From Streptomyces lunaelactis (GTDB taxonomy: Bacteria > Actinomycetota > Actinomycetes > Streptomycetales > Streptomycetaceae), in assembly GCF_003054555.1 (NCBI RefSeq), contig NZ_CP026304.1, positions 6,014,001 through 6,078,000 on the forward strand: a stretch of DNA of 64,000 nucleotides, in the 5' to 3' direction. Shown piece after piece: positions 1 through 64,000 of the stretch. Each line of letters opens with the position of its first letter. Position 1 is the stretch's first letter. A program made the position numbers and the translations under genes. The notes below the pieces were generated by a model. The model was not told the origin of the DNA, searched no databases, and worked only from the letters and a program-made list of their open reading frames with translations.

Positions 1-2
1 CC

Positions 3-1016
3 GCCGCCCTCGCCTCGTACGAGGCACCGCTCGCCATCGGCACGGACACCGGCGGCTCCATCCGCCAGCCCGCCGCCGTCACCGGCACGGTCGGCGTCAA
101 GCCCACCTACGGCGGCGTCTCCCGCTACGGCATGGTCGCCTTCTCGTCCTCCCTCGACCAGGGCGGCCCCTGTGCCCGTACGGTCCTGGACGCGGCGCTG
201 CTGCACGAGGTCATCGCGGGTCACGACGAGCTCGACTCGACGTCCATCGACGCCCCGGTCCCGCCGGTCGTCGAGGCCGCCCGCAACGGCAGCGTCGCGG
301 GCATGCGCGTCGGCGTCGTCAAGCAGTTCTCGGGCGAGGGCTACCAGGCCGGTGTCGTCCAGCGCTTCAACGAGTCGGTCGAGCTGCTGCGCGCTCTCGG
401 CGCCACGATCGTCGAGCTGGACTGCCCGTCCTTCGACCTGGGTCTGTCGGCGTACTACCTGATCGCGCCGTCCGAGTGCTCGTCCAACCTCGCCCGCTTC
501 GACGCCATGCGCTACGGCCTGCGGGTCGGCGACGACGGCACGAAGTCGGCCGAGGAGGTCACCGCGCTGACCCGTGAGGCGGGCTTCGGCGACGAGGTCA
601 AGCGCCGCATCATGCTCGGTACGTACGCGCTCAGCTCCGGCTACTACGACGCGTACTACGGCTCGGCGCAGAAGGTGCGCACGCTCATCACCCGGGACTT
701 CGAGAAGGCCTTCGAGCAGGTCGACGTGATCGTTTCGCCGACCACGCCCACCACGGCCTTCCCGATCGGCGAGCGCGCCGACGACCCGATGGCGATGTAC
801 CTCGCCGACCTGTGCACCATCCCGACCAACCTGGCCGGCAACGCGGCGATGTCGCTGCCCTGCGGTCTCGCGCCGGAGGACGGCCTGCCGGTCGGTCTGC
901 AGATCATCGCCCCCGCCATGAAGGACGACCGGCTCTACAAGGTCGGCGCCGCGGTCGAGGCCGCGTTCGTGGAAAAGTGGGGCCACCCGCTGCTCGAGGA
1001 GGCACCGTCGCTGTGA
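3..1016 (+). CDS. gatA: GatA, glutamyl-tRNA(Gln) amidotransferase subunit A (5' end outside window)
   Basis: This is the C-terminal 337 residues of the amidase subunit of GatCAB. The complex converts Glu-tRNA(Gln), and in many bacteria Asp-tRNA(Asn), to the correct amidated tRNA using glutamine. The reading frame is open from base 3. The amidase-signature segment [12 protein letters not shown] lies at about residues 14-25 of the visible part and holds the nucleophilic serine. The upstream Lys and cis-Ser of the triad fall outside the window. The stop TGA overlaps the GTG of the next gene (GTGA), so the two are translationally coupled, and gatB follows. gatC is not visible and is probably just upstream. 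Confidence 0.97.
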
Positions 1017-1252
1017 GCACACTTGCCAAGGCCAAGGGCTTCAAGAAGTCCAAGACCGGTACGTACCTGTCCATCGGCACCACCGCGTTCGGCGCGATCA
1101 GCGTCGTCAAGCAGGCCAAGAAGGCCCGCTTCGAGGGCGACACGCTCCGGCTGATCGATGCCGCCGTATCCGCTGCCGCCATCGTTACCGGCCTGGCCCT
1201 GCTCTACCGCGAGCTGAGGCGCCTGGGCGACGACGACGTCCTGCTGGGCTGA
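1013..1252 (+). CDS. Small conserved membrane protein between gatA and gatB
   Basis: This 79-residue protein starts at GTG 1013, overlapping the gatA stop by four bases. It begins with a lysine-rich stretch and has one confident hydrophobic segment at about residues 48-66, plus a weaker one near residues 19-32. The C-terminus is acidic (GDDDVLLG). I recognise no enzymatic motif. Its place inside the gatA-gatB operon, with 16 bases to gatB, suggests co-expression with the amidotransferase, but a role in tRNA amidation is not shown. It could simply be a small membrane protein carried in the operon. Confidence 0.8.
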
Positions 1253-1268
1253 GAGGGAAAGTTTCACC

Positions 1269-2777
1269 GTGACCGTCACTGAACTGGTGTCGTACGAGGA
1301 CGCCCTCGCTGCCTACGACCCCGTCATGGGCCTCGAGGTCCATGTCGAACTCGGCACCAAGACCAAGATGTTCTGCGGCTGCTCGACCGAGCTGGGCGCC
1401 GAGCCCAACTCGCAGACCTGCCCCACCTGTCTTGGCATGCCCGGTTCGCTCCCGGTCGTCAACGCGATCGGCGTCGAGTCGGCCGTCAAGATCGGCCTCG
1501 CGCTCAACTGCGAGATCGCCGAGTGGTGCCGCTTCGCCCGGAAGAACTACTTCTATCCGGACATGCCGAAGAACTTCCAGACCTCGCAGTACGACGAGCC
1601 GATCGCCTTCAACGGCTATCTGGACGTCCAGCTGGAGGACGGCGAGATCTTCCGCGTGCAGATCGAGCGCGCCCATATGGAGGAGGACACCGGCAAGTCG
1701 CTGCACGTCGGCGGTGCCACCGGCCGTATCCACGGCGCGTCACACTCCCTGCTCGACTACAACCGCGCCGGCATCCCGCTGATCGAGATCGTCACCAAGC
1801 CGATCGAGGGCGCGGGCGCGCGTGCGCCGGAGGTCGCCAAGGCGTACGTCGCCGAGCTGCGTGAGCTCATCAAGGCGCTGGGTGTCTCCGAAGCCCGCAT
1901 GGAGCAGGGCCAGATGCGGTGCGATGTGAACCTCTCGCTGCGGCCGCACGGCCGGGAGAAGTTCGGCACGCGCTCCGAGACGAAGAACGTCAACTCGCTT
2001 CGCTCGGTGGAGCGGGCGGCCCGCTACGAGATCCAGCGCCATGCCGCGGTGCTGAACAGCGGCGGCACGATCATCCAGGAGACCCGTCACTTCCATGAGG
2101 AGGACGGCTCCACGACGTCCGGCCGTGTGAAGGAAGAGGCCGAGGACTACCGGTACTTCCCGGAGCCCGACCTGGTGCCGATCGCGCCTGCTCGCGACTG
2201 GGTCGCGGAGCTCGGTTCCTCGCTTCCCGAACTCCCGCGGGTGCGGCGTAACCGGCTGCGCGAGCAGTGGGGCGTCTCCGAGCACGACATGCAGTCGATC
2301 CTCAACGCGGGCGCGGTCGACCTGATCGTCGCCACGATCGACGCCGGCGCGGATGCGGCGTCCGCGCGCAAGTGGTGGATGGGCGAGCTGGCCCGCCGTT
2401 CCAACGAGGACGGCGTCGAGCTCGCCTCGCTCCCGATCACCCCGGCCCAGGTGGCCCGGGTCGCGCAGCTCGTCGCTGCCGGGGACCTCAACGACAAGCT
2501 GGCCCGCCAGGTCATCGAGGGCGTGCTCGCCGGCGAGGGCGACCCGGACACGGTCGTCGACAAGCGCGGCCTCAAGGTCGTCTCGGACGAGGGCGCGCTG
2601 GGCGCGGCCGTGGACGAGGCGATCGCGGGCAACGCGGCGATCGCCGACAAGATCCGCGGCGGCAAGGTCGCGGCGGTCGGCGCGCTGGTGGGCGCGGTCA
2701 TGAAGACCACGCGCGGCCAGGCGGACGCGGCGCGCGTCAAGGAGCTGATCCTGCAGAAGCTGGGCGTCGAGGGCTGA
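1269..2777 (+). CDS. gatB: GatB, Asp/Glu-tRNA amidotransferase subunit B
   Basis: This is the 502-residue tRNA-recognition and kinase-like subunit of GatCAB, which activates the misacylated glutamate or aspartate with ATP before amidation. The N-terminal cradle shows the GatB signature GLEVHVEL, the zinc-site cysteines in CGCSTE and [12 protein letters not shown], and [16 protein letters not shown]. The C-terminal helical tail domain (about residues 350-500) binds the tRNA elbow. The start is GTG 1269 behind GAGAGGGAAAG. Length is normal for the family. It is the last gene of the gat operon and is followed by a hairpin terminator. Confidence 0.97.
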
Positions 2778-2794
2778 CGCGGTCGGCAGGCAGG

Positions 2795-2826
2795 GGGCGG
2801 CGCGCACCACAGGGTGCGGGCCGCCC
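2795..2826 (+). terminator. Terminator after gatB
   Basis: The arms GGGCGGCGCGCACC and GGTGCGGGCCGCCC pair with one mismatch around a 4-base loop and are followed by TTTC. It sits 18 bases after the gatB stop and also faces the end of the convergent gene at 2928. Confidence 0.7.
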
Positions 2827-2927
2827 TTTCCGTTGCCGGGCGGTGGGCAGCGCGAGGCCCGCGGGTACGGGCATTTCGTGCCTGCGCGCTGCCGCGCGAA
2901 GCCCGCGCGGTGCCCGCCCCCTGCGCG

Positions 2928-3839
2928 TCAGTGGCGTATCCCCAGCCCCGGCAGCCACAACTCGCCGCGGTCCTTGCAGCTGGCGTCCCTCGCCCGTAGC
3001 TCCTCCGGCTCCTTTGTGCCGCGTGCTCGCAGCTCCGTGACCGTCAGGCGGGCCACCTCGGCCACGTCGTCCCGCTCCGGCCGGGAGAAGTCCGCCTGCC
3101 ACCAGCCGCGGTCGCGGGAGTGCCAGCCGCGCGAGCGCATCAGGAGTTCGCGCTCCGGAGTGTCCTCGCCGTCCCGGTCGTCGACCGAGACATGCAGCCC
3201 GTCCTCCAGGGCGAAGGAGATGAGCAGCTGCCGCCCGCGGTCCGCCGCGCTGGTCACGCTGAAGCTCGCCCAGTCCTCGCCGACCTGCACCGGGAGCTGC
3301 TCCACCCATGCCGCGAGCAGCAACTCCAGCCCGTTCTCGAAGTGTTCCAGGCTCGAGACCTGCCGGCAGCCGGGCCGTTCGGTCGGGCGCTCGCCCGGAC
3401 CGCTGCGGTCCAGCTGCCAGGCGTACGGCAGGAAGCCGACGTCGTGCGGCTCGTCCGCCGACCACGCGTCACCGCCCCACTCGAAGGTCCTGCGCTCCTC
3501 GCTCTCGAAGGCGTCCGTGCCATGGACCGAGAGCTGTGCCCGGTGGCGGTCACCGGCGAGCATCACGAGCCTTCTGCCGTCCCGCCAGCGGACGTTGGGG
3601 CCTTCCGCCGAACCGCCGTAGAGCGTCGGCTCCCCGATCCGCCCCACGATCGCGTCGTACACCACCCGGAAGGCCTCCCGCCGGCCGCTGAGCGAGGCGC
3701 CCGGTTCGTACGCGAGTACCGGGACAGGGTGCCGGCCGAAATGCGCGTCGGGAGCGTCATGGAGCATCAGGGCGAACTCCGCGGCGTCGCCGGGCGTCAG
3801 GTTCGGCTCGTTGGTCCCCGTGTATTCCATGTCGGCCAT
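2928..3839 (-). CDS. Hypothetical protein resembling TY-Chap/YbjN-type chaperone-like proteins
   Basis: This is a 303-residue soluble, acidic protein with no signal peptide or membrane segment. I chose ATG 3839 because GGAGG lies about 10 bases upstream and the sequence before it is low-complexity Gly/Arg/Pro. The N-terminal half (residues 1-120) contains GDAAEFALMLHDAPDAHFG. The C-terminal half (about 200-300) carries ENGLELLLAAWVEQLP and a WHSRDRGWWQADF segment, which resembles the type III chaperone/YbjN-like 'TY-Chap' proteins annotated in Streptomyces. That assignment is from memory of the family and is tentative. It converges with gatB. Confidence 0.75.
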   Translation of the reverse strand: MADMEYTGTNEPNLTPGDAAEFALMLHDAPDAHFGRHPVPVLAYEPGASLSGRREAFRVVYDAIVGRIGEPTLYGGSAEGPNVRWRDGRRLVMLAGDRHRAQLSVHGTDAFESEERRTFEWGGDAWSADEPHDVGFLPYAWQLDRSGPGERPTERPGCRQVSSLEHFENGLELLLAAWVEQLPVQVGEDWASFSVTSAADRGRQLLISFALEDGLHVSVDDRDGEDTPERELLMRSRGWHSRDRGWWQADFSRPERDDVAEVARLTVTELRARGTKEPEELRARDASCKDRGELWLPGLGIRH

Positions 3840-3901
3840 CGTGCCAGCCTCCGCCGACAACGCCTGTTCTGGGCCTGGGGTCAGGGGGCCGGAACCCGGC
3901 C

Positions 3902-4064
3902 TCACGGATACCGGTCGCGGCCGTACGCCGCCCGGTCCGGGCCCGCGTCCAGGATCAGCACGGCCAGGTCCGTGAACGTGGTGCCCCGCCCCGTCCCGTC
4001 CCCGACCCGCGCCGGCTTGGACTCTCCGCACGAACTCTTGGACGTTCACGCTCACGCCCTCCAT
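3902..4064 (-). pseudogene. Possible frameshifted remnant of a small protein gene
   Basis: On the minus strand a start ATG at 4064 opens MEGVSVNVQEFVRR. After the GC-rich run near 3990-4010 a different frame reads TTFTDLAVLILDAGPDRAAY and ends at TGA 3902-3904. Both halves look protein-like, but they are in different frames. A single indel in the G-run would join them. Alternatively the two halves are chance reading frames in the 292-base gap before the phospholipase gene. Confidence is low. Confidence 0.25.
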
Positions 4065-4130
4065 GGGACTTCCCCAAGTCATCCGGCCTCACTACGTTCC
4101 GGGCGGTAGCACCGGAATCGGGAGGATCAC

Positions 4131-6224
4131 TTGGCCACGGACATGTCACGGCGACGCCTGTTCGCACTGGGCGGAGGCGCCATCGGCGCGGCGGCGGCCG
4201 GTTCGCTGCTGCCGCCGTCCCTGCAGGCCGCGCTGGCCGCGGAGCCCCCGTCGGGCGGACTGCGGGCGGTCAGGCACGTAGTGATCCTCATGCAGGAGAA
4301 CCGGTCCTTCGACCACTACTTCGGCACCCTGCGCGGCGTACGCGGCTTCAGCGACCGCAACGCCATTGAGCTCCCGTCCGGCAAGCCGGTCTTCGAGCAG
4401 CCCGGACCCCTGCGGACCGTGCTCCCCTTCCCCGTGCGCGACGCCGCCGAGGCCCAGAAGAAGGACCTCCAGTACATCGGCGACCTCGACCACTCCTGGG
4501 GCGGCGGGGCCAAGGCCTGGCACAGCGGGTGGATGGACGGCTGGATCTCCGCGAAGACCGCCGCGACCATGGCGTACTACGAACGCCGTGATCTGCCCCT
4601 GCACTACGAGCTCGCGGACACCTTCACCGTCTGCGACGCCTACCACTCCTCGACCCACACGTCGACGAGCCCCAACCGCAACCACCTGTGGAGCGGCTGG
4701 ACCGGGTACGAGGCCGACGGCAGCCGCGCGGTGACGAATGCCGCGTACGCCGAGGGCACCCACCCCGGCTACCCCTGGCCCACCTACGCGGAGCGCCTGG
4801 AGAAGGCCGGCCGCACCTGGAAGACGTACCAGGAGTGGGAGAACTTCACCGACAACAACATCGAGTTCTTCACCAGCTTCAAGAAGATCGCGCGCAAGGC
4901 GCTGGTGAAGGCCGGCGACTTCACCTTCATGGAGGCGTTCTACGCCAAGGTGCGCGACACCCAGGACACCGCCGAGCGTGCCCGCCTGCTCGCGGCCCTC
5001 GAGGAGGGCGTGGCGACGCTGACCGAGAGCGAGCGGTCGCTCTTCGAGCGCGGGCTGCGGCGCGGCGAGACCGGCAGCCTCGCCGAGCAGTTCCGGGCCG
5101 ATGTGGCGGCGGGCGAGCTCCCCGCCGTGTCGTATCTGGTGCCGTCCGCGATCGACTCCGAGCACCCCGGCTCCTCGTCGCCCATCGCATCCGCCTCGCT
5201 CGTCTACAAGGTGCTCGACGCGCTCGGCTCGCACCCCGACGTGTGGCGGCACACCGTCGTCCTCATCAACTACGACGAGAACGACGGCTTCTTCGACCAT
5301 GTCCCGCCGCCCGTGCCGCCCGCCGACAACGCGGACGAGCACTGGCAGGGGCTGCCGACGGGACTCGGCGTCCGCGTCCCGCTGCTGGTCGTCTCGCCCT
5401 GGTCGGTCGGCGGCTACGTCTGCTCCGAGGTCTTCGACCACACCTCGGTGATCCAGCTGCTGGAGAAGTGGACGGGCATCGACGAGCCCAACATCACCCC
5501 CTGGCGGCGCGCGGTCACCGGCGATCTGACCTCCGCCTTCGACTTCCGGCGGGGCAGGCCGCAGCCCGATGTGGAACAGCCGGGTGCGATACCGCCGTTC
5601 ACGGGCCGCTGGCGGCCCGTGCCGCCGCTGGTGCAGCACATGCCCGTACAGGAGGACGGCACGAGGCCCGCGCGCCCGCTGCCGTACCAGCCCGACGCGC
5701 ACGGCAGGGGCGAGGGCGGCGCCTTCACGGTGGCGCTCAGTAACAGCGGCCGGGCGAGTGCGCACTTCGCGCTCTATCCGTACGCCGGTGAGTTCCCCGT
5801 CCCGCAGCACATGGACGTAAGGGGTAAGGCGCAGTGGTCGGTGCCCCTTACCAAGGACGCCTACCGCTTCACGATCACCGGACCGAACGGCTTCCGGCGC
5901 GAGTTCGCCGGCAGCGCCACGGGCGGCGCCCAGGTCTCCTCGCGCATCGACCATCACGACCGTGATCTACACCTCACCCTGCGCAACGACGGCACCAAGC
6001 CGGTCACCTTCACCGTCCGCCCGCTGGGCTACGTCGACGAGGCCGATCTCGACGACTGGACCCGGACGATCACGGTCAAGGCGGGCCGCAGCCGTACCGT
6101 CGTGCACTCGGCGGCCGACGCACACGGCTGGTACGACATCGAGGTGACCACCGACCGGGACGCGGGCTTCCGCCGCCGCCTGATGGGTCACATCGAGAAC
6201 GGGCGCGCCAGCGTCTCCGGCTGA
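4131..6224 (+). CDS. Tat-exported phospholipase C (phosphoesterase family)
   Basis: This 697-residue protein should hydrolyse phospholipid head groups outside the cell. The start is TTG 4131, with GGAGG six bases before it. A twin-arginine signal (SRRRLFALGGG) followed by an alanine-rich hydrophobic stretch ends near AALAAE. The phosphoesterase domain (about residues 45-410) opens with the family motif VVILMQENRSFDHYFG. It also contains SSTHTSTSPNRNH and the metal-site motif NYDENDGFFDHVPPP. Two C-terminal beta-rich repeats of the bacterial PLC type occupy about residues 505-690. The order and length match the non-haemolytic PLC family. Substrate choice, such as phosphatidylcholine, cannot be read from the sequence. 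Confidence 0.93.
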   Translation: MATDMSRRRLFALGGGAIGAAAAGSLLPPSLQAALAAEPPSGGLRAVRHVVILMQENRSFDHYFGTLRGVRGFSDRNAIELPSGKPVFEQPGPLRTVLPFPVRDAAEAQKKDLQYIGDLDHSWGGGAKAWHSGWMDGWISAKTAATMAYYERRDLPLHYELADTFTVCDAYHSSTHTSTSPNRNHLWSGWTGYEADGSRAVTNAAYAEGTHPGYPWPTYAERLEKAGRTWKTYQEWENFTDNNIEFFTSFKKIARKALVKAGDFTFMEAFYAKVRDTQDTAERARLLAALEEGVATLTESERSLFERGLRRGETGSLAEQFRADVAAGELPAVSYLVPSAIDSEHPGSSSPIASASLVYKVLDALGSHPDVWRHTVVLINYDENDGFFDHVPPPVPPADNADEHWQGLPTGLGVRVPLLVVSPWSVGGYVCSEVFDHTSVIQLLEKWTGIDEPNITPWRRAVTGDLTSAFDFRRGRPQPDVEQPGAIPPFTGRWRPVPPLVQHMPVQEDGTRPARPLPYQPDAHGRGEGGAFTVALSNSGRASAHFALYPYAGEFPVPQHMDVRGKAQWSVPLTKDAYRFTITGPNGFRREFAGSATGGAQVSSRIDHHDRDLHLTLRNDGTKPVTFTVRPLGYVDEADLDDWTRTITVKAGRSRTVVHSAADAHGWYDIEVTTDRDAGFRRRLMGHIENGRASVSG

Positions 6225-6248
6225 AAGCTGAAAGCTGAAAGCTGAAAG
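6221..6248 (+). repeat. Four tandem copies of CTGAAAG starting at the phospholipase stop codon
   Basis: Four exact heptamers run from 6221 to 6248, and the phospholipase stop TGA (6222-6224) lies in the first. The array ends 12 bases before the terminator hairpin. Confidence 0.97.
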
Positions 6249-6259
6249 GCGCCGCCGGT

Positions 6260-6303
6260 GGTGTGCGGGGGCCCGGGCCTTGGGTTCCGGGCCCCCGCAC
6301 ACC
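6260..6303 (+). terminator. Terminator after the phospholipase gene
   Basis: The inverted repeat has perfect 17-base arms (6260-6276 and 6287-6303, beginning GGTGTGCGGGGG) and a 10-base loop. It has no clear T-run, as is usual in Streptomyces. Confidence 0.8.
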
Positions 6304-6429
6304 CTGTGAGTAAGCCCACGAAACGGGCAAATGATCACTATTGACTGCCAGAGTGTTCCTTCCAGGTCATGAGTTCTTTGCGGGCTGTTCCCGGTCAAAG
6401 ATCCACGAACCCCCCAGGGAGCAACTCCG

Positions 6430-8634
6430 TTGGCAGCCATCGCCCGGTGGTGCATCACGCACCGACTCGTAGCCGTTCTGCTGTGGCTCCTCGCCTTCGG
6501 CGGCGTCGCAGCGGCGGCGGGCATCGCCGGAGCCGCGTACTCCAACGACTACGAAGTCCCGGGCACCGAATCCGGCCGTGCCACCGCTCTCCTTCAGGAG
6601 GGCTTCCACGGCCGGGGCGGCGACAGCGACACCATCGTCTGGCACACCGACGCGAGCAGCGTCCGCGCCTCCGGCGTCCAGGAACGCATGTCCGCGATGC
6701 TCCAGGACGTCGGCAAGCTCGACGGGGTCGCCGCCGTCACCAGCCCCTACGGCAATGAGGGCATCGGCCGGATCAGCGACGACGGGCACACCGCGTACGC
6801 CACCGTCACCTTCGACCGGCAGGCCGAGGACCTCCCCGTGGCGCAGGCCGAGGCCGTCGTCGCCACCGCGAAGGCCGCACAGGCCGACGGCGTCCAGGTC
6901 GAACTGGGCGGCAGCGCGATCGCGCTCACCGAGGCGTCGGGCGCGCACTGGGCCGAGATCGTCGGCGTGGTCGTCGCCGCACTCGTCCTCTTCCTCGCCT
7001 TCGGATCGCTCGCCGCGAGCCTGCTGCCCATCGCCACCGCCCTGGTGTCGGTCGGAGCGGCGTACGCGGGCATCGTGCTGCTCGGGCATGTGATGACCGT
7101 CGCCGACTTCGCGCCGATGCTCGGCATGCTGATCGGGCTGGGCGTCGGCATCGACTACGCGCTGTTCATCGTCACCAGACACCGCAAGGGCCTCAAACGC
7201 GGACTCCCGGTCGGGGAAGCGGCCAGAAACGCCGTCGCCACCACCGGCCGCGCGGTCGTCTTCGCCGGCGCCACCGTATGTATAGCCCTGCTCGGCATGC
7301 TCATCCTGCGCCTCAGCTTCCTCAACGGCGTCGCGATCGCCGCCTGCCTCACCGTCGTACTCACCGTGGCCGCGTCCGTCACCCTGCTGCCCGCGCTGCT
7401 GTCCTTCATCGGAATGCGGGCGCTGAGCCGGCGCGAACGGCGCCGGCTCGTCGAGCACGGCCCGCAGCCCGAACTGCCGACCGGCTTCGCCGCCCGCTGG
7501 TCCGCCTTCGTGGAGCGGCACCCGAAGCTGCTCGGCGGGGTCGCCGCAGCGGTCATGCTGGTGCTGGCCCTGCCCACGTTCTCGCTTCACCTCGGCACCT
7601 CCGACCAGGGCAACGGTCCCTCCTCGTCCACCACCCGCCAGGCGTACGACCTCATGCACGACGGCTTCGGGCCCGGCGTCAACGGACCACTGACCCTCGT
7701 CGCCCGCCTCGACGGCGCCGACGACCGGCTCGCGATGGACAAACTGCCCGACGCCCTGCGGGACGCCAAGGGCATCGAATCGGTCGGTGCGGTCACCTAC
7801 AACGGCAGCGGCGACACAGCGCTGATCACCGCCGTACCGGACTCCGCCCCCCAGTCGCAGACGACCAGCGACCTCGTCGACCGGCTGCGCAAGGACGTCC
7901 TGCCCGCCGCGACCGACGGCACATCCCTGGAAGTGCACGTCGGCGGACTGACCGCGAGCTACGACGACTTCGCCGAGATCATCGTCGGCAAGCTCCCGCT
8001 CTTCGTCGGCGTCGTCATCGCGCTGGGCTGTCTGCTTCTGCTGGTCGCCTTCCGCTCCCTCGGCATTCCGCTGAAGGCCGCCGTGATGAATGTGGCCGCC
8101 GTCGCTTCGTCCTTCGGGATCGTCGTGGCGATCTTCCAGTGGGGCTGGGGGAGCGAGCTGCTGGGGCTTGGCAGAGCCGGCCCGATCGAGCCCTTCCTGC
8201 CGGTCATCATGGTTTCCGTGCTCTTCGGGCTCTCCATGGACTACCAGGTCTTCCTGGTCAGCCGGATGTACGAGGAGTGGCTGGAGACCGGCGACAACCG
8301 CCGGGCCGTACGGGTCGGCCTCGCCGAGACGAGCCGCGTGATCAACTCCGCGGCTGTGATCATGATTTCGGTCTTCCTCGCCTTCGTCCTCAGCGGCGAC
8401 CGGGTCATCGCGATGTTCGGCATAGCACTGGCGGCGGCGGTCGCCCTGGACGCCTTCGTCCTTCGTACGCTTCTCGTCCCCGCCCTCATGCACATGCTGG
8501 GCGGCGCGAACTGGTGGCTGCCCAAGTGGCTCGACCGGTGGCTGCCGCGGATCAGCATCGAACCGCCCGAGTGCCGCGACCGTGCGAAGATCCCTGGGCA
8601 GCGCGCGAGCGAAGAAGGACAGCTCGTGCCGTAG
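6430..8634 (+). CDS. MMPL/RND-type membrane transporter
   Basis: This is a 734-residue inner-membrane exporter of the MMPL family, which uses the proton gradient to move lipids or drugs. The topology is typical: one N-terminal membrane helix (residues 12-34), an extracytoplasmic domain, a block of five helices (about 175-330), a second outer domain (about 370-530) and five more helices (about 530-700). Motifs GLGVGIDYALFIVTRHR and FGLSMDYQVFLVSRMYEEW carry the paired Asp-Tyr proton-relay residues of the family. The start is TTG 6430 with AGGGAG about 8 bases upstream. It is followed within 40 bases by a GNAT gene. The substrate is unknown. Confidence 0.93.
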   Translation: MAAIARWCITHRLVAVLLWLLAFGGVAAAAGIAGAAYSNDYEVPGTESGRATALLQEGFHGRGGDSDTIVWHTDASSVRASGVQERMSAMLQDVGKLDGVAAVTSPYGNEGIGRISDDGHTAYATVTFDRQAEDLPVAQAEAVVATAKAAQADGVQVELGGSAIALTEASGAHWAEIVGVVVAALVLFLAFGSLAASLLPIATALVSVGAAYAGIVLLGHVMTVADFAPMLGMLIGLGVGIDYALFIVTRHRKGLKRGLPVGEAARNAVATTGRAVVFAGATVCIALLGMLILRLSFLNGVAIAACLTVVLTVAASVTLLPALLSFIGMRALSRRERRRLVEHGPQPELPTGFAARWSAFVERHPKLLGGVAAAVMLVLALPTFSLHLGTSDQGNGPSSSTTRQAYDLMHDGFGPGVNGPLTLVARLDGADDRLAMDKLPDALRDAKGIESVGAVTYNGSGDTALITAVPDSAPQSQTTSDLVDRLRKDVLPAATDGTSLEVHVGGLTASYDDFAEIIVGKLPLFVGVVIALGCLLLLVAFRSLGIPLKAAVMNVAAVASSFGIVVAIFQWGWGSELLGLGRAGPIEPFLPVIMVSVLFGLSMDYQVFLVSRMYEEWLETGDNRRAVRVGLAETSRVINSAAVIMISVFLAFVLSGDRVIAMFGIALAAAVALDAFVLRTLLVPALMHMLGGANWWLPKWLDRWLPRISIEPPECRDRAKIPGQRASEEGQLVP

Positions 8635-8654
8635 CTGCCGTAACAGCCGTAACC
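8628..8654 (+). repeat. Three 9-base tandem units over the MMPL stop codon
   Basis: Units GCCGTAGCT, GCCGTAACA and GCCGTAACC lie end to end, and the first contains the MMPL stop TAG (8632-8634). Confidence 0.85.
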
Positions 8655-8672
8655 GTGGCCGGAGGATGAACG

Positions 8673-9224
8673 ATGTTCGCGATATCACTGGGCGACGACG
8701 CAGCGGAACTGCGTCCCCTGGAGCCGTGGCGGGCCGAGGAATTCCTCGCCCACATGGATCGCGGACGGGAGTACATCGGCCGGTACGTCGGGCTCCCCTC
8801 GGCCGCCACCGACCTCGAATCCGCACGGGCCTTCCTCCAGTCGTACGCCGAGAAGCAGGCCGCTGACGCCGGCCGGATCTACGGCATCTGGCAGGACGGG
8901 ACGCTCGTCGGCGGAGTGCTGTTCCGGATCTTCGACGTGGCGTCGGGCAACTGCGAGGCCGGCTGCTGGCTGGAGCCGTCCGCCGCGGGGCGCGGCCTGG
9001 TCACGCGCGCTGTGCGGGTGCTGATCGACTGGGCGGTGGAGGAGCGCGGGATGCACCGCGTCGAGTGGGTGGTGTCCTCGGCGAACACGGCGAGCATCAA
9101 GGTCGCCGGGCGGCTGGGGATGACGCGGGAGGGGGTGCAGCGCGAGAGCTACCCGTACGGGGGTGTACGGCACGACATGGAGGTCTGGTCGGTGCTGGCT
9201 CCCGAGTGGCGCGCCGGGCGTTGA
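8673..9224 (+). CDS. GNAT acetyltransferase, RimJ/RimL type
   Basis: This 183-residue acetyl-CoA-dependent N-acetyltransferase resembles the RimJ/RimL group, which acetylates protein N-termini or small amines. It starts at ATG 8673 with GGAGG 9 bases upstream. The fold elements are visible: an N-terminal LRPLEPWRAEEF, a central CEAGCWLEPSAAGRGLVTRAV acetyl-CoA loop (R/Q-x-x-G-x-G/A type), and the C-terminal HRVEWVVSSANTASIKVAGRLGM segment typical of RimJ/L proteins. It lies 38 bases after the MMPL gene and may be co-transcribed with it. The target is unknown. Confidence 0.9.
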   Translation: MFAISLGDDAAELRPLEPWRAEEFLAHMDRGREYIGRYVGLPSAATDLESARAFLQSYAEKQAADAGRIYGIWQDGTLVGGVLFRIFDVASGNCEAGCWLEPSAAGRGLVTRAVRVLIDWAVEERGMHRVEWVVSSANTASIKVAGRLGMTREGVQRESYPYGGVRHDMEVWSVLAPEWRAGR

Positions 9225-9256
9225 CCGGTCGTTCAGCCGGGCGATGACCGGTTGTT
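9214..9256 (+). repeat. 20-base direct repeat over the GNAT stop codon
   Basis: Units 9214-9233 and 9237-9256 (each beginning CCGGGCG) differ at two positions and have a 23-base period. The GNAT stop TGA (9222-9224) lies in the first unit. Confidence 0.85.
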
Positions 9257-9293
9257 AAGGGGACTCTCATACAGGGCACCTACCGTGCGGCGC

Positions 9294-9893
9294 ATGAACC
9301 CCAGCGAGACCAAAGAGACCACCGACGCGACCGGGACGGCCGAGGCAACCGTGGCGAAGGACAAGGCCACCGCCGAGACGGTCGAGCCCACTGAGGCTGC
9401 ACGCACCGTGTCCGCGGCCGACGAGAGCGCCGTCGCCGACGAGGCGGAAGCAGAGCAGGACCACGACGCCGACGACGAGGACGCCGAGGAGGCCCCTCGT
9501 GCCTCCTCCGGCATCGGAGCCGCCGCCGCGGCCGTCGTCGCGGCCGGTCTCGGTGTCGTGGCGCTCAGCGGCAGCTGGGTCGGGAAGGTCGCCGCCGAGC
9601 GGCAGACCCTGATCGGCCAGATCGAGACCTCGCAGACCGGCAGCCCCGCCCAGCAGATCTCCGCGCTCTACGGCGACGCCTGGCACACCACCGCCCTGGT
9701 CAACGGAGTCTTCGCGCTGCTCGCACTGATCGTCGGTGCGGCCGTGTTCGCTTGGCCGCAGAAGGCCGGCTGGGTACGGGCCTTCGCCGTGGCCGGAGTC
9801 GTACTCGGCGTCCTGGGACTGATCGTCTCCGCCGGCATGTACTTCGACTTCTTCCTGGATCTGCCCAGCGCCGGTGCCGGTACGGGTTCCTAG
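9294..9893 (+). CDS. Membrane protein with a long acidic N-terminal tail
   Basis: This is a 199-residue protein of unknown function. Residues 1-75 are a disordered, Glu/Asp/Ala/Thr-rich cytoplasmic tail (for example EAEQDHDADDEDAEEAP). Three hydrophobic segments follow: about 76-98, 137-156 and 162-186. An extracytoplasmic loop between the first two carries QTGSPAQQISALYGDAWH. The start is ATG 9294. A TACCGT box ends 7 bases upstream, so the mRNA may be leaderless. The tail composition could bind cations or basic proteins, but no function is claimed. Confidence 0.8.
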   Translation: MNPSETKETTDATGTAEATVAKDKATAETVEPTEAARTVSAADESAVADEAEAEQDHDADDEDAEEAPRASSGIGAAAAAVVAAGLGVVALSGSWVGKVAAERQTLIGQIETSQTGSPAQQISALYGDAWHTTALVNGVFALLALIVGAAVFAWPQKAGWVRAFAVAGVVLGVLGLIVSAGMYFDFFLDLPSAGAGTGS

Positions 9894-9942
9894 GAAAACC
9901 GGTACGGGTTCCTGGAAAGACCGGTACGGCTTCCTGGGAAAC
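9877..9942 (+). repeat. Three 22-base tandem units over a stop codon
   Basis: Units start at 9877, 9899 and 9921, each reading CCGGTACGG(G/C)TTCCT followed by an A/G-rich end. The stop TAG (9891-9893) of the membrane protein lies in the first unit. Confidence 0.95.
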
Positions 9943-9982
9943 CTGTTGGCGTCCATGCCCCCGCGGGTGCTGCACTGCGCGG

Positions 9983-10756
9983 ATGGATCATGACGCGGTG
10001 CTCACCCTGTTCGACCACCAGATGCGACAGCACACGCAAGGGGGCGAACGGGTCGGCGACGTCGTGCGGCAGGCCGACTCCGACGGCGACTGGAACGGCG
10101 TCGTCTGGTCCGGCCTCGACCGGGCCGGCGCCGACGCCGCCATCGCCGAGCAGGTGCGGTACTTCGCCTCCCTGCGGCGCGATTTCGAGTGGAAGCTGTA
10201 CGCCCACGACCGGCCGGACGACCTCGGCGCACGGCTGCGGGCGGCCGGCTTCACGCCCGAGCCCGAGGAGACGGTGATGGTCGCCGAGATCCGCGACCTG
10301 CCCACCGCCGTCGACCTGCCCGAGGGCGTCCGGCTGCGACCGGTCACCGACGCGGCGGGCGTGGATCTCATGGCCGACGTGCACGAGCAGGCCTTCGGCA
10401 CGAGCAGCGCCAGGCTGCGCGAACAGCTCCTGGCGCAACTGGCGCAGACCCCGGACACGGTCAGCATGACCCTCGCGATGGCCGGTGACCTTCCCGTGTG
10501 CGCCGCGCGGATGGAACTGCACCCGGGTACCGAGTTCGCCAGTCTCTGGGGCGGCGGCACGCTCGCCGCCTGGCGGGGCCGGGGCATCTACCGGGCCCTG
10601 ATCGCCCACCGGGCCCGTATCGCCGCCGAGGGCGGCTACCGCTTCCTGCAGGTGGACGCCACCAGCCAGAGCCGCCCGATCCTCCAGCGGCTCGGCTTCG
10701 TACCACTGAGCACCACCACGCCCTACGTGTACGCACTCGGCGAGCAGCGGCACTAG
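9983..10756 (+). CDS. GNAT family N-acetyltransferase
   Basis: This 257-residue protein has a C-terminal GNAT domain (about residues 120-250) with the acetyl-CoA loop TLAAWRGRGIYRALIAHRA, followed by FLQVDATSQSRPILQRLGF, the usual beta5/helix4 region. The N-terminal 110 residues (FDHQMRQHTQGG ... VRYFASLRRDFEWKLYAHD) form a second, degenerate GNAT-like half, as in several Streptomyces acetyltransferases. The ATG at 9983 has only a weak ribosome site. The substrate is unknown. Its stop codon opens a five-copy tandem repeat. Confidence 0.88.
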   Translation: MDHDAVLTLFDHQMRQHTQGGERVGDVVRQADSDGDWNGVVWSGLDRAGADAAIAEQVRYFASLRRDFEWKLYAHDRPDDLGARLRAAGFTPEPEETVMVAEIRDLPTAVDLPEGVRLRPVTDAAGVDLMADVHEQAFGTSSARLREQLLAQLAQTPDTVSMTLAMAGDLPVCAARMELHPGTEFASLWGGGTLAAWRGRGIYRALIAHRARIAAEGGYRFLQVDATSQSRPILQRLGFVPLSTTTPYVYALGEQRH

Positions 10757-10813
10757 GGACAGGTCTAGGGACAGGTCTAGGGACAGGTCTAGGGACAGGT
10801 CTAGGGACAGGTC
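10754..10813 (+). repeat. Five perfect 12-base tandem units starting exactly at the GNAT stop codon
   Basis: TAGGGACAGGTC is repeated five times without change from 10754 to 10813. The first three bases are the stop TAG of the GNAT gene. Confidence 0.98.
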
Positions 10814-10847
10814 CAAGGCCGGGCGCGGCCCCAAGGCCGAGGCGGCG

Positions 10848-10896
10848 GGGGGCCTTAGTGCCCGCACGTACGCATACCCGGGCGCCTAAGGCCCCC
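10848..10896 (+). terminator. Likely terminator after the GNAT gene
   Basis: Arms GGGGGCCTTAG (10848-10858) and CTAAGGCCCCC (10886-10896) pair perfectly around a 27-base loop. The function is inferred from position. Confidence 0.5.
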
Positions 10897-11002
10897 GCCC
10901 CCGCGAAGATGCGGAACTCTCCCGATGTGGCGGCACCCCCTGGGAGACGAGAGTTGAGGCATCGCAGGACGCCGAGAACAACTCGTCACCAGGGAGTACG
11001 AC

Positions 11003-11179
11003 ATGTTCGAGTACGAGATCCAGCAGTACCGCCACGCCGACCTGATCCGCGAGGCCGCCGCCGAGCGCCTGGTGCGGCAGCTGCGCGCGGACCGTCGCGC
11101 CGAGAGGCGAGCCGCCAAGGACCGGGGGGAGGGCCGGGTGAACAGTCAGGACAGCACCCGCTTCACACGCGCCGCGTGA
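11003..11179 (+). CDS. Small charged protein (58 residues)
   Basis: The start is ATG 11003 with AGGGAG 9 bases upstream. The protein begins MFEYEIQQYRHADLIREAA and continues as a strongly charged Arg/Glu/Ala helix, then a Ser/Thr tail. It has no membrane segment. Similar short MFEYEIQQYR proteins recur in Streptomyces in my recollection. The function is unknown. The stop is only 4 bases before the GTG of the LuxR regulator, so the two may be co-transcribed. Confidence 0.75.
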   Translation: MFEYEIQQYRHADLIREAAAERLVRQLRADRRAERRAAKDRGEGRVNSQDSTRFTRAA

Positions 11180-11183
11180 GCCA

Positions 11184-14100
11184 GTGCGACGTCGCGTGAT
11201 GACTGCCATCCCGATATCCGGTGCCTCATTGTCAGACGCCTGTGCGATGCTCGGCGACGTGGAGACCAGGTCCGTCAGCCCGGTGTTCGTCGGCCGCGCC
11301 GGCGAACTGGCCAAGCTCACCGATGCGCTCGCCCGCGCCACCGCGGGCGAGCCGCAGGCCTTGCTGCTCGGCGGTGAGGCCGGGGTCGGCAAGACCCGCC
11401 TCGTCGAGGAAATGCTCGCCGAGGCGTGCCGCCGCGAGGTCGTCGTCGCGGTCGGCGGCTGCGTCGAGATCGGTGCGGACGGGCTGCCGTTCGCACCCTT
11501 CTCGACCGCGCTGCGGGCCCTGCACCGCCAGTTGCCCAAGGAGCTGGCCGCGGCCGCCGCGGGCCAGGAGGACGAGCTGGCGCGGCTGCTGCCCGAGCTG
11601 GGGGAGACCACCCGCAGGGAGCACACCCAGCACGACGAGGAGGACATGGCCCGCCTCTTCGAACTCACCGCGCGGCTGCTGGAGCGGATCGCCGCCGACC
11701 GCACGGTCGTCCTGGTGCTCGAGGACCTGCACTGGTCGGACGCCTCCACCCGGCACCTCCTCGCCTATCTCTTCCGTACGCTGCGCCGCGGCCGGCTCGT
11801 CGTGATCGCGACCTACCGCTCCGACGACGTCCACCGGCGCCACCCGCTGCGGCCCTTCCTCGCCGAGCTCGACCGGATGCGTACCGTCCAGCGCATCGAG
11901 CTGACCCGCTTCAACCGCGGCGAGGTCCGCCGTCAGATGGCCGGGATCCTCAGCGCCGACCCCCAACCGGCCATGGTGGACCGGGTGTTCGAGCGCTCGG
12001 ACGGCAACGCCTTCTTCGTCGAGGAGCTCGCCTGCAGCATCACCGAGGACTGCCCCACGGGCCTGCCGGACTCCCTGCGCGACATCCTTCTCGTACGCGT
12101 AGAAGCGCTGCCGGAGGACGCGCAGCGAGCGGCGCGGATCGTCGCCGAGGGCGGTTCGACCGTGGAGTACGGGCTGCTGCTCGCCGTCGCCCGGCTCGGC
12201 GAGGACGACCTCATCGAGGCGCTGCGGGCCGCGGTGGGCGCGAACATCCTGCTGGCCACGCCCGACGGGGACGGCTACCGCTTCCGGCACTCCCTGGCGC
12301 GCGAGGCCGTCAGTGACGATCTGCTGCCCGGCGAACGCTCCCGGCTCAACCGGCACTACGCCCAGGCGCTGGAGGCCGACCCCTGGCTCGTACGGGAGGA
12401 CGAGCGCGCGATGCGACTCGCCACCTACTGGTACCACGCGCACGACGCGGCCAAGGCCCTGCCTGCTGTGCTGAGCGCTTCCGTCGAGGCCCGCCGCAGG
12501 CATGCCTACTCCGAGCAACTCCGGCTGCTGGGACGGGCGATGGAGTTGTGGGACAACGCCCCCGACGAGGTCCGGGCCGAACTGAGGCCCGTCGACTACG
12601 CGGAGGTCTACCCTCCGTGCGGCTGCGACCCCGAGACCACGCCGCTGCGCTATCTCGACCTGATGGCCGAGGCGTCCGTCGCCGGCCGGCTCAGCGGTGA
12701 GCGCGAGCACGCCCTGAAGATCACCAAGCGCGGGCAGCGGCTCGCGGAGGCGGAGGGCGACGCCCTGCGCACCGCCTGGTTCTCCGTCCAGCGCTCCCGG
12801 CTGGTCTCGTCGCTGGGCCGCGGCGACGGCTGGGCGGAACTGGGCACCGCGCAGGAGCTGGTGCGCGGACTGCCGCCGTCCGCCGTCCACGCGGAGGTGC
12901 TCGCCGAGGCGGCGAGCTGGGGCATGGTGCACGATCCGGGCCCCGGCAGCCTGGCGACGGCCGAACGCGCTGTGGAGTACGCGCGCATGGTCGGCGAGGA
13001 GGACATCGAGCTGCGTGCCCGCCTCACGCTCGGCAGCCTCATGGTCGACGCGGGCGACGTCGAGGGCGGACTCGCCGAGATGTACGCGGTCAAGGGCGAG
13101 GCCGTCTCCCTGGATCTGCCCGCGCATGTGGGGCGCACCCATGTGAATCTGCCGTCCGTACTGGAAGGCGTCGGCCGGTCCCAGGAGGCCGTGGGCATCC
13201 TGACCGAGGGCATCGAACTCTCCCGTACGTACGGCCTGCTGGATACCGAGGCCTGGATCTGCGACAACCTGGCCGAGTCGTACGTCTCGCTCGGACGCTG
13301 GGACGAGGCGGCCCGCAGTGCGGAACGGGCACTGCGTATCGCGCTGAGCCCCAAGCCGCGCGGCTACGGAGCCATGCGGTGCGCCTACCTGTCGCTCGCC
13401 CGGGGCGATACGGCCAAGGCGGCGGAACACCTGGAGGCGGCGCGCGACCACTTCGGGAAGAACGACCCGATGCCGCAGTGCTTCCTTCCCCTGGGCACGA
13501 TCGCGCTGTGCATCGCCGCGGTGCAGGGGCGCGTGCTCGACGCCCGCGCGGAGTTCGAGCGCGCCGCCGCCGAGGGCTTCCCGCCGGGCACCCAGCGGTA
13601 CGCCTGGCCGCTGCTGCGCGCCGCGGCCGCACTGGAGGCCGACACCCGAGGCCTGCCCGCCGCCGAGCCCGGCCGGGCCGAGGCGCTGGAGCGGATCCGT
13701 AAGGCAACCCGGGGCCTGGTCACCGCGGTTCCGGTGTGGTCGGCACACGAGCGGTGGGTCCGTGCGGAACTGCTGCGCGCCGGGGGCGAGGACACGCCCC
13801 TCGACTGGGCGGAGGCGGGCACGGCCTTCGAGCAGGTGGACCGCCCGTACGACCTGGCGAGGGTTCGCCACCGCTGGGCGGAGGCCCTGCTGCAGTCGGA
13901 CCGCGCTCAGGCCGCCGGCCTCCTGCGCCAGGCCCACGCCACGGCCCAGCAACTGGGCGCGCGCCCCCTGGCCGAGGACGTCGCCCTGCTCGCGCAGCGC
14001 GCCCGTATCGCCCTGACCGACGACCCGCCGTCGGCCGCCGCCGCGGCTGGTCCGGCGCTCGGACTGACCCGCCGCGAGGAGGACGTACTGCGCCTGGTGG

Positions 14101-14285
14101 CGGCGGGCCGCAGCAACCGCCTGATCGCCGAGGAGCTCTACATCTCACCGAAGACGGCGAGCGTCCACGTCTCCAACATCCTGGCGAAACTCGGCGTCTC
14201 GGGCCGCGGGGAGGCGGCGGCGATGGCGCACCGCCTGCGCCTGTTCCCGCCGTCGGGCGAGGGCCGGCGGGAGGCGTCTGCCTGA
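11184..14285 (+). CDS. Large ATP-binding LuxR-family (LAL/MalT-like) transcriptional regulator
   Basis: This 1033-residue signal-transduction ATPase and transcription factor has an N-terminal AAA domain starting at PVFVGRAGELAKL (about 33-45), with Walker A GGEAGVGKT (63-71) and Walker B-like VVLVLEDLHW. A long helical repeat region that probably senses a ligand spans about residues 420-930. The LuxR helix-turn-helix follows at about 955-1015 (LTRREEDVLRLVAAGRSNRLI ... TASVHVSNILAKLGV). The start is uncertain: GTG 11184, ATG 11199 and ATG 11247 are in frame and none has a good ribosome site. ATG 11247 would start at MLGDVETRSVSPVF, close to where the domain begins. Targets are unknown. Confidence 0.93.
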   Translation: MRRRVMTAIPISGASLSDACAMLGDVETRSVSPVFVGRAGELAKLTDALARATAGEPQALLLGGEAGVGKTRLVEEMLAEACRREVVVAVGGCVEIGADGLPFAPFSTALRALHRQLPKELAAAAAGQEDELARLLPELGETTRREHTQHDEEDMARLFELTARLLERIAADRTVVLVLEDLHWSDASTRHLLAYLFRTLRRGRLVVIATYRSDDVHRRHPLRPFLAELDRMRTVQRIELTRFNRGEVRRQMAGILSADPQPAMVDRVFERSDGNAFFVEELACSITEDCPTGLPDSLRDILLVRVEALPEDAQRAARIVAEGGSTVEYGLLLAVARLGEDDLIEALRAAVGANILLATPDGDGYRFRHSLAREAVSDDLLPGERSRLNRHYAQALEADPWLVREDERAMRLATYWYHAHDAAKALPAVLSASVEARRRHAYSEQLRLLGRAMELWDNAPDEVRAELRPVDYAEVYPPCGCDPETTPLRYLDLMAEASVAGRLSGEREHALKITKRGQRLAEAEGDALRTAWFSVQRSRLVSSLGRGDGWAELGTAQELVRGLPPSAVHAEVLAEAASWGMVHDPGPGSLATAERAVEYARMVGEEDIELRARLTLGSLMVDAGDVEGGLAEMYAVKGEAVSLDLPAHVGRTHVNLPSVLEGVGRSQEAVGILTEGIELSRTYGLLDTEAWICDNLAESYVSLGRWDEAARSAERALRIALSPKPRGYGAMRCAYLSLARGDTAKAAEHLEAARDHFGKNDPMPQCFLPLGTIALCIAAVQGRVLDARAEFERAAAEGFPPGTQRYAWPLLRAAAALEADTRGLPAAEPGRAEALERIRKATRGLVTAVPVWSAHERWVRAELLRAGGEDTPLDWAEAGTAFEQVDRPYDLARVRHRWAEALLQSDRAQAAGLLRQAHATAQQLGARPLAEDVALLAQRARIALTDDPPSAAAAAGPALGLTRREEDVLRLVAAGRSNRLIAEELYISPKTASVHVSNILAKLGVSGRGEAAAMAHRLRLFPPSGEGRREASA

Positions 14286-14350
14286 CGGCGGGCGTCTGAG
14301 CCAGTCCGCGCCCGTGGCATTACGGTGCGCCTGCGGCGGGCCCTGCCCCC

Positions 14351-14488
14351 GCCCCTTCCCGTAACCGGGGGCTGCGCCCCAGGCCCCCGTACGGCCTTCG
14401 GCCGTGTCCTCAATCGCCGGACGGGCTCAATAAGCCCCGCCGGCGATTGGGCGGGGTCTGGGGCGGAGCCCCAGGTACGGGAAGGGGC
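14351..14488. repeat. Dispersed intergenic palindromic repeat, copy 1, with outer inverted repeats
   Basis: The core (14408-14474) is the palindrome CAATCGCCGG ... CCGGCGATTG followed by a second hairpin ending GGGGCGGAGCCCC. Outside this, perfect 13-base inverted repeats (GCCCCTTCCCGTA at 14351-14363 and its complement at 14476-14488) bound the element. It fills the gap between two convergent genes and probably acts as a bidirectional terminator. Confidence 0.9.
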
Positions 14489-14490
14489 CC

Positions 14491-15654
14491 CTACCTCACC
14501 TCCAGCCGGAGGATCCTGTCGTCGCCCGGCCCGGGCGTGCCCCGCGTGTCCGTCTCGCTGGTGACGAGCCAGACGTTGTCACCGCCCGCCGACAGCACCG
14601 TACGCAGGCGCCCGTACTTCCCATCGAGGAACGCCTGCGGCTCGGCCGCGAGTTTCGTACCCGCCAAGGGGATCCGCCAGAGCCGCTCGCCCCTCAGCGA
14701 CGCCATCCAGATCGACCCCTCCGCGTAGGCGATACCGCTCGGCGAGGCGTCCGCGGTCTTCCACTGGGCCACCGGGTCGACGAACCCGGCCTCGCCGGAC
14801 TTGCCCTCCACCTCGGGCCAGCCATAGTTCTTGCCGGGCTCGATCAGATTCAGCTCGTCCCAGGTGTTCTGGCCGAACTCCGCCGCCCACAGCCGCTTGT
14901 CGGAGTCCCAAGCGAGCCCTTGAACATTGCGGTGGCCGTAGGAGTAGACGACGGAGTCGGCCTCCGGGTTGCCGTGCACCGGCCGGCCGTCCGGTGTCAT
15001 TCGCAGGATCTTGCCGCCCAGCGACTTCTTGTCCTGCGCGAGCCCCGTGTCACCCGTCTCGCCCGTGCCCGCGTAGAGCATCTTGTCCGGGCCGAACGCG
15101 ATCCGCCCGCCGTTGTGCACGACGCCTTTGGGGATACCCCTCAGCACCGTGTCCGGCGCGCCCAGTTGCCGCTCGGCGGGCTTCTTCTCGTCGTAGAGCA
15201 TGCGGGCGATGCGGTTGTCCGACTCGGTGGTGAAGTACGCGTACACCTGATGGTCCGAGGCGAACGACGGGGAGACGGCCAGGCCCAGCAGACCGCCCTC
15301 GCCCCCCGGTGCGACTCCTGGCACCGAGCCGATCACCGTCTTCTTGCCGCCCTCCGCGTCGACGCGGGTGATCGTCCCCTCGTCGCGCGAGGCGACCAGC
15401 AGATCACCGTCGGGCAGCGCGGCGACGCCCCACGGCGACTTCAGCCCCTCGGTGAGCGTGGACACCACCTTCACCGAGCCCTTCGCGGGCGGCCCCGTCG
15501 GACTCGGCGGGCTGCCCGTCGCGGACCCGGACGGCGCCGCGGTGGTCGACGCCGACCCCGTCTGACCTGCGGGCGTGTCGTCGCCGGACGAGCACCCGGT
15601 CGCGAGGAGAAGCACGGCAGTGGCCAGTACGGCCGTCACAGCAGGACGTTGCAC
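14491..15654 (-). CDS. Lipoprotein PQQ-dependent sugar dehydrogenase (glucose/sorbosone dehydrogenase family)
   Basis: This 387-residue exported soluble-type sugar dehydrogenase has a six-bladed beta-propeller. The start is GTG 15654 with GAAGGGA upstream. A lipoprotein signal ends LLLATGCSSGDD, so Cys is lipidated. A Ser/Thr/Pro linker follows to about residue 55, and the propeller (60-387) opens with GLKSPWGVAALPDGDLLVASRD. Family residues are GGEGGLLGLAVSP, VVHNGGRIAFGPD, YGHRNVQGLAWD and EFGQNTWDELNLI. It would oxidise an aldose or similar substrate at the cell surface. Cofactor and substrate are family inferences. It converges with the LuxR regulator. Confidence 0.92.
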   Translation of the reverse strand: MQRPAVTAVLATAVLLLATGCSSGDDTPAGQTGSASTTAAPSGSATGSPPSPTGPPAKGSVKVVSTLTEGLKSPWGVAALPDGDLLVASRDEGTITRVDAEGGKKTVIGSVPGVAPGGEGGLLGLAVSPSFASDHQVYAYFTTESDNRIARMLYDEKKPAERQLGAPDTVLRGIPKGVVHNGGRIAFGPDKMLYAGTGETGDTGLAQDKKSLGGKILRMTPDGRPVHGNPEADSVVYSYGHRNVQGLAWDSDKRLWAAEFGQNTWDELNLIEPGKNYGWPEVEGKSGEAGFVDPVAQWKTADASPSGIAYAEGSIWMASLRGERLWRIPLAGTKLAAEPQAFLDGKYGRLRTVLSAGGDNVWLVTSETDTRGTPGPGDDRILRLEVR

Positions 15655-15852
15655 GGTTCTGATCCCTTCGACGGCTGCTTGAGCTGCCTGACTACTGTTC
15701 TTACACCGCAGGCGGCCCACAGGTTCCCGATCTTCGAAGAAGAATCCGGCCGCGCACCCTCCCCCGGGCCCGGCCGGACAGGGCCAAGGCCCGTCCGGCT
15801 GCTCACCAAACCAACCAATGCGGACCGGCGCCCTTCGCATAGCCTCCTGACC

Positions 15853-16806
15853 ATGACTGCAGACGTGTGGCTCCCGATTCCGGCCGACGAGATCGAAGGA
15901 CTCCCCGCTCCCTCGGACTCGGGTCTCAACTACCTTCTCTGGGACGGCGGTCCGGACTTTCCCGCCGATCCCGCCGACTGTGCCTTCTACGCCGTCCCGT
16001 ACATGAAGGGCCTGGAGGTCGCGGTCCGTCCGCTGGCCGCGATGACGTCCGTACGCGTCGTCCAGACCCTCTCCGCCGGGATCGATCATGTCCAGCCGGG
16101 AATCGGCTCGCTGCCCGCCGGCGTACGCCTGTGCAACGCCAAGGGAGTCCACGAGGCCTCCACCGCCGAGCTCACCCTCGCCCTGATCCTCGCCGCGCTG
16201 CGCGGCATCCCCGGCTTCGTACACGGCCAGGACAAGGAGGAATGGCGGTCCGGCTTCTATCCGGCGCTCGCCGACAAGTCGGTGCTCATCGTGGGGTACG
16301 GATCGATCGGCGCGGCCATCGAGGACCGGCTCGCGCCCTTTGAATGCGCGCGGGTGGCGCGCGTCGCGCGCTCCGCCCGTGCTACGGAGCGCGGCGAAGT
16401 GCGCGCACTCACCGACCTGCCCGCCCTGCTCCCGGGCGCGGACGTGGTGATCCTCTCCACGCCCCTCACCGAACAGACAAAGGGCCTGGTGAACGCCGGT
16501 TTCCTGGCCCGGATGAAGGACGGCGCACTGCTCGTGAACGTCGCGCGCGGCCCGGTCGTCGACACCAAAGCCCTGCTCGCGGAGGTGGAGCGCGGCCGCC
16601 TCACCGCGGCCCTCGACGTCACCGACCCCGAACCGCTGCCCGCCGGCCACCCGCTCTGGCACGCTCCCGGTGTCCTCATCAGTCCCCATGTGGGCGGCTC
16701 CACCTCGGCGTTCATGCCGCGAGCCAAGCGGCTGCTCGCCGGTCAGCTCACCCGGTTCGCCGCTGGGGAGCCGGTGCTCAATGTGGTGCTGACGACCGGG
16801 GAGTGA
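15853..16806 (+). CDS. D-2-hydroxyacid dehydrogenase (NAD-dependent)
   Basis: This 317-residue enzyme reduces a 2-keto acid, or oxidises a D-2-hydroxy acid, with NAD(P)H. It has the Rossmann motif VLIVGYGSIGAAIEDRL (about 142-158) and the catalytic Arg/Glu/His set around LVNVARGPVVDTKAL, TAALDVTDPEPLPAGHPLW and ISPHVGG. The start is ATG 15853 with TAGCCT ending 7 bases upstream and no ribosome site, which suggests a leaderless mRNA. It is divergent from the sugar dehydrogenase. The substrate is not predicted; glyoxylate and hydroxypyruvate reductases are the closest functional class. Confidence 0.92.
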   Translation: MTADVWLPIPADEIEGLPAPSDSGLNYLLWDGGPDFPADPADCAFYAVPYMKGLEVAVRPLAAMTSVRVVQTLSAGIDHVQPGIGSLPAGVRLCNAKGVHEASTAELTLALILAALRGIPGFVHGQDKEEWRSGFYPALADKSVLIVGYGSIGAAIEDRLAPFECARVARVARSARATERGEVRALTDLPALLPGADVVILSTPLTEQTKGLVNAGFLARMKDGALLVNVARGPVVDTKALLAEVERGRLTAALDVTDPEPLPAGHPLWHAPGVLISPHVGGSTSAFMPRAKRLLAGQLTRFAAGEPVLNVVLTTGE

Positions 16807-16900
16807 ACCCTTCGGCCGAGCGCCGCGTGCACTCTATGAAGTCACCCGGACGCGCCGCGTGCCGACAACGCCGCTGGTCGTCACGGAGAGTAGAGGAACT

Positions 16901-16999
16901 ATGTCCCTGAGTGACGAGTCTGGTGTATCGTCCCGACTTGGGGGCCGCACCAGGCAAGGGGTGGTGCTGCTGCACGACCTGACTGCCGATCAGACTTGA
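16901..16999 (+). CDS. Possible 32-residue small ORF upstream of the GGDEF-EAL gene
   Basis: The ATG at 16901 is preceded by AGAGG 6 bases upstream. It encodes a 32-residue hydrophilic peptide (MSLSDESGVSSRLGG ...) and ends 13 bases before the next possible start at 17012. I recognise nothing in it. It could be a leader peptide or a chance frame in the 396-base gap. Confidence 0.3.
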   Translation: MSLSDESGVSSRLGGRTRQGVVLLHDLTADQT

Positions 17000-17011
17000 G
17001 GGGGGCGACGG

Positions 17012-17206
17012 GTGATGCACGGCCAATGGACCGATGATCCGACGCGGCAGGGCAGCCGACGGCGACCCGCGCACGCTCCGAAGCACAGACCCGGTCCGAT
17101 GACGATCACACCGCCGACGGTGCTTTCCCGGCTGACAACGGTGTCGCCGGGGCTGACGGCCGTGTCTCCCGGGCCGACGGCGGTGCTCCCCGGGGCGGCC
17201 CGGTGA
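17012..17206 (+). CDS. Possible 64-residue ORF overlapping the GGDEF-EAL start
   Basis: The adjacent starts GTG 17012 and ATG 17015 follow GAGGGGGG. The product is basic, then has a degenerate repeat of T(A/T)VSPG type (TVLSRLTTVSPGLTAVSPGP). The stop TGA overlaps the GTG at 17203 as GTGA, so it could couple translation to the downstream gene. It has no recognisable domain. It could be a spurious frame, or a leader for coupled translation of the next gene. Confidence 0.35.
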   Translation: MMHGQWTDDPTRQGSRRRPAHAPKHRPGPMTITPPTVLSRLTTVSPGLTAVSPGPTAVLPGAAR

Positions 17207-20034
17207 GCGCCCCGGGGGCGCTCATGGCCCGGCTGGCGGTCTCCGGCGCCGGAGAGCGTACGGGGCTGCGCTCCCGGCTGCTCCTGGCGGCCATCTGCGC
17301 GGCGTACGGCGTCGGCGCCGCCCTCGGCTGGGGTTCGCTCGAAGTGGCCCTGATCATGGGCGACTTCGGCCTCAGTGCCGCTGCCGGGATCGCCGCCGTC
17401 TCCTGTTTCCTCTACGCCCGCTCCAGGCACAGCCGTTTCCGGCCCGCCTGGCTGCTGTTCGCGATCTCCTCCGCCATGGCATCGGGAGGAAACGCGGTCT
17501 GGGGGTGGTACGAGGTGGTGCTGGACCGTGAGGTACCGAGCCCCTGCATCGCCGATCTGTTCTTCCTCTGCTTCGCGCCGCCCGCCATCGTCGGCCTCCT
17601 CGTCCTCGCCAAACGTCCCGTCACCAGGGCGGGTTGGGTCTGTCTCGCGCTGGACGCCTGGCTGATCGGCGGCTCGCTGCTGACGCTGTCCTGGAGTCTC
17701 GCCCTGGCGCACACCGCGCACGTGCAGGGCGAGAGCGTGGCGCCCGCCGCGCTCGCGCTCGCCTATCCGCTGCTGGACATCGTGCTGGTCAGCATGGTGC
17801 TCGCGCTGCACTTCCGGCGCTCGGCCACCAACCGCTCCGCGATCAACACCGCCATCGCCGCGCTCGCGCTGACCGTGCTGTGCGACGCCCTGTTCACCTC
17901 TCCGCTGCTGCGGGAGAGCTACCGCTCGGGCCAGCTCCTCGACGCCGGCTGGTTCGCCGGTTCGCTGCTGCTCGCCTACGCCCCCTGGGGCGCACGCCGT
18001 ACGGTCGAGACCGCACGGCCGCCGCGCGGACAGCGCCACCCCAGCCGGCCCGTCGCGGGCTCCATCGCGGCCCTCACGCCGTATCTCGCCGCCGCCGTCT
18101 GCACCCTCGGCATTCTCTACAACGTCATCGAGGGCCGCCGCGTCGACCGGTTCGTCGTGCTCACCGGCTGTGCCGTCGTGCTCGCCCTGGTCGTTCGCCA
18201 GGGGATCATGCTCCTCGACAACATCGCCCTCACCCATGAACTGGCTCAGAAGGAGAACCACTTCCGCTCGCTGGTGCAGGGGTCGAGCGACGTCATCATG
18301 ATCGCCGCCCCGAGCGGAATACTGCGGTACGTCAGTCCCGCGGCCGCCGGCGTCTACGGGCGCGAGGCCGAGGAGCTCATCGGCTCCGAGCTGGCCTCCC
18401 TCATCCACCCGGAAGACCTCGGGCGCGTGGTCCACGAGGTGCGCCGTTTTCTGGCCGCGCCGCCCGCCGAGGAGCCCACCACGCGGATCGAATGCCGCTT
18501 CAGATCGGGCACCGGGGCCTGGCTCAATGTGGAGTCCACCGTCAACCGCCACCAGGGCGGTCTGATCTTCAACAGCCGCGATGTGACCGAACGGGTCCGC
18601 CTCCAGGCGCAGTTGCAGCACAACGCCGAGCACGACCCGCTCACCGATCTGCCCAACCGCGCCCTGTTCACCGAGCGCGTGCGCCAGGCCCTCACCGGCC
18701 GCCGTGCGGGCGACCAGGGCACCGCCGTGCTCTTCATCGACCTCGACGGCTTCAAGGGGGTCAACGACCGCCTCGGCCATCAGGCCGGCGACGAGCTGCT
18801 GATCCAGGCGGCCCGCCGCCTGGCGGACTCGGTGCGGGCCGGGGACACCGCCGCCCGTCTCGGCGGCGACGAGTTCGCGGCCCTCATCGTCGGCGACGGC
18901 ACCCGCGACCGGTCGGCCCGCGAGTTCCAGGTCCACGAGATCGCCGACCGGCTCCGCCTCACGCTCTCCCAGCCGTACCGCCTGGACGGCAACGACGTAC
19001 GGGTGGCCGCCTCCATCGGGGTGGCCTTCGCCGAACCCTCCATCACCCCCACCGACCTCATGCGCAACGCCGACCTCGCCATGTACCGCGCCAAGGCCGC
19101 CGGCAAGGACCGCGTTGAGATGTACGCACCACAGATGCAGGCCGAGGTGGTACGCCGTACGGAACTGGCGGCCCGGCTGCGCAGCGCCCTGCACGAGGGC
19201 GAATTCGCGCTGCTCCACGAGCCCGTCGTGAGTCTCGCCACCGGCCGGATCGCCGCCGTCGCCGCCCAGGCCCGCTGGCGCTCCGCCCAGGGCATCCTCT
19301 TCACCCCCGCCGAATTCCTGCGGGTCGCCGACTCCGCGGAGACCCAGGAGGGCGGCCGCGCCGCCGAGCTCGGCCGCTGGCTGCTGGAGGAAGCGGTCGA
19401 GCAGGCCGCGGAGCGCGGCAGGCTCGGCCACCGGGTACCCGTATCGGTGCGCATGCCGGCCCGCCGGCTGCTGGACAAGTCCCTGCCGCTCGGCTCCGTC
19501 GAAGCCCTCCTCACCCGGCACGAGCTGCCCTCGGGCGCGCTGGTCATCGAGCTCGCCGACAGCGACCCGCGGATCTCGTTCGACGATCTGGAGCAGCGTC
19601 TCGTCGCGCTGCGCAGACTCGGCGTACGGATCGCGCTCGACGGCTTCGGCAGCGGATACGCCGCCATCAACGCACTGCGCCGCCTCCCTGTGGATGTACT
19701 GAAACTGGACAGAGGACTGGTCGAGGGCGTCGTCGAGTCCGCCCGGCTCCACAAGATCACCGCGGGTCTGCTGCGGATCGCCTGTGATCTCGGAATGCAG
19801 TCCGTCGCCGACGGCGTGGATGTGCCGGAACAGGTGCTCGCCCTGCGCGCCATGGGGTGCACACACGGTCAGGGCATGGCATTCTCCGGACCACTGGACG
19901 AGTACCGGCTGCGCCGCGCGCTGGTGCGCGAGGAGTTCCCGGTGCCCGGCGGCATCGCGCTGCCGGTCCTGACGGGCGGCGCGTTCTCCGCCCGCGGTGG
20001 CTCAAATAGTGAGACGCGCGTCCCACCCACTTGA
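17203..20034 (+). CDS. cdgF: Membrane-bound PAS-GGDEF-EAL protein, c-di-GMP signalling (CdgF-like)
   Basis: This 943-residue protein begins with about nine to ten membrane helices (residues 20-340). A PAS domain follows (about 350-455, [16 protein letters not shown] ... [10 protein letters not shown]). The GGDEF domain (about 470-640) has an intact GGDEF at 554-558, so it could make c-di-GMP. The EAL domain (about 655-920) looks inactive: the EAL triplet reads AAQ (687-689), the DDFG motif reads DGFG, and the usual AEG-x-E is ADGVD. The name rests on architecture and position directly before ilvB, where Streptomyces coelicolor has CdgF; I could not confirm it by search. The start is GTG 17203. 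Confidence 0.9.
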
Positions 20035-20067
20035 CAGTGGTAGCGCACCGGGGGGAGGGTCAATGCC

Positions 20068-20109
20068 ATGCGCACCCGAATTCTCGTACTTGGAAAGCGC
20101 GTCGGCTGA
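20068..20109 (+). CDS. ilvB leader peptide (attenuator peptide)
   Basis: The 13-residue peptide [13 protein letters not shown] has Ile-Leu-Val-Leu in its centre, encoded by ATT CTC GTA CTT. Three of these are rare codons in this genome. GGGAGG lies about 10 bases upstream. A terminator follows 41 bases after its stop. This is the classic arrangement for attenuation by ribosome stalling when branched-chain aminoacyl-tRNAs are scarce. Confidence 0.9.
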
Positions 20110-20149
20110 GCAGGACCATGAAGGCCCTGCAGACCCCTCCCGACGCGCT

Positions 20150-20183
20150 CCCCTCGCCTGCCTCACGGCACGAGGGGTTTTTT
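20150..20183 (+). terminator. Attenuator terminator upstream of ilvB
   Basis: CCCCTCG (20150-20156) pairs with CGAGGGG (20171-20177), with an extra TGC/GCA pair inside, followed by six T residues (20178-20183). A T-run is unusual in this GC-rich DNA and marks an intrinsic terminator. It lies between the leader peptide and the ilvB start at 20243. Confidence 0.92.
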
Positions 20184-20242
20184 GTTGCACCGGCACAGCC
20201 CAAACCCTCGCAAAAACCCCCAGCTTCGAGAAGAGAATGCCG

Positions 20243-22105
20243 ATGACCGAGCAGGCCACCGGGGCCCACCATCCACAGCCGCGGGCCCGTAGCGGCGGAC
20301 CGACGTCCCCCATCGTCGAGCACGTCACGGGTGCGCAGTCCCTCATCCGCTCGCTCGAGGAAGTGGGGGCCGACACGGTGTTCGGCATCCCCGGCGGCGC
20401 CATCCTCCCCGCGTACGACCCGATGATGGACTCCACCCGGGTCCGCCACATCCTGGTCCGCCACGAGCAGGGCGCGGGCCACGCCGCCACCGGCTACGCC
20501 CAGGCCACCGGCAAGGTCGGCGTGTGCATGGCCACCTCCGGCCCCGGCGCGACCAACCTGGTCACCCCGATCGCCGACGCCCACATGGACTCCGTCCCGC
20601 TGGTCGCGATCACCGGCCAGGTCTCCTCCAAGGCGATCGGCACGGACGCCTTCCAGGAGGCGGACATCGTCGGCATCACCATGCCGATCACCAAGCACAA
20701 CTTCCTGGTCACCAAGGCCGAGGACATCCCGCGCACCATCGCCGAGGCCTTCCACATCGCCTCGACCGGCCGCCCGGGGCCCGTCCTGGTCGACATCGCC
20801 AAGGACGCGCTGCAGGCAAGGACGGTCTTCAGCTGGCCGCCGCAGCAGGACCTGCCCGGCTACCGCCCGGTCACCAAGCCGCACGCCAAGCAGATCCGCG
20901 AGGCCGCCAAGCTGATCGTCCAGGCCAAGCGGCCCGTGCTGTACGTCGGCGGCGGCGTCATGAAGGCCGGCGCCAGCGCCGAGCTGAAGGTCCTGGCCGA
21001 GCTGACCCAAGCGCCCGTCACCACCACACTGATGGCGCTCGGCTCCTTCCCCGACAGCCACCCGCTGCACGTGGGAATGCCCGGCATGCACGGTGCGGTC
21101 ACCGCCGTCACCGCGCTGCAGAAGGCCGACCTGATCGTCGCCCTCGGAGCCCGCTTCGACGACCGCGTCACCGGCAAGCTGGACAGCTTCGCCCCGTACG
21201 CGAAGATCGTCCACGCCGATATCGACCCGGCCGAGATCGGCAAGAACCGCACCGCGGACGTCCCGATCGTCGGGGATGCCCGCGAGGTCATCGCCGATCT
21301 GGTCCAGGCCGTCCAGGCCGAGTACAGCGAGGGCCACACCGGCGACTACAGCGCCTGGTGGAAGGACCTCAGCCGCTGGCGCGAGACCTACCCGCTCGGC
21401 TACGACCAGCCGAACGACGGCAGCCTCTCGCCGCAGCAGGTCATCCAGCGCATCGGCGAGCTCGCCGACCCCGACACCATCTACGCGGCGGGCGTCGGCC
21501 AGCACCAGATGTGGGCCGCCCACTTCATCAACTACGAGCAGCCGGCCACCTGGCTGAACTCCGGCGGCGCCGGAACGATGGGGTACGCGGTCCCGGCCGC
21601 GATGGGCGCCAAGGCCGGTCAGCCGGACCGTATGGTCTGGGCGATCGACGGCGACGGCTGCTTCCAGATGACCAATCAGGAACTGGTCACCTGCGCGCTG
21701 AACAACATCCCGATCAAGGTCGCGATCATCAACAACGGCGCGCTCGGGATGGTCCGCCAGTGGCAGACCCTCTTCTACAACCAGCGCTACTCCAACACCG
21801 TCCTGCACTCCGGTCCCGAGGACGGAATCGCGGTGGAGGGCAAGTCCAGCGGAGGCACCCGCGTCCCCGACTTCGTCAAGCTGTCCGAGGCGATGGGCTG
21901 TTACTCACTGCGCTGCGAGTCCCCGGACGACCTGGACAAGGTCATCGCCGAGGCCAACGCGGTCAACGACCGTCCGGTCGTGATCGACTTCATCGTCCAC
22001 GAAGACGCCCAGGTCTGGCCCATGGTCGCCGCGGGCACCTCCAACGACGAGGTCATGGCGGCCCGCGGAGTCCGTCCCGACTTCGGCGACAACGAAGACG
22101 ACTGA
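20243..22105 (+). CDS. ilvB: IlvB, acetolactate synthase large subunit
   Basis: This 620-residue ThDP-, FAD- and Mg-dependent enzyme condenses two pyruvates to acetolactate (Val/Leu), or pyruvate and 2-oxobutyrate to acetohydroxybutyrate (Ile). The catalytic Glu lies in [15 protein letters not shown], and the ThDP-binding motif [14 protein letters not shown] runs to IIN. The first 40 residues are a Pro/His/Arg-rich extension common in Streptomyces. I chose ATG 20243; ATG 20237 is two codons earlier and shares the AGAAGAG site. ilvN follows 39 bases later. Expression should respond to the upstream attenuator. Confidence 0.97.
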
Positions 22106-22144
22106 GCGAAGAGTCCGAGAGAGAAGACTGAGAGAGACCGACAC

Positions 22145-23762
<1,618 letters not shown>

Positions 23763-23770
23763 GCCCATGG

Positions 23771-23808
23771 GCGGGGGGCCGGGACGAACGGGTCCGGGCC
23801 CCCCGCCG
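23771..23808 (+). terminator. Terminator after ilvC
   Basis: GGCGGGGGGC (23771-23780) pairs with GCCCCCCGCC (23799-23808), with further pairing inside. It lies 9 bases after the ilvC stop and ends the ilvBNC unit. Confidence 0.8.
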
Positions 23809-24020
23809 CCTTCCCCGCCGCACTCGAGCGCTTCTCCACTCTGTCCAGCCACGGACGGGTGATCCTGCCCTTGAGGCGCAAGACGCACCCCGTTGCACCA
23901 CTACACTGCTCTACACATACGCGTCAGGCCCACAGTGTCGTGCGTCTTCCACGCGGCTAGCCCCCTCCACCGCCTGCGGCCGTCGGGACGGCCGTCCGCA
24001 CTGGACCTGTGAGGACTCAC

Positions 24021-25613
24021 GTGAGCTCGAAACCTGTCGTACTCATCGCTGAAGAGCTGTCGCCCGCCACCGTCGACGCACTGGGCCCGGACTTCGAGAT
24101 CCGGCACTGCAACGGCGCGGACCGCGCCGAGCTGCTCCCCGCCATCGCCGATGCCGACGCGATTCTCGTCCGCAGCGCCACCAAGGTCGACGCGGAGGCC
24201 ATCGCCACCGCGAAGAAGCTGCGGGTCGTGGCCCGCGCGGGCGTCGGTCTCGACAATGTCGATGTCTCCGCCGCCACCAAGGCCGGTGTGATGGTCGTCA
24301 ACGCGCCGACGTCCAACATCGTCACCGCCGCCGAGCTCGCCTGCGGTCTGCTGGTGGCCACCGCGCGCAATATCCCGCAGGCCAACACCGCCCTGAAGAA
24401 CGGCGAGTGGAAGCGCTCCAAGTACACCGGTGTGGAGCTGAGCGAGAAGACCCTCGGCGTCGTCGGCCTCGGCCGTATCGGCGTGCTGGTCGCGCAGCGC
24501 ATGTCCGCGTTCGGCATGAAGATCGTCGCCTACGACCCCTACGTACAGCCCGCGCGCGCCGCGCAGATGGGCGTCAAGCTTCTCTCGCTCGACGAGCTGC
24601 TCGAGGTCTCCGACTTCATCACCGTGCACCTCCCCAAGACGCCCGAGACGATCGGTCTGATCGGCGACGAGGCGCTGCACAAGGTCAAGCCGTCGGTCCG
24701 GATCGTCAACGCCGCGCGTGGCGGGATCGTCGACGAGGAGGCGCTGGCCTCCGCGCTCAAGGAGGGCCGGGTCGCCGGCGCGGGCCTGGACGTGTACGCG
24801 AAGGAGCCCAACACCGACTCCCCGCTGTTCGAGTTCGACCAGGTCGTCTGCACCCCGCACCTCGGCGCCTCCACGGACGAGGCGCAGGAGAAGGCGGGCG
24901 TCTCGGTGGCCCGTTCCGTACGTCTCGCGCTCGCCGGTGAGCTCGTGCCGGACGCGGTCAACGTCCAGGGCGGAGTCATCGCCGAGGACGTGCGCCCGGG
25001 TCTGCCGCTCGCCGAGAAGCTCGGCCGGATCTTCACCGCGCTTGCGGGAGAGGTCGCGGTCCGCCTCGATGTCGAGGTGTACGGAGAGATCACCCAGCAC
25101 GACGTCAAGGTGCTCGAACTGTCCGCGCTCAAGGGCGTGTTCGAGGATGTCGTCGACGAGACCGTGTCGTATGTCAACGCCCCGCTGTTCGCGCAGGAGC
25201 GCGGTGTCGAGGTCCGGCTGACGACGAGCTCCGAGTCGCCGGACCACCGCAATATGGTCACCGTGCGCGGCACGCTCTCGAGCGGCGAGGATGTCGCGGT
25301 CTCCGGCACGCTGGCCGGTCCCAAGCACCTCCAGAAGATCGTCGCGATCGGCGACTACGACATCGACCTGGCGCTCGCCGACCACATGGTCGTCCTGCGC
25401 TACGACGACCGTCCCGGTGTCGTCGGCACGGTCGGCCGGATCCTCGGCGAGGCCGGACTGAACATCGCGGGTATGCAGGTCTCGCGCGCGGAGGAGGGCG
25501 GCGAGGCGGTCGTCGTCCTGACCGTGGACGACACCGTGCCGCAGTCCGTGCTGACGGAGATCGCGGACGAGATCGGCGCGACCTCGGCGCGTTCGGTGAA
25601 CCTCACCGACTGA
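24021..25613 (+). CDS. serA: SerA, D-3-phosphoglycerate dehydrogenase
   Basis: This 530-residue first enzyme of serine synthesis oxidises 3-phosphoglycerate with NAD. The Rossmann motif is LGVVGLGRIGVLVAQRM (about 145-160). Catalytic residues lie in IVNAARGGIVDEEAL and CTPHLGASTDEAQ. The long form is complete: an intervening domain (about 320-450) and a C-terminal ACT domain (about 455-525, MVVLRYDDRPGVVGTVG) that binds serine for feedback inhibition. I chose GTG 24021 with GAGGA five bases before it. An earlier in-frame GTG at 24009 has no such site. It has its own transcription unit between two terminators. Confidence 0.97.
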   Translation: MSSKPVVLIAEELSPATVDALGPDFEIRHCNGADRAELLPAIADADAILVRSATKVDAEAIATAKKLRVVARAGVGLDNVDVSAATKAGVMVVNAPTSNIVTAAELACGLLVATARNIPQANTALKNGEWKRSKYTGVELSEKTLGVVGLGRIGVLVAQRMSAFGMKIVAYDPYVQPARAAQMGVKLLSLDELLEVSDFITVHLPKTPETIGLIGDEALHKVKPSVRIVNAARGGIVDEEALASALKEGRVAGAGLDVYAKEPNTDSPLFEFDQVVCTPHLGASTDEAQEKAGVSVARSVRLALAGELVPDAVNVQGGVIAEDVRPGLPLAEKLGRIFTALAGEVAVRLDVEVYGEITQHDVKVLELSALKGVFEDVVDETVSYVNAPLFAQERGVEVRLTTSSESPDHRNMVTVRGTLSSGEDVAVSGTLAGPKHLQKIVAIGDYDIDLALADHMVVLRYDDRPGVVGTVGRILGEAGLNIAGMQVSRAEEGGEAVVVLTVDDTVPQSVLTEIADEIGATSARSVNLTD

Positions 25614-25630
25614 CGGGCCGCTGTTCCTGC

Positions 25631-25670
25631 GCGGAAGGCCCGGCTCCTCGCGAGGAGCCGGGCCTTCCGC
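25631..25670. terminator. Bidirectional terminator after serA
   Basis: This is a perfect 40-base palindrome with 20-base arms (GCGGAAGGCCCGGCTCCTCG) and no spacer, between the convergent serA and the oxidoreductase gene. It would fold on both strands. Confidence 0.9.
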
Positions 25671-25713
25671 GTACCGTGCCTTCCGCCGATCCGAAAACAG
25701 GCCTCAGGGTCCG

Positions 25714-26688
25714 TCACACGGTGATGACGACCTTCGCGTGCGCGTGCTCCACTTCGAGGTACCGGATGGCCTCGGGTACCTCGCGGAGCGGGTAGGTCCG
25801 GTCAATGACCGGGGTGACCTTTCCGGACTCGGCGAGTTCCCTCAGCGCCGCCAGGTTCTCCTTGTTCGGCGTCGCCGTGAGGACGAGCAGCCGCTGGCTG
25901 ACGAAACGGGACAGCGCCTGCCCCCGGAGGATGAGACCCATCGGCCCGAGCAGACTGCCGCCTTCGGACACGCCACCACCGGACAGAACGAGCGTCCCCG
26001 CGGGTGTCAGCGCGCGTCGGCACTCGGCCAGCGAACGGTTCCCCACCAGGTCGAGCACGACGTCGTACCGCCGTCCGTTCCGGGTGAAGTCCTCCTGGGT
26101 GTAGTCGACGACGTGGTCCGCGCCGACCGACCGGACCAGGTCCACGTTTCTCGTACTGCACACGCCGGTCACTTCCGCGCCGAACGCCTTGGCGATCTGT
26201 ACGGCGAACGTCCCCACACCACCTGACGCACCATTGACCAGGACCTTCTGTCCCGGCTGTACTCGCCCCAGATCGCGCAGGCCCATGAGGGCGGTGTTCC
26301 CCGCCAGCGGCAGCGCGGCCGCCTGCTCGAACGTCAGATTGGCCGGTTTCGGCTCCACCACGTCGTCCGGGGCGCACACGTACTCGGCAAACGCTCCGTC
26401 GGCCTCGCCGAATACCTCGTCACCGGGACGGAACCGGTTCACGTCCTTGCCCACCGCTTCCACCCGACCCGCGAAGTCCGTGCCCCGGATCTTCGTCTTC
26501 GGCCTGCCGAACCCGAGCACCAGGCGCGCCAGGTACGGGTCGCCCCGCATGAGATGCCAGTCTCGCGCGTTGACCGCGGCCGTGCGGACCCTTACCAGCA
26601 CCTCATGGTCGGCGACCACCGGCTTGTCGACCTCCCTGAGCTCCAGAACGTCGGGTGAGCCGTACCGGTCCTGGACGATCGCCTTCAT
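25714..26688 (-). CDS. NAD(P)-dependent quinone oxidoreductase-like enzyme (zinc-free MDR family)
   Basis: This 324-residue medium-chain reductase has an N-terminal GroES-like fold (MKAIVQDRYGSPDVLELREV) and the NADPH motif LVNGASGGVGTFAVQIAKAFGAEV (about 145-165). The zinc ligands of alcohol dehydrogenases are absent, which points to an enone/quinone reductase. The start is ATG 26688 behind GGAGG, 5 bases upstream. The substrate is unknown; detoxification of reactive carbonyls is a common role in this family. It stands alone between serA and the PucR regulator. Confidence 0.92.
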   Translation of the reverse strand: MKAIVQDRYGSPDVLELREVDKPVVADHEVLVRVRTAAVNARDWHLMRGDPYLARLVLGFGRPKTKIRGTDFAGRVEAVGKDVNRFRPGDEVFGEADGAFAEYVCAPDDVVEPKPANLTFEQAAALPLAGNTALMGLRDLGRVQPGQKVLVNGASGGVGTFAVQIAKAFGAEVTGVCSTRNVDLVRSVGADHVVDYTQEDFTRNGRRYDVVLDLVGNRSLAECRRALTPAGTLVLSGGGVSEGGSLLGPMGLILRGQALSRFVSQRLLVLTATPNKENLAALRELAESGKVTPVIDRTYPLREVPEAIRYLEVEHAHAKVVITV

Positions 26689-26838
26689 TACGCCTCCGTA
26701 TCGCACGAGTTCGGTGCGGAATGGATCGGCTGACCGGGGGATCAGCGCTACTCGCGACGGTAGGCGAGCGACCTCTGTGCGGGCATCGGGGACTCTCCCT
26801 AGGTGACGCCCGGATCTGGCACGCGGGGCCAGTCGGAC

Positions 26839-28194
26839 CTATAGCCGCGAGGCTTTCAGGGCCATGTGCAGCAGCAGCCGGTCCTCACCGACGTCCAGGT
26901 CCAGGCCGGTGAGCTGCTCGACGCGCGAGAGCCGGTAGTAGAGGGTCTGCCGGTGGATGCCGAGAGCGGCCGCGGTGCGGCCGGCCTGGCCCGCGTGGTC
27001 GAGGAACACCTCGGCGGTGCGGACCAGTTCGGCGTGCGAGGGCGCGAGCAGCTCGCGTACGGCGGGGTCGTGCGCGGGGTTCGCGGGGAGCGCGGCCAGC
27101 ATGCGGTACGGGCCGATGTCCGACCACTGGGCGACCGGGCCGAGCCGGGTCTGGGCCCGTGCCGCGCGGGCTGCGGAAGTGGCCTCCAGCCAGGCGGTGT
27201 TGAGGTCGGCGAGCCCACGGCGGGGCGCGGCGACTCCGGCGGTCGCGGCCTCCCCGCTGGCGGAGGTACGGAGCCGGTCCGCGGCGGTGAGGGCGGGAGA
27301 GAAGGCGTCGGCGGAGCGCAGCCGGACCAGGATCGCGAGCGCGGTGCCGCCGCGGGCGGCGTCTCTGCGGGGCGCCGCGGGGACGTCGGCGCCGACGGGT
27401 TCGGGTCGCCGCGCGCTCCTGGCGGCGGGCGCGCCGGCGAGGGCGGTCGCCCCGGCCCGGTCGTGCGTGCCGGAGCCGGAGCCGGAGCCGCGTCCCGGCC
27501 GGTCGTCCGCGCCCGGGCCGACCGTCGCCCCCGTCCGGTCCTCCGCGCCCCCGGCAGCCGGACCCGCTCCCCACTCCACCGTGCACAGCGCCGCGACTCC
27601 CGGCAGTGACCGCGCCGACGGGGCGTCGTCCTGCTGCCACGGGGTCACGCACACCACCGTGTGCAGACCCTCCGCGTCCGCGCCCAGCGCGGACCGCAGT
27701 GCCGCCACCGCCATGTCGTACTGCCAGCCGCGCTCCGCCGTGAGCACCGCACGGAACTCCCGGGACAGATCCGCGCCCGCACGCTCCTCGTCCGCGAGCA
27801 GCGTGCCGATCCGCGCCGTCACCTCCATCGCCGCCGCCAGCTGCGCCTGCGTGGGCCCCGGCTCCGCGTCGAGCAGCCATACGTAGCCGAGCACGATGCG
27901 CCGATGGCGTACGGGAAGACAGATCCGGTCCCGGAACACCCCCGCCTCCGGGGCCGCCGGGATACGGACCGGGCCCGTCGCGCGGGCGATGCCGAAGCCC
28001 TCGAACCAGGCCCGGACCGCCGGCGTCGACTTCCGGGTCAGGATCGAGCGCGTCCTGACCGGGTCCATCGCACTGGCGTCGTCGCTGTCGTGCGCGCCGA
28101 AGGCGATCAGCCCGAAGTCCCGGTTCTCCAGCGTCGCCGGGACGGAGAGCAGCGCCGAAAGCTCGTCGACCAGGTCCTGGTAGTCGCCTTTCAC
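26839..28194 (-). CDS. PucR-family transcriptional regulator, probable regulator of proline utilisation
   Basis: This is a 451-residue PucR-type regulator. The N-terminal part (about 1-200) begins [16 protein letters not shown] and is a sensor-like region. A Pro/Ala/Gly/Arg-rich insert with GSGSGSG occupies about residues 215-285. The C-terminal PucR helix-turn-helix (about 390-450) is [25 protein letters not shown] chose GTG 28194 because the upstream frame crosses the promoter palindromes. It is divergent from the proline dehydrogenase gene, so it probably activates the proline genes in response to proline. That role is inferred from context. Confidence 0.9.
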
Positions 28195-28225
28195 CCCCAC
28201 ATTCTCGCAGGGTTCTCCCACTCCT

Positions 28226-28241
28226 TCAGACATATGTCTGA
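28226..28241. promoter_or_regulatory. Palindromic operator candidate 1 between PucR gene and proline dehydrogenase
   Basis: TCAGACATATGTCTGA is a perfect 16-base palindrome 32 bases from the PucR start. It is the natural candidate binding site for the PucR regulator. Confidence 0.65.
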
Positions 28242-28261
28242 GATCCGGACCACGGATGCGT

Positions 28262-28271
28262 GACAGCTGTC
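28262..28271. promoter_or_regulatory. Palindromic operator candidate 2 between PucR gene and proline dehydrogenase
   Basis: GACAGCTGTC is a perfect 10-base palindrome whose centre is about 33 bases (three helical turns) from the first. It may be a second half of the same control region. Confidence 0.45.
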
Positions 28272-28378
28272 GATGGCAGAGCATCGGAGCGATCCTTAGC
28301 TTTCACAGTGGTTCTTCGTGCCGTTCCCGATTCGTTCGGTTCCGGCCTTCTTCAGCCCCTGTTTCCGTGGAGGTGCCC

Positions 28379-29305
28379 GTGCTGGGTCCCGTGATCCTCG
28401 CCGCGTCGCGCAGCGACAAGATGCGCCGTTTCGTGTCGGCCGCGCCCGGGACCAGGCAGGTCGTCAGCCGGTTCATCGCCGGTGAGACGGTCGAGCAGGT
28501 CGTCCCGGTCGTCAAGGAGACCATCGACAAGGGGCTCGAGGTCACCCTGGACGTCGTGGGCGAGGACATCACCACGCGCGAGCAGGCCTACGCCGCCCGC
28601 GACGCCTACATGGAGCTGATCGAGTACCTCGAAGACCTCGGCCTGGGCACGAAGGCCGAGATGTCGGTCAAGCTGTCGATGTTCGGCCAGTCCCTGGAGG
28701 GCGGCCACGAGCTGGCGCTCGCCAACATCCGGCCCGTCGTCGAGGCCGCCGCATCCATCGGCACCACGGTCACGCTGGACGCGGAGGACCACACCACCCT
28801 CGACTCGATGTTCGCCATCCACGAGGAGCTGCGGAAGGACTTCCCGCAGACCGGGTGCGTGATCCAGGCCTACCTGTTCCGCACCGAGGAGGACGCCGGC
28901 CGACTCGCCGCGGCAGGCAGTCGCGTCCGCATCGTGAAGGGCGCGTACAAGGAGCCGGCCGCCGTCGCGTACCAGCACAAGGCCGAGATCGACAAGGCGT
29001 ACGTCCGTATCCTGAAGATCCTGATGGAGGGCGACGGCTACCCGATGATCGGGTCCCACGACCCGCGCCTGATTGCCGTCACCCAGGAGCTCGCCCGCCG
29101 CGCCGGGCGCAAACTGGATGAGTACGAATTCCAGATGCTGTACGGGATCCGCAGCGACGAGCACGTCCGGCTCGCGGCGGAGGGCCACCGGATGCGCGTC
29201 TACACGGCGTACGGCACCGACTGGTACGGATACTTCATGCGCCGTCTTGCCGAGAAGCCGGCCAACCTGCTGTTCTTCCTGCGCTCGATGATCACCAAGG
29301 GCTGA
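28379..29305 (+). CDS. Proline dehydrogenase (monofunctional, FAD)
   Basis: This 308-residue enzyme oxidises L-proline to delta-1-pyrroline-5-carboxylate and passes electrons to the membrane quinone pool. It is the monofunctional form, without the aldehyde dehydrogenase half of PutA. Family motifs include VTLDAEDHTTLDSMF, QAYLFRTEEDAGRL, RIVKGAYKEP, MIGSHDPRL and YGIRSDEHVRLA. I chose GTG 28379, where GTGGAGG lies 5 to 6 bases upstream. The next gene, pruA, follows after 35 bases and takes the product on to glutamate. Control is probably by the divergent PucR protein. Confidence 0.95.
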   Translation: MLGPVILAASRSDKMRRFVSAAPGTRQVVSRFIAGETVEQVVPVVKETIDKGLEVTLDVVGEDITTREQAYAARDAYMELIEYLEDLGLGTKAEMSVKLSMFGQSLEGGHELALANIRPVVEAAASIGTTVTLDAEDHTTLDSMFAIHEELRKDFPQTGCVIQAYLFRTEEDAGRLAAAGSRVRIVKGAYKEPAAVAYQHKAEIDKAYVRILKILMEGDGYPMIGSHDPRLIAVTQELARRAGRKLDEYEFQMLYGIRSDEHVRLAAEGHRMRVYTAYGTDWYGYFMRRLAEKPANLLFFLRSMITKG

Positions 29306-29340
29306 GCCCTCCCATCCCTCACAAAGGAGTATCGGAACTC

Positions 29341-30972
29341 ATGGACGCTGTGACCCAGGTCCCCGCCCCGGTCAACGAGCCGGTGCACAGCTACGCTCCC
29401 GGCAGCCCCGAGCGCGCCCGCCTGGAGGTCAAGCTCAAGGAGCTGGCCGAGAACCCGATCGAGCTGCCGATGACGATCGGCGGCGTCAGGCGGATGGGCG
29501 GCGGCGAGCGCTTCGACGTCGTACAGCCGCACAATCACAAGGCCGTCATCGGTACGTTCGCCGGTGCCACGCAGCAGGACGCGCAGGACGCGGTCGACGC
29601 CGCGCTCGCCGCCGCGCCCGCCTGGCGTGCCATGTCCTTCGACGACCGCGCCGCGATCATCCTGCGCGCGGCCGAGCTGCTGGCGGGCCCGTGGCGCGAG
29701 ACGCTCGCCGCCTCCACCATGCTGGGCCAGTCGAAGACCGCGCAGCAGGCCGAGATCGACACCCCCTGCGAGCTCGTCGACTTCTGGCGCTTCAACGTCA
29801 AGTACGCCCGTGACCTGCTCGCCGAGCAGCCGCCGGCGAACTCGCCGGGCGTGTGGAACCGGCTGGACCACCGTCCGCTCGAGGGCTTCGTCTACGCGAT
29901 CACGCCCTTCAACTTCACCGCGATCGCGGGCAACCTGCCGACGGCCCCGGCTCTCATGGGCAACGTCGTCGTCTGGAAGCCGTCCCCGACGCAGACCCAC
30001 GCCGCCGTGCTGCTGATGCGGCTCCTGGAGGAGGCCGGTCTGCCCAAGGGCGTCATCAACCTGGTGACGGGCGACGGCATCGCCGTCTCCGAGGTGGCCC
30101 TCAACCACCCCGAGCTGGCCGGTATCCACTTCACCGGCTCGACCAAGACCTTCCAGCACCTGTGGAAGACGGTCGGCAGCAACATCGAGAAGTACCGCTC
30201 CTACCCGCGGATCGTCGGCGAGACGGGCGGCAAGGACTTCGTGGTCGCCCACCCGAGCGCCGACCGCGCGGTGCTGAAGACCGCGCTGACCCGTGGCTCC
30301 TTCGAGTTCCAGGGCCAGAAGTGCTCGGCGTCCTCGCGTGCGTACGTCCCCGCCTCGATCTGGAACTCCGGCTTCAAGGAGGAGTTCGCGGCCGAGGTCG
30401 ACGGCATCACCATGGGTGATGTCACGGACCTGACGAACTTCATGGGCGCCGTGATCGACGAGCGCGCCTTCGCGAAGAACAAGGCCGCGATCGACCGGGC
30501 CGCCGCCGACCCGAGCTGCACGATCGTCGCCGGTGGCACCTACGACGACTCGGTCGGCTACTTCGTGCGCCCGACCGTCGTCGCGTGCTCGGACCCGGGC
30601 AACGAGGTCTTCACGACCGAGTACTTCGGCCCGTTCCTCGCCGTGCACGTCTACGAGGACGACCAGTACGACGCCATGTTGGAGCAGATGGAGTCGGTGT
30701 CGGCCTACGCCCTGACCGGCGCGGTCATCGCCAACGACCGTGCGGCGGCGGCGTACACGATGGAGAAGCTGCGGTACGCCGCGGGCAACTTCTACATCAA
30801 CGACAAGTCGACCGGCGCGGTGGTCGGCCAGCAGCCCTTCGGCGGCGGCCGCGCGTCCGGTACGAACGACAAGGCGGGCGCCCCGCAGAACCTGATGCGC
30901 TGGACGCTGACCCGCGCGATCAAGGAGACGCTGGTCGCGCCGACGGATTACCCGTACCCGCACATGGGCTGA
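29341..30972 (+). CDS. pruA: PruA, delta-1-pyrroline-5-carboxylate dehydrogenase
   Basis: This 543-residue aldehyde dehydrogenase oxidises glutamate-semialdehyde, the open form of P5C, to glutamate with NAD. The catalytic Cys lies in FEFQGQKCSASSRAYVP, and the general-base Glu region is VGETGGKDFVVAHP. NAD-binding is marked by IHFTGSTKTFQHLW. The C-terminus has the typical QQPFGGGRASGTNDKAG. The start is ATG 29341 behind AAAGGAG. It forms an operon with proline dehydrogenase. The length is normal for the group-1 P5C dehydrogenases. Confidence 0.97.
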   Translation: MDAVTQVPAPVNEPVHSYAPGSPERARLEVKLKELAENPIELPMTIGGVRRMGGGERFDVVQPHNHKAVIGTFAGATQQDAQDAVDAALAAAPAWRAMSFDDRAAIILRAAELLAGPWRETLAASTMLGQSKTAQQAEIDTPCELVDFWRFNVKYARDLLAEQPPANSPGVWNRLDHRPLEGFVYAITPFNFTAIAGNLPTAPALMGNVVVWKPSPTQTHAAVLLMRLLEEAGLPKGVINLVTGDGIAVSEVALNHPELAGIHFTGSTKTFQHLWKTVGSNIEKYRSYPRIVGETGGKDFVVAHPSADRAVLKTALTRGSFEFQGQKCSASSRAYVPASIWNSGFKEEFAAEVDGITMGDVTDLTNFMGAVIDERAFAKNKAAIDRAAADPSCTIVAGGTYDDSVGYFVRPTVVACSDPGNEVFTTEYFGPFLAVHVYEDDQYDAMLEQMESVSAYALTGAVIANDRAAAAYTMEKLRYAAGNFYINDKSTGAVVGQQPFGGGRASGTNDKAGAPQNLMRWTLTRAIKETLVAPTDYPYPHMG

Positions 30973-30992
30973 GACTCGCCCCTCTCGTGACT

Positions 30993-31028
30993 CCGCCCCC
31001 GCCCGGCCCCCACGCCGGCCGGGGGCGG
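30993..31028 (+). terminator. Terminator after pruA
   Basis: CCGCCCCCGCCCGGC (30993-31007) and GCCGGCCGGGGGCGG (31014-31028) pair with one mismatch around a 6-base loop, 21 bases after pruA. Confidence 0.8.
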
Positions 31029-31081
31029 TCCACGTTCGGCGGGTCTACGCTGCTGGAAGGGGGCGTAGGAAGGAGGGTGTG

Positions 31082-31321
31082 ATGCCTGGTTCCACGACGC
31101 TGGGCGGCGGACACGGGGCCGACTCGATCGAGCACACCGATGCCGTCCGGCTGGCTTCCGTACTAGGGGAGTTGAGCGGGCTGCTGGCGGTGGACGGACC
31201 GAACCGCCTCACCGATGCGCAGGTCTCCGCGCTGTGCGGGGGAGAGGTGCATCACCGGCAGGAGTTCGCCGGATGGATCGAGCGGGTTGCGCGGGAGCTG
31301 AGCCGGAGGGTGTCGGCGTAG
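31082..31321 (+). CDS. Small hypothetical protein (79 residues)
   Basis: The start is ATG 31082 with AGGAGGG about 5 bases upstream; a GTG directly precedes it. The protein begins MPGSTTLGGGHGADSIEHT and contains a helical region SVLGELSGLLAVDGPNRLTD, followed by QEFAGWIERVARELSRR. It is soluble with no membrane segment, and no domain is recognised. It is transcribed alone after the proline operon and is convergent with the ArsR gene. Confidence 0.7.
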   Translation: MPGSTTLGGGHGADSIEHTDAVRLASVLGELSGLLAVDGPNRLTDAQVSALCGGEVHHRQEFAGWIERVARELSRRVSA

Positions 31322-31388
31322 CCCGGCGACTACGGGGTGTCCGCGCCGGGGACGACCCGGCGTCCGCGCAAGATCCAGACGAAAGACC

Positions 31389-31745
31389 CTAGTCCCCGGC
31401 GCCCTGATCCGCCTCGGAGGCCTCGGCCAGGCGCTTGATCGCCGACAGCCGGCTGTCCCAGTCCGAGGCGACGCGGTCCATCCACCGGGCCGTCACGACG
31501 AGCCGCGCCGGCAGGACCGTGTAGCGCGCTTCGCGGCCCTCCCGGTGCCCGGCCACCAGGCCGGCCCGGGTCAGGACCGCGAGATGCTTCACGATCGCCT
31601 GCCGGCTGACGGGCAGCTCCGTAGCCAGGACCGTGGCGGTCGCCTCGCCGTGCGCGGCGAGGGCGTCCAGTATCCGGCGGCGGGTCGGGTCCGCCAGCGC
31701 GGACAGGACCTCCGTCACGGCGTCCTGGTCTGTGCCCGCCGTCAT
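31389..31745 (-). CDS. ArsR-family winged-helix transcriptional regulator
   Basis: This 118-residue repressor-type protein has its winged helix at about residues 10-85: VLSALADPTRRRILDALAAHG, then VSRQAIVKHLAVLTRAGLV. The usual metal-binding cysteines of ArsR/SmtB are absent, so it is unlikely to sense metals directly. Its ATG at 31745 overlaps the stop of the SRPBCC gene (ATGA), so the two are translationally coupled. ArsR/SRPBCC pairs are common in actinobacteria and are normally self-regulated. Confidence 0.92.
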   Translation of the reverse strand: MTAGTDQDAVTEVLSALADPTRRRILDALAAHGEATATVLATELPVSRQAIVKHLAVLTRAGLVAGHREGREARYTVLPARLVVTARWMDRVASDWDSRLSAIKRLAEASEADQGAGD

Positions 31746-32197
31746 GCGGCCAGTCGCTCCGCGTACTGCTTGATGTTGCCCATCTGCTCGGTCCAGCCGC
31801 TCGAGTGGCTCTCGTATCCGGCGGTGCCGACCCTGTCCTCGGGGATGACGAGGTCGGCGAACCCGGTCTCCACGACGCGCAGATGGGTGCCTTCGCCGTC
31901 CGGCGTGAGCGTGAACTCCACCAGGGTGGAGTTTCCCTCGACGGCCTGCTCCCCGGGGTGGGCGCTGGCCCAGCGGTACGAGAAGTGGTGCGGCGGGTCG
32001 ACCTTCACGATCGTGGTCGGGAACTGCCCGTACTCGCCGTGGTCGAAGTGCATGGTCCCGCCGGGGCGCAGGTCGACCGGGGTGGGCTTGCCCTGTCCGA
32101 ACCATGAGCCGACGTGCTCGGGCTCGGTGAGCACCGCCCACACGCGCTCGACCGGTGCGGCGATGGTGATGTCCCGTTCGATCCGGTCCTCGCTCAT
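31742..32197 (-). CDS. SRPBCC (AHSA1-like) ligand-binding protein
   Basis: This 151-residue START/Bet v1-fold protein begins MSEDRIERDITIAAPVERVW, continues with WAVLTEPEHVGSWFGQ, and ends with the usual C-terminal helix HSSGWTEQMGNIKQYAERL. The cavity probably binds a hydrophobic ligand. It starts at ATG 32197 behind AGGAGG and is coupled to the ArsR gene. A role as the sensor or effector of the pair is inferred from context. No enzyme activity is visible. Confidence 0.9.
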   Translation of the reverse strand: MSEDRIERDITIAAPVERVWAVLTEPEHVGSWFGQGKPTPVDLRPGGTMHFDHGEYGQFPTTIVKVDPPHHFSYRWASAHPGEQAVEGNSTLVEFTLTPDGEGTHLRVVETGFADLVIPEDRVGTAGYESHSSGWTEQMGNIKQYAERLAA

Positions 32198-32212
32198 GAT
32201 CTCAGCCTCCTG

Positions 32213-32256
32213 TTCGACGATGACGTGCTACCCAATGGTTGCACGTCATCGTCGAA
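32213..32256. promoter_or_regulatory. Inverted repeat upstream of the SRPBCC-ArsR operon
   Basis: Perfect 16-base arms (TTCGACGATGACGTGC at 32213-32228 and its complement at 32241-32256) surround a 12-base loop, next to the ribosome site of the SRPBCC gene. Two related boxes, ACCCAATGGTTGC in the loop and GCAACCCATTGGTTGC at 32261-32276, resemble ArsR-type operators. Confidence 0.65.
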
Positions 32257-32344
32257 AGGTGCAACCCATTGGTTGCGCGAGTTGCCGGGGACGATCCACG
32301 GAGGTGCGGGTCCTGTCCCGGGCGGGTAGGGGAGGATGCCCCGC

Positions 32345-32893
32345 ATGAGTGAGTCGTCGTCGCCCCGCACCGCCCACACCTTCGAGCTCAGCACCGCCGA
32401 ACTCCTCGACATCCGCGGACTCTTGACGCGCGCCTTCCATGGCGACTTCGGCGACCAGGACTGGGACCACTCCCTGGGCGGAGTCCATGCCCTGGTGTAC
32501 GAGGACGGCGTGCTCGTCGCCCACGGCAGCGTCATCCAGCGCCGCGTGATCCACACCCGCCGCTCCCTGCGCGTCGGGTACGTCGAGGCCGTGGCCGTAC
32601 GCCCCGACCGGCGCCGCCGCGGGCTCGGCGGGCTCGTGATGGACACGCTGGAGCGGGTGATCGACGGGGCGTACGAGTTCGGCGCGCTCTCCGCGTCCGA
32701 CGACGGCGCCGAGCTCTACCGGGCGCGCGGCTGGCAGGTCTGGGAGGGCCGGATCGAGGCGCTCGGCCCCGACGGGGTGGTGCACCTCCCGGACGAGGAG
32801 GGCAGCACGTACCTCCGCCCGGCGGTGAACCGTCCCCTCCCGGAGCCGTCCGGCGCGCTGATCTTCGACTGGCGCGACGGCGACGTCCTGTAG
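32345..32893 (+). CDS. AAC(2')-like aminoglycoside acetyltransferase (GNAT)
   Basis: This is a 182-residue GNAT enzyme. The sequence follows the AAC(2') family of mycobacteria along its whole length: LLDIRGLLTRAFHGDFGDQD, then HALVYEDGVLVAHGSVIQRR, LRVGYVEAVAVRPDRRRRGLG (the acetyl-CoA loop), and GALSASDDGAELYRARGWQ, ending FDWRDGDVL. Such enzymes acetylate the 2'-amine of aminoglycosides and may have a native role elsewhere. I chose ATG 32345, 9 bases from GGGGAGG; ATG 32336 abuts that site. The family match is from memory, so actual activity on drugs is not proven. Confidence 0.85.
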   Translation: MSESSSPRTAHTFELSTAELLDIRGLLTRAFHGDFGDQDWDHSLGGVHALVYEDGVLVAHGSVIQRRVIHTRRSLRVGYVEAVAVRPDRRRRGLGGLVMDTLERVIDGAYEFGALSASDDGAELYRARGWQVWEGRIEALGPDGVVHLPDEEGSTYLRPAVNRPLPEPSGALIFDWRDGDVL

Positions 32894-32945
32894 CCCCGCC
32901 CGCCCGGCGTTCACAGCGCCCCCGCAATCCCGAGGCGTACGAGGG

Positions 32946-32999
32946 CTCGGACTTTGCCTGGCGTCTCAGATAGTAGGAAGTCCGAGTAATCGTGGAGAC
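32946..32999 (+). promoter_or_regulatory. Structured, AT-richer element upstream of the 43-residue gene
   Basis: CTCGGACTT (32946-32954) and AAGTCCGAG (32978-32986) form a perfect inverted repeat with a 23-base spacer, and GTCTC (32963-32967) can pair with GAGAC (32995-32999) instead. The two structures are mutually exclusive. The region is lower in GC than its surroundings. The function is unknown. Confidence 0.45.
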
Positions 33000-33160
33000 A
33001 GAAGCGCGTACCTGTCCTAGCTTTGTAGAAGCCGAACGTCTCGCTCGATCCAGCGAATGGCGGCCGTGAGCACGTGCCCGTGAGCAGGCAACCCCTGCGG
33101 CACCGCTCCCCGCCCCTTCCGGCGCCTCGAATCATCCGTGATCTCAAGGAGTCGATCACC

Positions 33161-33292
33161 ATGCCCGAGACGACCGCACGCCGCCGCGTCCGCCACTCCT
33201 CGCGTTCGAGTGAGTCGGACCGCAAGAATGCCGCCGCCGCCCTGCAGCGAGCCCTCGACCGCAGGGACAACGGCGGCTCCACCGGCCACTGA
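33161..33292 (+). CDS. Small basic protein (43 residues)
   Basis: The start is ATG 33161 with AAGGAG about 10 bases upstream. The product MPETTARRRVRHSSRSSESD continues to KNAAAALQRALDRRDNGG. It is strongly basic, with a short helix and no membrane segment. No domain is recognised. It could bind nucleic acid or the ribosome by charge, but this is a guess. Its stop codon begins a 13-base direct repeat. Confidence 0.7.
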   Translation: MPETTARRRVRHSSRSSESDRKNAAAALQRALDRRDNGGSTGH

Positions 33293-33343
33293 GCCTGTTC
33301 AGCGAGCCTGTTCAGGACATCGAGGCCTCAGGACCTCAGGACC
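33291..33343. repeat. Direct repeats over the stop codons of two convergent genes
   Basis: GAGCCTGTTCAG occurs twice in a row from 33291 and overlaps the TGA (33290-33292) of the small gene. On the other strand TGAGGTCC/TGAGGCC units begin at the stop TGA (33336-33338) of the phosphatase. Confidence 0.8.
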
Positions 33344-34925
33344 TCTTGATCTCGAAGTAGTCGATGCGCTCGCCGCTCTCGGCGAGCGCGGAGACCTTCA
33401 GCTTCGGGGCCGTACCGGACTCCGCCTCCACCGCGAGGAAGGAGAAGCCGGTGTAGCGCACGCGCGACCACTGCACCGTGTCCGGGTCGGGCAGCCGCAG
33501 CTTGGTCCAGTGGAAGGTCAGGATGGTGTCGTGGTCATGGACATTGCCCTCGTAGCTGTCCTTGACCCCGAGCCCGAAGCTGTAGAGATCCTTGCCGGCG
33601 CCGCCCGCCGTGACGTACACGATGCCGTCCCGCGTCGGGTCGGTGGACGCCCCGATCGGCACCGGCTTTCCGACCTCGCCGCCCTTGATGGCGTCCGTCC
33701 GCTCGTAGACGTGGTTGTGCCCGTTGATCACCAGGTCGACCTCGTGCTTGGTGAAGAGCGGCAGCCAGGCGTCGCGCACCCCGCCGTCCGAGGCGTGGGT
33801 CGACGTCGAGTACATGCAGTGGTGGAAGAAGACCACCACGAAGTCGATCCCGGGCTGCGCCCGCAGCTCGCCCAGGCGCTTGTCGAGCCAGGCGGTCTGC
33901 TTGCCGTCCGTGTAGCCCTTGTTGGCGGGGATCTCGTACGAGACGTCATTGGCGTCCAGCGCCACGACGCCCACATTGCCGTACGTGAACGAGTACACGC
34001 CCGGAGCGTTGTGCGCGTCCGGGCCGTTCTTGGGCAGCGACCAGCGGGCTGACTGACCGCCGTAGCCGTTCGGCGAGTACCAGGCCTCCATGTCGTGATT
34101 GCCGGTGGTCACCATCCACGGCACCCGCGAGGCCACACTCTCCGTCTGCGCCAGGAACTGGTCCCACACACGGGCGTCGTAGGTGTCCGACTCCTTGCCC
34201 TGCCCGCTGCTGTCCGCGTAGCAGATGTCACCCGCGTGCAGATGGAACGAAGGGTTCTGGCCGAGGATCAACTGGTCGTTGGCGAGGGCGTGGTAGCTCA
34301 CGCCCTGGTCCCCGAAGGCGGTGAAGACGAACTTCTCGGGCGCCGCCGGAGCCGTACGGAACGAGCCGATCGTGGACATCCGCTCGGGCGCCGCCGGGTC
34401 GAAGCCGTCGTGTCCGACCCCGTAGTAGTACGTCTTCCCCGGCGTCAGCCCGTCCAGGCCCACATGCAGGTAGTACTGGTCGACGGCCGGCAGCTTCCTG
34501 GAGAGCGAGGGCGTGTGCAGGGCGCGCACCTCGGCCTCGATCTTCCGGCTCAGCTCCCAGGGCTTCAGGCCGACGCGCAGGTACGGCTTCTTCACCGCGA
34601 AGGGCACCTGCCACGAGATCCGCATCTGGGTCTTCGGGTCGGCGCCGAAGGCGAGATGCCGCCCGAACGGCGCGACCATCGAGCCGTCCACCGCCGCCGT
34701 CGCGGGAGCCGTGGCCAACTCGGGGGATGCCGCACTCGCGGTGGACGCACGGCCCAGCAGCAGTCCGCCGCCGCCCGCGACCCCCGCCGCGAGCCCGCCG
34801 GCCAGCGCGCCGCGACGGGACAGCTTGGGGCGTGCGTGCCTGGCGCGCAGATACTCGTGCTGTTCCGGCATGCTCATGCGGCGGGCGAGCTGCTCGGGGA
34901 CGCCGAGGTGGGGGGTTTCAGCCAT
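33336..34925 (-). CDS. Tat-exported metallophosphatase (purple acid phosphatase-like)
   Basis: This is a 529-residue secreted phosphoesterase. A twin-arginine signal (LSRRGALAGGLAAG, about residues 35-48) follows an unusually long n-region, and cleavage is likely near ASAASP. An N-terminal fibronectin-like domain (about 85-195) precedes the metallophosphoesterase domain (about 205-480). Metal-site motifs are AFGDQGVS, LHAGDICYAD, TTGNHD, VVFFHH and INGHNHVYER. It would release phosphate from organic esters outside the cell. The ATG at 34925 lacks a close ribosome site, and in-frame ATGs at residues 17 and 19 are possible starts. Confidence 0.92.
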   Translation of the reverse strand: MAETPHLGVPEQLARRMSMPEQHEYLRARHARPKLSRRGALAGGLAAGVAGGGGLLLGRASTASAASPELATAPATAAVDGSMVAPFGRHLAFGADPKTQMRISWQVPFAVKKPYLRVGLKPWELSRKIEAEVRALHTPSLSRKLPAVDQYYLHVGLDGLTPGKTYYYGVGHDGFDPAAPERMSTIGSFRTAPAAPEKFVFTAFGDQGVSYHALANDQLILGQNPSFHLHAGDICYADSSGQGKESDTYDARVWDQFLAQTESVASRVPWMVTTGNHDMEAWYSPNGYGGQSARWSLPKNGPDAHNAPGVYSFTYGNVGVVALDANDVSYEIPANKGYTDGKQTAWLDKRLGELRAQPGIDFVVVFFHHCMYSTSTHASDGGVRDAWLPLFTKHEVDLVINGHNHVYERTDAIKGGEVGKPVPIGASTDPTRDGIVYVTAGGAGKDLYSFGLGVKDSYEGNVHDHDTILTFHWTKLRLPDPDTVQWSRVRYTGFSFLAVEAESGTAPKLKVSALAESGERIDYFEIKRS

Positions 34926-34996
34926 GGCGTCGAACTTGTCAGTAACTTCGAACTCCAGCCCAGACTTTGGGTGAACGATTCACAAACTTCCCACCA

Positions 34997-35054
34997 GGGG
35001 CTCCGCCCCGGACCGCGCCCCGGCCCCCGCGCCTCAAGCGCCGGCGGCGCTGGA
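34997..35054. repeat. Dispersed intergenic palindromic repeat, copy 2 (inverted, partial)
   Basis: The GGGGCTCCGCCCCGGA hairpin and the CTCAAGCGCCGGCGG arm are present, in the opposite orientation to copy 1. It lies between the phosphatase and leuB starts, upstream of both genes. Confidence 0.75.
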
Positions 35055-35125
35055 TTCTCCGCCGGTCGCAGTCCAGATCGTGGACGTCACATGTCATGGG
35101 GTGGGACGCGGAGTAGGGTGCCGCT

Positions 35126-36169
35126 ATGTCTCGCAGCCTCAATCTCGCAGTGATCCCCGGTGACGGCATCGGCCAGGAGGTCGTGGCTCAGGGCTTGAAG
35201 GTCCTCGCCTCTGTCCTCCCGCAGGATGTGAAGCTGGAGACCAAGGAGTACGACCTCGGCGCCCAGCGCTGGCACCGCACGGGAGAGACCCTCCCGGACG
35301 CGGAGCTCGACTCCCTCAAGAACCACGACGCGATCCTGCTCGGCGCGATCGGCGACCCGTCCGTGCCGTCCGGTGTGCTGGAGCGCGGGCTGCTGCTCAA
35401 GCTGCGCTTCGCCTTCGACCACTACGTCAACCTGCGTCCGTCGAAGCTGTTCCCCAACACCGCGACGCCGCTGGCCGGCCGCCCCGACATCGACTTCGTG
35501 GTCGTCCGCGAGGGCACCGAGGGTCCGTACACGGGCAACGGCGGTTCCCTGCGCACCGGGACGCCCGCCGAGGTCGCCACCGAGGTCAGCGTCAACACGG
35601 CGTACGGCGTGGAGCGCGTCGTCCGTGACGCGTACGAGCGGGCCGACTCCCGTCCCCGCAAGAAGCTGACGCTGGTCCACAAGAACAACGTTCTCGTGTA
35701 CGCCGGTCACCTGTGGAAGAACATCTTCGACAAGGTCGGCCAGGAGTACCCCGAGGTCAGCACCGACTATCTGCACGTCGACGCCGCGACGATCTTCTTC
35801 GTCACCCAGCCGGAGCGCTTCGACGTCATCGTCACCGACAACCTTTTCGGTGACATTCTCACCGACCTCGCCGCGGCCGTGACCGGCGGCATCGGCCTGG
35901 CCGCGTCCGGCAATATCAACCCGACGGGTGCCTTCCCGTCGATGTTCGAGCCCGTCCACGGCTCCGCGCCCGACATCGCGGGCACGGGCAAGGCGGACCC
36001 GACGGCGACGATCCTCTCTGTCGCCCTCCTGCTGCGGCACCTCGGCTTCGAGGCCGAGGCGGTGCGCATCGAGGAGGCCGTCTCCGCCGACCTCGCGGAG
36101 CGCGACGGTGCCACGGCCCGTACGACGGACCAGATCGGCGACGCGCTCGCGGTACGAGTAGCGAGCTGA
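35126..36169 (+). CDS. leuB: LeuB, 3-isopropylmalate dehydrogenase
   Basis: This 347-residue NAD-dependent enzyme oxidatively decarboxylates 3-isopropylmalate in leucine synthesis. Motifs are [28 protein letters not shown], the substrate-binding Arg residues near [27 protein letters not shown] with the Mg aspartates, and the NAD-binding [25 protein letters not shown] ends 6 bases before ATG 35126 and there is no ribosome site, so the mRNA may be leaderless. ilvE follows 243 bases later, past a terminator, so the two are separate units. Confidence 0.97.
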
Positions 36170-36186
36170 CCCTTCGGTTCTCCTGC

Positions 36187-36217
36187 AGCCGCCGGGTCGC
36201 ACTCGCACCCGGCGGCT
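36187..36217 (+). terminator. Terminator after leuB
   Basis: AGCCGCCGGGT and ACCCGGCGGCT are perfect 11-base arms around a 9-base loop, 17 bases after leuB, followed by TCTCCT. Confidence 0.85.
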
Positions 36218-36287
36218 TCTCCTGTGCGGCCTCCGGGTGTCACCATCAACCCTGGACCGCATTCACCCCCGTTTCTTGCACGGCTTC

Positions 36288-36371
36288 ATGCACGGTCCCA
36301 CGCGAGCGATAATCGGACGTGGGCCGCGGCATGCGGGAAGCTCGGACGCCCTGGCAGCAGTAGCGGCGTGA
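36288..36371 (+). CDS. Possible leader ORF upstream of ilvE (27 residues)
   Basis: The frame ATG 36288 to TGA 36371 encodes a 27-residue peptide starting MHGPTRAIIGRGPRH. The two isoleucines use ATA ATC, and ATA is very rare in this genome. No good ribosome site and no terminator are visible before ilvE at 36413, so an attenuator is not established. Confidence 0.3.
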   Translation: MHGPTRAIIGRGPRHAGSSDALAAVAA

Positions 36372-36412
36372 GCGCGGTCCGTCACTAACAACCGGTGAAG
36401 GACACTGCACTC

Positions 36413-37501
36413 ATGACGACGCCCACGATCGAGCTCAAGCCCTCTTCGCACCCGCTGTCCGGCGCGGAGCGCGAGGCGATCCTGGCCAGCCCGGGATTCG
36501 GCCGCCACTTCACCGATCACATGGTGACGATCAAGTGGACGGAGGGGCGCGGCTGGCACGACGCTCAGCTCGTCCCGTACGCGCCGCTGTCGATCGACCC
36601 GGCCAATATGACGCTGCACTACGCGATCGAGATCTTCGAGGGACTGAAGGCCTTCCGCCGTCCCGACGGCTCGGTCGCGACGTTCCGCCCCGAGGCCAAC
36701 GCCGAGCGCTTCCAGCGGTCGGCGCGCCGGCTGGCGATGCCGGAGCTGCCGGTCGAGACGTTCGTCGAGGCGTGTGACGCGCTGGTCCGGGCGGACATGG
36801 CGTGGGTTCCCGCGCACGGCGGGGAGTCCTCGCTCTACCTGCGCCCGTTCATGATCGCGACCGAGGTCGGCCTGGGCGTGCGGCCCGCCAACGAGTACCT
36901 CTTCATCGTCATCGCCTCGCCCGCGGGCGCCTACTTCCCCGGTGGCGTCAAGCCGGTCTCCATCTGGCTGTCCGAGGACCGCGTGCGCGCCGTCCCCGGC
37001 GGCATGGGCGACGCCAAGACCGGCGGCAATTACGCCGCGTCCCTGCTCGCCCAGGCCGAGGCCGCCGAGAAGGGCTGCGACCAGGTCGCCTACCTCGACG
37101 CGGTGGAGCACAAGTGGGTCGAGGAACTGGGCGGCATGAACCTGTACTTCGTGTACGGGGACAAGATCGTCACGCCGGAGCTGACCGGCTCGCTGCTCGC
37201 CGGCATCACGCGGGACTCGCTCCTCCAGCTCGCCCAGGACCTCGGCTACAAGTCCGAGGAGGGCCGCGTCTCCATCGACCAGTGGCGTGAGGACACCAAG
37301 AACGGCACGCTCACCGAGGTCTTCGCCTGCGGTACGGCCGCGGTGATCACCCCGGTCGGCCTGGTCAAGTCCGCCGGCGGCGACTGGAAGCAGTCGGGCG
37401 GCCAGCCGGGCGAGGTCACGCTGCGGCTGCGCAAGGCGCTGCTGGACATCCAGACGGGCAGGTCGCAGGACATCCACGGCTGGACCCACGAGCTGGGTTG
37501 A
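36413..37501 (+). CDS. ilvE: IlvE, branched-chain amino acid aminotransferase
   Basis: This 362-residue PLP fold-IV enzyme makes Leu, Ile and Val from their 2-keto acids with glutamate. The PLP lysine is Lys202 in MGDAKTGGNYAAS. Other family motifs are HYAIEIFEGLKAFRR, LYLRPFMIA, KWVEELGGMNLYFVYG and FACGTAAVITPVG. I chose ATG 36413 (MTTPTIELKP) with GAAGGA about 10 bases upstream. An in-frame ATG at 36395 has no better site. Confidence 0.97.
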   Translation: MTTPTIELKPSSHPLSGAEREAILASPGFGRHFTDHMVTIKWTEGRGWHDAQLVPYAPLSIDPANMTLHYAIEIFEGLKAFRRPDGSVATFRPEANAERFQRSARRLAMPELPVETFVEACDALVRADMAWVPAHGGESSLYLRPFMIATEVGLGVRPANEYLFIVIASPAGAYFPGGVKPVSIWLSEDRVRAVPGGMGDAKTGGNYAASLLAQAEAAEKGCDQVAYLDAVEHKWVEELGGMNLYFVYGDKIVTPELTGSLLAGITRDSLLQLAQDLGYKSEEGRVSIDQWREDTKNGTLTEVFACGTAAVITPVGLVKSAGGDWKQSGGQPGEVTLRLRKALLDIQTGRSQDIHGWTHELG

Positions 37502-37520
37502 GTCGGCTGGAGTGTTGCTG

Positions 37521-37559
37521 CGGAGGCCCGCGCTCTGCGATGCGGGGTGCGGGCCTCCG
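37521..37559 (+). terminator. Terminator after ilvE
   Basis: CGGAGGCCCGC (37521-37531) pairs with GCGGGCCTCCG (37549-37559) around a 17-base loop, 20 bases after the ilvE stop. Confidence 0.85.
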
Positions 37560-37573
37560 TGCTGTGCGAGGGG

Positions 37574-38989
37574 TCAGGAGACAGCCACCTCGGGCTCGGG
37601 CTCCCGCGTCTGCGACGTGCGCGCGTCGAGGGCCAGGCTGCTCAGGCCGCCCACCAGCCCCGACAGGACGAAGCTGCAGTCCACCCCGCCCGTCAGTGAC
37701 AGCAGCGGGCCCTCGTACAGTGGGGTCGATACCGCGCACAGGCCCACCGCCGCGCCCAGCGCCCAGCCGGCCGTTGCGCGGGGGTGCCAGCCGGCGCGGA
37801 ACCAGTAGATGCCGCCCTTGGCGCGGCGGTTGTAGACCTGGAGCGCCTGCGCGTCGTACTCCCCGCCGCACCGGACATGCCCGATCAGCGTGATCACCGC
37901 CCACGGCGTGCCGATCGCCGTCAGCAGCAGCACGAACGACGTCATCGCGGACTGCGCGTCCCACGCGAAATGGCCGAGGAAGACGAACGCCGTCGCGACC
38001 ACGGCCACCACCATCGTGGCCCGCGCCCGCGTCGTCCGCGGCAGGATCGCGTCCAGGTCCAGGCCCATCGAGTACAGCATCAGGCCCGCGTTGCCGATCG
38101 ATCCCGCCGTCGCCGCCAGCAGCAGCGGGACCAGGTACCAGGCCGGTGACGCGGCAACCAGCGGGCCGGCGTAGTCGAGCGAGGCGCGGGCCGCCAGCCC
38201 CGTGTACGTACCGAAGAGCTGCGGGATCAGCAGACCCACCACGAGGCCCAGACACGTCGCGCGCAGTACCCGCCGCGGGCTGTGCCGCAGCGGCGAGATG
38301 TAGCGGGTGTAGTCCCCGAGCAGGGTGATGAACGCGATCGGGCCGCTCAGCCCCGCCGCCACCGCGGACAGCAGCCACGTGGGCCAGAAGGAGCCGAGGA
38401 GGTACGGGGTGTCCGGCGGAGCGGCCGCGGTGAGGTCGGGGGCGTACGCGATCAGGCCCAGCAGCAGCAGCGCCGTCATGCCGACCGCGAGGACTTTGCT
38501 CAGCCGGAGCAGCAGCCGGTAGCCGTACACCGCGCCGATCACCGTGCACGCCGCCAGCAGCGCGTAGACCAGGCCGTGCGCCGCCCCGCCCGTCGGCAGC
38601 CCGGCGATCCGCGCCAGCGTGCCGACCATCACGTCCCCGCCGATCCACAGCGTCAGCGCGGTGTAGCCGAGCGAGAGCAGCAGGCCGACGACCGAGCCGA
38701 CGAGCCGCCCCCGTACCCCGAACGCGGCGCCGCTCGACGTCGACAGATTCGTCGCGGTGCGCAGCGAGATCAGCGCGAGCGGCGCGGTGACGGCCACGCC
38801 GACGACCGTTCCGGCGACGATCGAGGTGACGGCCGGCCACAGGCCGAGACCGAAGGAGACCGGAAGCCAGCCGAAGACGATGACGCCCAGGCACAGGTTC
38901 GACCCCAGCAGGATCGAGATGAGATCTCGCGGAGTACTGGTGCGCTCCGCGTCCGGGATGGTGTCGACTCCGCGCTGTTCTATCGGCAT
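37574..38989 (-). CDS. NCS1-family nucleobase/ureide permease
   Basis: This 471-residue integral membrane protein has about 12 helices and belongs to the nucleobase:cation symporter-1 family, which takes up cytosine, purines, hydantoins or allantoin. Family features are the N-terminal LGSNLCLGVIVFGWL, SGAAFGVRGRL, and FITLLGDYTRYI in the middle. It starts at ATG 38989 and is divergent from the urease-like operon, sharing a 151-base control region with it. That context suggests a ureide or related nitrogen compound as substrate. This is an inference; residues that set specificity cannot be read with confidence. Confidence 0.9.
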   Translation of the reverse strand: MPIEQRGVDTIPDAERTSTPRDLISILLGSNLCLGVIVFGWLPVSFGLGLWPAVTSIVAGTVVGVAVTAPLALISLRTATNLSTSSGAAFGVRGRLVGSVVGLLLSLGYTALTLWIGGDVMVGTLARIAGLPTGGAAHGLVYALLAACTVIGAVYGYRLLLRLSKVLAVGMTALLLLGLIAYAPDLTAAAPPDTPYLLGSFWPTWLLSAVAAGLSGPIAFITLLGDYTRYISPLRHSPRRVLRATCLGLVVGLLIPQLFGTYTGLAARASLDYAGPLVAASPAWYLVPLLLAATAGSIGNAGLMLYSMGLDLDAILPRTTRARATMVVAVVATAFVFLGHFAWDAQSAMTSFVLLLTAIGTPWAVITLIGHVRCGGEYDAQALQVYNRRAKGGIYWFRAGWHPRATAGWALGAAVGLCAVSTPLYEGPLLSLTGGVDCSFVLSGLVGGLSSLALDARTSQTREPEPEVAVS

Positions 38990-39038
38990 GAGGGCGCCCC
39001 TGACGCTCGACTGTTCGAGTGACCGTGTGAGTAACTCT

Positions 39039-39053
39039 TTGAGTGCCGCTCAA
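39039..39053. promoter_or_regulatory. Operator candidate 1 in the permease/urease-like control region
   Basis: TTGAGTGCCGCTCAA is an inverted repeat with 5-base arms and a 5-base spacer. A related sequence, TTAGAGTGTCGTTCAA, lies at 39107-39122 on the other strand's sense, and CTCGA-CTGT-TCGAG lies at 39006-39019. The TetR protein of the cluster is a plausible binder. Confidence 0.5.
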
Positions 39054-39106
39054 TGTGACGGAGGCACTGCTCGTACGTCAATGCTTCCGTGAAAAGAAAC
39101 TCAAGG

Positions 39107-39122
39107 TTAGAGTGTCGTTCAA
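39107..39122. promoter_or_regulatory. Operator candidate 2 in the permease/urease-like control region
   Basis: On the minus strand this reads TTGAACGACACTCTAA, similar to box 1 in the pattern TTGA-N6-CTC. It lies 19 bases before the start of the fused urease gene, where a repressor would block transcription. Confidence 0.4.
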
Positions 39123-39140
39123 ACAGGGAGGTGTGGTGAC

Positions 39141-39827
39141 GTGCGACTGACCCCGACCGAGCGCGACCGGCTGCTGCTCTTCGGCGCCGCCGAACTGGCG
39201 CGGGCCCGCCGGGCACGCGGCCTCAGGCTCAATGTCCCCGAGGCGACCGCGCTCATCGCGGACACCGTCTGCGAGGCGGCCCGCGACGGCAGACGGCTCG
39301 CGGAGGCGATCGAGGCGGCCCGCAGTGTGCTCGGCCCCGACGATGTGCTGCCCGGTGTGGCGGATGTGGTCACCGAGGTCCATGTGGAGGCCGTTTTTGA
39401 CGACGGGTCACGGCTCGCCGTGGTCTCGCAGCCCATCGGCGGCAGCGGACTGGGCGACGGTGCCCCCGGAGCCGTACTCCCCGCCCAGCCGCACGCCGAC
39501 CCCGAGCCGGTCCTCACACTCACCGTGCGCAACACCGCCGCCGTCCCCGTCAGCGTCACCTCGCACTTCCACTTCTTCGAGGCGAACCCGCGTCTCGACT
39601 TCGACCGCGCCGCGGCGTACGGCATGCGGCTCTGCGTCCCCGCCGGGTCCTCCGTCCGCTTCGACCCGGGCGGCCGGGCCGAGGTCGGCCTGCTGCCCAT
39701 CGGCGGCGACCGGATCGCCATCGGCTTCGCCGGCCTCGTCGACGGCCCGCTGGACGGGCCCGGCGCGAAGGAGGAGGCCCTGCGGCGCGCTGCGGCCTGC
39801 GGCTATCTGGGAACCGAGGACGCCTGA
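39141..39827 (+). CDS. Fused urease gamma-beta subunit homologue
   Basis: This 228-residue protein joins a urease gamma domain (about 1-100; MRLTPTERDRLLLFGAAELA, LRLNVPEATALIADTVCEAA) to a beta domain (about 105-225; LTVRNTAAVPVSVTSHFHFFEANPRLDFDR). Both are complete. The start is GTG 39141 with GGGAGG about 8 bases upstream. Its stop overlaps the ATG of the alpha subunit as TGATG. Fused gamma-beta forms are known in some ureases, but the partner alpha subunit here is atypical. See the findings for the cluster. Confidence 0.92.
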   Translation: MRLTPTERDRLLLFGAAELARARRARGLRLNVPEATALIADTVCEAARDGRRLAEAIEAARSVLGPDDVLPGVADVVTEVHVEAVFDDGSRLAVVSQPIGGSGLGDGAPGAVLPAQPHADPEPVLTLTVRNTAAVPVSVTSHFHFFEANPRLDFDRAAAYGMRLCVPAGSSVRFDPGGRAEVGLLPIGGDRIAIGFAGLVDGPLDGPGAKEEALRRAAACGYLGTEDA

Positions 39828-41509
39828 TGGACCCCTACGAGTACGCATCGGTGCACGGCCCGCGCGCAGGCGACCGGGTCGTCCTCGGCGACTCCGGGCT
39901 CGTCGTCCGCGTCGAGTCGGACGCGCAGAAGCCGGGTGAGGAGTTCCTCGCCGGCTTCGGCAAGACCGCGCGCGACGGGCTGCATCTCAAGGCCGCCGCC
40001 GTGCGCGAGACCTGCGATGTCGTCATCAGCAACGTGCTTGTCATCGACGCCGTCCAGGGCATCCGCAAGGTGTCGGTCGGCATTCGTGAAGGCCGGATCC
40101 ACGCCATCGGAAGGGCCGGCAACCCGGACACCCTCGACGGTGTCGACGTCGTCGTCGGTACGGGCACGAGCATCGTCTCCGGCGAGGGCCTGATCGCCAC
40201 CGCCGGCGCCGTCGACACCCACGTCCATCTGCTCTCGCCGCGCGTCATGGAGGCCTCGCTCGCCTCCGGCGTCACCACCGTCATCGGCCAGGAGTTCGGC
40301 CCGGTGTGGGGGGTCGGGGTCAACTCGCCCTGGGCGCTGCGCCACGCCTTCAACGCCTTCGACGCCTGGCCCGTCAACATCGGCTTCCTGGCGCGCGGCT
40401 CCTCCTCCGACGCCGCGCCCCTCGTCGAGGCGCTCGCCGAGGGCGGCGCGTCCGGCTTCAAGGTGCACGAGGACATGGGCGCGCACACCCGCGCGCTGGA
40501 CACCGCGCTGCGTGTCGCCGAGGAGCACGACGTACAGGTCGCCCTGCACAGCGACGGCCTGAACGAATGCCTGTCGGTCGAGGACACCCTGGGGGTCCTG
40601 GACGGCCGTACGATCCACGCCTTCCACATCGAGGGCTGCGGCGGCGGACACGTACCGAACGTGCTCAAGATGGCGGGCGTGGCGAACGTCATCGGCTCCT
40701 CGACCAACCCGACCCTGCCCTTCGGCCGGGACGCGGTCGCCGAGCACTACGGGATGATCGTCTCCGTACACGACCTCAAGACCGACCTGCCCGGCGACGC
40801 CGCCATGGCCCGCGACCGGATCAGGGCCGGGACGATGGGCGCCGAGGACGTGCTGCACGACCTCGGCGTGATCGGGATCACCTCCTCGGACGCGCAGGGG
40901 ATGGGGCGCGCGGGCGAGACCGTACGCCGCACCTTCGCCATGGCCGGGAAGATGAAGGCCGAGCTCGGCCCGATGGAGGGCGACGGCGCGAACGACGACA
41001 ACGCGCGCGTACTGCGCTATGTGGCCAAGCTGACGATCAACCCCGCGATCGCGCACGGTCTCGCGCACGAGATCGGCTCCATCGAGGTGGGCAAGCTCGC
41101 CGACATCGTGCTGTGGCGGCCGCAGTTCTTCGGGGCGAAGCCGCAGCTCGTACTGAAGTCGGGCTTCCCGGCGTACGGGGTGACGGGCGACCCCAATGCC
41201 GCCACCGACACCTGCGAACCGCTCGTCCTGGGACCGCAGTTCGGGTCGTACGGCGCCACCCCCGCGGACATCTCGGTCGCCTTCGTTGCCAAGGCCGCGA
41301 CCGAGCTGGGCTCCGACCACATGCCCACGCGCCGCCGCCGGGTCGCCGTACGCGGCACGCGCGGCATCGGCCCGGCCGATCTGCGGCTCAACTCCCGGAT
41401 CGGCGCGGTGGGGGTGGACGGCCGCAGCGGCCTGGTCACCCTCGACGGCGACCCGGTCCGCTCCGAGCCCGCCGACTCCGTCTCCCTCAACCGCCTCTAC
41501 TTCCTGTAG
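39827..41509 (+). CDS. Non-canonical urease alpha subunit (nickel amidohydrolase family)
   Basis: This 560-residue enzyme resembles UreC. The metal ligands are all present: His132 and His134 (DTHVH), the carbamylated Lys212 (GFKVHED) and His214, His241 (ALHSD), His267 (AFHIEG) and Asp355 (SSDAQ). The active-site flap cysteine of true ureases (VCHH, Cys319 in Klebsiella) is replaced by Val314 in IVSVHDL; His315 is kept. The conserved loop GTGPAxGTxATTCTPGPW of true ureases is about five residues shorter and reads FGPVWGVGVNSPW. No accessory ureDEFG genes are in the window. The substrate may not be urea. Confidence 0.9.
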   Translation: MDPYEYASVHGPRAGDRVVLGDSGLVVRVESDAQKPGEEFLAGFGKTARDGLHLKAAAVRETCDVVISNVLVIDAVQGIRKVSVGIREGRIHAIGRAGNPDTLDGVDVVVGTGTSIVSGEGLIATAGAVDTHVHLLSPRVMEASLASGVTTVIGQEFGPVWGVGVNSPWALRHAFNAFDAWPVNIGFLARGSSSDAAPLVEALAEGGASGFKVHEDMGAHTRALDTALRVAEEHDVQVALHSDGLNECLSVEDTLGVLDGRTIHAFHIEGCGGGHVPNVLKMAGVANVIGSSTNPTLPFGRDAVAEHYGMIVSVHDLKTDLPGDAAMARDRIRAGTMGAEDVLHDLGVIGITSSDAQGMGRAGETVRRTFAMAGKMKAELGPMEGDGANDDNARVLRYVAKLTINPAIAHGLAHEIGSIEVGKLADIVLWRPQFFGAKPQLVLKSGFPAYGVTGDPNAATDTCEPLVLGPQFGSYGATPADISVAFVAKAATELGSDHMPTRRRRVAVRGTRGIGPADLRLNSRIGAVGVDGRSGLVTLDGDPVRSEPADSVSLNRLYFL

Positions 41510-41534
41510 ACAACACAGCCTCTAGGGATCCCTG

Positions 41535-42554
41535 ATGACCTTCCGCATGCCGCCCGAGTGGGCCCCGCACGAGCGCACCTGGATGGCCTGGCCGGGCCCC
41601 AATGTCACCTTCTCCGGCGAGGACCTCGCCGGGTCCCGCCGTGCCTGGGCGTCCGTCGCCCGGGCCGTACGCCGCTTCGAGCCGGTCACCATGGTCGTGG
41701 GCCCGGGCCAGTCGGATGGCGCCCGCACCCTCCTCGGCCCGGACATCGACCTCGTCGAGCGCGAGCTGGACGACGCCTGGATGCGCGACATCGGCCCGAC
41801 CTTTGTCACCAACGGGGACCGACTGGCCGCCGTGGACTGGGTGTTCAACGGCTGGGGTGCGCAGGAGTGGGCCAGCTGGGAGCACGACTCGAAGGTCGCC
41901 CGCCATGTCGCGGACCTCACCGGAGTGCCCGTCCACAGCTCGCCGCTGGTCAACGAGGGCGGCGGCATCCACGTCGACGGCGAGGGCACGGTCCTGCTCA
42001 CGGAGACCGTGCAGCTCGGCCCCGAGCGCAACCCGGGCTGGACGAAGGAGGAGGTCGAGGCCGAGATCCACGCCAAGCTCGGCACGACCAAGGCGATCTG
42101 GCTGAAGCGCGGCCTCACCGCCGACTACCCGCCGCACGGCTTCGGCACGCTCGGCCATGTCGACATCGTCGCGGCCTTCGCGGGCCCCGGCGTCGTAGTC
42201 GCCCACACCCAGCCGGACCCGGCCCACCCCGACCACGAGCTCTGCGAGGAGAACGTGGAGATGCTGAGGCTCCAGACCGACGCGCGGGGCAGCCGCCTCG
42301 ACGTCGTGGAGGTGCCTGCGCCGACGGTCGTACGGGAGGAGGGCCACGGCTGGGTCGACTACTCGTACATCAACCACTACGTCTGCAACGGCGGCGTGGT
42401 GCTGTGCGGTTTCGACGACCCGCGCGACGAGGTCGCGGCGGGAATCTTCCGCCGGCTCTACCCCGGCCGTACGGTCACGCTGGTCGACGCCCGGACGATC
42501 TTCGCGGGCGGCGGCGGCATCCACTGCATCACCCAGCAGCAGCCGAAGGTCTGA
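41535..42554 (+). CDS. aguA: Agmatine deiminase
   Basis: This 339-residue guanidino-modifying enzyme converts agmatine to N-carbamoylputrescine and ammonia. Family motifs are MPPEWAPHERTWMAWPG, DDAWMRDIGPTF, LVNEGGGIHVDGEGT and HVDIVAAF. The nucleophile is Cys331 in GGGIHCITQQQP. The ATG at 41535 is 26 bases after the urease-like stop, so it is probably in the same operon. Its product is a mono-substituted urea, and the urease-like enzyme upstream could act on it. Related peptidylarginine-type deiminases are possible alternatives. Confidence 0.93.
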   Translation: MTFRMPPEWAPHERTWMAWPGPNVTFSGEDLAGSRRAWASVARAVRRFEPVTMVVGPGQSDGARTLLGPDIDLVERELDDAWMRDIGPTFVTNGDRLAAVDWVFNGWGAQEWASWEHDSKVARHVADLTGVPVHSSPLVNEGGGIHVDGEGTVLLTETVQLGPERNPGWTKEEVEAEIHAKLGTTKAIWLKRGLTADYPPHGFGTLGHVDIVAAFAGPGVVVAHTQPDPAHPDHELCEENVEMLRLQTDARGSRLDVVEVPAPTVVREEGHGWVDYSYINHYVCNGGVVLCGFDDPRDEVAAGIFRRLYPGRTVTLVDARTIFAGGGGIHCITQQQPKV

Positions 42555-42594
42555 CAGCCCTTCGGCGACGAGCGAGATCAGGTAGAACATACGG

Positions 42595-42633
42595 GTGAAC
42601 GAGTTCCTGTGCGTACCGGTGGCTGCCGTATGA
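42595..42633 (+). CDS. Possible 12-residue leader peptide overlapping the TetR start
   Basis: The frame GTG 42595 to TGA 42631-42633 encodes MNEFLCVPVAAV. Its stop overlaps the TetR ATG at 42630 as ATGA. A TAGAAC box ends 6 bases before the GTG, so it could be leaderless and translationally coupled. It may also be chance. Confidence 0.3.
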   Translation: MNEFLCVPVAAV

Positions 42634-43253
42634 CGCCCGCCCCGCGCCGCCGCAACGTCGCGCCGCCCCGGGAGTCCGTGCTCGTCGCCGCGATGGCCAC
42701 CATCGCCGAGCGCGGGCTCGACGGGCTCACCATGGCCGGGCTCGGGCGCGAGGTCGGGATGAGCAGTGGGCATCTCCTCTACTACTTCCGCACCAAGGAC
42801 GAGCTCCTCCTGCAGACCCTCGAGTGGAGCGAGGGCCGTCTCGGCGCCGCGCGCAGCGCCCTGCTCTCGCGGCAGGCGCCGGTGGCCGAGCGGCTCGACG
42901 CGTACGTCGAGCTGTACGTCCCCGACGGGCCCCGCGACCCCCACTGGACGCTCTGGCTCGAGGTCTGGAACCGTTCGCAGAGCGCCGACGCCGACGCGCG
43001 TGCCCGGCAGGCGGCGATCGAGGGGGCCTGGCACAGGGACCTCGTCGCACTGCTCGCCGAAGGGATCTCGCGCGGCGAGTTCCGCGCGGTCGACCCCGAC
43101 CGCTTCGCCGCGCGGCTGCGGGCGCTGCTCGACGGCTTCAGCGTCCATGTCGCGGTGGGCATACCGGGCACGGGCCGCGCCCAAGTCCTGACCCACGTCC
43201 GCGATTTCCTCGACGACGCGCTGCTCCCCGAAACAAGCCCCGCCGGCGATTGA
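42630..43253 (+). CDS. TetR-family transcriptional regulator
   Basis: This 207-residue TetR protein has an N-terminal helix-turn-helix (about 15-60: RESVLVAAMATIAERGLDGLTM, VGMSSGHLLYYFRTKDELLLQTL) and a C-terminal ligand-binding domain with WTLWLEVWNRSQ. An in-frame GTG lies at 42609. The last residues (TSPAGD) and the stop codon come from a copy of the dispersed intergenic repeat, so the natural end of the protein has been replaced. It lies downstream of the urease-like/agmatine deiminase operon and probably represses it. Confidence 0.9.
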   Translation: MTPAPRRRNVAPPRESVLVAAMATIAERGLDGLTMAGLGREVGMSSGHLLYYFRTKDELLLQTLEWSEGRLGAARSALLSRQAPVAERLDAYVELYVPDGPRDPHWTLWLEVWNRSQSADADARARQAAIEGAWHRDLVALLAEGISRGEFRAVDPDRFAARLRALLDGFSVHVAVGIPGTGRAQVLTHVRDFLDDALLPETSPAGD

Positions 43254-43278
43254 GGCGCGGGTCCGGGGCGGAGCCCCC
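43236..43278. repeat. Dispersed intergenic palindromic repeat, copy 3 (partial, inside a gene end)
   Basis: AGCCCCGCCGGCGATTGAGG, then GGTCCGGGGCGGAGCCCC. The left arm of the first palindrome is missing. The repeat supplies the C-terminus and stop of the TetR gene. Confidence 0.85.
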
Positions 43279-43365
43279 ACATGAGCCCGTCCCGGCACCC
43301 GGGCGCGGCGCCCGCATGCTGAGATCGCCGCCCGCCCGCCGCACGGCATATGGCACACTGCGACC

Positions 43366-43416
43366 GTGCTTTCGTTCGCCATGATTATGGGCAGCAAGCG
43401 CGCCGGTCCGCAGTGA
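43366..43416 (+). CDS. Candidate cimA leader peptide
   Basis: This 16-residue peptide, MLSFAMIMGSKRAGPQ, starts at GTG 43366. Its end resembles that of the ilvB leader (GKRVG versus SKRAG). It uses the rare codons CTT and ATT in a hydrophobic tract. CACACT ends 6 bases upstream and there is no ribosome site, which fits a leaderless transcript. The terminator at 43472 follows. Less certain than the ilvB leader. Confidence 0.55.
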   Translation: MLSFAMIMGSKRAGPQ

Positions 43417-43471
43417 TCGCCTCGTACCACCACCTACGACGCGCTCACCGTGCCCCAGACCCGCGCGCAGA

Positions 43472-43497
43472 CCTCTCGCACCCGCGAGAGGTTTTTT
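43472..43497 (+). terminator. Attenuator terminator upstream of cimA
   Basis: CCTCTCGC (43472-43479) and GCGAGAGG (43484-43491) form a perfect 8-base stem with a 4-base loop, followed by six T residues. It lies 103 bases before cimA with no complete gene in front, so it is most likely a conditional terminator. Confidence 0.88.
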
Positions 43498-43599
43498 CGT
43501 TTTCCGGCCCGACCCCGGCCAGGAACGAACCGCGCGAAGATGGGGGCAAGTGGAGCCAGTACTTCCGGAGCCACGAATCCGACAGGAGTCAATTCAGCC

Positions 43600-45198
43600 A
43601 TGACCACGGAGACCGACGACAGCTTCCATGTCTTCGACACGACGCTGCGCGACGGCGCCCAGCGTGAGGGGATCAACCTCACCGTCGCGGACAAGCTGAC
43701 CATCGCCCGGCACCTGGACGACTTCGGGGTGGGCTTCATCGAGGGCGGCTGGCCCGGCGCCAATCCGCGCGACACGGAGTTCTTCGCCCGTGCCCAGCAG
43801 GAGATCACCTTCCGGAACGCACAGCTCGTCGCCTTCGGCGCCACCCGCCGCGCGGGTGCCAAGGCCGACGAGGACGCGCAGGTCAGAGCCCTCCTCGAGT
43901 CGGGCGCCCCGGTGATCACGCTGGTTGCCAAGTCGCACGACCGGCATGTGGAGCTGGCGCTGCGGACCACCCTGGAGGAGAACCTGGAGATGGTCCGCGA
44001 CACCGTCTCCTATCTGCGTGAGCAGGGCCGCCGGGTGTTCGTGGACTGCGAGCACTTCTTCGACGGCTACCGCGCCAATCCTGAGTACGCCAAGTCGGTC
44101 GTCCGGACCGCGGCCGACGCCGGCGCCGACGTCGTGATCCTGTGCGACACCAACGGCGGGATGCTTCCAGCGCAGGTCCAGGCCATCGTCGCCACGGTCC
44201 TCGCCGACACCGGCGCGAGACTCGGCATCCACGCGCAGGACGACACCGGCTGCGCGGTGGCCAACACGCTGGCCGCCGTCGACGCGGGCGCCACTCACGT
44301 CCAGTGCACCGCCAACGGTTACGGCGAGCGCGTCGGCAACGCCAATCTCTTCCCCGTCGTCGCGGCCCTGGAGCTCAAGTACGCCAAGAAGGTGCTGCCC
44401 GAGGGCGCGCTCGCCGAGATGACCCGGATCTCGCACGCCATCGCCGAGGTCGTCAACCTCACCCCCTCCACCCACCAGCCGTACGTCGGTGTCTCGGCCT
44501 TCGCCCACAAGGCCGGGCTGCACGCATCCGCCATCAAGATCGACCCCGATCTGTACCAGCACATCGACCCCGAGCTGGTCGGCAACACTATGCGGATGCT
44601 CGTCTCCGACATGGCCGGCCGCGCGTCCATCGAGCTGAAGGGCAAGGAGCTCGGTATCGACCTCGGCGACGACCGCGAGCTGGTCGGCCGGGTCGTCGAG
44701 CGGGTCAAGGAGCGCGAGCTCAGGGGGTACACCTACGAGGCCGCGGACGCTTCCTTCGAGCTGCTGCTGCGCGCCGAGGTGGAGGGCCGGGTCCGCCGTT
44801 ACTTCCGGGTCGAGTCCTGGCGCGCCATCGTCGAGGACCGGCCCGACGGCACCCACGCCAACGAGGCCACCGTGAAGCTGTGGGCCAAGGGCGAGCGCAT
44901 CGTCGCCACCGCCGAGGGCAACGGACCGGTCAACGCCCTCGACCGGGCCCTGCGCGTCGGCCTGGAGAAGATCTACCCGCAGCTCGCCAAGATGGAGCTG
45001 ATCGACTACAAGGTCCGCATCCTCGAGGGCCGCCACGGCACCTCGTCCACCACCCGCGTACTGATCGCAACGGGCGACGGAGGCGGCGAATGGGCGACGG
45101 TCGGCGTCGCCGAAAACGTCATCGCCGCCTCCTGGCAGGCCTTGGAGGACGCCTACACCTTCGGTCTGCTGCGCGCCGGCGTCGATCCGGCGGAGTAG
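43600..45198 (+). CDS. cimA: CimA, (R)-citramalate synthase
   Basis: This 532-residue enzyme condenses pyruvate with acetyl-CoA to citramalate, starting the threonine-independent route to isoleucine. The HMGL-like barrel begins FHVFDTTLRDGAQREGINLT; the Asp and the divalent-metal site follow in CDTNGGMLPAQV and HAQDDTGCAVANTL. The C-terminal domain (about 380-530), with KLWAKGERIVATAEGNGPVNAL and RVLIATGDG, is the LeuA-type allosteric domain, where isoleucine would bind. 2-Isopropylmalate synthase homologues are the alternative, but the EGGWPGANPRD motif fits CimA. The start is ATG 43600 with AGGAG upstream. Confidence 0.95.
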   Translation: MTTETDDSFHVFDTTLRDGAQREGINLTVADKLTIARHLDDFGVGFIEGGWPGANPRDTEFFARAQQEITFRNAQLVAFGATRRAGAKADEDAQVRALLESGAPVITLVAKSHDRHVELALRTTLEENLEMVRDTVSYLREQGRRVFVDCEHFFDGYRANPEYAKSVVRTAADAGADVVILCDTNGGMLPAQVQAIVATVLADTGARLGIHAQDDTGCAVANTLAAVDAGATHVQCTANGYGERVGNANLFPVVAALELKYAKKVLPEGALAEMTRISHAIAEVVNLTPSTHQPYVGVSAFAHKAGLHASAIKIDPDLYQHIDPELVGNTMRMLVSDMAGRASIELKGKELGIDLGDDRELVGRVVERVKERELRGYTYEAADASFELLLRAEVEGRVRRYFRVESWRAIVEDRPDGTHANEATVKLWAKGERIVATAEGNGPVNALDRALRVGLEKIYPQLAKMELIDYKVRILEGRHGTSSTTRVLIATGDGGGEWATVGVAENVIAASWQALEDAYTFGLLRAGVDPAE

Positions 45199-45234
45199 CC
45201 GGAGCAACCGGAGCAACCGGAGTAACCGGAGCAA
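45190..45234 (+). repeat. 9-base tandem repeat over the cimA stop codon
   Basis: GCGGAGTAG is followed by CCGGAGCAA, CCGGAGCAA, CCGGAGTAA and CCGGAGCAA, then a partial CCGGAC. The cimA stop TAG (45196-45198) ends the first unit, and the fourth unit contains another TAA. Confidence 0.9.
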
Positions 45235-45247
45235 CCGGACACGGACG

Positions 45248-47119
45248 TCAGGCCTGGAGCCGCCACTTCTGGTTGGCGGCTCCGGTGCAGGCCCAGATCT
45301 GAACCCGGGCCCCGTTCGCCGTCGAATGGTCGGAGACGTCCAGGCACTTGTCCGCCGGGACGTTCACCAGATCGCCGGTGGCCGACTCGTACCGCCACTG
45401 CTGCGCGCCCGAACCGTTGCACCCGTACAGCTGGACCTTCGCGCCGTTCGCGGTCGAGGCGCCGGTCACGTCCAGGCACTTGCCGAGCGCCTGGACGGTG
45501 CCGTCCGCCTTGACCGTCCAGCGCTGGGCGGTGGAGCCGTTGCAGTCCCAGAGCTGGACGGCGGTGCCGTCCGCGCTGGAGCCGCCCGCCACATCGAGGC
45601 ACTTGCCGCCCAGGCCGTTCAGGCTGCCGGACGCGTCCCCGCCGTCGGCCTGCGTGCCGGACCAGGTGAAGGTCGCGGAGGTCTTGCCGGGCAGCGAGTA
45701 AGTGGCGTGCCGGCCGCCCCAGTTGACCGTGATCGTCTGTGCCGCCGACCCGTCGTTGTACGCGATCAGCGCCTTCGAGCCGTCGGGGTTGCGCCAGGCC
45801 ACGTTCGGCACGGCCGTGCTCGCCGTCGACGCGATCCGGTGGGCGCCCGGCTTCACGAACTTCGTGAGGTGGCCCATCGTGTAGTACTCGATCGTGTAGT
45901 CGACCTGGCCGTGCCGGCCGTCGCCGTTGTGCACGGTGATCAGGCCGTCGCACACCCCGCAGCCGCCGTTGTGCGGACCCCGGTTCTGGTCGACCGCGAG
46001 GGACCACTTGGTCACCGACTTGGCCCAGTTACGGGTGTAGTCGACGATGTTGGTCATGTCCTCGCGCTGCTGGTTGGCGATCCAGGTGCCGCCCGAGTGC
46101 TCGGTCTGGAAGGCGTCCAGCTGCGGATACCGGTTGTGGACCTCGGTCTGCTTGGCGATGTTCCCGCCGTATCCGTGCCAGGCGACCCCGCCGAAGTTCG
46201 GGTGGCTGCGCACCGCCGCGTCATCGACCGTCGGGGCGGCGTACGCGTCGTAGGTGTCCCAGTTCCAGTCGTGCGCCATCACCTTGGTCGGCAGACCCGC
46301 GGCCTGGAGCTTCGGCAGCAGCTCGCTCTTGGTGAAGTACGCGAGTCCCGAGCCGTTCCAGCTCATCGACGGGTAACTGTCGCAGCAGGTCGGCTCGTTC
46401 TGCGCGGTGACATAGTCGACCGGGATGCCCTGGTCGCGGTAGGCCTGAAGGTACTTCACGAAGTAGTTCGCGTAGGCGCCGTAGTACTCCGACTTCAGCC
46501 AGCCGCCGTTGAACTGCCCGCTGTCCTTCATCCAGGCGGGCGCTGTCCACGGCGAGGCCATCGTGGTGAGGGCGGGGTTGAGCTGCTTGGCCTGCTTGGT
46601 CAGCGGCAGCACATCGGCGAGATCGTGCGCGATCGAGAACCGCGCCAGTGACGGGTCGGTCTGCCCGGCCGGTACATCGTCGTACGTGTAGCCGAAGCGG
46701 GCCAGGTCCGAGCCGCCCATGGGATTACGGACGAAGGAGAGCCCGATTCCCTCGGTGGGGGAGAAGAGCTTCTTCATCGTCTCGTCGCGGGTCGCCTGCG
46801 ACAGGGCCCCGCTGCCCTTCATCAGCCAGGCCGCGGTGTCCGTGAAGGACGAGCCACCGCCGGTGAAGGTCTGGAATCGGGTGTTCTCGTCGACGGTGAT
46901 GCTGGTGCCGCTGCCGCCGCTGCCCGCCTGGAAGGTGAGGGGTGTCTGCGGCTGGAGGCCGCGGGTGACATGGCGGCCGCCGGCGTCGTCCGTCGTGGTC
47001 AGCCAGATGTTCACCTGTTCGCCCGCGGCCTGCGCGGAGCCGGCCGACAGGCCGGTGAGTCCGGTGGCGGCCAGGGCCGATGCGAGCAGGATTCTGATCG
47101 TTCTCGTACGGCGTGCCAT
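45248..47119 (-). CDS. Secreted GH30 glycoside hydrolase with ricin-type lectin domain
   Basis: This 623-residue exo-enzyme has a signal peptide (1-31, ending AGSAQA). The GH30 barrel (about 75-420) has the acid/base Glu242 in TAQNEPTCCDSYP and the nucleophile Glu340 in FQTEHSGGTW. A beta-sandwich (about 420-490) follows. A C-terminal ricin B/CBM13 domain (about 500-623) has three CLDV/QxW repeats (AQRW, AQQW, NQKW). GH30 enzymes of this type act on beta-1,6-glucans or related glucosides and galactosides; the precise substrate is not clear. It is divergent from the LacI regulator. Confidence 0.92.
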   Translation of the reverse strand: MARRTRTIRILLASALAATGLTGLSAGSAQAAGEQVNIWLTTTDDAGGRHVTRGLQPQTPLTFQAGSGGSGTSITVDENTRFQTFTGGGSSFTDTAAWLMKGSGALSQATRDETMKKLFSPTEGIGLSFVRNPMGGSDLARFGYTYDDVPAGQTDPSLARFSIAHDLADVLPLTKQAKQLNPALTTMASPWTAPAWMKDSGQFNGGWLKSEYYGAYANYFVKYLQAYRDQGIPVDYVTAQNEPTCCDSYPSMSWNGSGLAYFTKSELLPKLQAAGLPTKVMAHDWNWDTYDAYAAPTVDDAAVRSHPNFGGVAWHGYGGNIAKQTEVHNRYPQLDAFQTEHSGGTWIANQQREDMTNIVDYTRNWAKSVTKWSLAVDQNRGPHNGGCGVCDGLITVHNGDGRHGQVDYTIEYYTMGHLTKFVKPGAHRIASTASTAVPNVAWRNPDGSKALIAYNDGSAAQTITVNWGGRHATYSLPGKTSATFTWSGTQADGGDASGSLNGLGGKCLDVAGGSSADGTAVQLWDCNGSTAQRWTVKADGTVQALGKCLDVTGASTANGAKVQLYGCNGSGAQQWRYESATGDLVNVPADKCLDVSDHSTANGARVQIWACTGAANQKWRLQA

Positions 47120-47313
47120 GGGCTGGGCCCTCTCTGGCAGAGGTGGGGGGACGAGGCGTGAGTGAACTGCCGTTGGGAACCGTCGTCAAGGGTTTGTGCA
47201 TTCAGAGCATGAACACACAACACCGTTCACCCGGCCAGAACTTGGGATTCGGCCGATCTCGGTTAGAAGTATTGACGACAGGGCGAGCCGCCGGTTGACT
47301 CACGCGCACCGCC

Positions 47314-47349
47314 GGAACCGGTTGCGGCAGCGGTTCCGGAACCGGTTCC
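47314..47349. promoter_or_regulatory. Palindromic operators upstream of the LacI gene
   Basis: GGAACCGGTTGC (47314), GGTTCCGGAACC (47332-47343) and GGAACCGGTTCC (47338-47349) overlap or lie close together. The last two are perfect palindromes of the kind LacI-family repressors bind. They lie 36 bases before the LacI start, in the region shared with the divergent GH30 gene. Confidence 0.7.
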
Positions 47350-47384
47350 AGCAGCCGTCCCAGCCCTCGACGCGGAGGCCCCCG

Positions 47385-48365
47385 ATGCCCGTCACGATCG
47401 CCGACGTCGCACGTGAGGCGGGTGTCAGCAAGACCACCGTGTCCCGCGTCATCAACACCAAGGGCGAGGTCGACGTCGGCACGGCCACCCGCGTTCGTGA
47501 AGTGATCGCAAGCCTCGGCTATGTGCCCAGTTCGGGCGCCGTCGGTCTGGCCCGTGGCAGCAGCCGTACGGTCGGCATGCTGACGCCCCCGCTCACCTGG
47601 CCGTGGATGGGCGCGGTCCTCCAGGGAGTCGTCGACACGGTCGAGGCCGCCGGCTACGGACTGCTGCTCTTCACCTGCAACCGCGGCGCCGAGTCCGTCG
47701 AGCACTTCACCAGCCAGGTCTCCGCCCGCGCCTTCGACGGGCTCCTCGTGATCGAACCCGAGAACACCCTCGGCACCATCACCGCGATGCACCGCAAGGG
47801 ACTCCCGGTCGTCCTCATCGACGACCGCGGCCACCACCCGGAATTCCCGTCCGTGGCCACCACCAACCGCGAAGGCGCCGCCTCGGCCGCCCGCCATCTG
47901 CTCGCCGCCGGCCGCAGCCGCCCCCTGATCATCACCGGCCGCCGCCACTTCGGCTGCGTGGCCGACCGGCTCAAGGGATTCCTCGAGGTCCTGCCGACCG
48001 AACTGATCGCCGAGGGCGACTTCACCGAGTTGTCGGGACGGCTCGCGGTGGAGCGGCAACTCGCCACGGGCAGGCACTTCGACTCGGTCTTCGCGCACAA
48101 CGACCTCAGCGCGGCGGGCGCGCTGCGGGCGCTGCGCTCGGCGGGCCGTTCCGTGCCCGACGACATCGCCGTGGTCGGCTTCGACGACATCCCCATGGCC
48201 GAGCACACCGAGCCCCCGCTGACCACCGTCCGTCAGCCCATGCGGGAGATGGGCGAGCGGGCGGCCGGGATGCTGCTGGCCCACCTCGGCGGTGAGGCCG
48301 CGCCGGACGAACCGGTCGTCCTCCCAACGGAGTTGATCGTCCGCCGATCAGCGCCGATGCCATGA
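47385..48365 (+). CDS. LacI-family transcriptional regulator
   Basis: This 326-residue repressor has an N-terminal helix-turn-helix and hinge (TIADVAREAGVSKTTVSRVIN, residues 4-24) and a periplasmic-binding-protein-like sugar domain (about 65-326) with FAHNDLSAAGALRALR and IAVVGFDDIPMAEHTEPPLTTVRQP. The start is ATG 47385 behind GGAGG, 6 bases upstream. Placed between the GH30 gene, on the other strand, and the GH3 gene downstream, it probably controls both and itself in response to an oligosaccharide. That is inferred. Confidence 0.93.
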   Translation: MPVTIADVAREAGVSKTTVSRVINTKGEVDVGTATRVREVIASLGYVPSSGAVGLARGSSRTVGMLTPPLTWPWMGAVLQGVVDTVEAAGYGLLLFTCNRGAESVEHFTSQVSARAFDGLLVIEPENTLGTITAMHRKGLPVVLIDDRGHHPEFPSVATTNREGAASAARHLLAAGRSRPLIITGRRHFGCVADRLKGFLEVLPTELIAEGDFTELSGRLAVERQLATGRHFDSVFAHNDLSAAGALRALRSAGRSVPDDIAVVGFDDIPMAEHTEPPLTTVRQPMREMGERAAGMLLAHLGGEAAPDEPVVLPTELIVRRSAPMP

Positions 48366-48374
48366 CGGGGCCTT

Positions 48375-48426
48375 GCCGGGGCTCCGCCCCGGACCCCGTG
48401 CCTCAAACGCCGGCGGGGCTGAAATT
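48375..48426. repeat. Dispersed intergenic palindromic repeat, copy 4 (inverted, partial)
   Basis: GGGGCTCCGCCCCGGACC, then CTCAAACGCCGGCGGGGCTGAAA. It is oriented opposite to copies 1 and 5-7 and lies between the LacI gene and the GH3 gene. Confidence 0.8.
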
Positions 48427-48454
48427 GCCCGCCCCCGCACCGAAGGAGCCGCAA

Positions 48455-51400
48455 ATGCCCACCCGCACCCGCATGCGCACCCGCTTCAGAACCCGAGCCG
48501 GTACCGCCGCGCTCGCCGTGAGCGCAGTTCTCACCGGTCTCCTCGGCGGCGCCGCACCCGTCAGTGCCGCCGCCGACGACCCCGCCCCCGTCCTCGTGGA
48601 CCGCTTCGAGGGAGAGGTCCCCTTCGCCACCCCCCCGGCCGAAGGTCTCTTCACCTGGGGCAGCGACGCCGACGACCAGCCCAGGCTGGAGCTGAAGGAG
48701 CGCGCCGACGCCCCCGAGGGCGCCAAGGTCCTCGAAGGCAGTTACGACATCAGCGGCTGGGGAGGACTCACCCACGACTTCGCGTTCGACAAGCCCGCCC
48801 ACGACTGGACCGCGCACAAGGGCATCCGGTTCTGGTGGTACGGACAGAACACCGCCCCCCTGCCTCCCGGCTCCGGCAAGCGCATCAACTTCGAGCTCAA
48901 GGACGGCGGCGCCAACGGCGAGGCCTCCGAGCTGTGGACGACGTCCTTCACCGACGACTGGGAGGGCTGGCACCTCGTCGAGATCCCCTTCGCGGACTTC
49001 GTCTACCGCGCCGACTACCAGCCGGTGGGCGGCATCGACCAGATCCTCGGCCTCAACGAGATGTGGGGTTACGCGCTCACCCTGCCGACCGGCGCGCCCG
49101 GGAAGTTCGCGATGGACGGCGTCGAGCTGTACGGGAAGGCCGACCCGACGCTGACGGCGAAGGTCATCACCGGCGCTGCCGTGTACCCGGTCGACGAGGG
49201 CGGCACCGCCCAGGTGAAGATCTCCGTCGCCACCACCGGATCGGGACCGATCGACGAGCCCGTCACCGTCGCGTACACCACCGAGGGCGGCAGCGCCGAG
49301 TCCGGCAAGGACTACGCGCCGGTCTCCGGCACGGTCACCTTCCCGGCCGGTACGGCCTCCGGCACGTCCGAGACCGTCGCCGTCACGACGAAGAAGGACA
49401 GCGCGGCCGAGTCCGCGGAGACGATCCCGCTGAAGCTCACGGTCACCGGCGCCAAGGCCCCGGCCGAGAACCCGCAGGTCGTCGTGGACGCCCACGGCCT
49501 GCCGTATCTCAACTCCCGCCTTCCGGTGAGGAAGCGCGTCGCCGACCTCCTCTCCCGGATGACGCTCGCGGAGAAGGCCGGTCAGATGACCCAGGCCGAG
49601 CGCAACGCGCTCAAGTCCCAGGGCGACATCGCCACGTACGACCTCGGCTCACTGCTCTCAGGCGGCGGCTCGGTGCCCACGCCGAACGCCCCCGAGGCAT
49701 GGGCGAAGATGGTCGACGCATACCAACTGCGCGCCCAGGCAACCCGGTTCCAGATCCCGCTGATCTACGGCGTGGACGCGGTGCACGGCCACAACAACGT
49801 CATCGGGTCGACGATCATGCCGCACAACATCGGCATCGGAGCCACCCGTGACCCGGCCGTCGCCGAGAAGACCGGCGCGGTGACGGCGAAGGAAGTACGC
49901 GCCACCGGCATTCCGTGGGACTTCGCGCCCTGCCTCTGCGTCACGCGCGACGAGCGCTGGGGCCGCTCCTACGAGGCATTCGGCGAGGACCCTGCCCTGG
50001 TCACCGCCATGGAGACCGTGATCAAGGGCATGCAGGGCTCGCCCTCGGGCAAGGACCTGGACCGCAACGACAAGGTACTGGCCACCGCCAAGCACTTCGT
50101 CGGCGACGGCGGTACGGAGTACGGCTCGTCCTCCACCGGCTCGTACACGATCGACCAGGGCATCACCAAGGTCACCCGGCAGGAGCTGGAAGCGGTACAC
50201 CTCGCGCCGTTCGCGGAGGCGGTGAAGCGCGGCACCGGCACGGTGATGCCGTCGTACTCCTCGCTGGACATCCTCGGCGACACCGAGGGCCCGGTGAAGA
50301 TGCACGCCAGTGCGGAGATGATCAACGACGTCCTCAAGGACCGCATGGGCTTCAAGGGCTTTGTGATCAGCGACTGGCAGGCGATCGACCAGATCCCCGG
50401 CGACTACGCGAGCGACGTCCGTACGTCGATCAACGCCGGACTCGACATGATCATGGTCCCGACGGCCTACCCGGACTTCCACAGGACCCTGCGGGACGAG
50501 GTGACGGCTGGCCGCATCGGCGAGGCCCGGATCAATGACGCGGTCGCCCGCATCCTGACGCAGAAGTTCGACCTGGGCCTCTTCGAGAAGCCCTACGCCG
50601 ACACCGCCAACGCCGACAGGATCGGCTCGGCCGAACACCGCGCGGTCGCCCGCGAGGCGGCGGCCAAGTCCCAGGTCCTACTGAAGAACGACGGCGCGGT
50701 GCTGCCGCTGAAGCCGTCCCAGAAGGTGTACGTCGCCGGGTCCAACGCCGACGACCTCGGCAACCAGGCCGGCGGCTGGACCATCAGCTGGCAGGGCTCC
50801 TCCGGAAAGATCACCACGGGTACGACGATCCTGGAGGGCATGAAGAAGGCCGCGCCCGACGCGGCCCTCACCTACTCCAAGGACGCCTCCGCGCCCACCG
50901 ACGGCCACGACGTCGGCGTGGTCGTGGTCGGCGAGACCCCGTACGCCGAGGGCATCGGCGACGTCGGCAACGGCCATGACCTGGAGCTGAGCGCGGCGGA
51001 CAAGGCCGCGGTCGACAAGGTCTGCTCGGCGATGAAGTGCGCAGTGTTGATCGTCTCCGGCCGCCCGCAGCTCATCGGCGACCGCCTCGGCGACATGGAC
51101 GCGCTCGTCGCCTCCTGGCTGCCGGGCACGGAGGGCGACGGTGTCGCGGACGTCCTCTACGGCAAGCGCGCCTTCACCGGGCAGCTCCCGGTGACCTGGC
51201 CGAAGTCGGCGGCACAGCTGCCGATCAACGTCGGCGACACGTCGTACGACCCGCAGTACCCGTACGGCTGGGGCCTGACCACGCTGGCGAAGCCGCCGGC
51301 GGGCGGCGAACTCACCCTCAAGGCGCTCGCCCTCGCGGCGAAGCTTCTCGAGGCGGCGGGCCGCGCGGATTCGCCGGAGGCGAGGGCGGTGGTGTCCCAG

Positions 51401-51544
51401 GCCCGGCTGATCGCCCAGCAGAAGATCGGACAGCGCGTGACGGAGGCGGTGGCGAAGCCGTTCGCCGACGCGGACCACCTGTTGTTGGGCGGGGACGTCA
51501 CGGGGGCGGTGGCGAAGCTGACGGCGGCGTACCGGGCGGGCTGA
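48455..51544 (+). CDS. Secreted GH3 beta-glucosidase-like enzyme with CBM11-like and Calx-beta domains
   Basis: This 1029-residue protein has a signal peptide (about 1-40). A CBM11/CIA30-like jelly roll (about 45-225) is followed by a Calx-beta domain (about 228-335, VDEGGTAQVKISV ... GTASGTSETVAV). The GH3 barrel and sandwich run from about 345 to 950; the nucleophile is Asp640 in GFVISDWQAID, and GVDAVHGHNNV is another family motif. A helical tail (about 955-1029) follows. The start is ATG 48455 behind AAGGAG. It cleaves beta-glucosides or similar oligosaccharides at the cell surface and probably works with the GH30 enzyme under LacI control. Confidence 0.93.
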   Translation: MPTRTRMRTRFRTRAGTAALAVSAVLTGLLGGAAPVSAAADDPAPVLVDRFEGEVPFATPPAEGLFTWGSDADDQPRLELKERADAPEGAKVLEGSYDISGWGGLTHDFAFDKPAHDWTAHKGIRFWWYGQNTAPLPPGSGKRINFELKDGGANGEASELWTTSFTDDWEGWHLVEIPFADFVYRADYQPVGGIDQILGLNEMWGYALTLPTGAPGKFAMDGVELYGKADPTLTAKVITGAAVYPVDEGGTAQVKISVATTGSGPIDEPVTVAYTTEGGSAESGKDYAPVSGTVTFPAGTASGTSETVAVTTKKDSAAESAETIPLKLTVTGAKAPAENPQVVVDAHGLPYLNSRLPVRKRVADLLSRMTLAEKAGQMTQAERNALKSQGDIATYDLGSLLSGGGSVPTPNAPEAWAKMVDAYQLRAQATRFQIPLIYGVDAVHGHNNVIGSTIMPHNIGIGATRDPAVAEKTGAVTAKEVRATGIPWDFAPCLCVTRDERWGRSYEAFGEDPALVTAMETVIKGMQGSPSGKDLDRNDKVLATAKHFVGDGGTEYGSSSTGSYTIDQGITKVTRQELEAVHLAPFAEAVKRGTGTVMPSYSSLDILGDTEGPVKMHASAEMINDVLKDRMGFKGFVISDWQAIDQIPGDYASDVRTSINAGLDMIMVPTAYPDFHRTLRDEVTAGRIGEARINDAVARILTQKFDLGLFEKPYADTANADRIGSAEHRAVAREAAAKSQVLLKNDGAVLPLKPSQKVYVAGSNADDLGNQAGGWTISWQGSSGKITTGTTILEGMKKAAPDAALTYSKDASAPTDGHDVGVVVVGETPYAEGIGDVGNGHDLELSAADKAAVDKVCSAMKCAVLIVSGRPQLIGDRLGDMDALVASWLPGTEGDGVADVLYGKRAFTGQLPVTWPKSAAQLPINVGDTSYDPQYPYGWGLTTLAKPPAGGELTLKALALAAKLLEAAGRADSPEARAVVSQARLIAQQKIGQRVTEAVAKPFADADHLLLGGDVTGAVAKLTAAYRAG

Positions 51545-51573
51545 TCCCAGGGCCCGTACGCCCTTCGGGCGTG

Positions 51574-51645
51574 TCCTCAATCGCCGGACGGGCTGACTTT
51601 CAGCCCCTCCGGCGATTGAGGAGCGGGGTCCGGGGCGGAGCCCCG
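51574..51645. repeat. Dispersed intergenic palindromic repeat, copy 5
   Basis: CCTCAATCGCCGGACGGGCT, then CAGCCCCTCCGGCGATTGAG and the GGTCCGGGGCGGAGCCCC hairpin. It fills the 191-base gap after the GH3 gene and probably ends transcription there. Confidence 0.9.
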
Positions 51646-51735
51646 GCAAGGGCGGCACCCAGCCGTACCGCAGCGCCCCCAAGAAACCCGCCCCCGCTTG
51701 TCCGGAAACGCCCCCATTCCGGTAGCGTCGACAGT

Positions 51736-53070
51736 ATGAAGACCAGGCTGCTCACCGCACTGTCCGGTCTGCTGCTCGCCTTCTCGGCCACCGCCCTCGT
51801 CGCGGCGCCGGAAGCGCAGGCCGCCACCGGCCCCGAGGCCGCCGCCGAGGCACTCAAGGAGAGCCCGGTGTACGTCGACCCCCGCGCCTCCGGCCAGCTC
51901 TCCAAGGCCGACGCGACCGCCCTCGCGGACAAGATCAAGGACGCGGACAAGCCGGTCTTCGTGGCCGTCCTGCCCACCGGCGCCGAGTTCCCCGCCGACT
52001 CGGTCCTGCGGAACCTCCGTACCGAGACCGGCGTCACCGGCCTCTACGCCGTCCGCCTCGGCGACGGCTTCAACGCCGGCGCGGACCGCAGCGTGATGAC
52101 CAACCAGGCCGTTCAGAACCTGGTCACGGCAGTGAAGACGCCCCCCGGCGCCGACGCCGCCACCCAGCTGAACAACTTCGTCGACCAGGCCCTGCCCCAG
52201 GTCGGCGGCAGCGCCCCGTCCTCTTGGGGCGCGAGCCCCGACGAGGGCGCGAACACCGGCTCCCTGATCGCACTCGGCGCCGTCGTGGTCGCGGGCGGCG
52301 CGGGCGCCTACACCATCGTCCGCCGCAAGCGCATGAGGAAGGCCGAGGAGGAGCGCGCCGCCCTCGACAAGCTCCGTGTCGTCGTCGACGAGGACATCAC
52401 CGCCTTCGGCGAGGAGCTGGACCGCCTGGACTTCCACCCCTCGGAGAAGGGCGCGGACGACACGATGCGTGCCGACTACGAACGCGCGCTCGACTCGTAC
52501 GACAACGCCAAGTCCAAGATGGGCGCCGCCGAACACCCCAGTGACGTCCGGGGGGTCACCCAGGCGCTGGAGGACGGCCGGTACTCACTCGCGGTCCTGG
52601 ACGCCCGCCGTACGGGCGAGGCCGTGCCGGAACGCCGCCCACCCTGCTTCTTCGACCCCCGCCACGGCCTGTCGACCACCGACATGACCTGGACCCCGGC
52701 GGGCGGTCACGGCCGCGAGGTCCCGGTCTGCGCGGCGGACGCGGCCCGGCTGGAGGACGGCCAGGACCCGATGGCCCGTACGGTCGAGACGGATTCCGGC
52801 CGCCGCCCGTACTGGGAGGCCGGACCGGCGTACGGCCCCTGGGCCGGCGGCTACTTCGGCGGCGGCCTGCTGCCCGGCCTGCTGGCGGGCACGCTGCTCG
52901 GCACCATGCTCTCCACCCCGGCGTACGCGGCCGACTACGGCGGCGGTGACTTCAGCGGCGGCGACTACTCCGGCGCCGACTTCAGCTCGTCCGACTTCGG
53001 CGGAGGCGGCTTCGGCGGCGGCGGAGACTGGGGTGGCGGCGGCGGATTCGACGGAGGCGGCGGTTTCTAG
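51736..53070 (+). CDS. TPM-like membrane protein with Gly-rich tail
   Basis: This 444-residue protein has a signal peptide (1-33), an extracytoplasmic TPM-like domain (about 35-165, VYVDPRASGQLSKADA, VFVAVLPTG), a membrane helix (about 178-197), a cytoplasmic coiled region (about 200-365), a second hydrophobic segment (about 374-398) and a Gly/Asp/Ser/Phe-rich tail (about 400-444, with DYGGGDFSGGDYSG). The Gly-rich end is typical of TPM/YgcG relatives. TAGCGT ends 7 bases before ATG 51736, so the mRNA may be leaderless. Its stop shares CTAG with the opposite-strand DUF397 gene. Function unknown. Confidence 0.82.
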   Translation: MKTRLLTALSGLLLAFSATALVAAPEAQAATGPEAAAEALKESPVYVDPRASGQLSKADATALADKIKDADKPVFVAVLPTGAEFPADSVLRNLRTETGVTGLYAVRLGDGFNAGADRSVMTNQAVQNLVTAVKTPPGADAATQLNNFVDQALPQVGGSAPSSWGASPDEGANTGSLIALGAVVVAGGAGAYTIVRRKRMRKAEEERAALDKLRVVVDEDITAFGEELDRLDFHPSEKGADDTMRADYERALDSYDNAKSKMGAAEHPSDVRGVTQALEDGRYSLAVLDARRTGEAVPERRPPCFFDPRHGLSTTDMTWTPAGGHGREVPVCAADAARLEDGQDPMARTVETDSGRRPYWEAGPAYGPWAGGYFGGGLLPGLLAGTLLGTMLSTPAYAADYGGGDFSGGDYSGADFSSSDFGGGGFGGGGDWGGGGGFDGGGGF

Positions 53071-53288
53071 CGGCCGTCGACGAAGGCGGCCCAGGCCTGG
53101 GGGGTGACGGTGAGGACCGGCCCGGTGAGGTTCTTGGAGTCGCGGATGTGCACGGCGAGGGGGTGCGCGGCGACCTCGACGCAGTCGCCGCCTTCGTCGC
53201 CGCTATAGCTGGACTTACGCCAGTCGTAGGCGACTTCGACGCAGTCGCCGCCTTGGTCGCTGCTGTAGCTGGACTTGAACCAGTTCAT
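53067..53288 (-). CDS. DUF397 protein with a duplicated motif
   Basis: This 73-residue protein carries the DUF397 core twice: WFKSSYSSDQGGDCVEVAYD and WRKSSYSGDEGGDCVEVA, followed by the usual end VHIRDSKNLTGPVLTVTPQAW. Its ATG at 53288 overlaps the XRE gene stop (ATGA). DUF397 proteins regularly accompany XRE/DUF5753 regulators in Streptomyces and influence development or secondary metabolism; the mechanism is not established here. Confidence 0.92.
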   Translation of the reverse strand: MNWFKSSYSSDQGGDCVEVAYDWRKSSYSGDEGGDCVEVAAHPLAVHIRDSKNLTGPVLTVTPQAWAAFVDGR

Positions 53289-54109
53289 GAGTCTCCTAGC
53301 AGATCGTCCAGCAGGCCCATGCTCTCCTCGGGGGTAAGGGCCTGTGACCGCAGCATCCCATATTTCTGCTGGAGGACACTGACCTCGTCGGGGTCATCGA
53401 CGAGGAAGCTGACCCGTTGCCCTTCCATATACGCCAGTTGATCGTGTCCGGGTGTCTCCAGCAGCACCATGGGGCCATTGAGCCCGGCGTGCTTCTCACG
53501 GCTCGTCGGGATGATCTGGAGCCCCAGGAAGGGGAGTTCGCCGCAGCGCCGCAGATGCCGGTTCTGCTCACGGAGGACGTGACGGCCTCCGATGGGCCGG
53601 TGGAGTATCACCTCCTCCAGTAGGAAGTTCATCATCGGTGGCCAGGGCGCGCGCTCGAAGAGCCGCTGCCGGTCGAGCCGCGCCGAGAGCCGTTCCTCGG
53701 CCTCCCCCACGGTGATTGGCGGATACAGGCAGCCGAACACCGCGCGGGCGTACTCCTCGGTCTGAAGCAGCCCAGGTACAACCTGGTTCTGGTACGAGAG
53801 AAGGGTCAAGGCCTCCTGCTCGTGCTCGACGAAATCCTGGGCGAACGCAGGGAACCGCTCCCGCTCCGGGACCTTGTCCACCGCCGTCTGCAACGCCCGC
53901 TTCGTATCCAGCAGTTCATCGAGCGCGATCGCCAGATCCAGCTTCAGCGGTCTCCGCCCCTGCTCGATCGAGGCGATCGTGTCCTCGCCCACGCAGAACT
54001 GGGTCGCCAGCTCCGCCTGGGTCATCCGGGCCGCCTTGCGGAACGCGCCGAGCTGGGCGCCGATCACATGCCAAGAGGTGACCCTCTTGGTCCTTTTCGC
54101 TGGGTGCAT
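53285..54109 (-). CDS. XRE-family regulator with DUF5753 domain
   Basis: This 274-residue protein has an N-terminal helix-turn-helix (about 15-70: IGAQLGAFRKAARMTQAELA, CVGEDTIASIEQGRRPL) and the DUF5753 domain (about 95-260; QVVPGLLQTEEYARAVF, RLDRQRLFERAP, LEEVILHRPIGG). The start is ATG 54109 behind GGGGAG. It is coupled to the DUF397 gene downstream and divergent from an ATPase-like gene. This trio is widespread in streptomycetes and usually affects sporulation or antibiotic production. Targets are unknown. Confidence 0.93.
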   Translation of the reverse strand: MHPAKRTKRVTSWHVIGAQLGAFRKAARMTQAELATQFCVGEDTIASIEQGRRPLKLDLAIALDELLDTKRALQTAVDKVPERERFPAFAQDFVEHEQEALTLLSYQNQVVPGLLQTEEYARAVFGCLYPPITVGEAEERLSARLDRQRLFERAPWPPMMNFLLEEVILHRPIGGRHVLREQNRHLRRCGELPFLGLQIIPTSREKHAGLNGPMVLLETPGHDQLAYMEGQRVSFLVDDPDEVSVLQQKYGMLRSQALTPEESMGLLDDLLGDS

Positions 54110-54220
54110 GCGCTCCCCTTTCCCGTCACGGGACGCGTACGACCCGTCACGAGTCGTACAACTCCGCTGTACGACCTGACGCACTGATCCATCGTAGTGA
54201 CTCCCTGTGACAGTGGCGGC

Positions 54221-54676
54221 ATGGTCGACGAACCCCAACTTCCGTACTTCCGTGAGGCGTTCTACCGGCGGGACCGCCGATGCGTTTCCGCAGCCAGGGA
54301 CTTCACCCGCCGGGCCCTCGCGGACTGGAGCGTGGCCGACAGGGTGGACGACGTACTGCTCTGTGTGAGCGAGCTGGCCACCAATGCTCTTCTGCACGGC
54401 GTCCCGCCCGGCCGCGGCTTCCGGCTGCACCTGTTCCTGCATGCCGACGGCATCCTGCGCGTCGAGATCCACGACAGTGGCGACGGGTGCGTTCGGCTGT
54501 CGCCGCCGCATCCGGAGGGTGAGGGCGGCCGCGGGCTCGTCCTGGTCGCGGCGCTGGCGGACAAGTGGGGGGTCGGGGAGCGCTGCCCCGGCAAAAGGGT
54601 GTGGTGCGAGTTTGCTCTCGCTGCGGGGTGCTGTTCGAGTTCACTACCGAAAGTAGCGAATCGCTACGCCAGGTAA
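54221..54676 (+). CDS. Histidine-kinase-like ATPase (anti-sigma type)
   Basis: This 151-residue protein has only a GHKL ATPase domain. The N-box is LCVSELATNALLHG and the G-box region GGRGLVLVAALADKWG. It lacks a kinase phospho-acceptor domain, as in the RsbW-like anti-sigma or serine-kinase proteins of Streptomyces. A GTG at 54197 is an alternative start in frame. It is divergent from the XRE gene and probably belongs to the same regulatory set. Confidence 0.88.
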   Translation: MVDEPQLPYFREAFYRRDRRCVSAARDFTRRALADWSVADRVDDVLLCVSELATNALLHGVPPGRGFRLHLFLHADGILRVEIHDSGDGCVRLSPPHPEGEGGRGLVLVAALADKWGVGERCPGKRVWCEFALAAGCCSSSLPKVANRYAR

Positions 54677-54712
54677 TTGCTCATGATCGTCTGGTCATGT
54701 TGTCTCGGCCGC

Positions 54713-55912
54713 ATGTCAAACAGAACGAGGCTCAGAGCCTTCGCGGCCGCAGCCGTCACCGCTGCCCTGGTGACGACCGGACCGCTGTCCGCGTCCGCTG
54801 CCCAGTCCGCCTCCGACACCGAACCCACCCTCGCCCCGCTGTACCGCTCGGCGAACGCCCTGCCGGGCCGTTACATCGTGACCCTCAGCAAGACCATGAA
54901 CTCGGAAGAGATGATGGGCCGGGTCGGCGTGAAGCCCAGCTTCACCTACACGTCGGCGATGCGCGGATTCGCCGCCGCGCTCAGCCCGCTTCAGCTGAAG
55001 AACATCCGGGCGACCCCCGGGGTCGAGGCCGTCGAGCAGGACGCCACGGTCAGGGCGCTGGGGTCCACGCCCGGCGACACCCGGGCGCCGGCCTCGTCCT
55101 GGGGGCTGGACCGGATCGATCAGTCCGCATTGCCGCTCGACGGTGCCTTCACCACACAGGGCAACGGCAAGGGCGCCACCGCGTACATCCTCGACACCGG
55201 AATCGACTACGCCCACACCGAGTTCGGCGGTCGCGCCACGTTCGGCTACGACGCCGTCGGGGACGGCGGCGCCGGGAAGGACTGCGAGGGCCACGGCACC
55301 CATGTGGCGGGCACCGTCGGAGGCGCGACGTACGGCGTGGCGCGCAACGTCTCCCTGGTCAGCGTCCGGGTCCTCGACTGCCAGGGCTCGGGCACCTTGT
55401 CGGGGGTCATCGCCGGGTTCGACTGGGTGGCCGCCAACGCCAAGCGGCCGGCCGTGCTCAACGCCTCGCTCGGCGGAGCGAAGTCCGTCGCCGTGAACAA
55501 CGCCGCCAACGCCCTCTCGGACAGCGGCGTCCTGCCGGTCGTCGCCGCGGGCAATGAGTCGGCGGATGCCTGCAATGTCTCGCCCGCGTCCGCGGACAGC
55601 GTGGTGACCGTCGGCGCGACCAACAGCTACGACGAGGAGACCGATTTCTCCAACTACGGCGCGTGTCTGTCCCTCTACGCGCCCGGCGCCGCCATCGTCT
55701 CGGCCAAGCTCGGCGGCGGCAGCGTAGCCCTGGACGGCACGTCCATGGCCTCTCCCCACGTCGCCGGTGTGGCGGCGCTCTACACGGCGGCGCACCCGAC
55801 GGCACCTCCGGCGGAGGTCGCCGGCTTCCTCGACGACCAGTCCACCAAGGACCTCCTGTCCAAGGTCACCGGCGGCTCGCCGAACAAGCTCCTCTTCACC
55901 GACGTTCTCTGA
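54713..55912 (+). CDS. Secreted subtilisin-like serine protease (S8) with I9 propeptide
   Basis: This 399-residue preproenzyme has a signal peptide (1-30), an inhibitor I9 prodomain (about 45-110, GRYIVTLSKTMNSEEMMG), and the S8 catalytic domain with Asp161 (YILDTGID), His194 (GHGTHVAGT) and Ser344 (GTSMASPHVAG), plus the oxyanion Asn in VAAGNESADAC. The prodomain folds and inhibits the enzyme until it is cleaved outside the cell. ATG 54713 lies 36 bases after the ATPase stop, without a clear ribosome site. It may supply peptides from extracellular protein. Confidence 0.95.
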   Translation: MSNRTRLRAFAAAAVTAALVTTGPLSASAAQSASDTEPTLAPLYRSANALPGRYIVTLSKTMNSEEMMGRVGVKPSFTYTSAMRGFAAALSPLQLKNIRATPGVEAVEQDATVRALGSTPGDTRAPASSWGLDRIDQSALPLDGAFTTQGNGKGATAYILDTGIDYAHTEFGGRATFGYDAVGDGGAGKDCEGHGTHVAGTVGGATYGVARNVSLVSVRVLDCQGSGTLSGVIAGFDWVAANAKRPAVLNASLGGAKSVAVNNAANALSDSGVLPVVAAGNESADACNVSPASADSVVTVGATNSYDEETDFSNYGACLSLYAPGAAIVSAKLGGGSVALDGTSMASPHVAGVAALYTAAHPTAPPAEVAGFLDDQSTKDLLSKVTGGSPNKLLFTDVL

Positions 55913-55930
55913 ACACGACGGGCTCATGAC

Positions 55931-55976
55931 CGAGCGCCCGCCCCGGCCGCGGTGGACGGCAGGGCGGGCGCGCTCG
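55931..55976. terminator. Bidirectional terminator between subtilase and YceI genes
   Basis: CGAGCGCCCGCCC (55931-55943) pairs with GGGCGGGCGCGCTCG (ending 55976), with a 2-base bulge. It lies between the two convergent genes. Confidence 0.6.
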
Positions 55977-56023
55977 TGGGGTGTGCGGGTGTCGGGGGCC
56001 TGAGCGGGGTCTGGCCCGGGGGA

Positions 56024-56641
56024 TCAGGCCTGCGGGGCGGCCTTGATCGCGGAGATGTCGAAGAGCAGCTTGACCTTGTCGCCGACCAGGACGCCGCCGG
56101 TCTCCAGCGCCGCGTTCCAGCCCAGGCCCCAGTCGGAGCGCAGGATATCGGCGCTGCCCTCGAAGCCGACGCGCTCGTTGCCGTACGGGTCGGTGGCGGA
56201 ACCGTTGAAGTCCAGGTCGATGGAGAGCGGGCGCGTGACGTCCTTGATCGTCAGGTCACCGGTGATGCGGTACTTGTCGCCGCCGAGCTGCTCCGCGTGA
56301 GTGGAGCGGAACGTCATCGTCGGGAACTTCTCCGCCTCGAAGAAGTCTCCGGTGCGCAGGTGGTTGTCGCGGTCCGCGATGCCGGTGTCGACGCTGGCGA
56401 TCTTGACGTCGATCTCGGCGGTGGAGTGGTGCGGGTCCGTGCCGTTCAGCTGCAGCTTGCCCTCGAACTCGCCGAAGGAGCCGCGGACGTTCGTGACCAT
56501 GGCGTGGCGGACGGTGAAGCCGATGCTGCTGTGGGCGGGGTCGATGGTGTAGTCGCCGGTCAGCGCCACGAGCGCCGGGTCCACCTCGATGGTGGCGGTG
56601 GTGGTGCCGGTGGTGTCGGCCTTGCGGTTGAAGAGACCCAT
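56024..56641 (-). CDS. YceI-family lipocalin-like protein
   Basis: This 205-residue protein begins MGLFNRKADTTGTTTATIEV without a signal peptide. The YceI beta-barrel (about 28-200) shows GDYTIDPAHSSIGFTVRHAM, GSFGEFEGKLQLNG, HLRTGDFFEAEKFPTMTF and RPLSIDLDFNG. The family binds isoprenoids or amides in a hydrophobic tunnel. The start is ATG 56641 behind AAGGAG. Two A/T-rich direct repeats lie upstream and could bind a regulator. Its role here is unknown. Confidence 0.93.
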   Translation of the reverse strand: MGLFNRKADTTGTTTATIEVDPALVALTGDYTIDPAHSSIGFTVRHAMVTNVRGSFGEFEGKLQLNGTDPHHSTAEIDVKIASVDTGIADRDNHLRTGDFFEAEKFPTMTFRSTHAEQLGGDKYRITGDLTIKDVTRPLSIDLDFNGSATDPYGNERVGFEGSADILRSDWGLGWNAALETGGVLVGDKVKLLFDISAIKAAPQA

Positions 56642-56675
56642 GACGCACTCCTTAGGGGGACGCAGTATCGCGATT

Positions 56676-56725
56676 GTTTAATCTTTAACGAGCTCGACTG
56701 TAGATGCATTCCCTTCAAAGTTCAA
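56676..56725. promoter_or_regulatory. A/T-rich 7-base direct repeats upstream of the YceI gene
   Basis: GTTTAATCTTTAAC (56676-56689) contains TTTAA twice with a 7-base period, and TTCAAAGTTCAA (56714-56725) contains TTCAA twice with the same period. They stand out in GC-rich DNA and may be a regulator site or part of a promoter. Confidence 0.4.
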
Positions 56726-56861
56726 CATCTTCTCGGGAGGTTCACTCCAACGTCGTAGAGGCCCTCTGACCGACGCACGTAGAGCTCGGGCACCATCTGT
56801 CTGCTCCACCTGCCATGAGAATCCGCTCGGCTCTCGGCGTGCTCGCGCTCGTCTCGGGCTG

Positions 56862-56945
56862 TGTGCTCAAACGCCGGACGGGCTGAAAAGTCAGCCCGTC
56901 CGGCGTTTGTGAGGAGCGGGGTCCGGGGCGGAGCCCCAGCAAGGG
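56862..56945. repeat. Dispersed intergenic palindromic repeat, copy 6
   Basis: GCTCAAACGCCGGACGGGCT, then AGTCAGCCCGTCCGGCGTTTG and the GGTCCGGGGCGGAGCCCC hairpin. It ends near the GH64 stop and fills most of the 314-base gap, together with the YceI promoter region. Confidence 0.9.
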
Positions 56946-56955
56946 CCTGGGCCCC

Positions 56956-58182
56956 TCAGGAACCCACCGTCAGCGTGAACCTCGCCGGGTTGCCGTCGTG
57001 CGCCGCGCCCGATACGTCCGGCTGCCCGTCCGGCCGCACGTCGTCGTACGGGAACGCATACCCGATCGGCGTGTTCGCGTGGACGACCCGCGACCAGTGA
57101 TTCGTCGCCTGATCCCGGTAGTAGTCCGCCGCCGTCGCCCCGTTCGGCTGGTCCGGATGCGTCAGCAGCGTCGTCCGGTTGAAGCCCGCCGCCAGCCTCG
57201 CCAGCAGTCCCTTCTTGTCGTCGGGATCACCGGGGTTGTTGGCGAACGGCCCGTGGTTGCAGGTGAAGATGTCCTTCGACGACGGCTTGGGGAAGGCGTG
57301 GCCGCCCGTGAAGGTCATGACGTCACCGCTGACGCGCCCGGTGCGTACACCGCGCCCGCCCTGCAGGTCGATCCGCAGATCGGTGGACCGGTACTTGTCC
57401 CAGACCTGGTTGATGTAGCCGTCGAATACGTTCCGGAAGGGCATCTCGTTCGGGCGGTCGAAGAACGGCGCCATCAGGTTCTGCGGCGAGATGACCCGCA
57501 GGACCTGGCCGCCGGAGTCCCGGATGACCAGCTTGTCCCAGGGCTGACCGTCGCGGCCCGCCTGGGCGAGAAGGCCGTCGGCGATCTTCTGCAGCGCGCC
57601 GTTCGGGAGCGCCGCGACCGTGTGGGTGGCGTCGCCGGTGAGGGTGAGGCCGATGGGGAGCGCGGTCACCAGGTCGACGTAGCTGATGTTGGCGTACAGC
57701 TGCGTCGGATTGAAGGTGAACTCCGCGAAGGACCAGACGCGGCGGTAGTTGGCGTCGGTGGAGGTCGCGAAGGCCGGCTCGACCAGGGCGGGCCCGGGGT
57801 TGACGAAGAAGTCCAGCTTGCTGTCGCGTACGAAGTAGACGCGGGCGCCGAACATCTGGGGCAGCGTCAGCACCACCGGGCCCGCGCCCGCCGGGCGCAG
57901 GGGGATGGCGCAGTCGACGGGGAGCGGGGTCTGCGGGGCCGAGGGGGACTCTGGGTAGTAGACGCCACCGCCGGGGCGGAGCAGCACCCAGCGGCCGGTG
58001 CCCTGCTCGTGGCCGGTGACGTAGGCGTTGACCGTGCCGGGCAACGACTTGTTCTCCAGGGCCAGTTCGCAGGTGGGGGGCGCGGCCTTGGCGTGGGGGC
58101 TGAGAGCGCTTCCCCATGCGGGGTAGCTGAGCGCCGTCGCTGCTGCGGCGGTGCCGGACAGGAACATTCTGCGGGATATCAC
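56956..58182 (-). CDS. Secreted GH64 beta-1,3-glucanase
   Basis: This 408-residue enzyme resembles laminaripentaose-producing beta-1,3-glucanases. A Tat-like signal (MISRRMFLSGTAAAA) leads to a two-domain GH64 fold. Family segments are LENKSLPGTVNAYVTGHEQG, VYYPESPSAPQTPLPVDCAIPL, SYVDLVTALPIGLTLTGD and TFTGGHAFPKPSSKDIFTCNHGPF. It would attack fungal or plant beta-1,3-glucan. It is divergent from the GH101 gene and shares an 18-base palindrome with it, so both may be under one LacI-type regulator. Confidence 0.93.
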   Translation of the reverse strand: MISRRMFLSGTAAAATALSYPAWGSALSPHAKAAPPTCELALENKSLPGTVNAYVTGHEQGTGRWVLLRPGGGVYYPESPSAPQTPLPVDCAIPLRPAGAGPVVLTLPQMFGARVYFVRDSKLDFFVNPGPALVEPAFATSTDANYRRVWSFAEFTFNPTQLYANISYVDLVTALPIGLTLTGDATHTVAALPNGALQKIADGLLAQAGRDGQPWDKLVIRDSGGQVLRVISPQNLMAPFFDRPNEMPFRNVFDGYINQVWDKYRSTDLRIDLQGGRGVRTGRVSGDVMTFTGGHAFPKPSSKDIFTCNHGPFANNPGDPDDKKGLLARLAAGFNRTTLLTHPDQPNGATAADYYRDQATNHWSRVVHANTPIGYAFPYDDVRPDGQPDVSGAAHDGNPARFTLTVGS

Positions 58183-58252
58183 GGATGAACTCCTGTACTT
58201 GTGAGGGGATCAACCACTCTCGCCACGGCCGGGACGGGCGTCAATAGATGTG

Positions 58253-58270
58253 ACTGAGAGCGCTCTCAGT
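58253..58270. promoter_or_regulatory. LacI-type operator between the GH64 and GH101 genes
   Basis: ACTGAGAGCGCTCTCAGT is a perfect 18-base palindrome with the GAGAGCGCTCTC core, similar to the CebR-type box TGGGAGCGCTCCCA. A degraded copy, TGAGAGCGCTTCCC (58101-58114), lies inside the 5' end of the GH64 gene. The regulator gene is not identified; the LacI at 47385 has different operators. Confidence 0.75.
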
Positions 58271-58400
58271 TTCTTGGCCGATTCATAAGTTGACGCTTCC
58301 GGAGGGGACTTGGACTTACGGGAGGAGGTTGTTGGACTGCTGGTCGTCTCGGGGTCCGACGTCATTGACGGTGGTGAGAGCGGAGGACTACTCAGTCCCC

Positions 58401-61400
58401 ATGCCACGTAGATTCCGTACGGCGTGCGCGCTCGCTGCCGCCTCATCCGCCGTGTTCGCCCTGGCCGGGACCGCACTCCCGGCCGCCGCCGTCCCCGCGC
58501 GGGCGAGCGCCGCGGCCGAGGACGAAGCCCCCGCGGTCATCACCTCCGCCCAGCTCTCGGTCGCCGTCGCCACGGACTTCCCGAGGGTGGTCTCGTACAC
58601 CGACCGCGCGAGCGGGGCCGAGCTCCTCGGGAGCACGGCCCCGGTGACCGCGGTGACCCTCAACGGCAAGGCGTACGCCGTGCGGTTGAAGGGCGCGCCG
58701 GCCATCGGGGCGTCGAGCGCCGCGTACACCCTCGGCTTCGCCGATCTGCCCGGCGTCGAGATCGACGCGGCGCTCACCGTCTCCGGCCGGACGACGACCT
58801 TCAAGGTCACCGCCGTCCGCGACACCGAGGCCTTCCGCCTCGGCACCATCGACATCCCCGGCCATGACCTCGTCTCGGTCGGCAGTACGGACCCCTCGGC
58901 GGCGTCCGCGTTCACCCGGCTCGACCCGGACTCCACCAGGACCGCCGATGTCTTCGCAGCGGTGACGGACGGGACGGCGGCGGACGCCGCACCGGTCGGC
59001 GCCTCGTACGCCCTGGTCAACACGGGACAGCTGGCCGCCGCCGTCGAGTCCAACTCCAGCTACGACCGGCCGAGCGGCGCGACCGGCGGAGACGACGCCC
59101 GCTTCTGGCACCAGGCCCGCAAGGCCGCGGACGGCAGCACCCGCGTCGGCGTCCGGTCGGGCCAGTGGACCTACCGGGGCAGCGGCGCCCCCGGCCCGGA
59201 GAGCGGCAAGGACCTCCCCTGGGCGAAGGTCGTCGTCACGCCCGACGCCAACGGCGACCAGAAGGTCGACTGGCAGGACGGCGCGGTCGCCTTCCGCTCG
59301 ATCGGGGTCAGGGCGCCGGGGAGCGAGCAGACTCCCGACCGGGTGATCACCCATATCCCGTTCAACTTCGCCAGCCAGGCCACCCACCCCTTCCTGCGCA
59401 CCCTCGACGACGTCAAGCGGATCTCGCTCGCGACGGACGGGCTCGGGCAGCTGGCGGTGCTCAAGGGGTACGGCTCCGAGGGCCACGACTCCGCGCACCC
59501 CGACTACGGCGGCAACTACAACAAGCGCGCCGGCGGGCTCACCGACCTCAACACCCTGCTGAAGGACGGCAGGAAGTGGGGCGCGACCTTCGGCGTGCAC
59601 GTCAATGCCACCGAGTCGTACCCCGAGGCGCGGCACTTCAGCGAGAGCCTCGTCGACAAGACCAGGCCCGGCTGGAACTGGCTGAACCAGAGCTACTACA
59701 TCGACCAGCGCCGCGACATCAACAGCGGTGATCTGGCACGCAGATTCCAGCAGTTGAGGGACGAGACCGACCGCAACCTCTCCTTCCTCTACATCGACGT
59801 CTACTACACACACGGCTGGATCGCCGACAAGACGATGCAGGCCGTGCAGAAGCAGGGCTGGCACGTCGGCACCGAGTGGGCCGACAAGTTCGAGCGGGCC
59901 TCGCTCTGGTCGCACTGGGCCAACGACCTGAACTACGGCGGGGCCACCAACAAGGGCCTCAACTCCCAGATCATCCGATTCATACGCAACGGCGAGAAGG
60001 ACGTCTGGAACGACCACCCGGTCCTCGGCCAGAGCGCCCTGGAGGACTTCGAGGGCTGGACCGGGGAGACCGACTGGAACGCCTTCTACGACAATGTCTG
60101 GCAGCGCGATCTGCCCGCCAAGTACCTCCAGCAGGAGCAGATCACCCGCTGGAACGGGAACGACGTCAGCTTCACGGGCGGCGTGCGCGGCACCGTCGCG
60201 GACGGCCGCCGGACCTTCTACGATCACGGCCGCACGGTCCTGGACGGCGAGCGCTATCTGCTCCCGTGGGACGGCGGCAAGAAGCTGTACCACTACAACA
60301 AGGCCGGTGGTACGAGCAGTTGGGCTGTGACCGGAGCCTCGTCCTACACCGTGTACAAGCTTGACGACAACGGGCGCGTGAGGACCGGGACCGTACGGCC
60401 CGTGGACGGAAAGATCACGCTGACCGCGGCCGCCGGGCAGCCGTACGTCCTCTACCCGGACCGCGCGCCCGCAGGGCAGGACCCCCAGTGGGGCGAGGGC
60501 GGCGCGGTCGCCGACCCCGGCTTCAACGACGCCGGTCTCGGCGACTGGTCCAAGCGGGGCACGGTCGCCCGTGACACCGACGGTCAGGGCCGCAACAGCG
60601 CCGTACTGAGCGGCACCGCCGCCGCGTCCCTCTCGCAGCGGCTGACCGGGCTCACGCCCGGCGCCCGGTACACCGCGTCCGCCTGGATCGAGGTCCAGCC
60701 GGGCAAGGAGCGCCGTACGACCCTGTCCGCGGGCGGCGCGTCCGTGGCCGTCGAGCGGTCGACCGCGAAGGACCTGGTCGCGGCGTCCGACAGGCACGGC
60801 ACCTACTTCCAGCGCGCCAAGGTCAGCTTCACGGCGCCGAGCGGCGGCACCACGCTCAAGGCCGAGGCGGCGGGAGGGAGCCCGGCGGCGGTGCGGATCG
60901 ACGACGTACGCGTCGTCAGGAACGCCCCTGCGAGCAAGCCGGGCACGGTCGTGTACGAGGACTTCGAGGCCGTCGACCAGGGCTGGGGCCCCTTCCTCAA
61001 GGGCGATGCGGGCGGCGTCACCGACCCCCGCACCCACATCGCGCAGAAGCACGCCCCGTACACCCAGGCAGGCTGGAACGGGAAGCTCGTCGACGATGTG
61101 CTGGGCGGGGCCGAGTCCCTCAAGTCCCACGAGGAGAACTCCGGTCTGGTCTATCGCAGCGCGCCCTGGACCGTGCCCATGAAGAACGGGCACAGCTACA
61201 AGGTCGGGTACGACTACCAGTCGAGCCACGCGGCCGCGTACGAGTGGGTCACCGGCTACGACCGCATCGGCGCCGACGGAATCCCGGCCTCCGTCGAGAC
61301 CCGCCGTACGCCGATCGGGCAGCAGAGGACGACCGGCCACTTCACCGAGACCGTCACGGCGGGCTGCGGTGACACCTGGACCGGGCTGCGCAAGCGCGGG

Positions 61401-62255
61401 GACGCCCCGGACGGCGCGGACTTCGTCCTGGACGGCTTCACCGTCACCGACCTCGGCCCGGCGGGCGAGCGGGCGGCGTGCGGCACGCTGAGCCTGGCGG
61501 CGGGGGAGACCCTGGAGCCGGGCCGGAAGAACGAGGTCAAGGCCACCTTCACCAACTTCGAGGCCCAGCCGGCGAGCGGTGTGGAGCTGAGCCTGGCGCT
61601 GCCCGAGGGGTGGACGGCCGAGCCCGCGGGTCCGGTCTCCTTCGATTCGGTCGAGCCCGGTACGAAGGTCACGGGCAGCTGGCAGGTCACGCCGCCGGTG
61701 GACGCCGAGTACCGGACGTACACGGTGAGTTCGGCGGCCACGTACACGGTGGGTGGGGCGTCCCGGAAGCTCGGCGCGCAGACGTCCGTACGCACCCTTC
61801 CGCCGCCGCCCACCGCCGATGCCTGGGCGAGCGACATCGACTGGACGGCCGCCGAGAACGGCTGGGGGCCGGTCGAGCGCGATCTCTCCAACGGCGAGCA
61901 GGGGAGCGGTGACGGCAGCCCGCTGAAGATCGGGGGAGTGGCGTACGCCAAGGGCCTCGGCTCCCACGCCCCGGCCAGGGTCCGCTACTACCTGGGCGGG
62001 AAGTGCACCTCCTTCACCGCCGAGGTGGGCGTCGACGATGTCCAGGTGTCGCGCGGCAGCGTGCGGTTCAGCGTGCTGGCGGACGGGAGCGAGAAGGTGA
62101 AGTCCCCGGTCCTGAAGGCCGCCGACGCCGCGTGGTCGCTGACCGCGGACGTCTCCGGCGCCACGTATGTCGATCTGGTCGCCGCTGACGGCGGCGACGG
62201 GAACGGCAACGATCACGCCGACTGGGGCAGTGCGCGTTTCCGCTGTGGCGGGTGA
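58401..62255 (+). CDS. Secreted GH101 endo-alpha-N-acetylgalactosaminidase
   Basis: This 1284-residue enzyme would release the Gal-GalNAc disaccharide from O-glycosylated mucin-like proteins. A signal peptide (about 1-37) leads to the N-terminal beta-sandwich and the GH101 barrel; the nucleophile Asp is in FLYIDVYYTHGW and the acid/base Glu in HVGTEWADKFE. A galactose-binding-like domain spans about residues 700-860. A further carbohydrate-binding segment, an NPCBM-associated beta domain (about 1035-1130) and a C-terminal NPCBM domain (about 1135-1284, KIGGVAYAKGLGSHAPARVR) follow. The start is ATG 58401. The length fits the family. Confidence 0.92.
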   Translation: MPRRFRTACALAAASSAVFALAGTALPAAAVPARASAAAEDEAPAVITSAQLSVAVATDFPRVVSYTDRASGAELLGSTAPVTAVTLNGKAYAVRLKGAPAIGASSAAYTLGFADLPGVEIDAALTVSGRTTTFKVTAVRDTEAFRLGTIDIPGHDLVSVGSTDPSAASAFTRLDPDSTRTADVFAAVTDGTAADAAPVGASYALVNTGQLAAAVESNSSYDRPSGATGGDDARFWHQARKAADGSTRVGVRSGQWTYRGSGAPGPESGKDLPWAKVVVTPDANGDQKVDWQDGAVAFRSIGVRAPGSEQTPDRVITHIPFNFASQATHPFLRTLDDVKRISLATDGLGQLAVLKGYGSEGHDSAHPDYGGNYNKRAGGLTDLNTLLKDGRKWGATFGVHVNATESYPEARHFSESLVDKTRPGWNWLNQSYYIDQRRDINSGDLARRFQQLRDETDRNLSFLYIDVYYTHGWIADKTMQAVQKQGWHVGTEWADKFERASLWSHWANDLNYGGATNKGLNSQIIRFIRNGEKDVWNDHPVLGQSALEDFEGWTGETDWNAFYDNVWQRDLPAKYLQQEQITRWNGNDVSFTGGVRGTVADGRRTFYDHGRTVLDGERYLLPWDGGKKLYHYNKAGGTSSWAVTGASSYTVYKLDDNGRVRTGTVRPVDGKITLTAAAGQPYVLYPDRAPAGQDPQWGEGGAVADPGFNDAGLGDWSKRGTVARDTDGQGRNSAVLSGTAAASLSQRLTGLTPGARYTASAWIEVQPGKERRTTLSAGGASVAVERSTAKDLVAASDRHGTYFQRAKVSFTAPSGGTTLKAEAAGGSPAAVRIDDVRVVRNAPASKPGTVVYEDFEAVDQGWGPFLKGDAGGVTDPRTHIAQKHAPYTQAGWNGKLVDDVLGGAESLKSHEENSGLVYRSAPWTVPMKNGHSYKVGYDYQSSHAAAYEWVTGYDRIGADGIPASVETRRTPIGQQRTTGHFTETVTAGCGDTWTGLRKRGDAPDGADFVLDGFTVTDLGPAGERAACGTLSLAAGETLEPGRKNEVKATFTNFEAQPASGVELSLALPEGWTAEPAGPVSFDSVEPGTKVTGSWQVTPPVDAEYRTYTVSSAATYTVGGASRKLGAQTSVRTLPPPPTADAWASDIDWTAAENGWGPVERDLSNGEQGSGDGSPLKIGGVAYAKGLGSHAPARVRYYLGGKCTSFTAEVGVDDVQVSRGSVRFSVLADGSEKVKSPVLKAADAAWSLTADVSGATYVDLVAADGGDGNGNDHADWGSARFRCGG

Positions 62256-62292
62256 CTGCGACAAACGCACCGGCCTCCACCCGACGGGTCCG

Positions 62293-62368
62293 TCCTCAAT
62301 CGCCGGACGGGCTGATATTTCAGCCCCGCCGGCGATTGAGGCGCGGGGTCCGGGGCGGAGCGAGCCCC
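62293..62368. repeat. Dispersed intergenic palindromic repeat, copy 7
   Basis: CCTCAATCGCCGGACGGGCT, then CAGCCCCGCCGGCGATTGAG and the GGTCCGGGGCGGAG ... CCCC hairpin. It is the closest to copy 1 in sequence. Confidence 0.9.
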
Positions 62369-62386
62369 GTGGGGGTGACCTGAGCC

Positions 62387-62426
62387 GCGCTTGCCCCTCG
62401 TGTCGAACCAACCGAGGGGCAAGCGC
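62387..62426 (+). terminator. Terminator after the GH101 gene
   Basis: GCGCTTGCCCCTCG (62387-62400) and CGAGGGGCAAGCGC (62413-62426) are perfect 14-base arms with a 12-base loop, followed by TTTC. It lies after the dispersed repeat in the 267-base gap. Confidence 0.85.
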
Positions 62427-62522
62427 TTTCTCGAGCCGCTGTCATGCCCATTGAAGCCGCCCCGATCGACGTGCTACACCAACGGACAACCGGTCTACGC
62501 CACTTCAGTTCCGGAGGCTCCC

Positions 62523-64000
62523 GTGCCGCACGTGCCCGCATGGTCCCGTCGTACGTTCCTCGCCGCGACGGGTGCAAGCGCACTCGCCCTCACGCTCGCC
62601 TCTCCGGGACACGCGGCCGCGGCGGACGAGTTCGAGACCCTGCGGCTGCGCTGGGTCGAGATCAGCCTGGGAGCCGGCTACGACCCCACCGCCGAGCCGT
62701 ACGCCTCCCGCCTCGCCGAGACCGGGAAGCTGGCCGCGGAATTCCGCGCCTCCATGGCGCCCACCGACACCTCCCTGTGGCCCGGCCACACCTTCAACCC
62801 GCCCGCCGGTATCACCCAGAGCTACAACCGGCTGTGGACCATGACCCAGGCGTACGCCCAGGAGGGCACCGGCCTCACCGGTGACGCCGGACTGCTCGCC
62901 GGCATCCTCCGCGGCCTCGACCACCTCGCAGCGACGATCTACAACCCCTCGACCACCCGCTACGGCAACTGGTGGGAGTGGCAGATAGGCAGCCCCCGCC
63001 TGCTCATGGACATCGTCGCCGTCCTGCACGGCCGGCTCACCGCCGCGCAGCGCGACGCCGCCTTCGCCGCCGTCGACCACTTCGTCCCCGACTCCGTGCT
63101 CGGCAGCTACAGCGGCACCTCCACCGGCGCCAACCGCGTCGACCTCTGCCGCTCCGTCGCGCTGCGCGGCGTCCTCGGCAAGGCCCCCGCCAAGATCGCG
63201 CTCGCCCGGGACGCCCTCTCGCCCGTCTTCCCGTACGTGACCAAGGGCGACGGTCTCTACGCCGACGGCTCGTTCGTCCAGCACACCTGGGTCGCCTACT
63301 CGGGCACGTACGGACAGGTCATGCTGGACGGCCTCGGCCGCCTCTTCGCCCTCCTCGCCGGCTCGACCTGGGCCGTCACCGACCCGAACCGGCAGATCAT
63401 CCTGGACAGCGTCGAGCGCGCGTACGCGCCCCTGATCTTCAACGGCCTGATGATGGACAGCGTCAACGGCCGTGCCATCAGCCGGGGTTACCTCAAGAGC
63501 GACGACCGCAGGATCATGCGCAGCGACCACTTCCACGGGCAGGGGCTGATCGCCGCGATCGCGCTGCTCGCGGGCGGGGCGTCGGCCGCCGAGCGGGACC
63601 GCTGGCACGCCCGGATCAAGGGCTGGATCGAGCGGGACACCACAACGCCGATCCTCGCCGGCGGACAGTTCGGCGTCGCCGACCTCTCCCGGCTGCACGC
63701 GGTCGCCGCGGCGCCCGTGCCTGCCGCGCCCGAGCCGGTCGGCCACCAGCTCTTCGCCTCGATGGACCGGGCCGTGCACCGCCGGCCCGGCTGGGCCGCG
63801 AACATCTCCATGGCCTCGGAGCGGATCTCGTACTACGAGTGCGGCAACGGCGAGAATCCGCGCGGCTGGCACACCGGTGCCGGAATGCTCTACTGGTGGC
63901 CCGGCGAGGACCACGGCGACCAGTACACCGACTGGTTCTGGCCGACCGTCGACTACTACCGGCTGCCCGGAACGACCGTGTCGGCCAAACGACTTGCCGA
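62523..64000 (+). CDS. Secreted polysaccharide lyase family 8 (hyaluronate/chondroitin/xanthan lyase type), 3' end outside window
   Basis: The frame from GTG 62523 stays open to the window edge (492 codons seen). The start has CGGAGG about 7 bases upstream. A Tat-like signal (SRRTFLAATGASALALTLA) ends near GHAAAA. The PL8 alpha/alpha domain shows YNRLWTMTQAYAQEGTGL, YGNWWEWQIGSPRLLMDIV with the conserved Asn, FVQHTWVAYSGTYGQVMLDG with catalytic His and Tyr, and NGRAISRG with the conserved Arg. The beta domain begins near the edge (ISMASERISYYECGNGENPR). It would cleave an acidic polysaccharide by beta-elimination; which one is not decided by the sequence. Confidence 0.93.
   Translation, partial: MPHVPAWSRRTFLAATGASALALTLASPGHAAAADEFETLRLRWVEISLGAGYDPTAEPYASRLAETGKLAAEFRASMAPTDTSLWPGHTFNPPAGITQSYNRLWTMTQAYAQEGTGLTGDAGLLAGILRGLDHLAATIYNPSTTRYGNWWEWQIGSPRLLMDIVAVLHGRLTAAQRDAAFAAVDHFVPDSVLGSYSGTSTGANRVDLCRSVALRGVLGKAPAKIALARDALSPVFPYVTKGDGLYADGSFVQHTWVAYSGTYGQVMLDGLGRLFALLAGSTWAVTDPNRQIILDSVERAYAPLIFNGLMMDSVNGRAISRGYLKSDDRRIMRSDHFHGQGLIAAIALLAGGASAAERDRWHARIKGWIERDTTTPILAGGQFGVADLSRLHAVAAAPVPAAPEPVGHQLFASMDRAVHRRPGWAANISMASERISYYECGNGENPRGWHTGAGMLYWWPGEDHGDQYTDWFWPTVDYYRLPGTTVSAKRLA

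Follow-up and report, generated by a model that had tools for sequence, protein, structure and literature searches.

Urease is a textbook enzyme assumed to hydrolyze urea, and in Streptomyces the UreAB-UreC2 pair has long been labeled a spare urease. In the DNA analyzed here, a 64-kb stretch of Streptomyces lunaelactis (the window), this pair is encoded between a divergent permease gene and an agmatine deiminase-family gene (Table 1). A preliminary description of the locus had proposed that a urease-like enzyme replaces the N-carbamoylputrescine amidase AguB, and comparative genomics supports this proposal. The operon probably encodes a utilization pathway for agmatine, or a very similar guanidino-amine, in which UreAB-UreC2 would do the step of AguB or of the amidase AguY.

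Table 1. Features of the urease-like locus in the window
Feature	Coordinates	Strand	Basis
NCS1-family permease	37574..38989	-	PF02133, 302 bits, E 1e-89; divergent from operon
Operator-like palindrome 1, TTTGAGTGCCGCTCAAT	39038..39054	.	Pattern search
Operator-like palindrome 2, TTAGAGTGTCGTTCAAA	39107..39123	.	69 bp from palindrome 1; just upstream of ureAB
UreAB, fused urease gamma-beta subunit	39141..39827	+	PF00547, PF00699; NF009671, 317 bits (cut-off 243)
UreC2, urease-like alpha subunit, proposed N-carbamoylputrescine hydrolase	39827..41509	+	PF00449, PF01979; clade-specific pocket residues
UreC2 codons Q155-E156, replacing canonical Gly-Gly	40289..40294	+	Alignment of clade and canonical rows
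AguA, agmatine deiminase-family enzyme	41535..42554	+	PF04371, 362 bits, E 3e-108
TetR/BetI-type regulator, last gene of operon	42609..43253	+	PF00440, PF13977

Domain scans confirmed the five-gene cluster (NCS1, UreAB, UreC, AguA, and TetR) in place, with ureC overlapping ureAB at the shared coordinate 39827. As had been claimed, no urease accessory domain was found in these five genes or in three flanking genes, and genome-wide UreD and UreG were detected only at two other urease loci. The iron urease UreA2B2 of Helicobacter mustelae is also a second urease, one not known to have accessory genes of its own, and it hydrolyzes urea. An antisense RNA within ureC, indicated by an Rfam match (5_ureB_sRNA), was put aside as likely coding homology.

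Conservation of the neighbors was a check set beforehand. UreAB, UreC2, and AguA occurred together in all 22 loci from the window's own genome and its relatives (20 of 41 genomes), which ruled out a chance or local oddity, and for 66 of 80 loci from named genomes the fetched flank included a deiminase. In a class sample of 394 genomes, UreC2 was found in 57 after one non-member was dropped from the original 58 (G328, whose protein is 49% identical, has the canonical Gly-Gly-Gly motif, and adjoins a UreG-type GTPase). A deiminase-family gene was present in 49 of these 57 genomes compared with 56 of the 337 others; the remaining 8 had no deiminase match at E 1e-30. In 28 Streptomyces of this sample, the deiminase adjoined UreC2 at all 29 of their UreC2 loci. 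No deiminase was present in the fetched flank, where some contigs end early, at 17 of the 29 non-Streptomyces UreC2 loci, and some UreC2 loci had an Amidohydro_3 protein in the flank and no deiminase there. The loci and genomes without a deiminase suggest that the substrates of the UreC2 clade may include other ureido compounds.

We next turn to the enzyme that accompanies AguA elsewhere. Because the AguB family model failed to separate AguB from other nitrilases, the AguB protein of genome G031 was used as the query; the closest PDB entry to the AguB used here is the N-carbamoylputrescine amidohydrolase 5h8i. In the window's genome, where an aguB outside the cluster would have counted against the proposal, this query gave no AguB and no protein passed the model cut-off of 410; the best match was a distant 263-bit nitrilase that has an Amidohydro_1 protein and a further NCS1 permease encoded nearby. 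Nitrilases of ∼260 bits in these genomes could have some N-carbamoylputrescine-hydrolyzing activity. Across the class sample, the G031 query detected AguB in none of the 57 UreC2 genomes and in 28 of the 56 genomes that have a deiminase and lack UreC2; among deiminase genomes the comparison is 0 of 49 with UreC2 versus 28 of 56 (Fisher p 4e-10, with genomes treated as independent of kinship). An AguY-like amidase adjoined AguA in 19 of the other 28 genomes that had a deiminase and neither UreC2 nor AguB, so that neither the AguB query nor a search for an AguY-like gene beside AguA found a partner in 9 of the 56. No UreC2 locus was among the 19 fetched loci that contained AguY-like sequences, and no PF01425 amidase was found in the window genes scanned. 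The preliminary description had named co-occurrence of the urease-like gene with aguA, in the absence of aguB, as a check; G012 is an exception that carries both UreC2 and AguB.

The AguA trees contained no row with two kinds of partner adjacent, and the partner switched at least 8 times. A kinship-aware test on the 103-row tree yielded 11 independent pairs, usually 4–6 opposite and 0 alike, with a borderline median p of 0.06; the smaller 61-row tree, which has too little power, gave a median p of 0.125.

In one operon type, AguA is accompanied by an ABC transporter of the oligopeptide type and by additional deiminases; the second-enzyme slot of this operon is swapped between genomes, holding UreABC in G004, G181, and G370 and AguB in G027, G029, G030, G031, and G037. 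In the five AguB-type operons, AguA is 66–71% identical to the UreABC-linked AguA of G012, and the solute-binding protein is 60–65% identical to that of G004. UreABC is missing at the leuB-ilvE site of G005 and G378, and UreC2 is missing genome-wide from G077; all three carry AguB elsewhere in the genome and form one clade, so the partner change may be a single event. The same AguA is kept in these three genomes and in G015, where UreAB-UreC2 is likewise absent; G015 is an exception in that neither UreC2 nor AguB was found genome-wide.

Since the UreC2 pair fills the slot beside the deiminase that is held elsewhere by AguB or AguY, N-carbamoylputrescine, and probably not urea, would be its substrate. 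Taken with the linkage to AguA and with hosts in which UreG was not detected, partner exclusion suggests that UreAB-UreC2 most likely performs the AguB/AguY step; its function as an N-carbamoylputrescine amidohydrolase is predicted from this exclusion. In the proposed pathway, AguA would convert agmatine to N-carbamoylputrescine and NH3, and UreAB-UreC2 would hydrolyze this mono-substituted urea to putrescine, CO2, and NH3 at a dinuclear metal center.

The substrate would be brought in by the NCS1 permease, which is found at this position in the majority of leuB-ilvE-site loci but not in every one. The permease had been suggested to import a ureide, a view that we amend: NCS1 permeases also adjoin AguA-AguY pairs (the window's protein is 28% identical to the NCS1 adjoining AguA-AguY and in G002), the permease therefore tracks the deiminase and is more likely to carry that enzyme's substrate. 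Both palindromes lie between the permease gene and ureAB, with 2 matches in the window against 0.01 expected. Each of 21 further leuB-ilvE-site loci that contain UreABC had one to three such sites, and six loci of family f19 (L131–L136) had a variant. The TetR regulator may govern both transcripts through these palindromes.

It is unlikely that UreC2 acts on an N-carbamoyl product that the deiminase makes from a substrate other than agmatine, such as another guanidino-amine or a guanidino-acid taken up through NCS1. The window's AguA, described earlier as an agmatine deiminase, belongs to that family by PF04371 and, at 294.6 bits, falls under the TIGR03380 equivalog cut-off of 381.8; the description of the NCS1 family (PF02133) names nucleobases, thiamine, and allantoin, and the loci with Amidohydro_3 in place of a deiminase also point to such a substrate. 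However, AguA relatives near UreABC score 517–552 bits on TIGR03380. In the class sample, 5 of 394 genomes had an AguA over the cut-off, all five with UreC2 and three with the two genes 0.5–2.1 kb apart; in G342, G389, and G065, the true AguA lies near UreC2, yet on the opposite strand. The conserved residues of the window's AguA align with the solved Arabidopsis agmatine iminohydrolase. The AguA paired with an AguY-like amidase is 53–62% identical to that of the window (eight loci, AguA called apart), and PotD/PotA-like transporter genes adjoin AguA and UreABC in four loci, from three Kribbella and a Tetrasphaera MAG (one locus scanned). PMC12283126 reports that an actinomycete AguY converts N-carbamoylputrescine.

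That UreAB-UreC2 is an ordinary second urease, acting on urea and matured in trans by accessory proteins of the canonical operon, is distinctly unlikely. UreC2 does share with urease (UreABC; TIGR01792) its domains and the fused gamma-beta subunit and is 41–49% identical to canonical ureases, and the alignment shows the metal ligands (H132, H134, the carbamylated Lys K212, H241, H267, and D355) and the general-acid H315 to be conserved, positions that correspond to those of Klebsiella urease. The two other urease loci of the window's genome contain UreG and UreD and could serve such maturation. SCO5525-5526 is placed among urea-utilizing genes in PMC3293853, and PMC5489568 counts ure(AB)C as one of the functional urease clusters. 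However, UreC2 forms a separate clade among urease alpha subunits with an altered substrate pocket. At 630.8 bits against a cut-off of 680, it lies below the curated TIGR01792 threshold, bearing out its earlier description as atypical, and it clears the broader subfamily model NF009686 (734 bits, cut-off 354). Positions that are fixed in the 15 canonical rows differ across the clade: Q155 is present in 59 of 59 clade rows and E156 in 58, where all 15 canonical rows have Gly-Gly, and in all or nearly all of the 59 rows the pocket loop is 4 residues shorter and Gly replaces the canonical Ala at position 358. The flap Cys is absent from 57 of the 59 rows, and in the window's UreC2 a canonical Ala is replaced by C271. 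We take Q155-E156, the 4-residue deletion, C271, and G358 to line the substrate pocket, and the alignment would place Q155 and E156 within it. Moreover, 23 of the 57 UreC2 genomes in the class sample yielded no UreG, and a second urease would not account for why AguB and AguY are excluded next to AguA.

That UreAB-UreC2 is a relic or a non-catalytic companion of AguA, as its absence from G005, G015, G077, and G378 despite the same AguA and the loss of the flap Cys might suggest, is very improbable, since the His, Lys, and Asp residues that bind the metal and the His that serves as general acid are intact in every clade row and AguB is found elsewhere in three of those four genomes.

The route favored here, agmatine use completed by UreAB-UreC2, has AguA of the same groups as the AguA-AguB pathway, and UreABC occupies the AguB position in some loci. 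The second enzymes differ: AguB is a PF00795 carbon-nitrogen hydrolase, whereas the domain scan of UreC2 found urease/amidohydrolase domains only and no nitrilase domain. In the 2025 AguY report (PMC12283126), AguY is likewise a nonhomologous AguB replacement first inferred from adjacency to aguA, with actinomycetes among its hosts, and some of our AguY-like loci have NCS1 and TetR alongside. AguY, an amidase of ∼570 amino acids, was proven by enzymology in that report, whereas the role of UreAB-UreC2 is predicted. According to PMC12283126, N-carbamoylputrescine is an intermediate common to the putrescine transcarbamylase route, which uses another reaction. The word "urease" occurs 0 times in the main text of PMC12283126, and a literature search of titles and abstract openings found no proposal of a urease-like enzyme for N-carbamoylputrescine.

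More tentatively, and with somewhat less than an even chance of being right in full, UreAB-UreC2 may be a further metal-dependent solution for N-carbamoylputrescine, a urease-family member with a substituted urea as its natural substrate and a metal center that assembles independently of UreG and perhaps does not use nickel; the wider clade, in which Amidohydro_3 or polyamine-transporter partners replace AguA, would then consist of ureido-amine hydrolases hidden as urease.

If the proposed role is correct, one more unrelated enzyme would join the known routes from N-carbamoylputrescine to putrescine, and many actinomycete genomes would hold a mislabeled "urease" that really completes agmatine breakdown. 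Work on urea use and biomineralization (PMC3293853, PMC5489568) would then have grouped this enzyme with urease wrongly. It would also illustrate how the urease pocket can open to larger ureas, and hosts without detectable UreG would offer a urease-fold metal center that matures without the usual machinery.

The cluster (see table) is flanked by ilvE and a cimA/leuA-like gene, with gaps of 25 bp between ureC and aguA and 54 bp between aguA and tetR (start codons as annotated). Streptomyces althioticus has the identical order LeuB-IlvE-NCS1-UreAB-UreC-AguA-TetR-CimA (locus L201).

Coordinates of the cluster genes (positions in the window) and of other loci mentioned in the text (positions in the fetched locus, L)
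Feature	Position	Strand	Remark
NCS1 permease	37574-38989	-	window cluster
ureAB	39141-39827	+	window cluster
ureC	39827-41509	+	window cluster; overlaps ureAB
aguA	41535-42554	+	window cluster
tetR	42609-43253	+	window cluster
RF02514 match	40102-40242	-	window; antisense within ureC
NCS1 gene	L040 7153-8113		G017
Third urease alpha	L053 8908-11458		G000:C1 near 449600
Nitrilase locus	L100 8043-14206		G000:C1 near 7080000
Amidohydro_3 locus	L142 10669-16755
Amidohydro_3 locus	L199 7707-9326
Amidohydro_3 locus	L150 6634-8247

The preliminary description had proposed that the fused gamma-beta subunit (UreAB) and the urease-like alpha subunit (UreC2) might replace the nitrilase-family N-carbamoylputrescine amidohydrolase AguB. 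In 41 genomes (its own and 40 relatives), UreC at ≥78% identity occurred in 20 genomes and 22 loci, and the remaining full-length UreC proteins were 44-49% identical. UreAB, UreC2 and the agmatine-deiminase family protein AguA were together in all 22 loci (the window and 21 others); NCS1 and TetR were absent from some, and the position of AguA varied (about 1 kb away in L036, upstream in L051). In a class sample of 394 genomes, 58 matched UreC2 at E 1e-160 or better; removal of G328 left 57, all at ≥53% identity. A deiminase adjoined UreC2 in all 29 UreC2 loci of 28 Streptomyces, and in the fetched flanks of 12 of the 29 loci from other genera (none in 17; some contigs end early). In a survey of named genomes (80 loci out of 232 candidates), the fetched flank held a deiminase in 66 of the 80 loci and AguB in none. 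The conserved neighborhood was thus borne out by both the 22 and the 80 loci. AguA over the cut-off of the agmatine deiminase model TIGR03380, under which the window AguA scores, was found in just 5 of the 394 genomes, and all five carried UreC2: 0.5-2.1 kb away on the opposite strand in G342, G389 and G065, with both genes at ends of separate contigs in G404, and on a different contig in G081. PotD/PotA-like genes adjoined AguA and UreABC in three Kribbella and one Tetrasphaera MAG; in L202, the only one of these loci scanned, the ATPase was marginally above the polyamine model TIGR01187, and the binding protein and AguA were below their respective cut-offs.

AguB was defined by relatedness (E 1e-45) to the nitrilase that adjoins AguA in G031; among solved structures, this nitrilase is closest to the N-carbamoylputrescine amidohydrolase 5h8i. 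AguB occurred in 7 of the 41 genomes: in 1 of 20 with UreC2 (G012) versus 6 of 8 with a deiminase but without UreC2. The other two were G015, with two AguA and neither UreC2 nor AguB, and G018, in which the only deiminase most resembles the exported type. In the class sample, the co-occurrence check also favored the proposal: deiminase-family genes, all types counted (E 1e-30), were present in 49 of 57 UreC2 genomes versus 56 of 337 others, and AguB was found in 0 of 63 genomes searched (56 UreC2 genomes and seven Streptomyces with neither) and in 28 of the 56 deiminase genomes without UreC2, adjoining the deiminase in 24 of these 28. In 19 of the 28 genomes having a deiminase without UreC2 or AguB, the fetched loci showed an amidase of ∼570 residues adjoining AguA (PF01425 in 4/4 scanned), matching the amidase-family AguY as described in PMC12283126. 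No partner was found in the other nine (G085, G114, G145, G165, G346, G360, G394, G426 and G430); the deiminase is nearest to the exported type in G145, G360 and G394 and highly divergent in G085, and G114 is just 73% complete.

On a 103-row AguA tree built by a quick method (UreABC, 50 rows; AguB, 13, plus 3 in which AguB is encoded at another genomic site; AguY, 19), the partner switched 8 or more times, and none of the rows had two adjacent partner kinds. A kinship-aware contrast of 11 independent pairs usually gave 4-6 opposite versus 0 alike (median p 0.06). In the clearest swap, an operon that encodes AguA together with an oligopeptide-type transporter and additional deiminases carries UreABC in G004, G181 and G370, AguB in five genus-g3 genomes, and neither in G015. 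L166 (G370) is a hybrid locus, in which a window-like leuB-ilvE-NCS1-ureABC is joined with genes from the other operon (AguA_b, solute-binding protein, exported-type deiminase). Deiminase paralogues in L032, L036, L087, L092 and L161, several with apparent export signals as judged by eye and most adjoining an oligopeptide-type ABC transporter, possibly act in extracellular agmatine or peptidyl-arginine deimination.

By its sequence, UreC2 is a separate clade. When 59 clade rows were compared with 15 canonical rows (14 genes; L021 = L054), Q155, C271 and G358 were present in 59/59, and E156 in 58/59 (Asp in one); the canonical rows uniformly had Gly, Ala, Ala and Gly, respectively. The clade also has a 4-column deletion, retains all metal ligands and H315, and keeps the flap Cys in L149 and L156 only. 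In Klebsiella numbering we take these changes to be at Gly157-158, the Ala167 loop, Cys319 and Ala363, surrounding the urea site. E156 could bind the distal ammonium of N-carbamoylputrescine. The third urease alpha of the window's genome (L053), 44% identical to UreC2, adjoins a fused gamma-beta and UreG/UreD. The RF02514 (5_ureB_sRNA) match, barely above the gathering score, is probably coding-sequence homology to Helicobacter ureB.

In 23 of 57 UreC2 genomes, the search at E 1e-20 found no UreG; these include the 100% complete Streptomyces G127 (5 contigs) and the five genomes whose AguA exceeds the TIGR03380 cut-off. UreC2 would therefore hardly depend on UreG. Its putative metal is possibly other than nickel.

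The NCS1 permease was confirmed as part of the cluster, and its suggested import of a ureide was not favored. NCS1 stands beside AguA-AguY in four loci, and the two proteins compared are 48-49% identical to that of the G002 cluster (NCS1-AguA-UreAB-UreC); the window NCS1 is merely 28% identical to these proteins. Because NCS1 also adjoins AguA-AguY pairs, its occurrence seems tied to AguA and not to the second enzyme; this favors the AguA substrate as the imported compound. The NCS1 gene of L040, matched only as several short pieces, looks broken or badly sequenced.

Two palindromes, TTAGAGTGnnGCTCTAA, lie within the 151-bp divergent promoter between NCS1 and ureAB, and this form had no further matches in the 64-kb window at ≤1 mismatch (0.01 expected). 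Among loci scanned, 1-3 were present in each of 21/21 leuB-ilvE-site loci with UreABC and one each in 6/6 f19 loci; L093 (G015), which lacks ureABC, also has 1-3. None of this form was found in L032, L036, L161, L051 or four f3 loci. We infer that TetR binds both palindromes as putative operators, and permease and operon would form a single regulon.

Some loci do not fit. In f26, f36 and other locus families, UreABC occurs with an Amidohydro_3 protein and partly with a Pot-like transporter (as in L142), AguA is not nearby, and 8 of 57 UreC2 genomes had no deiminase match (E 1e-30). In such loci the ureido compound would come from a different enzyme, unless the clade has more than one substrate; the Amidohydro_3 protein may be an alternative first enzyme. 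In the window's genome, a nitrilase scoring 263 bits to the AguB model (L100) lies close to an Amidohydro_1 protein and another NCS1 permease and perhaps belongs to pyrimidine or hydantoin breakdown.

A 2008 study describes ure(AB)C-only clusters in S. coelicolor (SCO5526) and S. avermitilis (PMC2492869), and a later paper counts SCO5525-5526 among urea-utilizing genes (PMC3293853). Among papers retrieved by literature search, judged mostly from titles and the beginnings of abstracts, none tied the urease-like pair to agmatine. AguY is a precedent, a nonhomologous AguB first hinted at by adjacency to aguA, according to PMC12283126. The substrate and metal of UreAB-UreC2 and the transport role of the permease are putative. 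In genome comparison, linkage and partner swap agree well with UreAB-UreC2 standing in place of AguB, and it is rather likely that this pair carries out the AguB step, converting N-carbamoylputrescine to putrescine, CO2 and ammonia.
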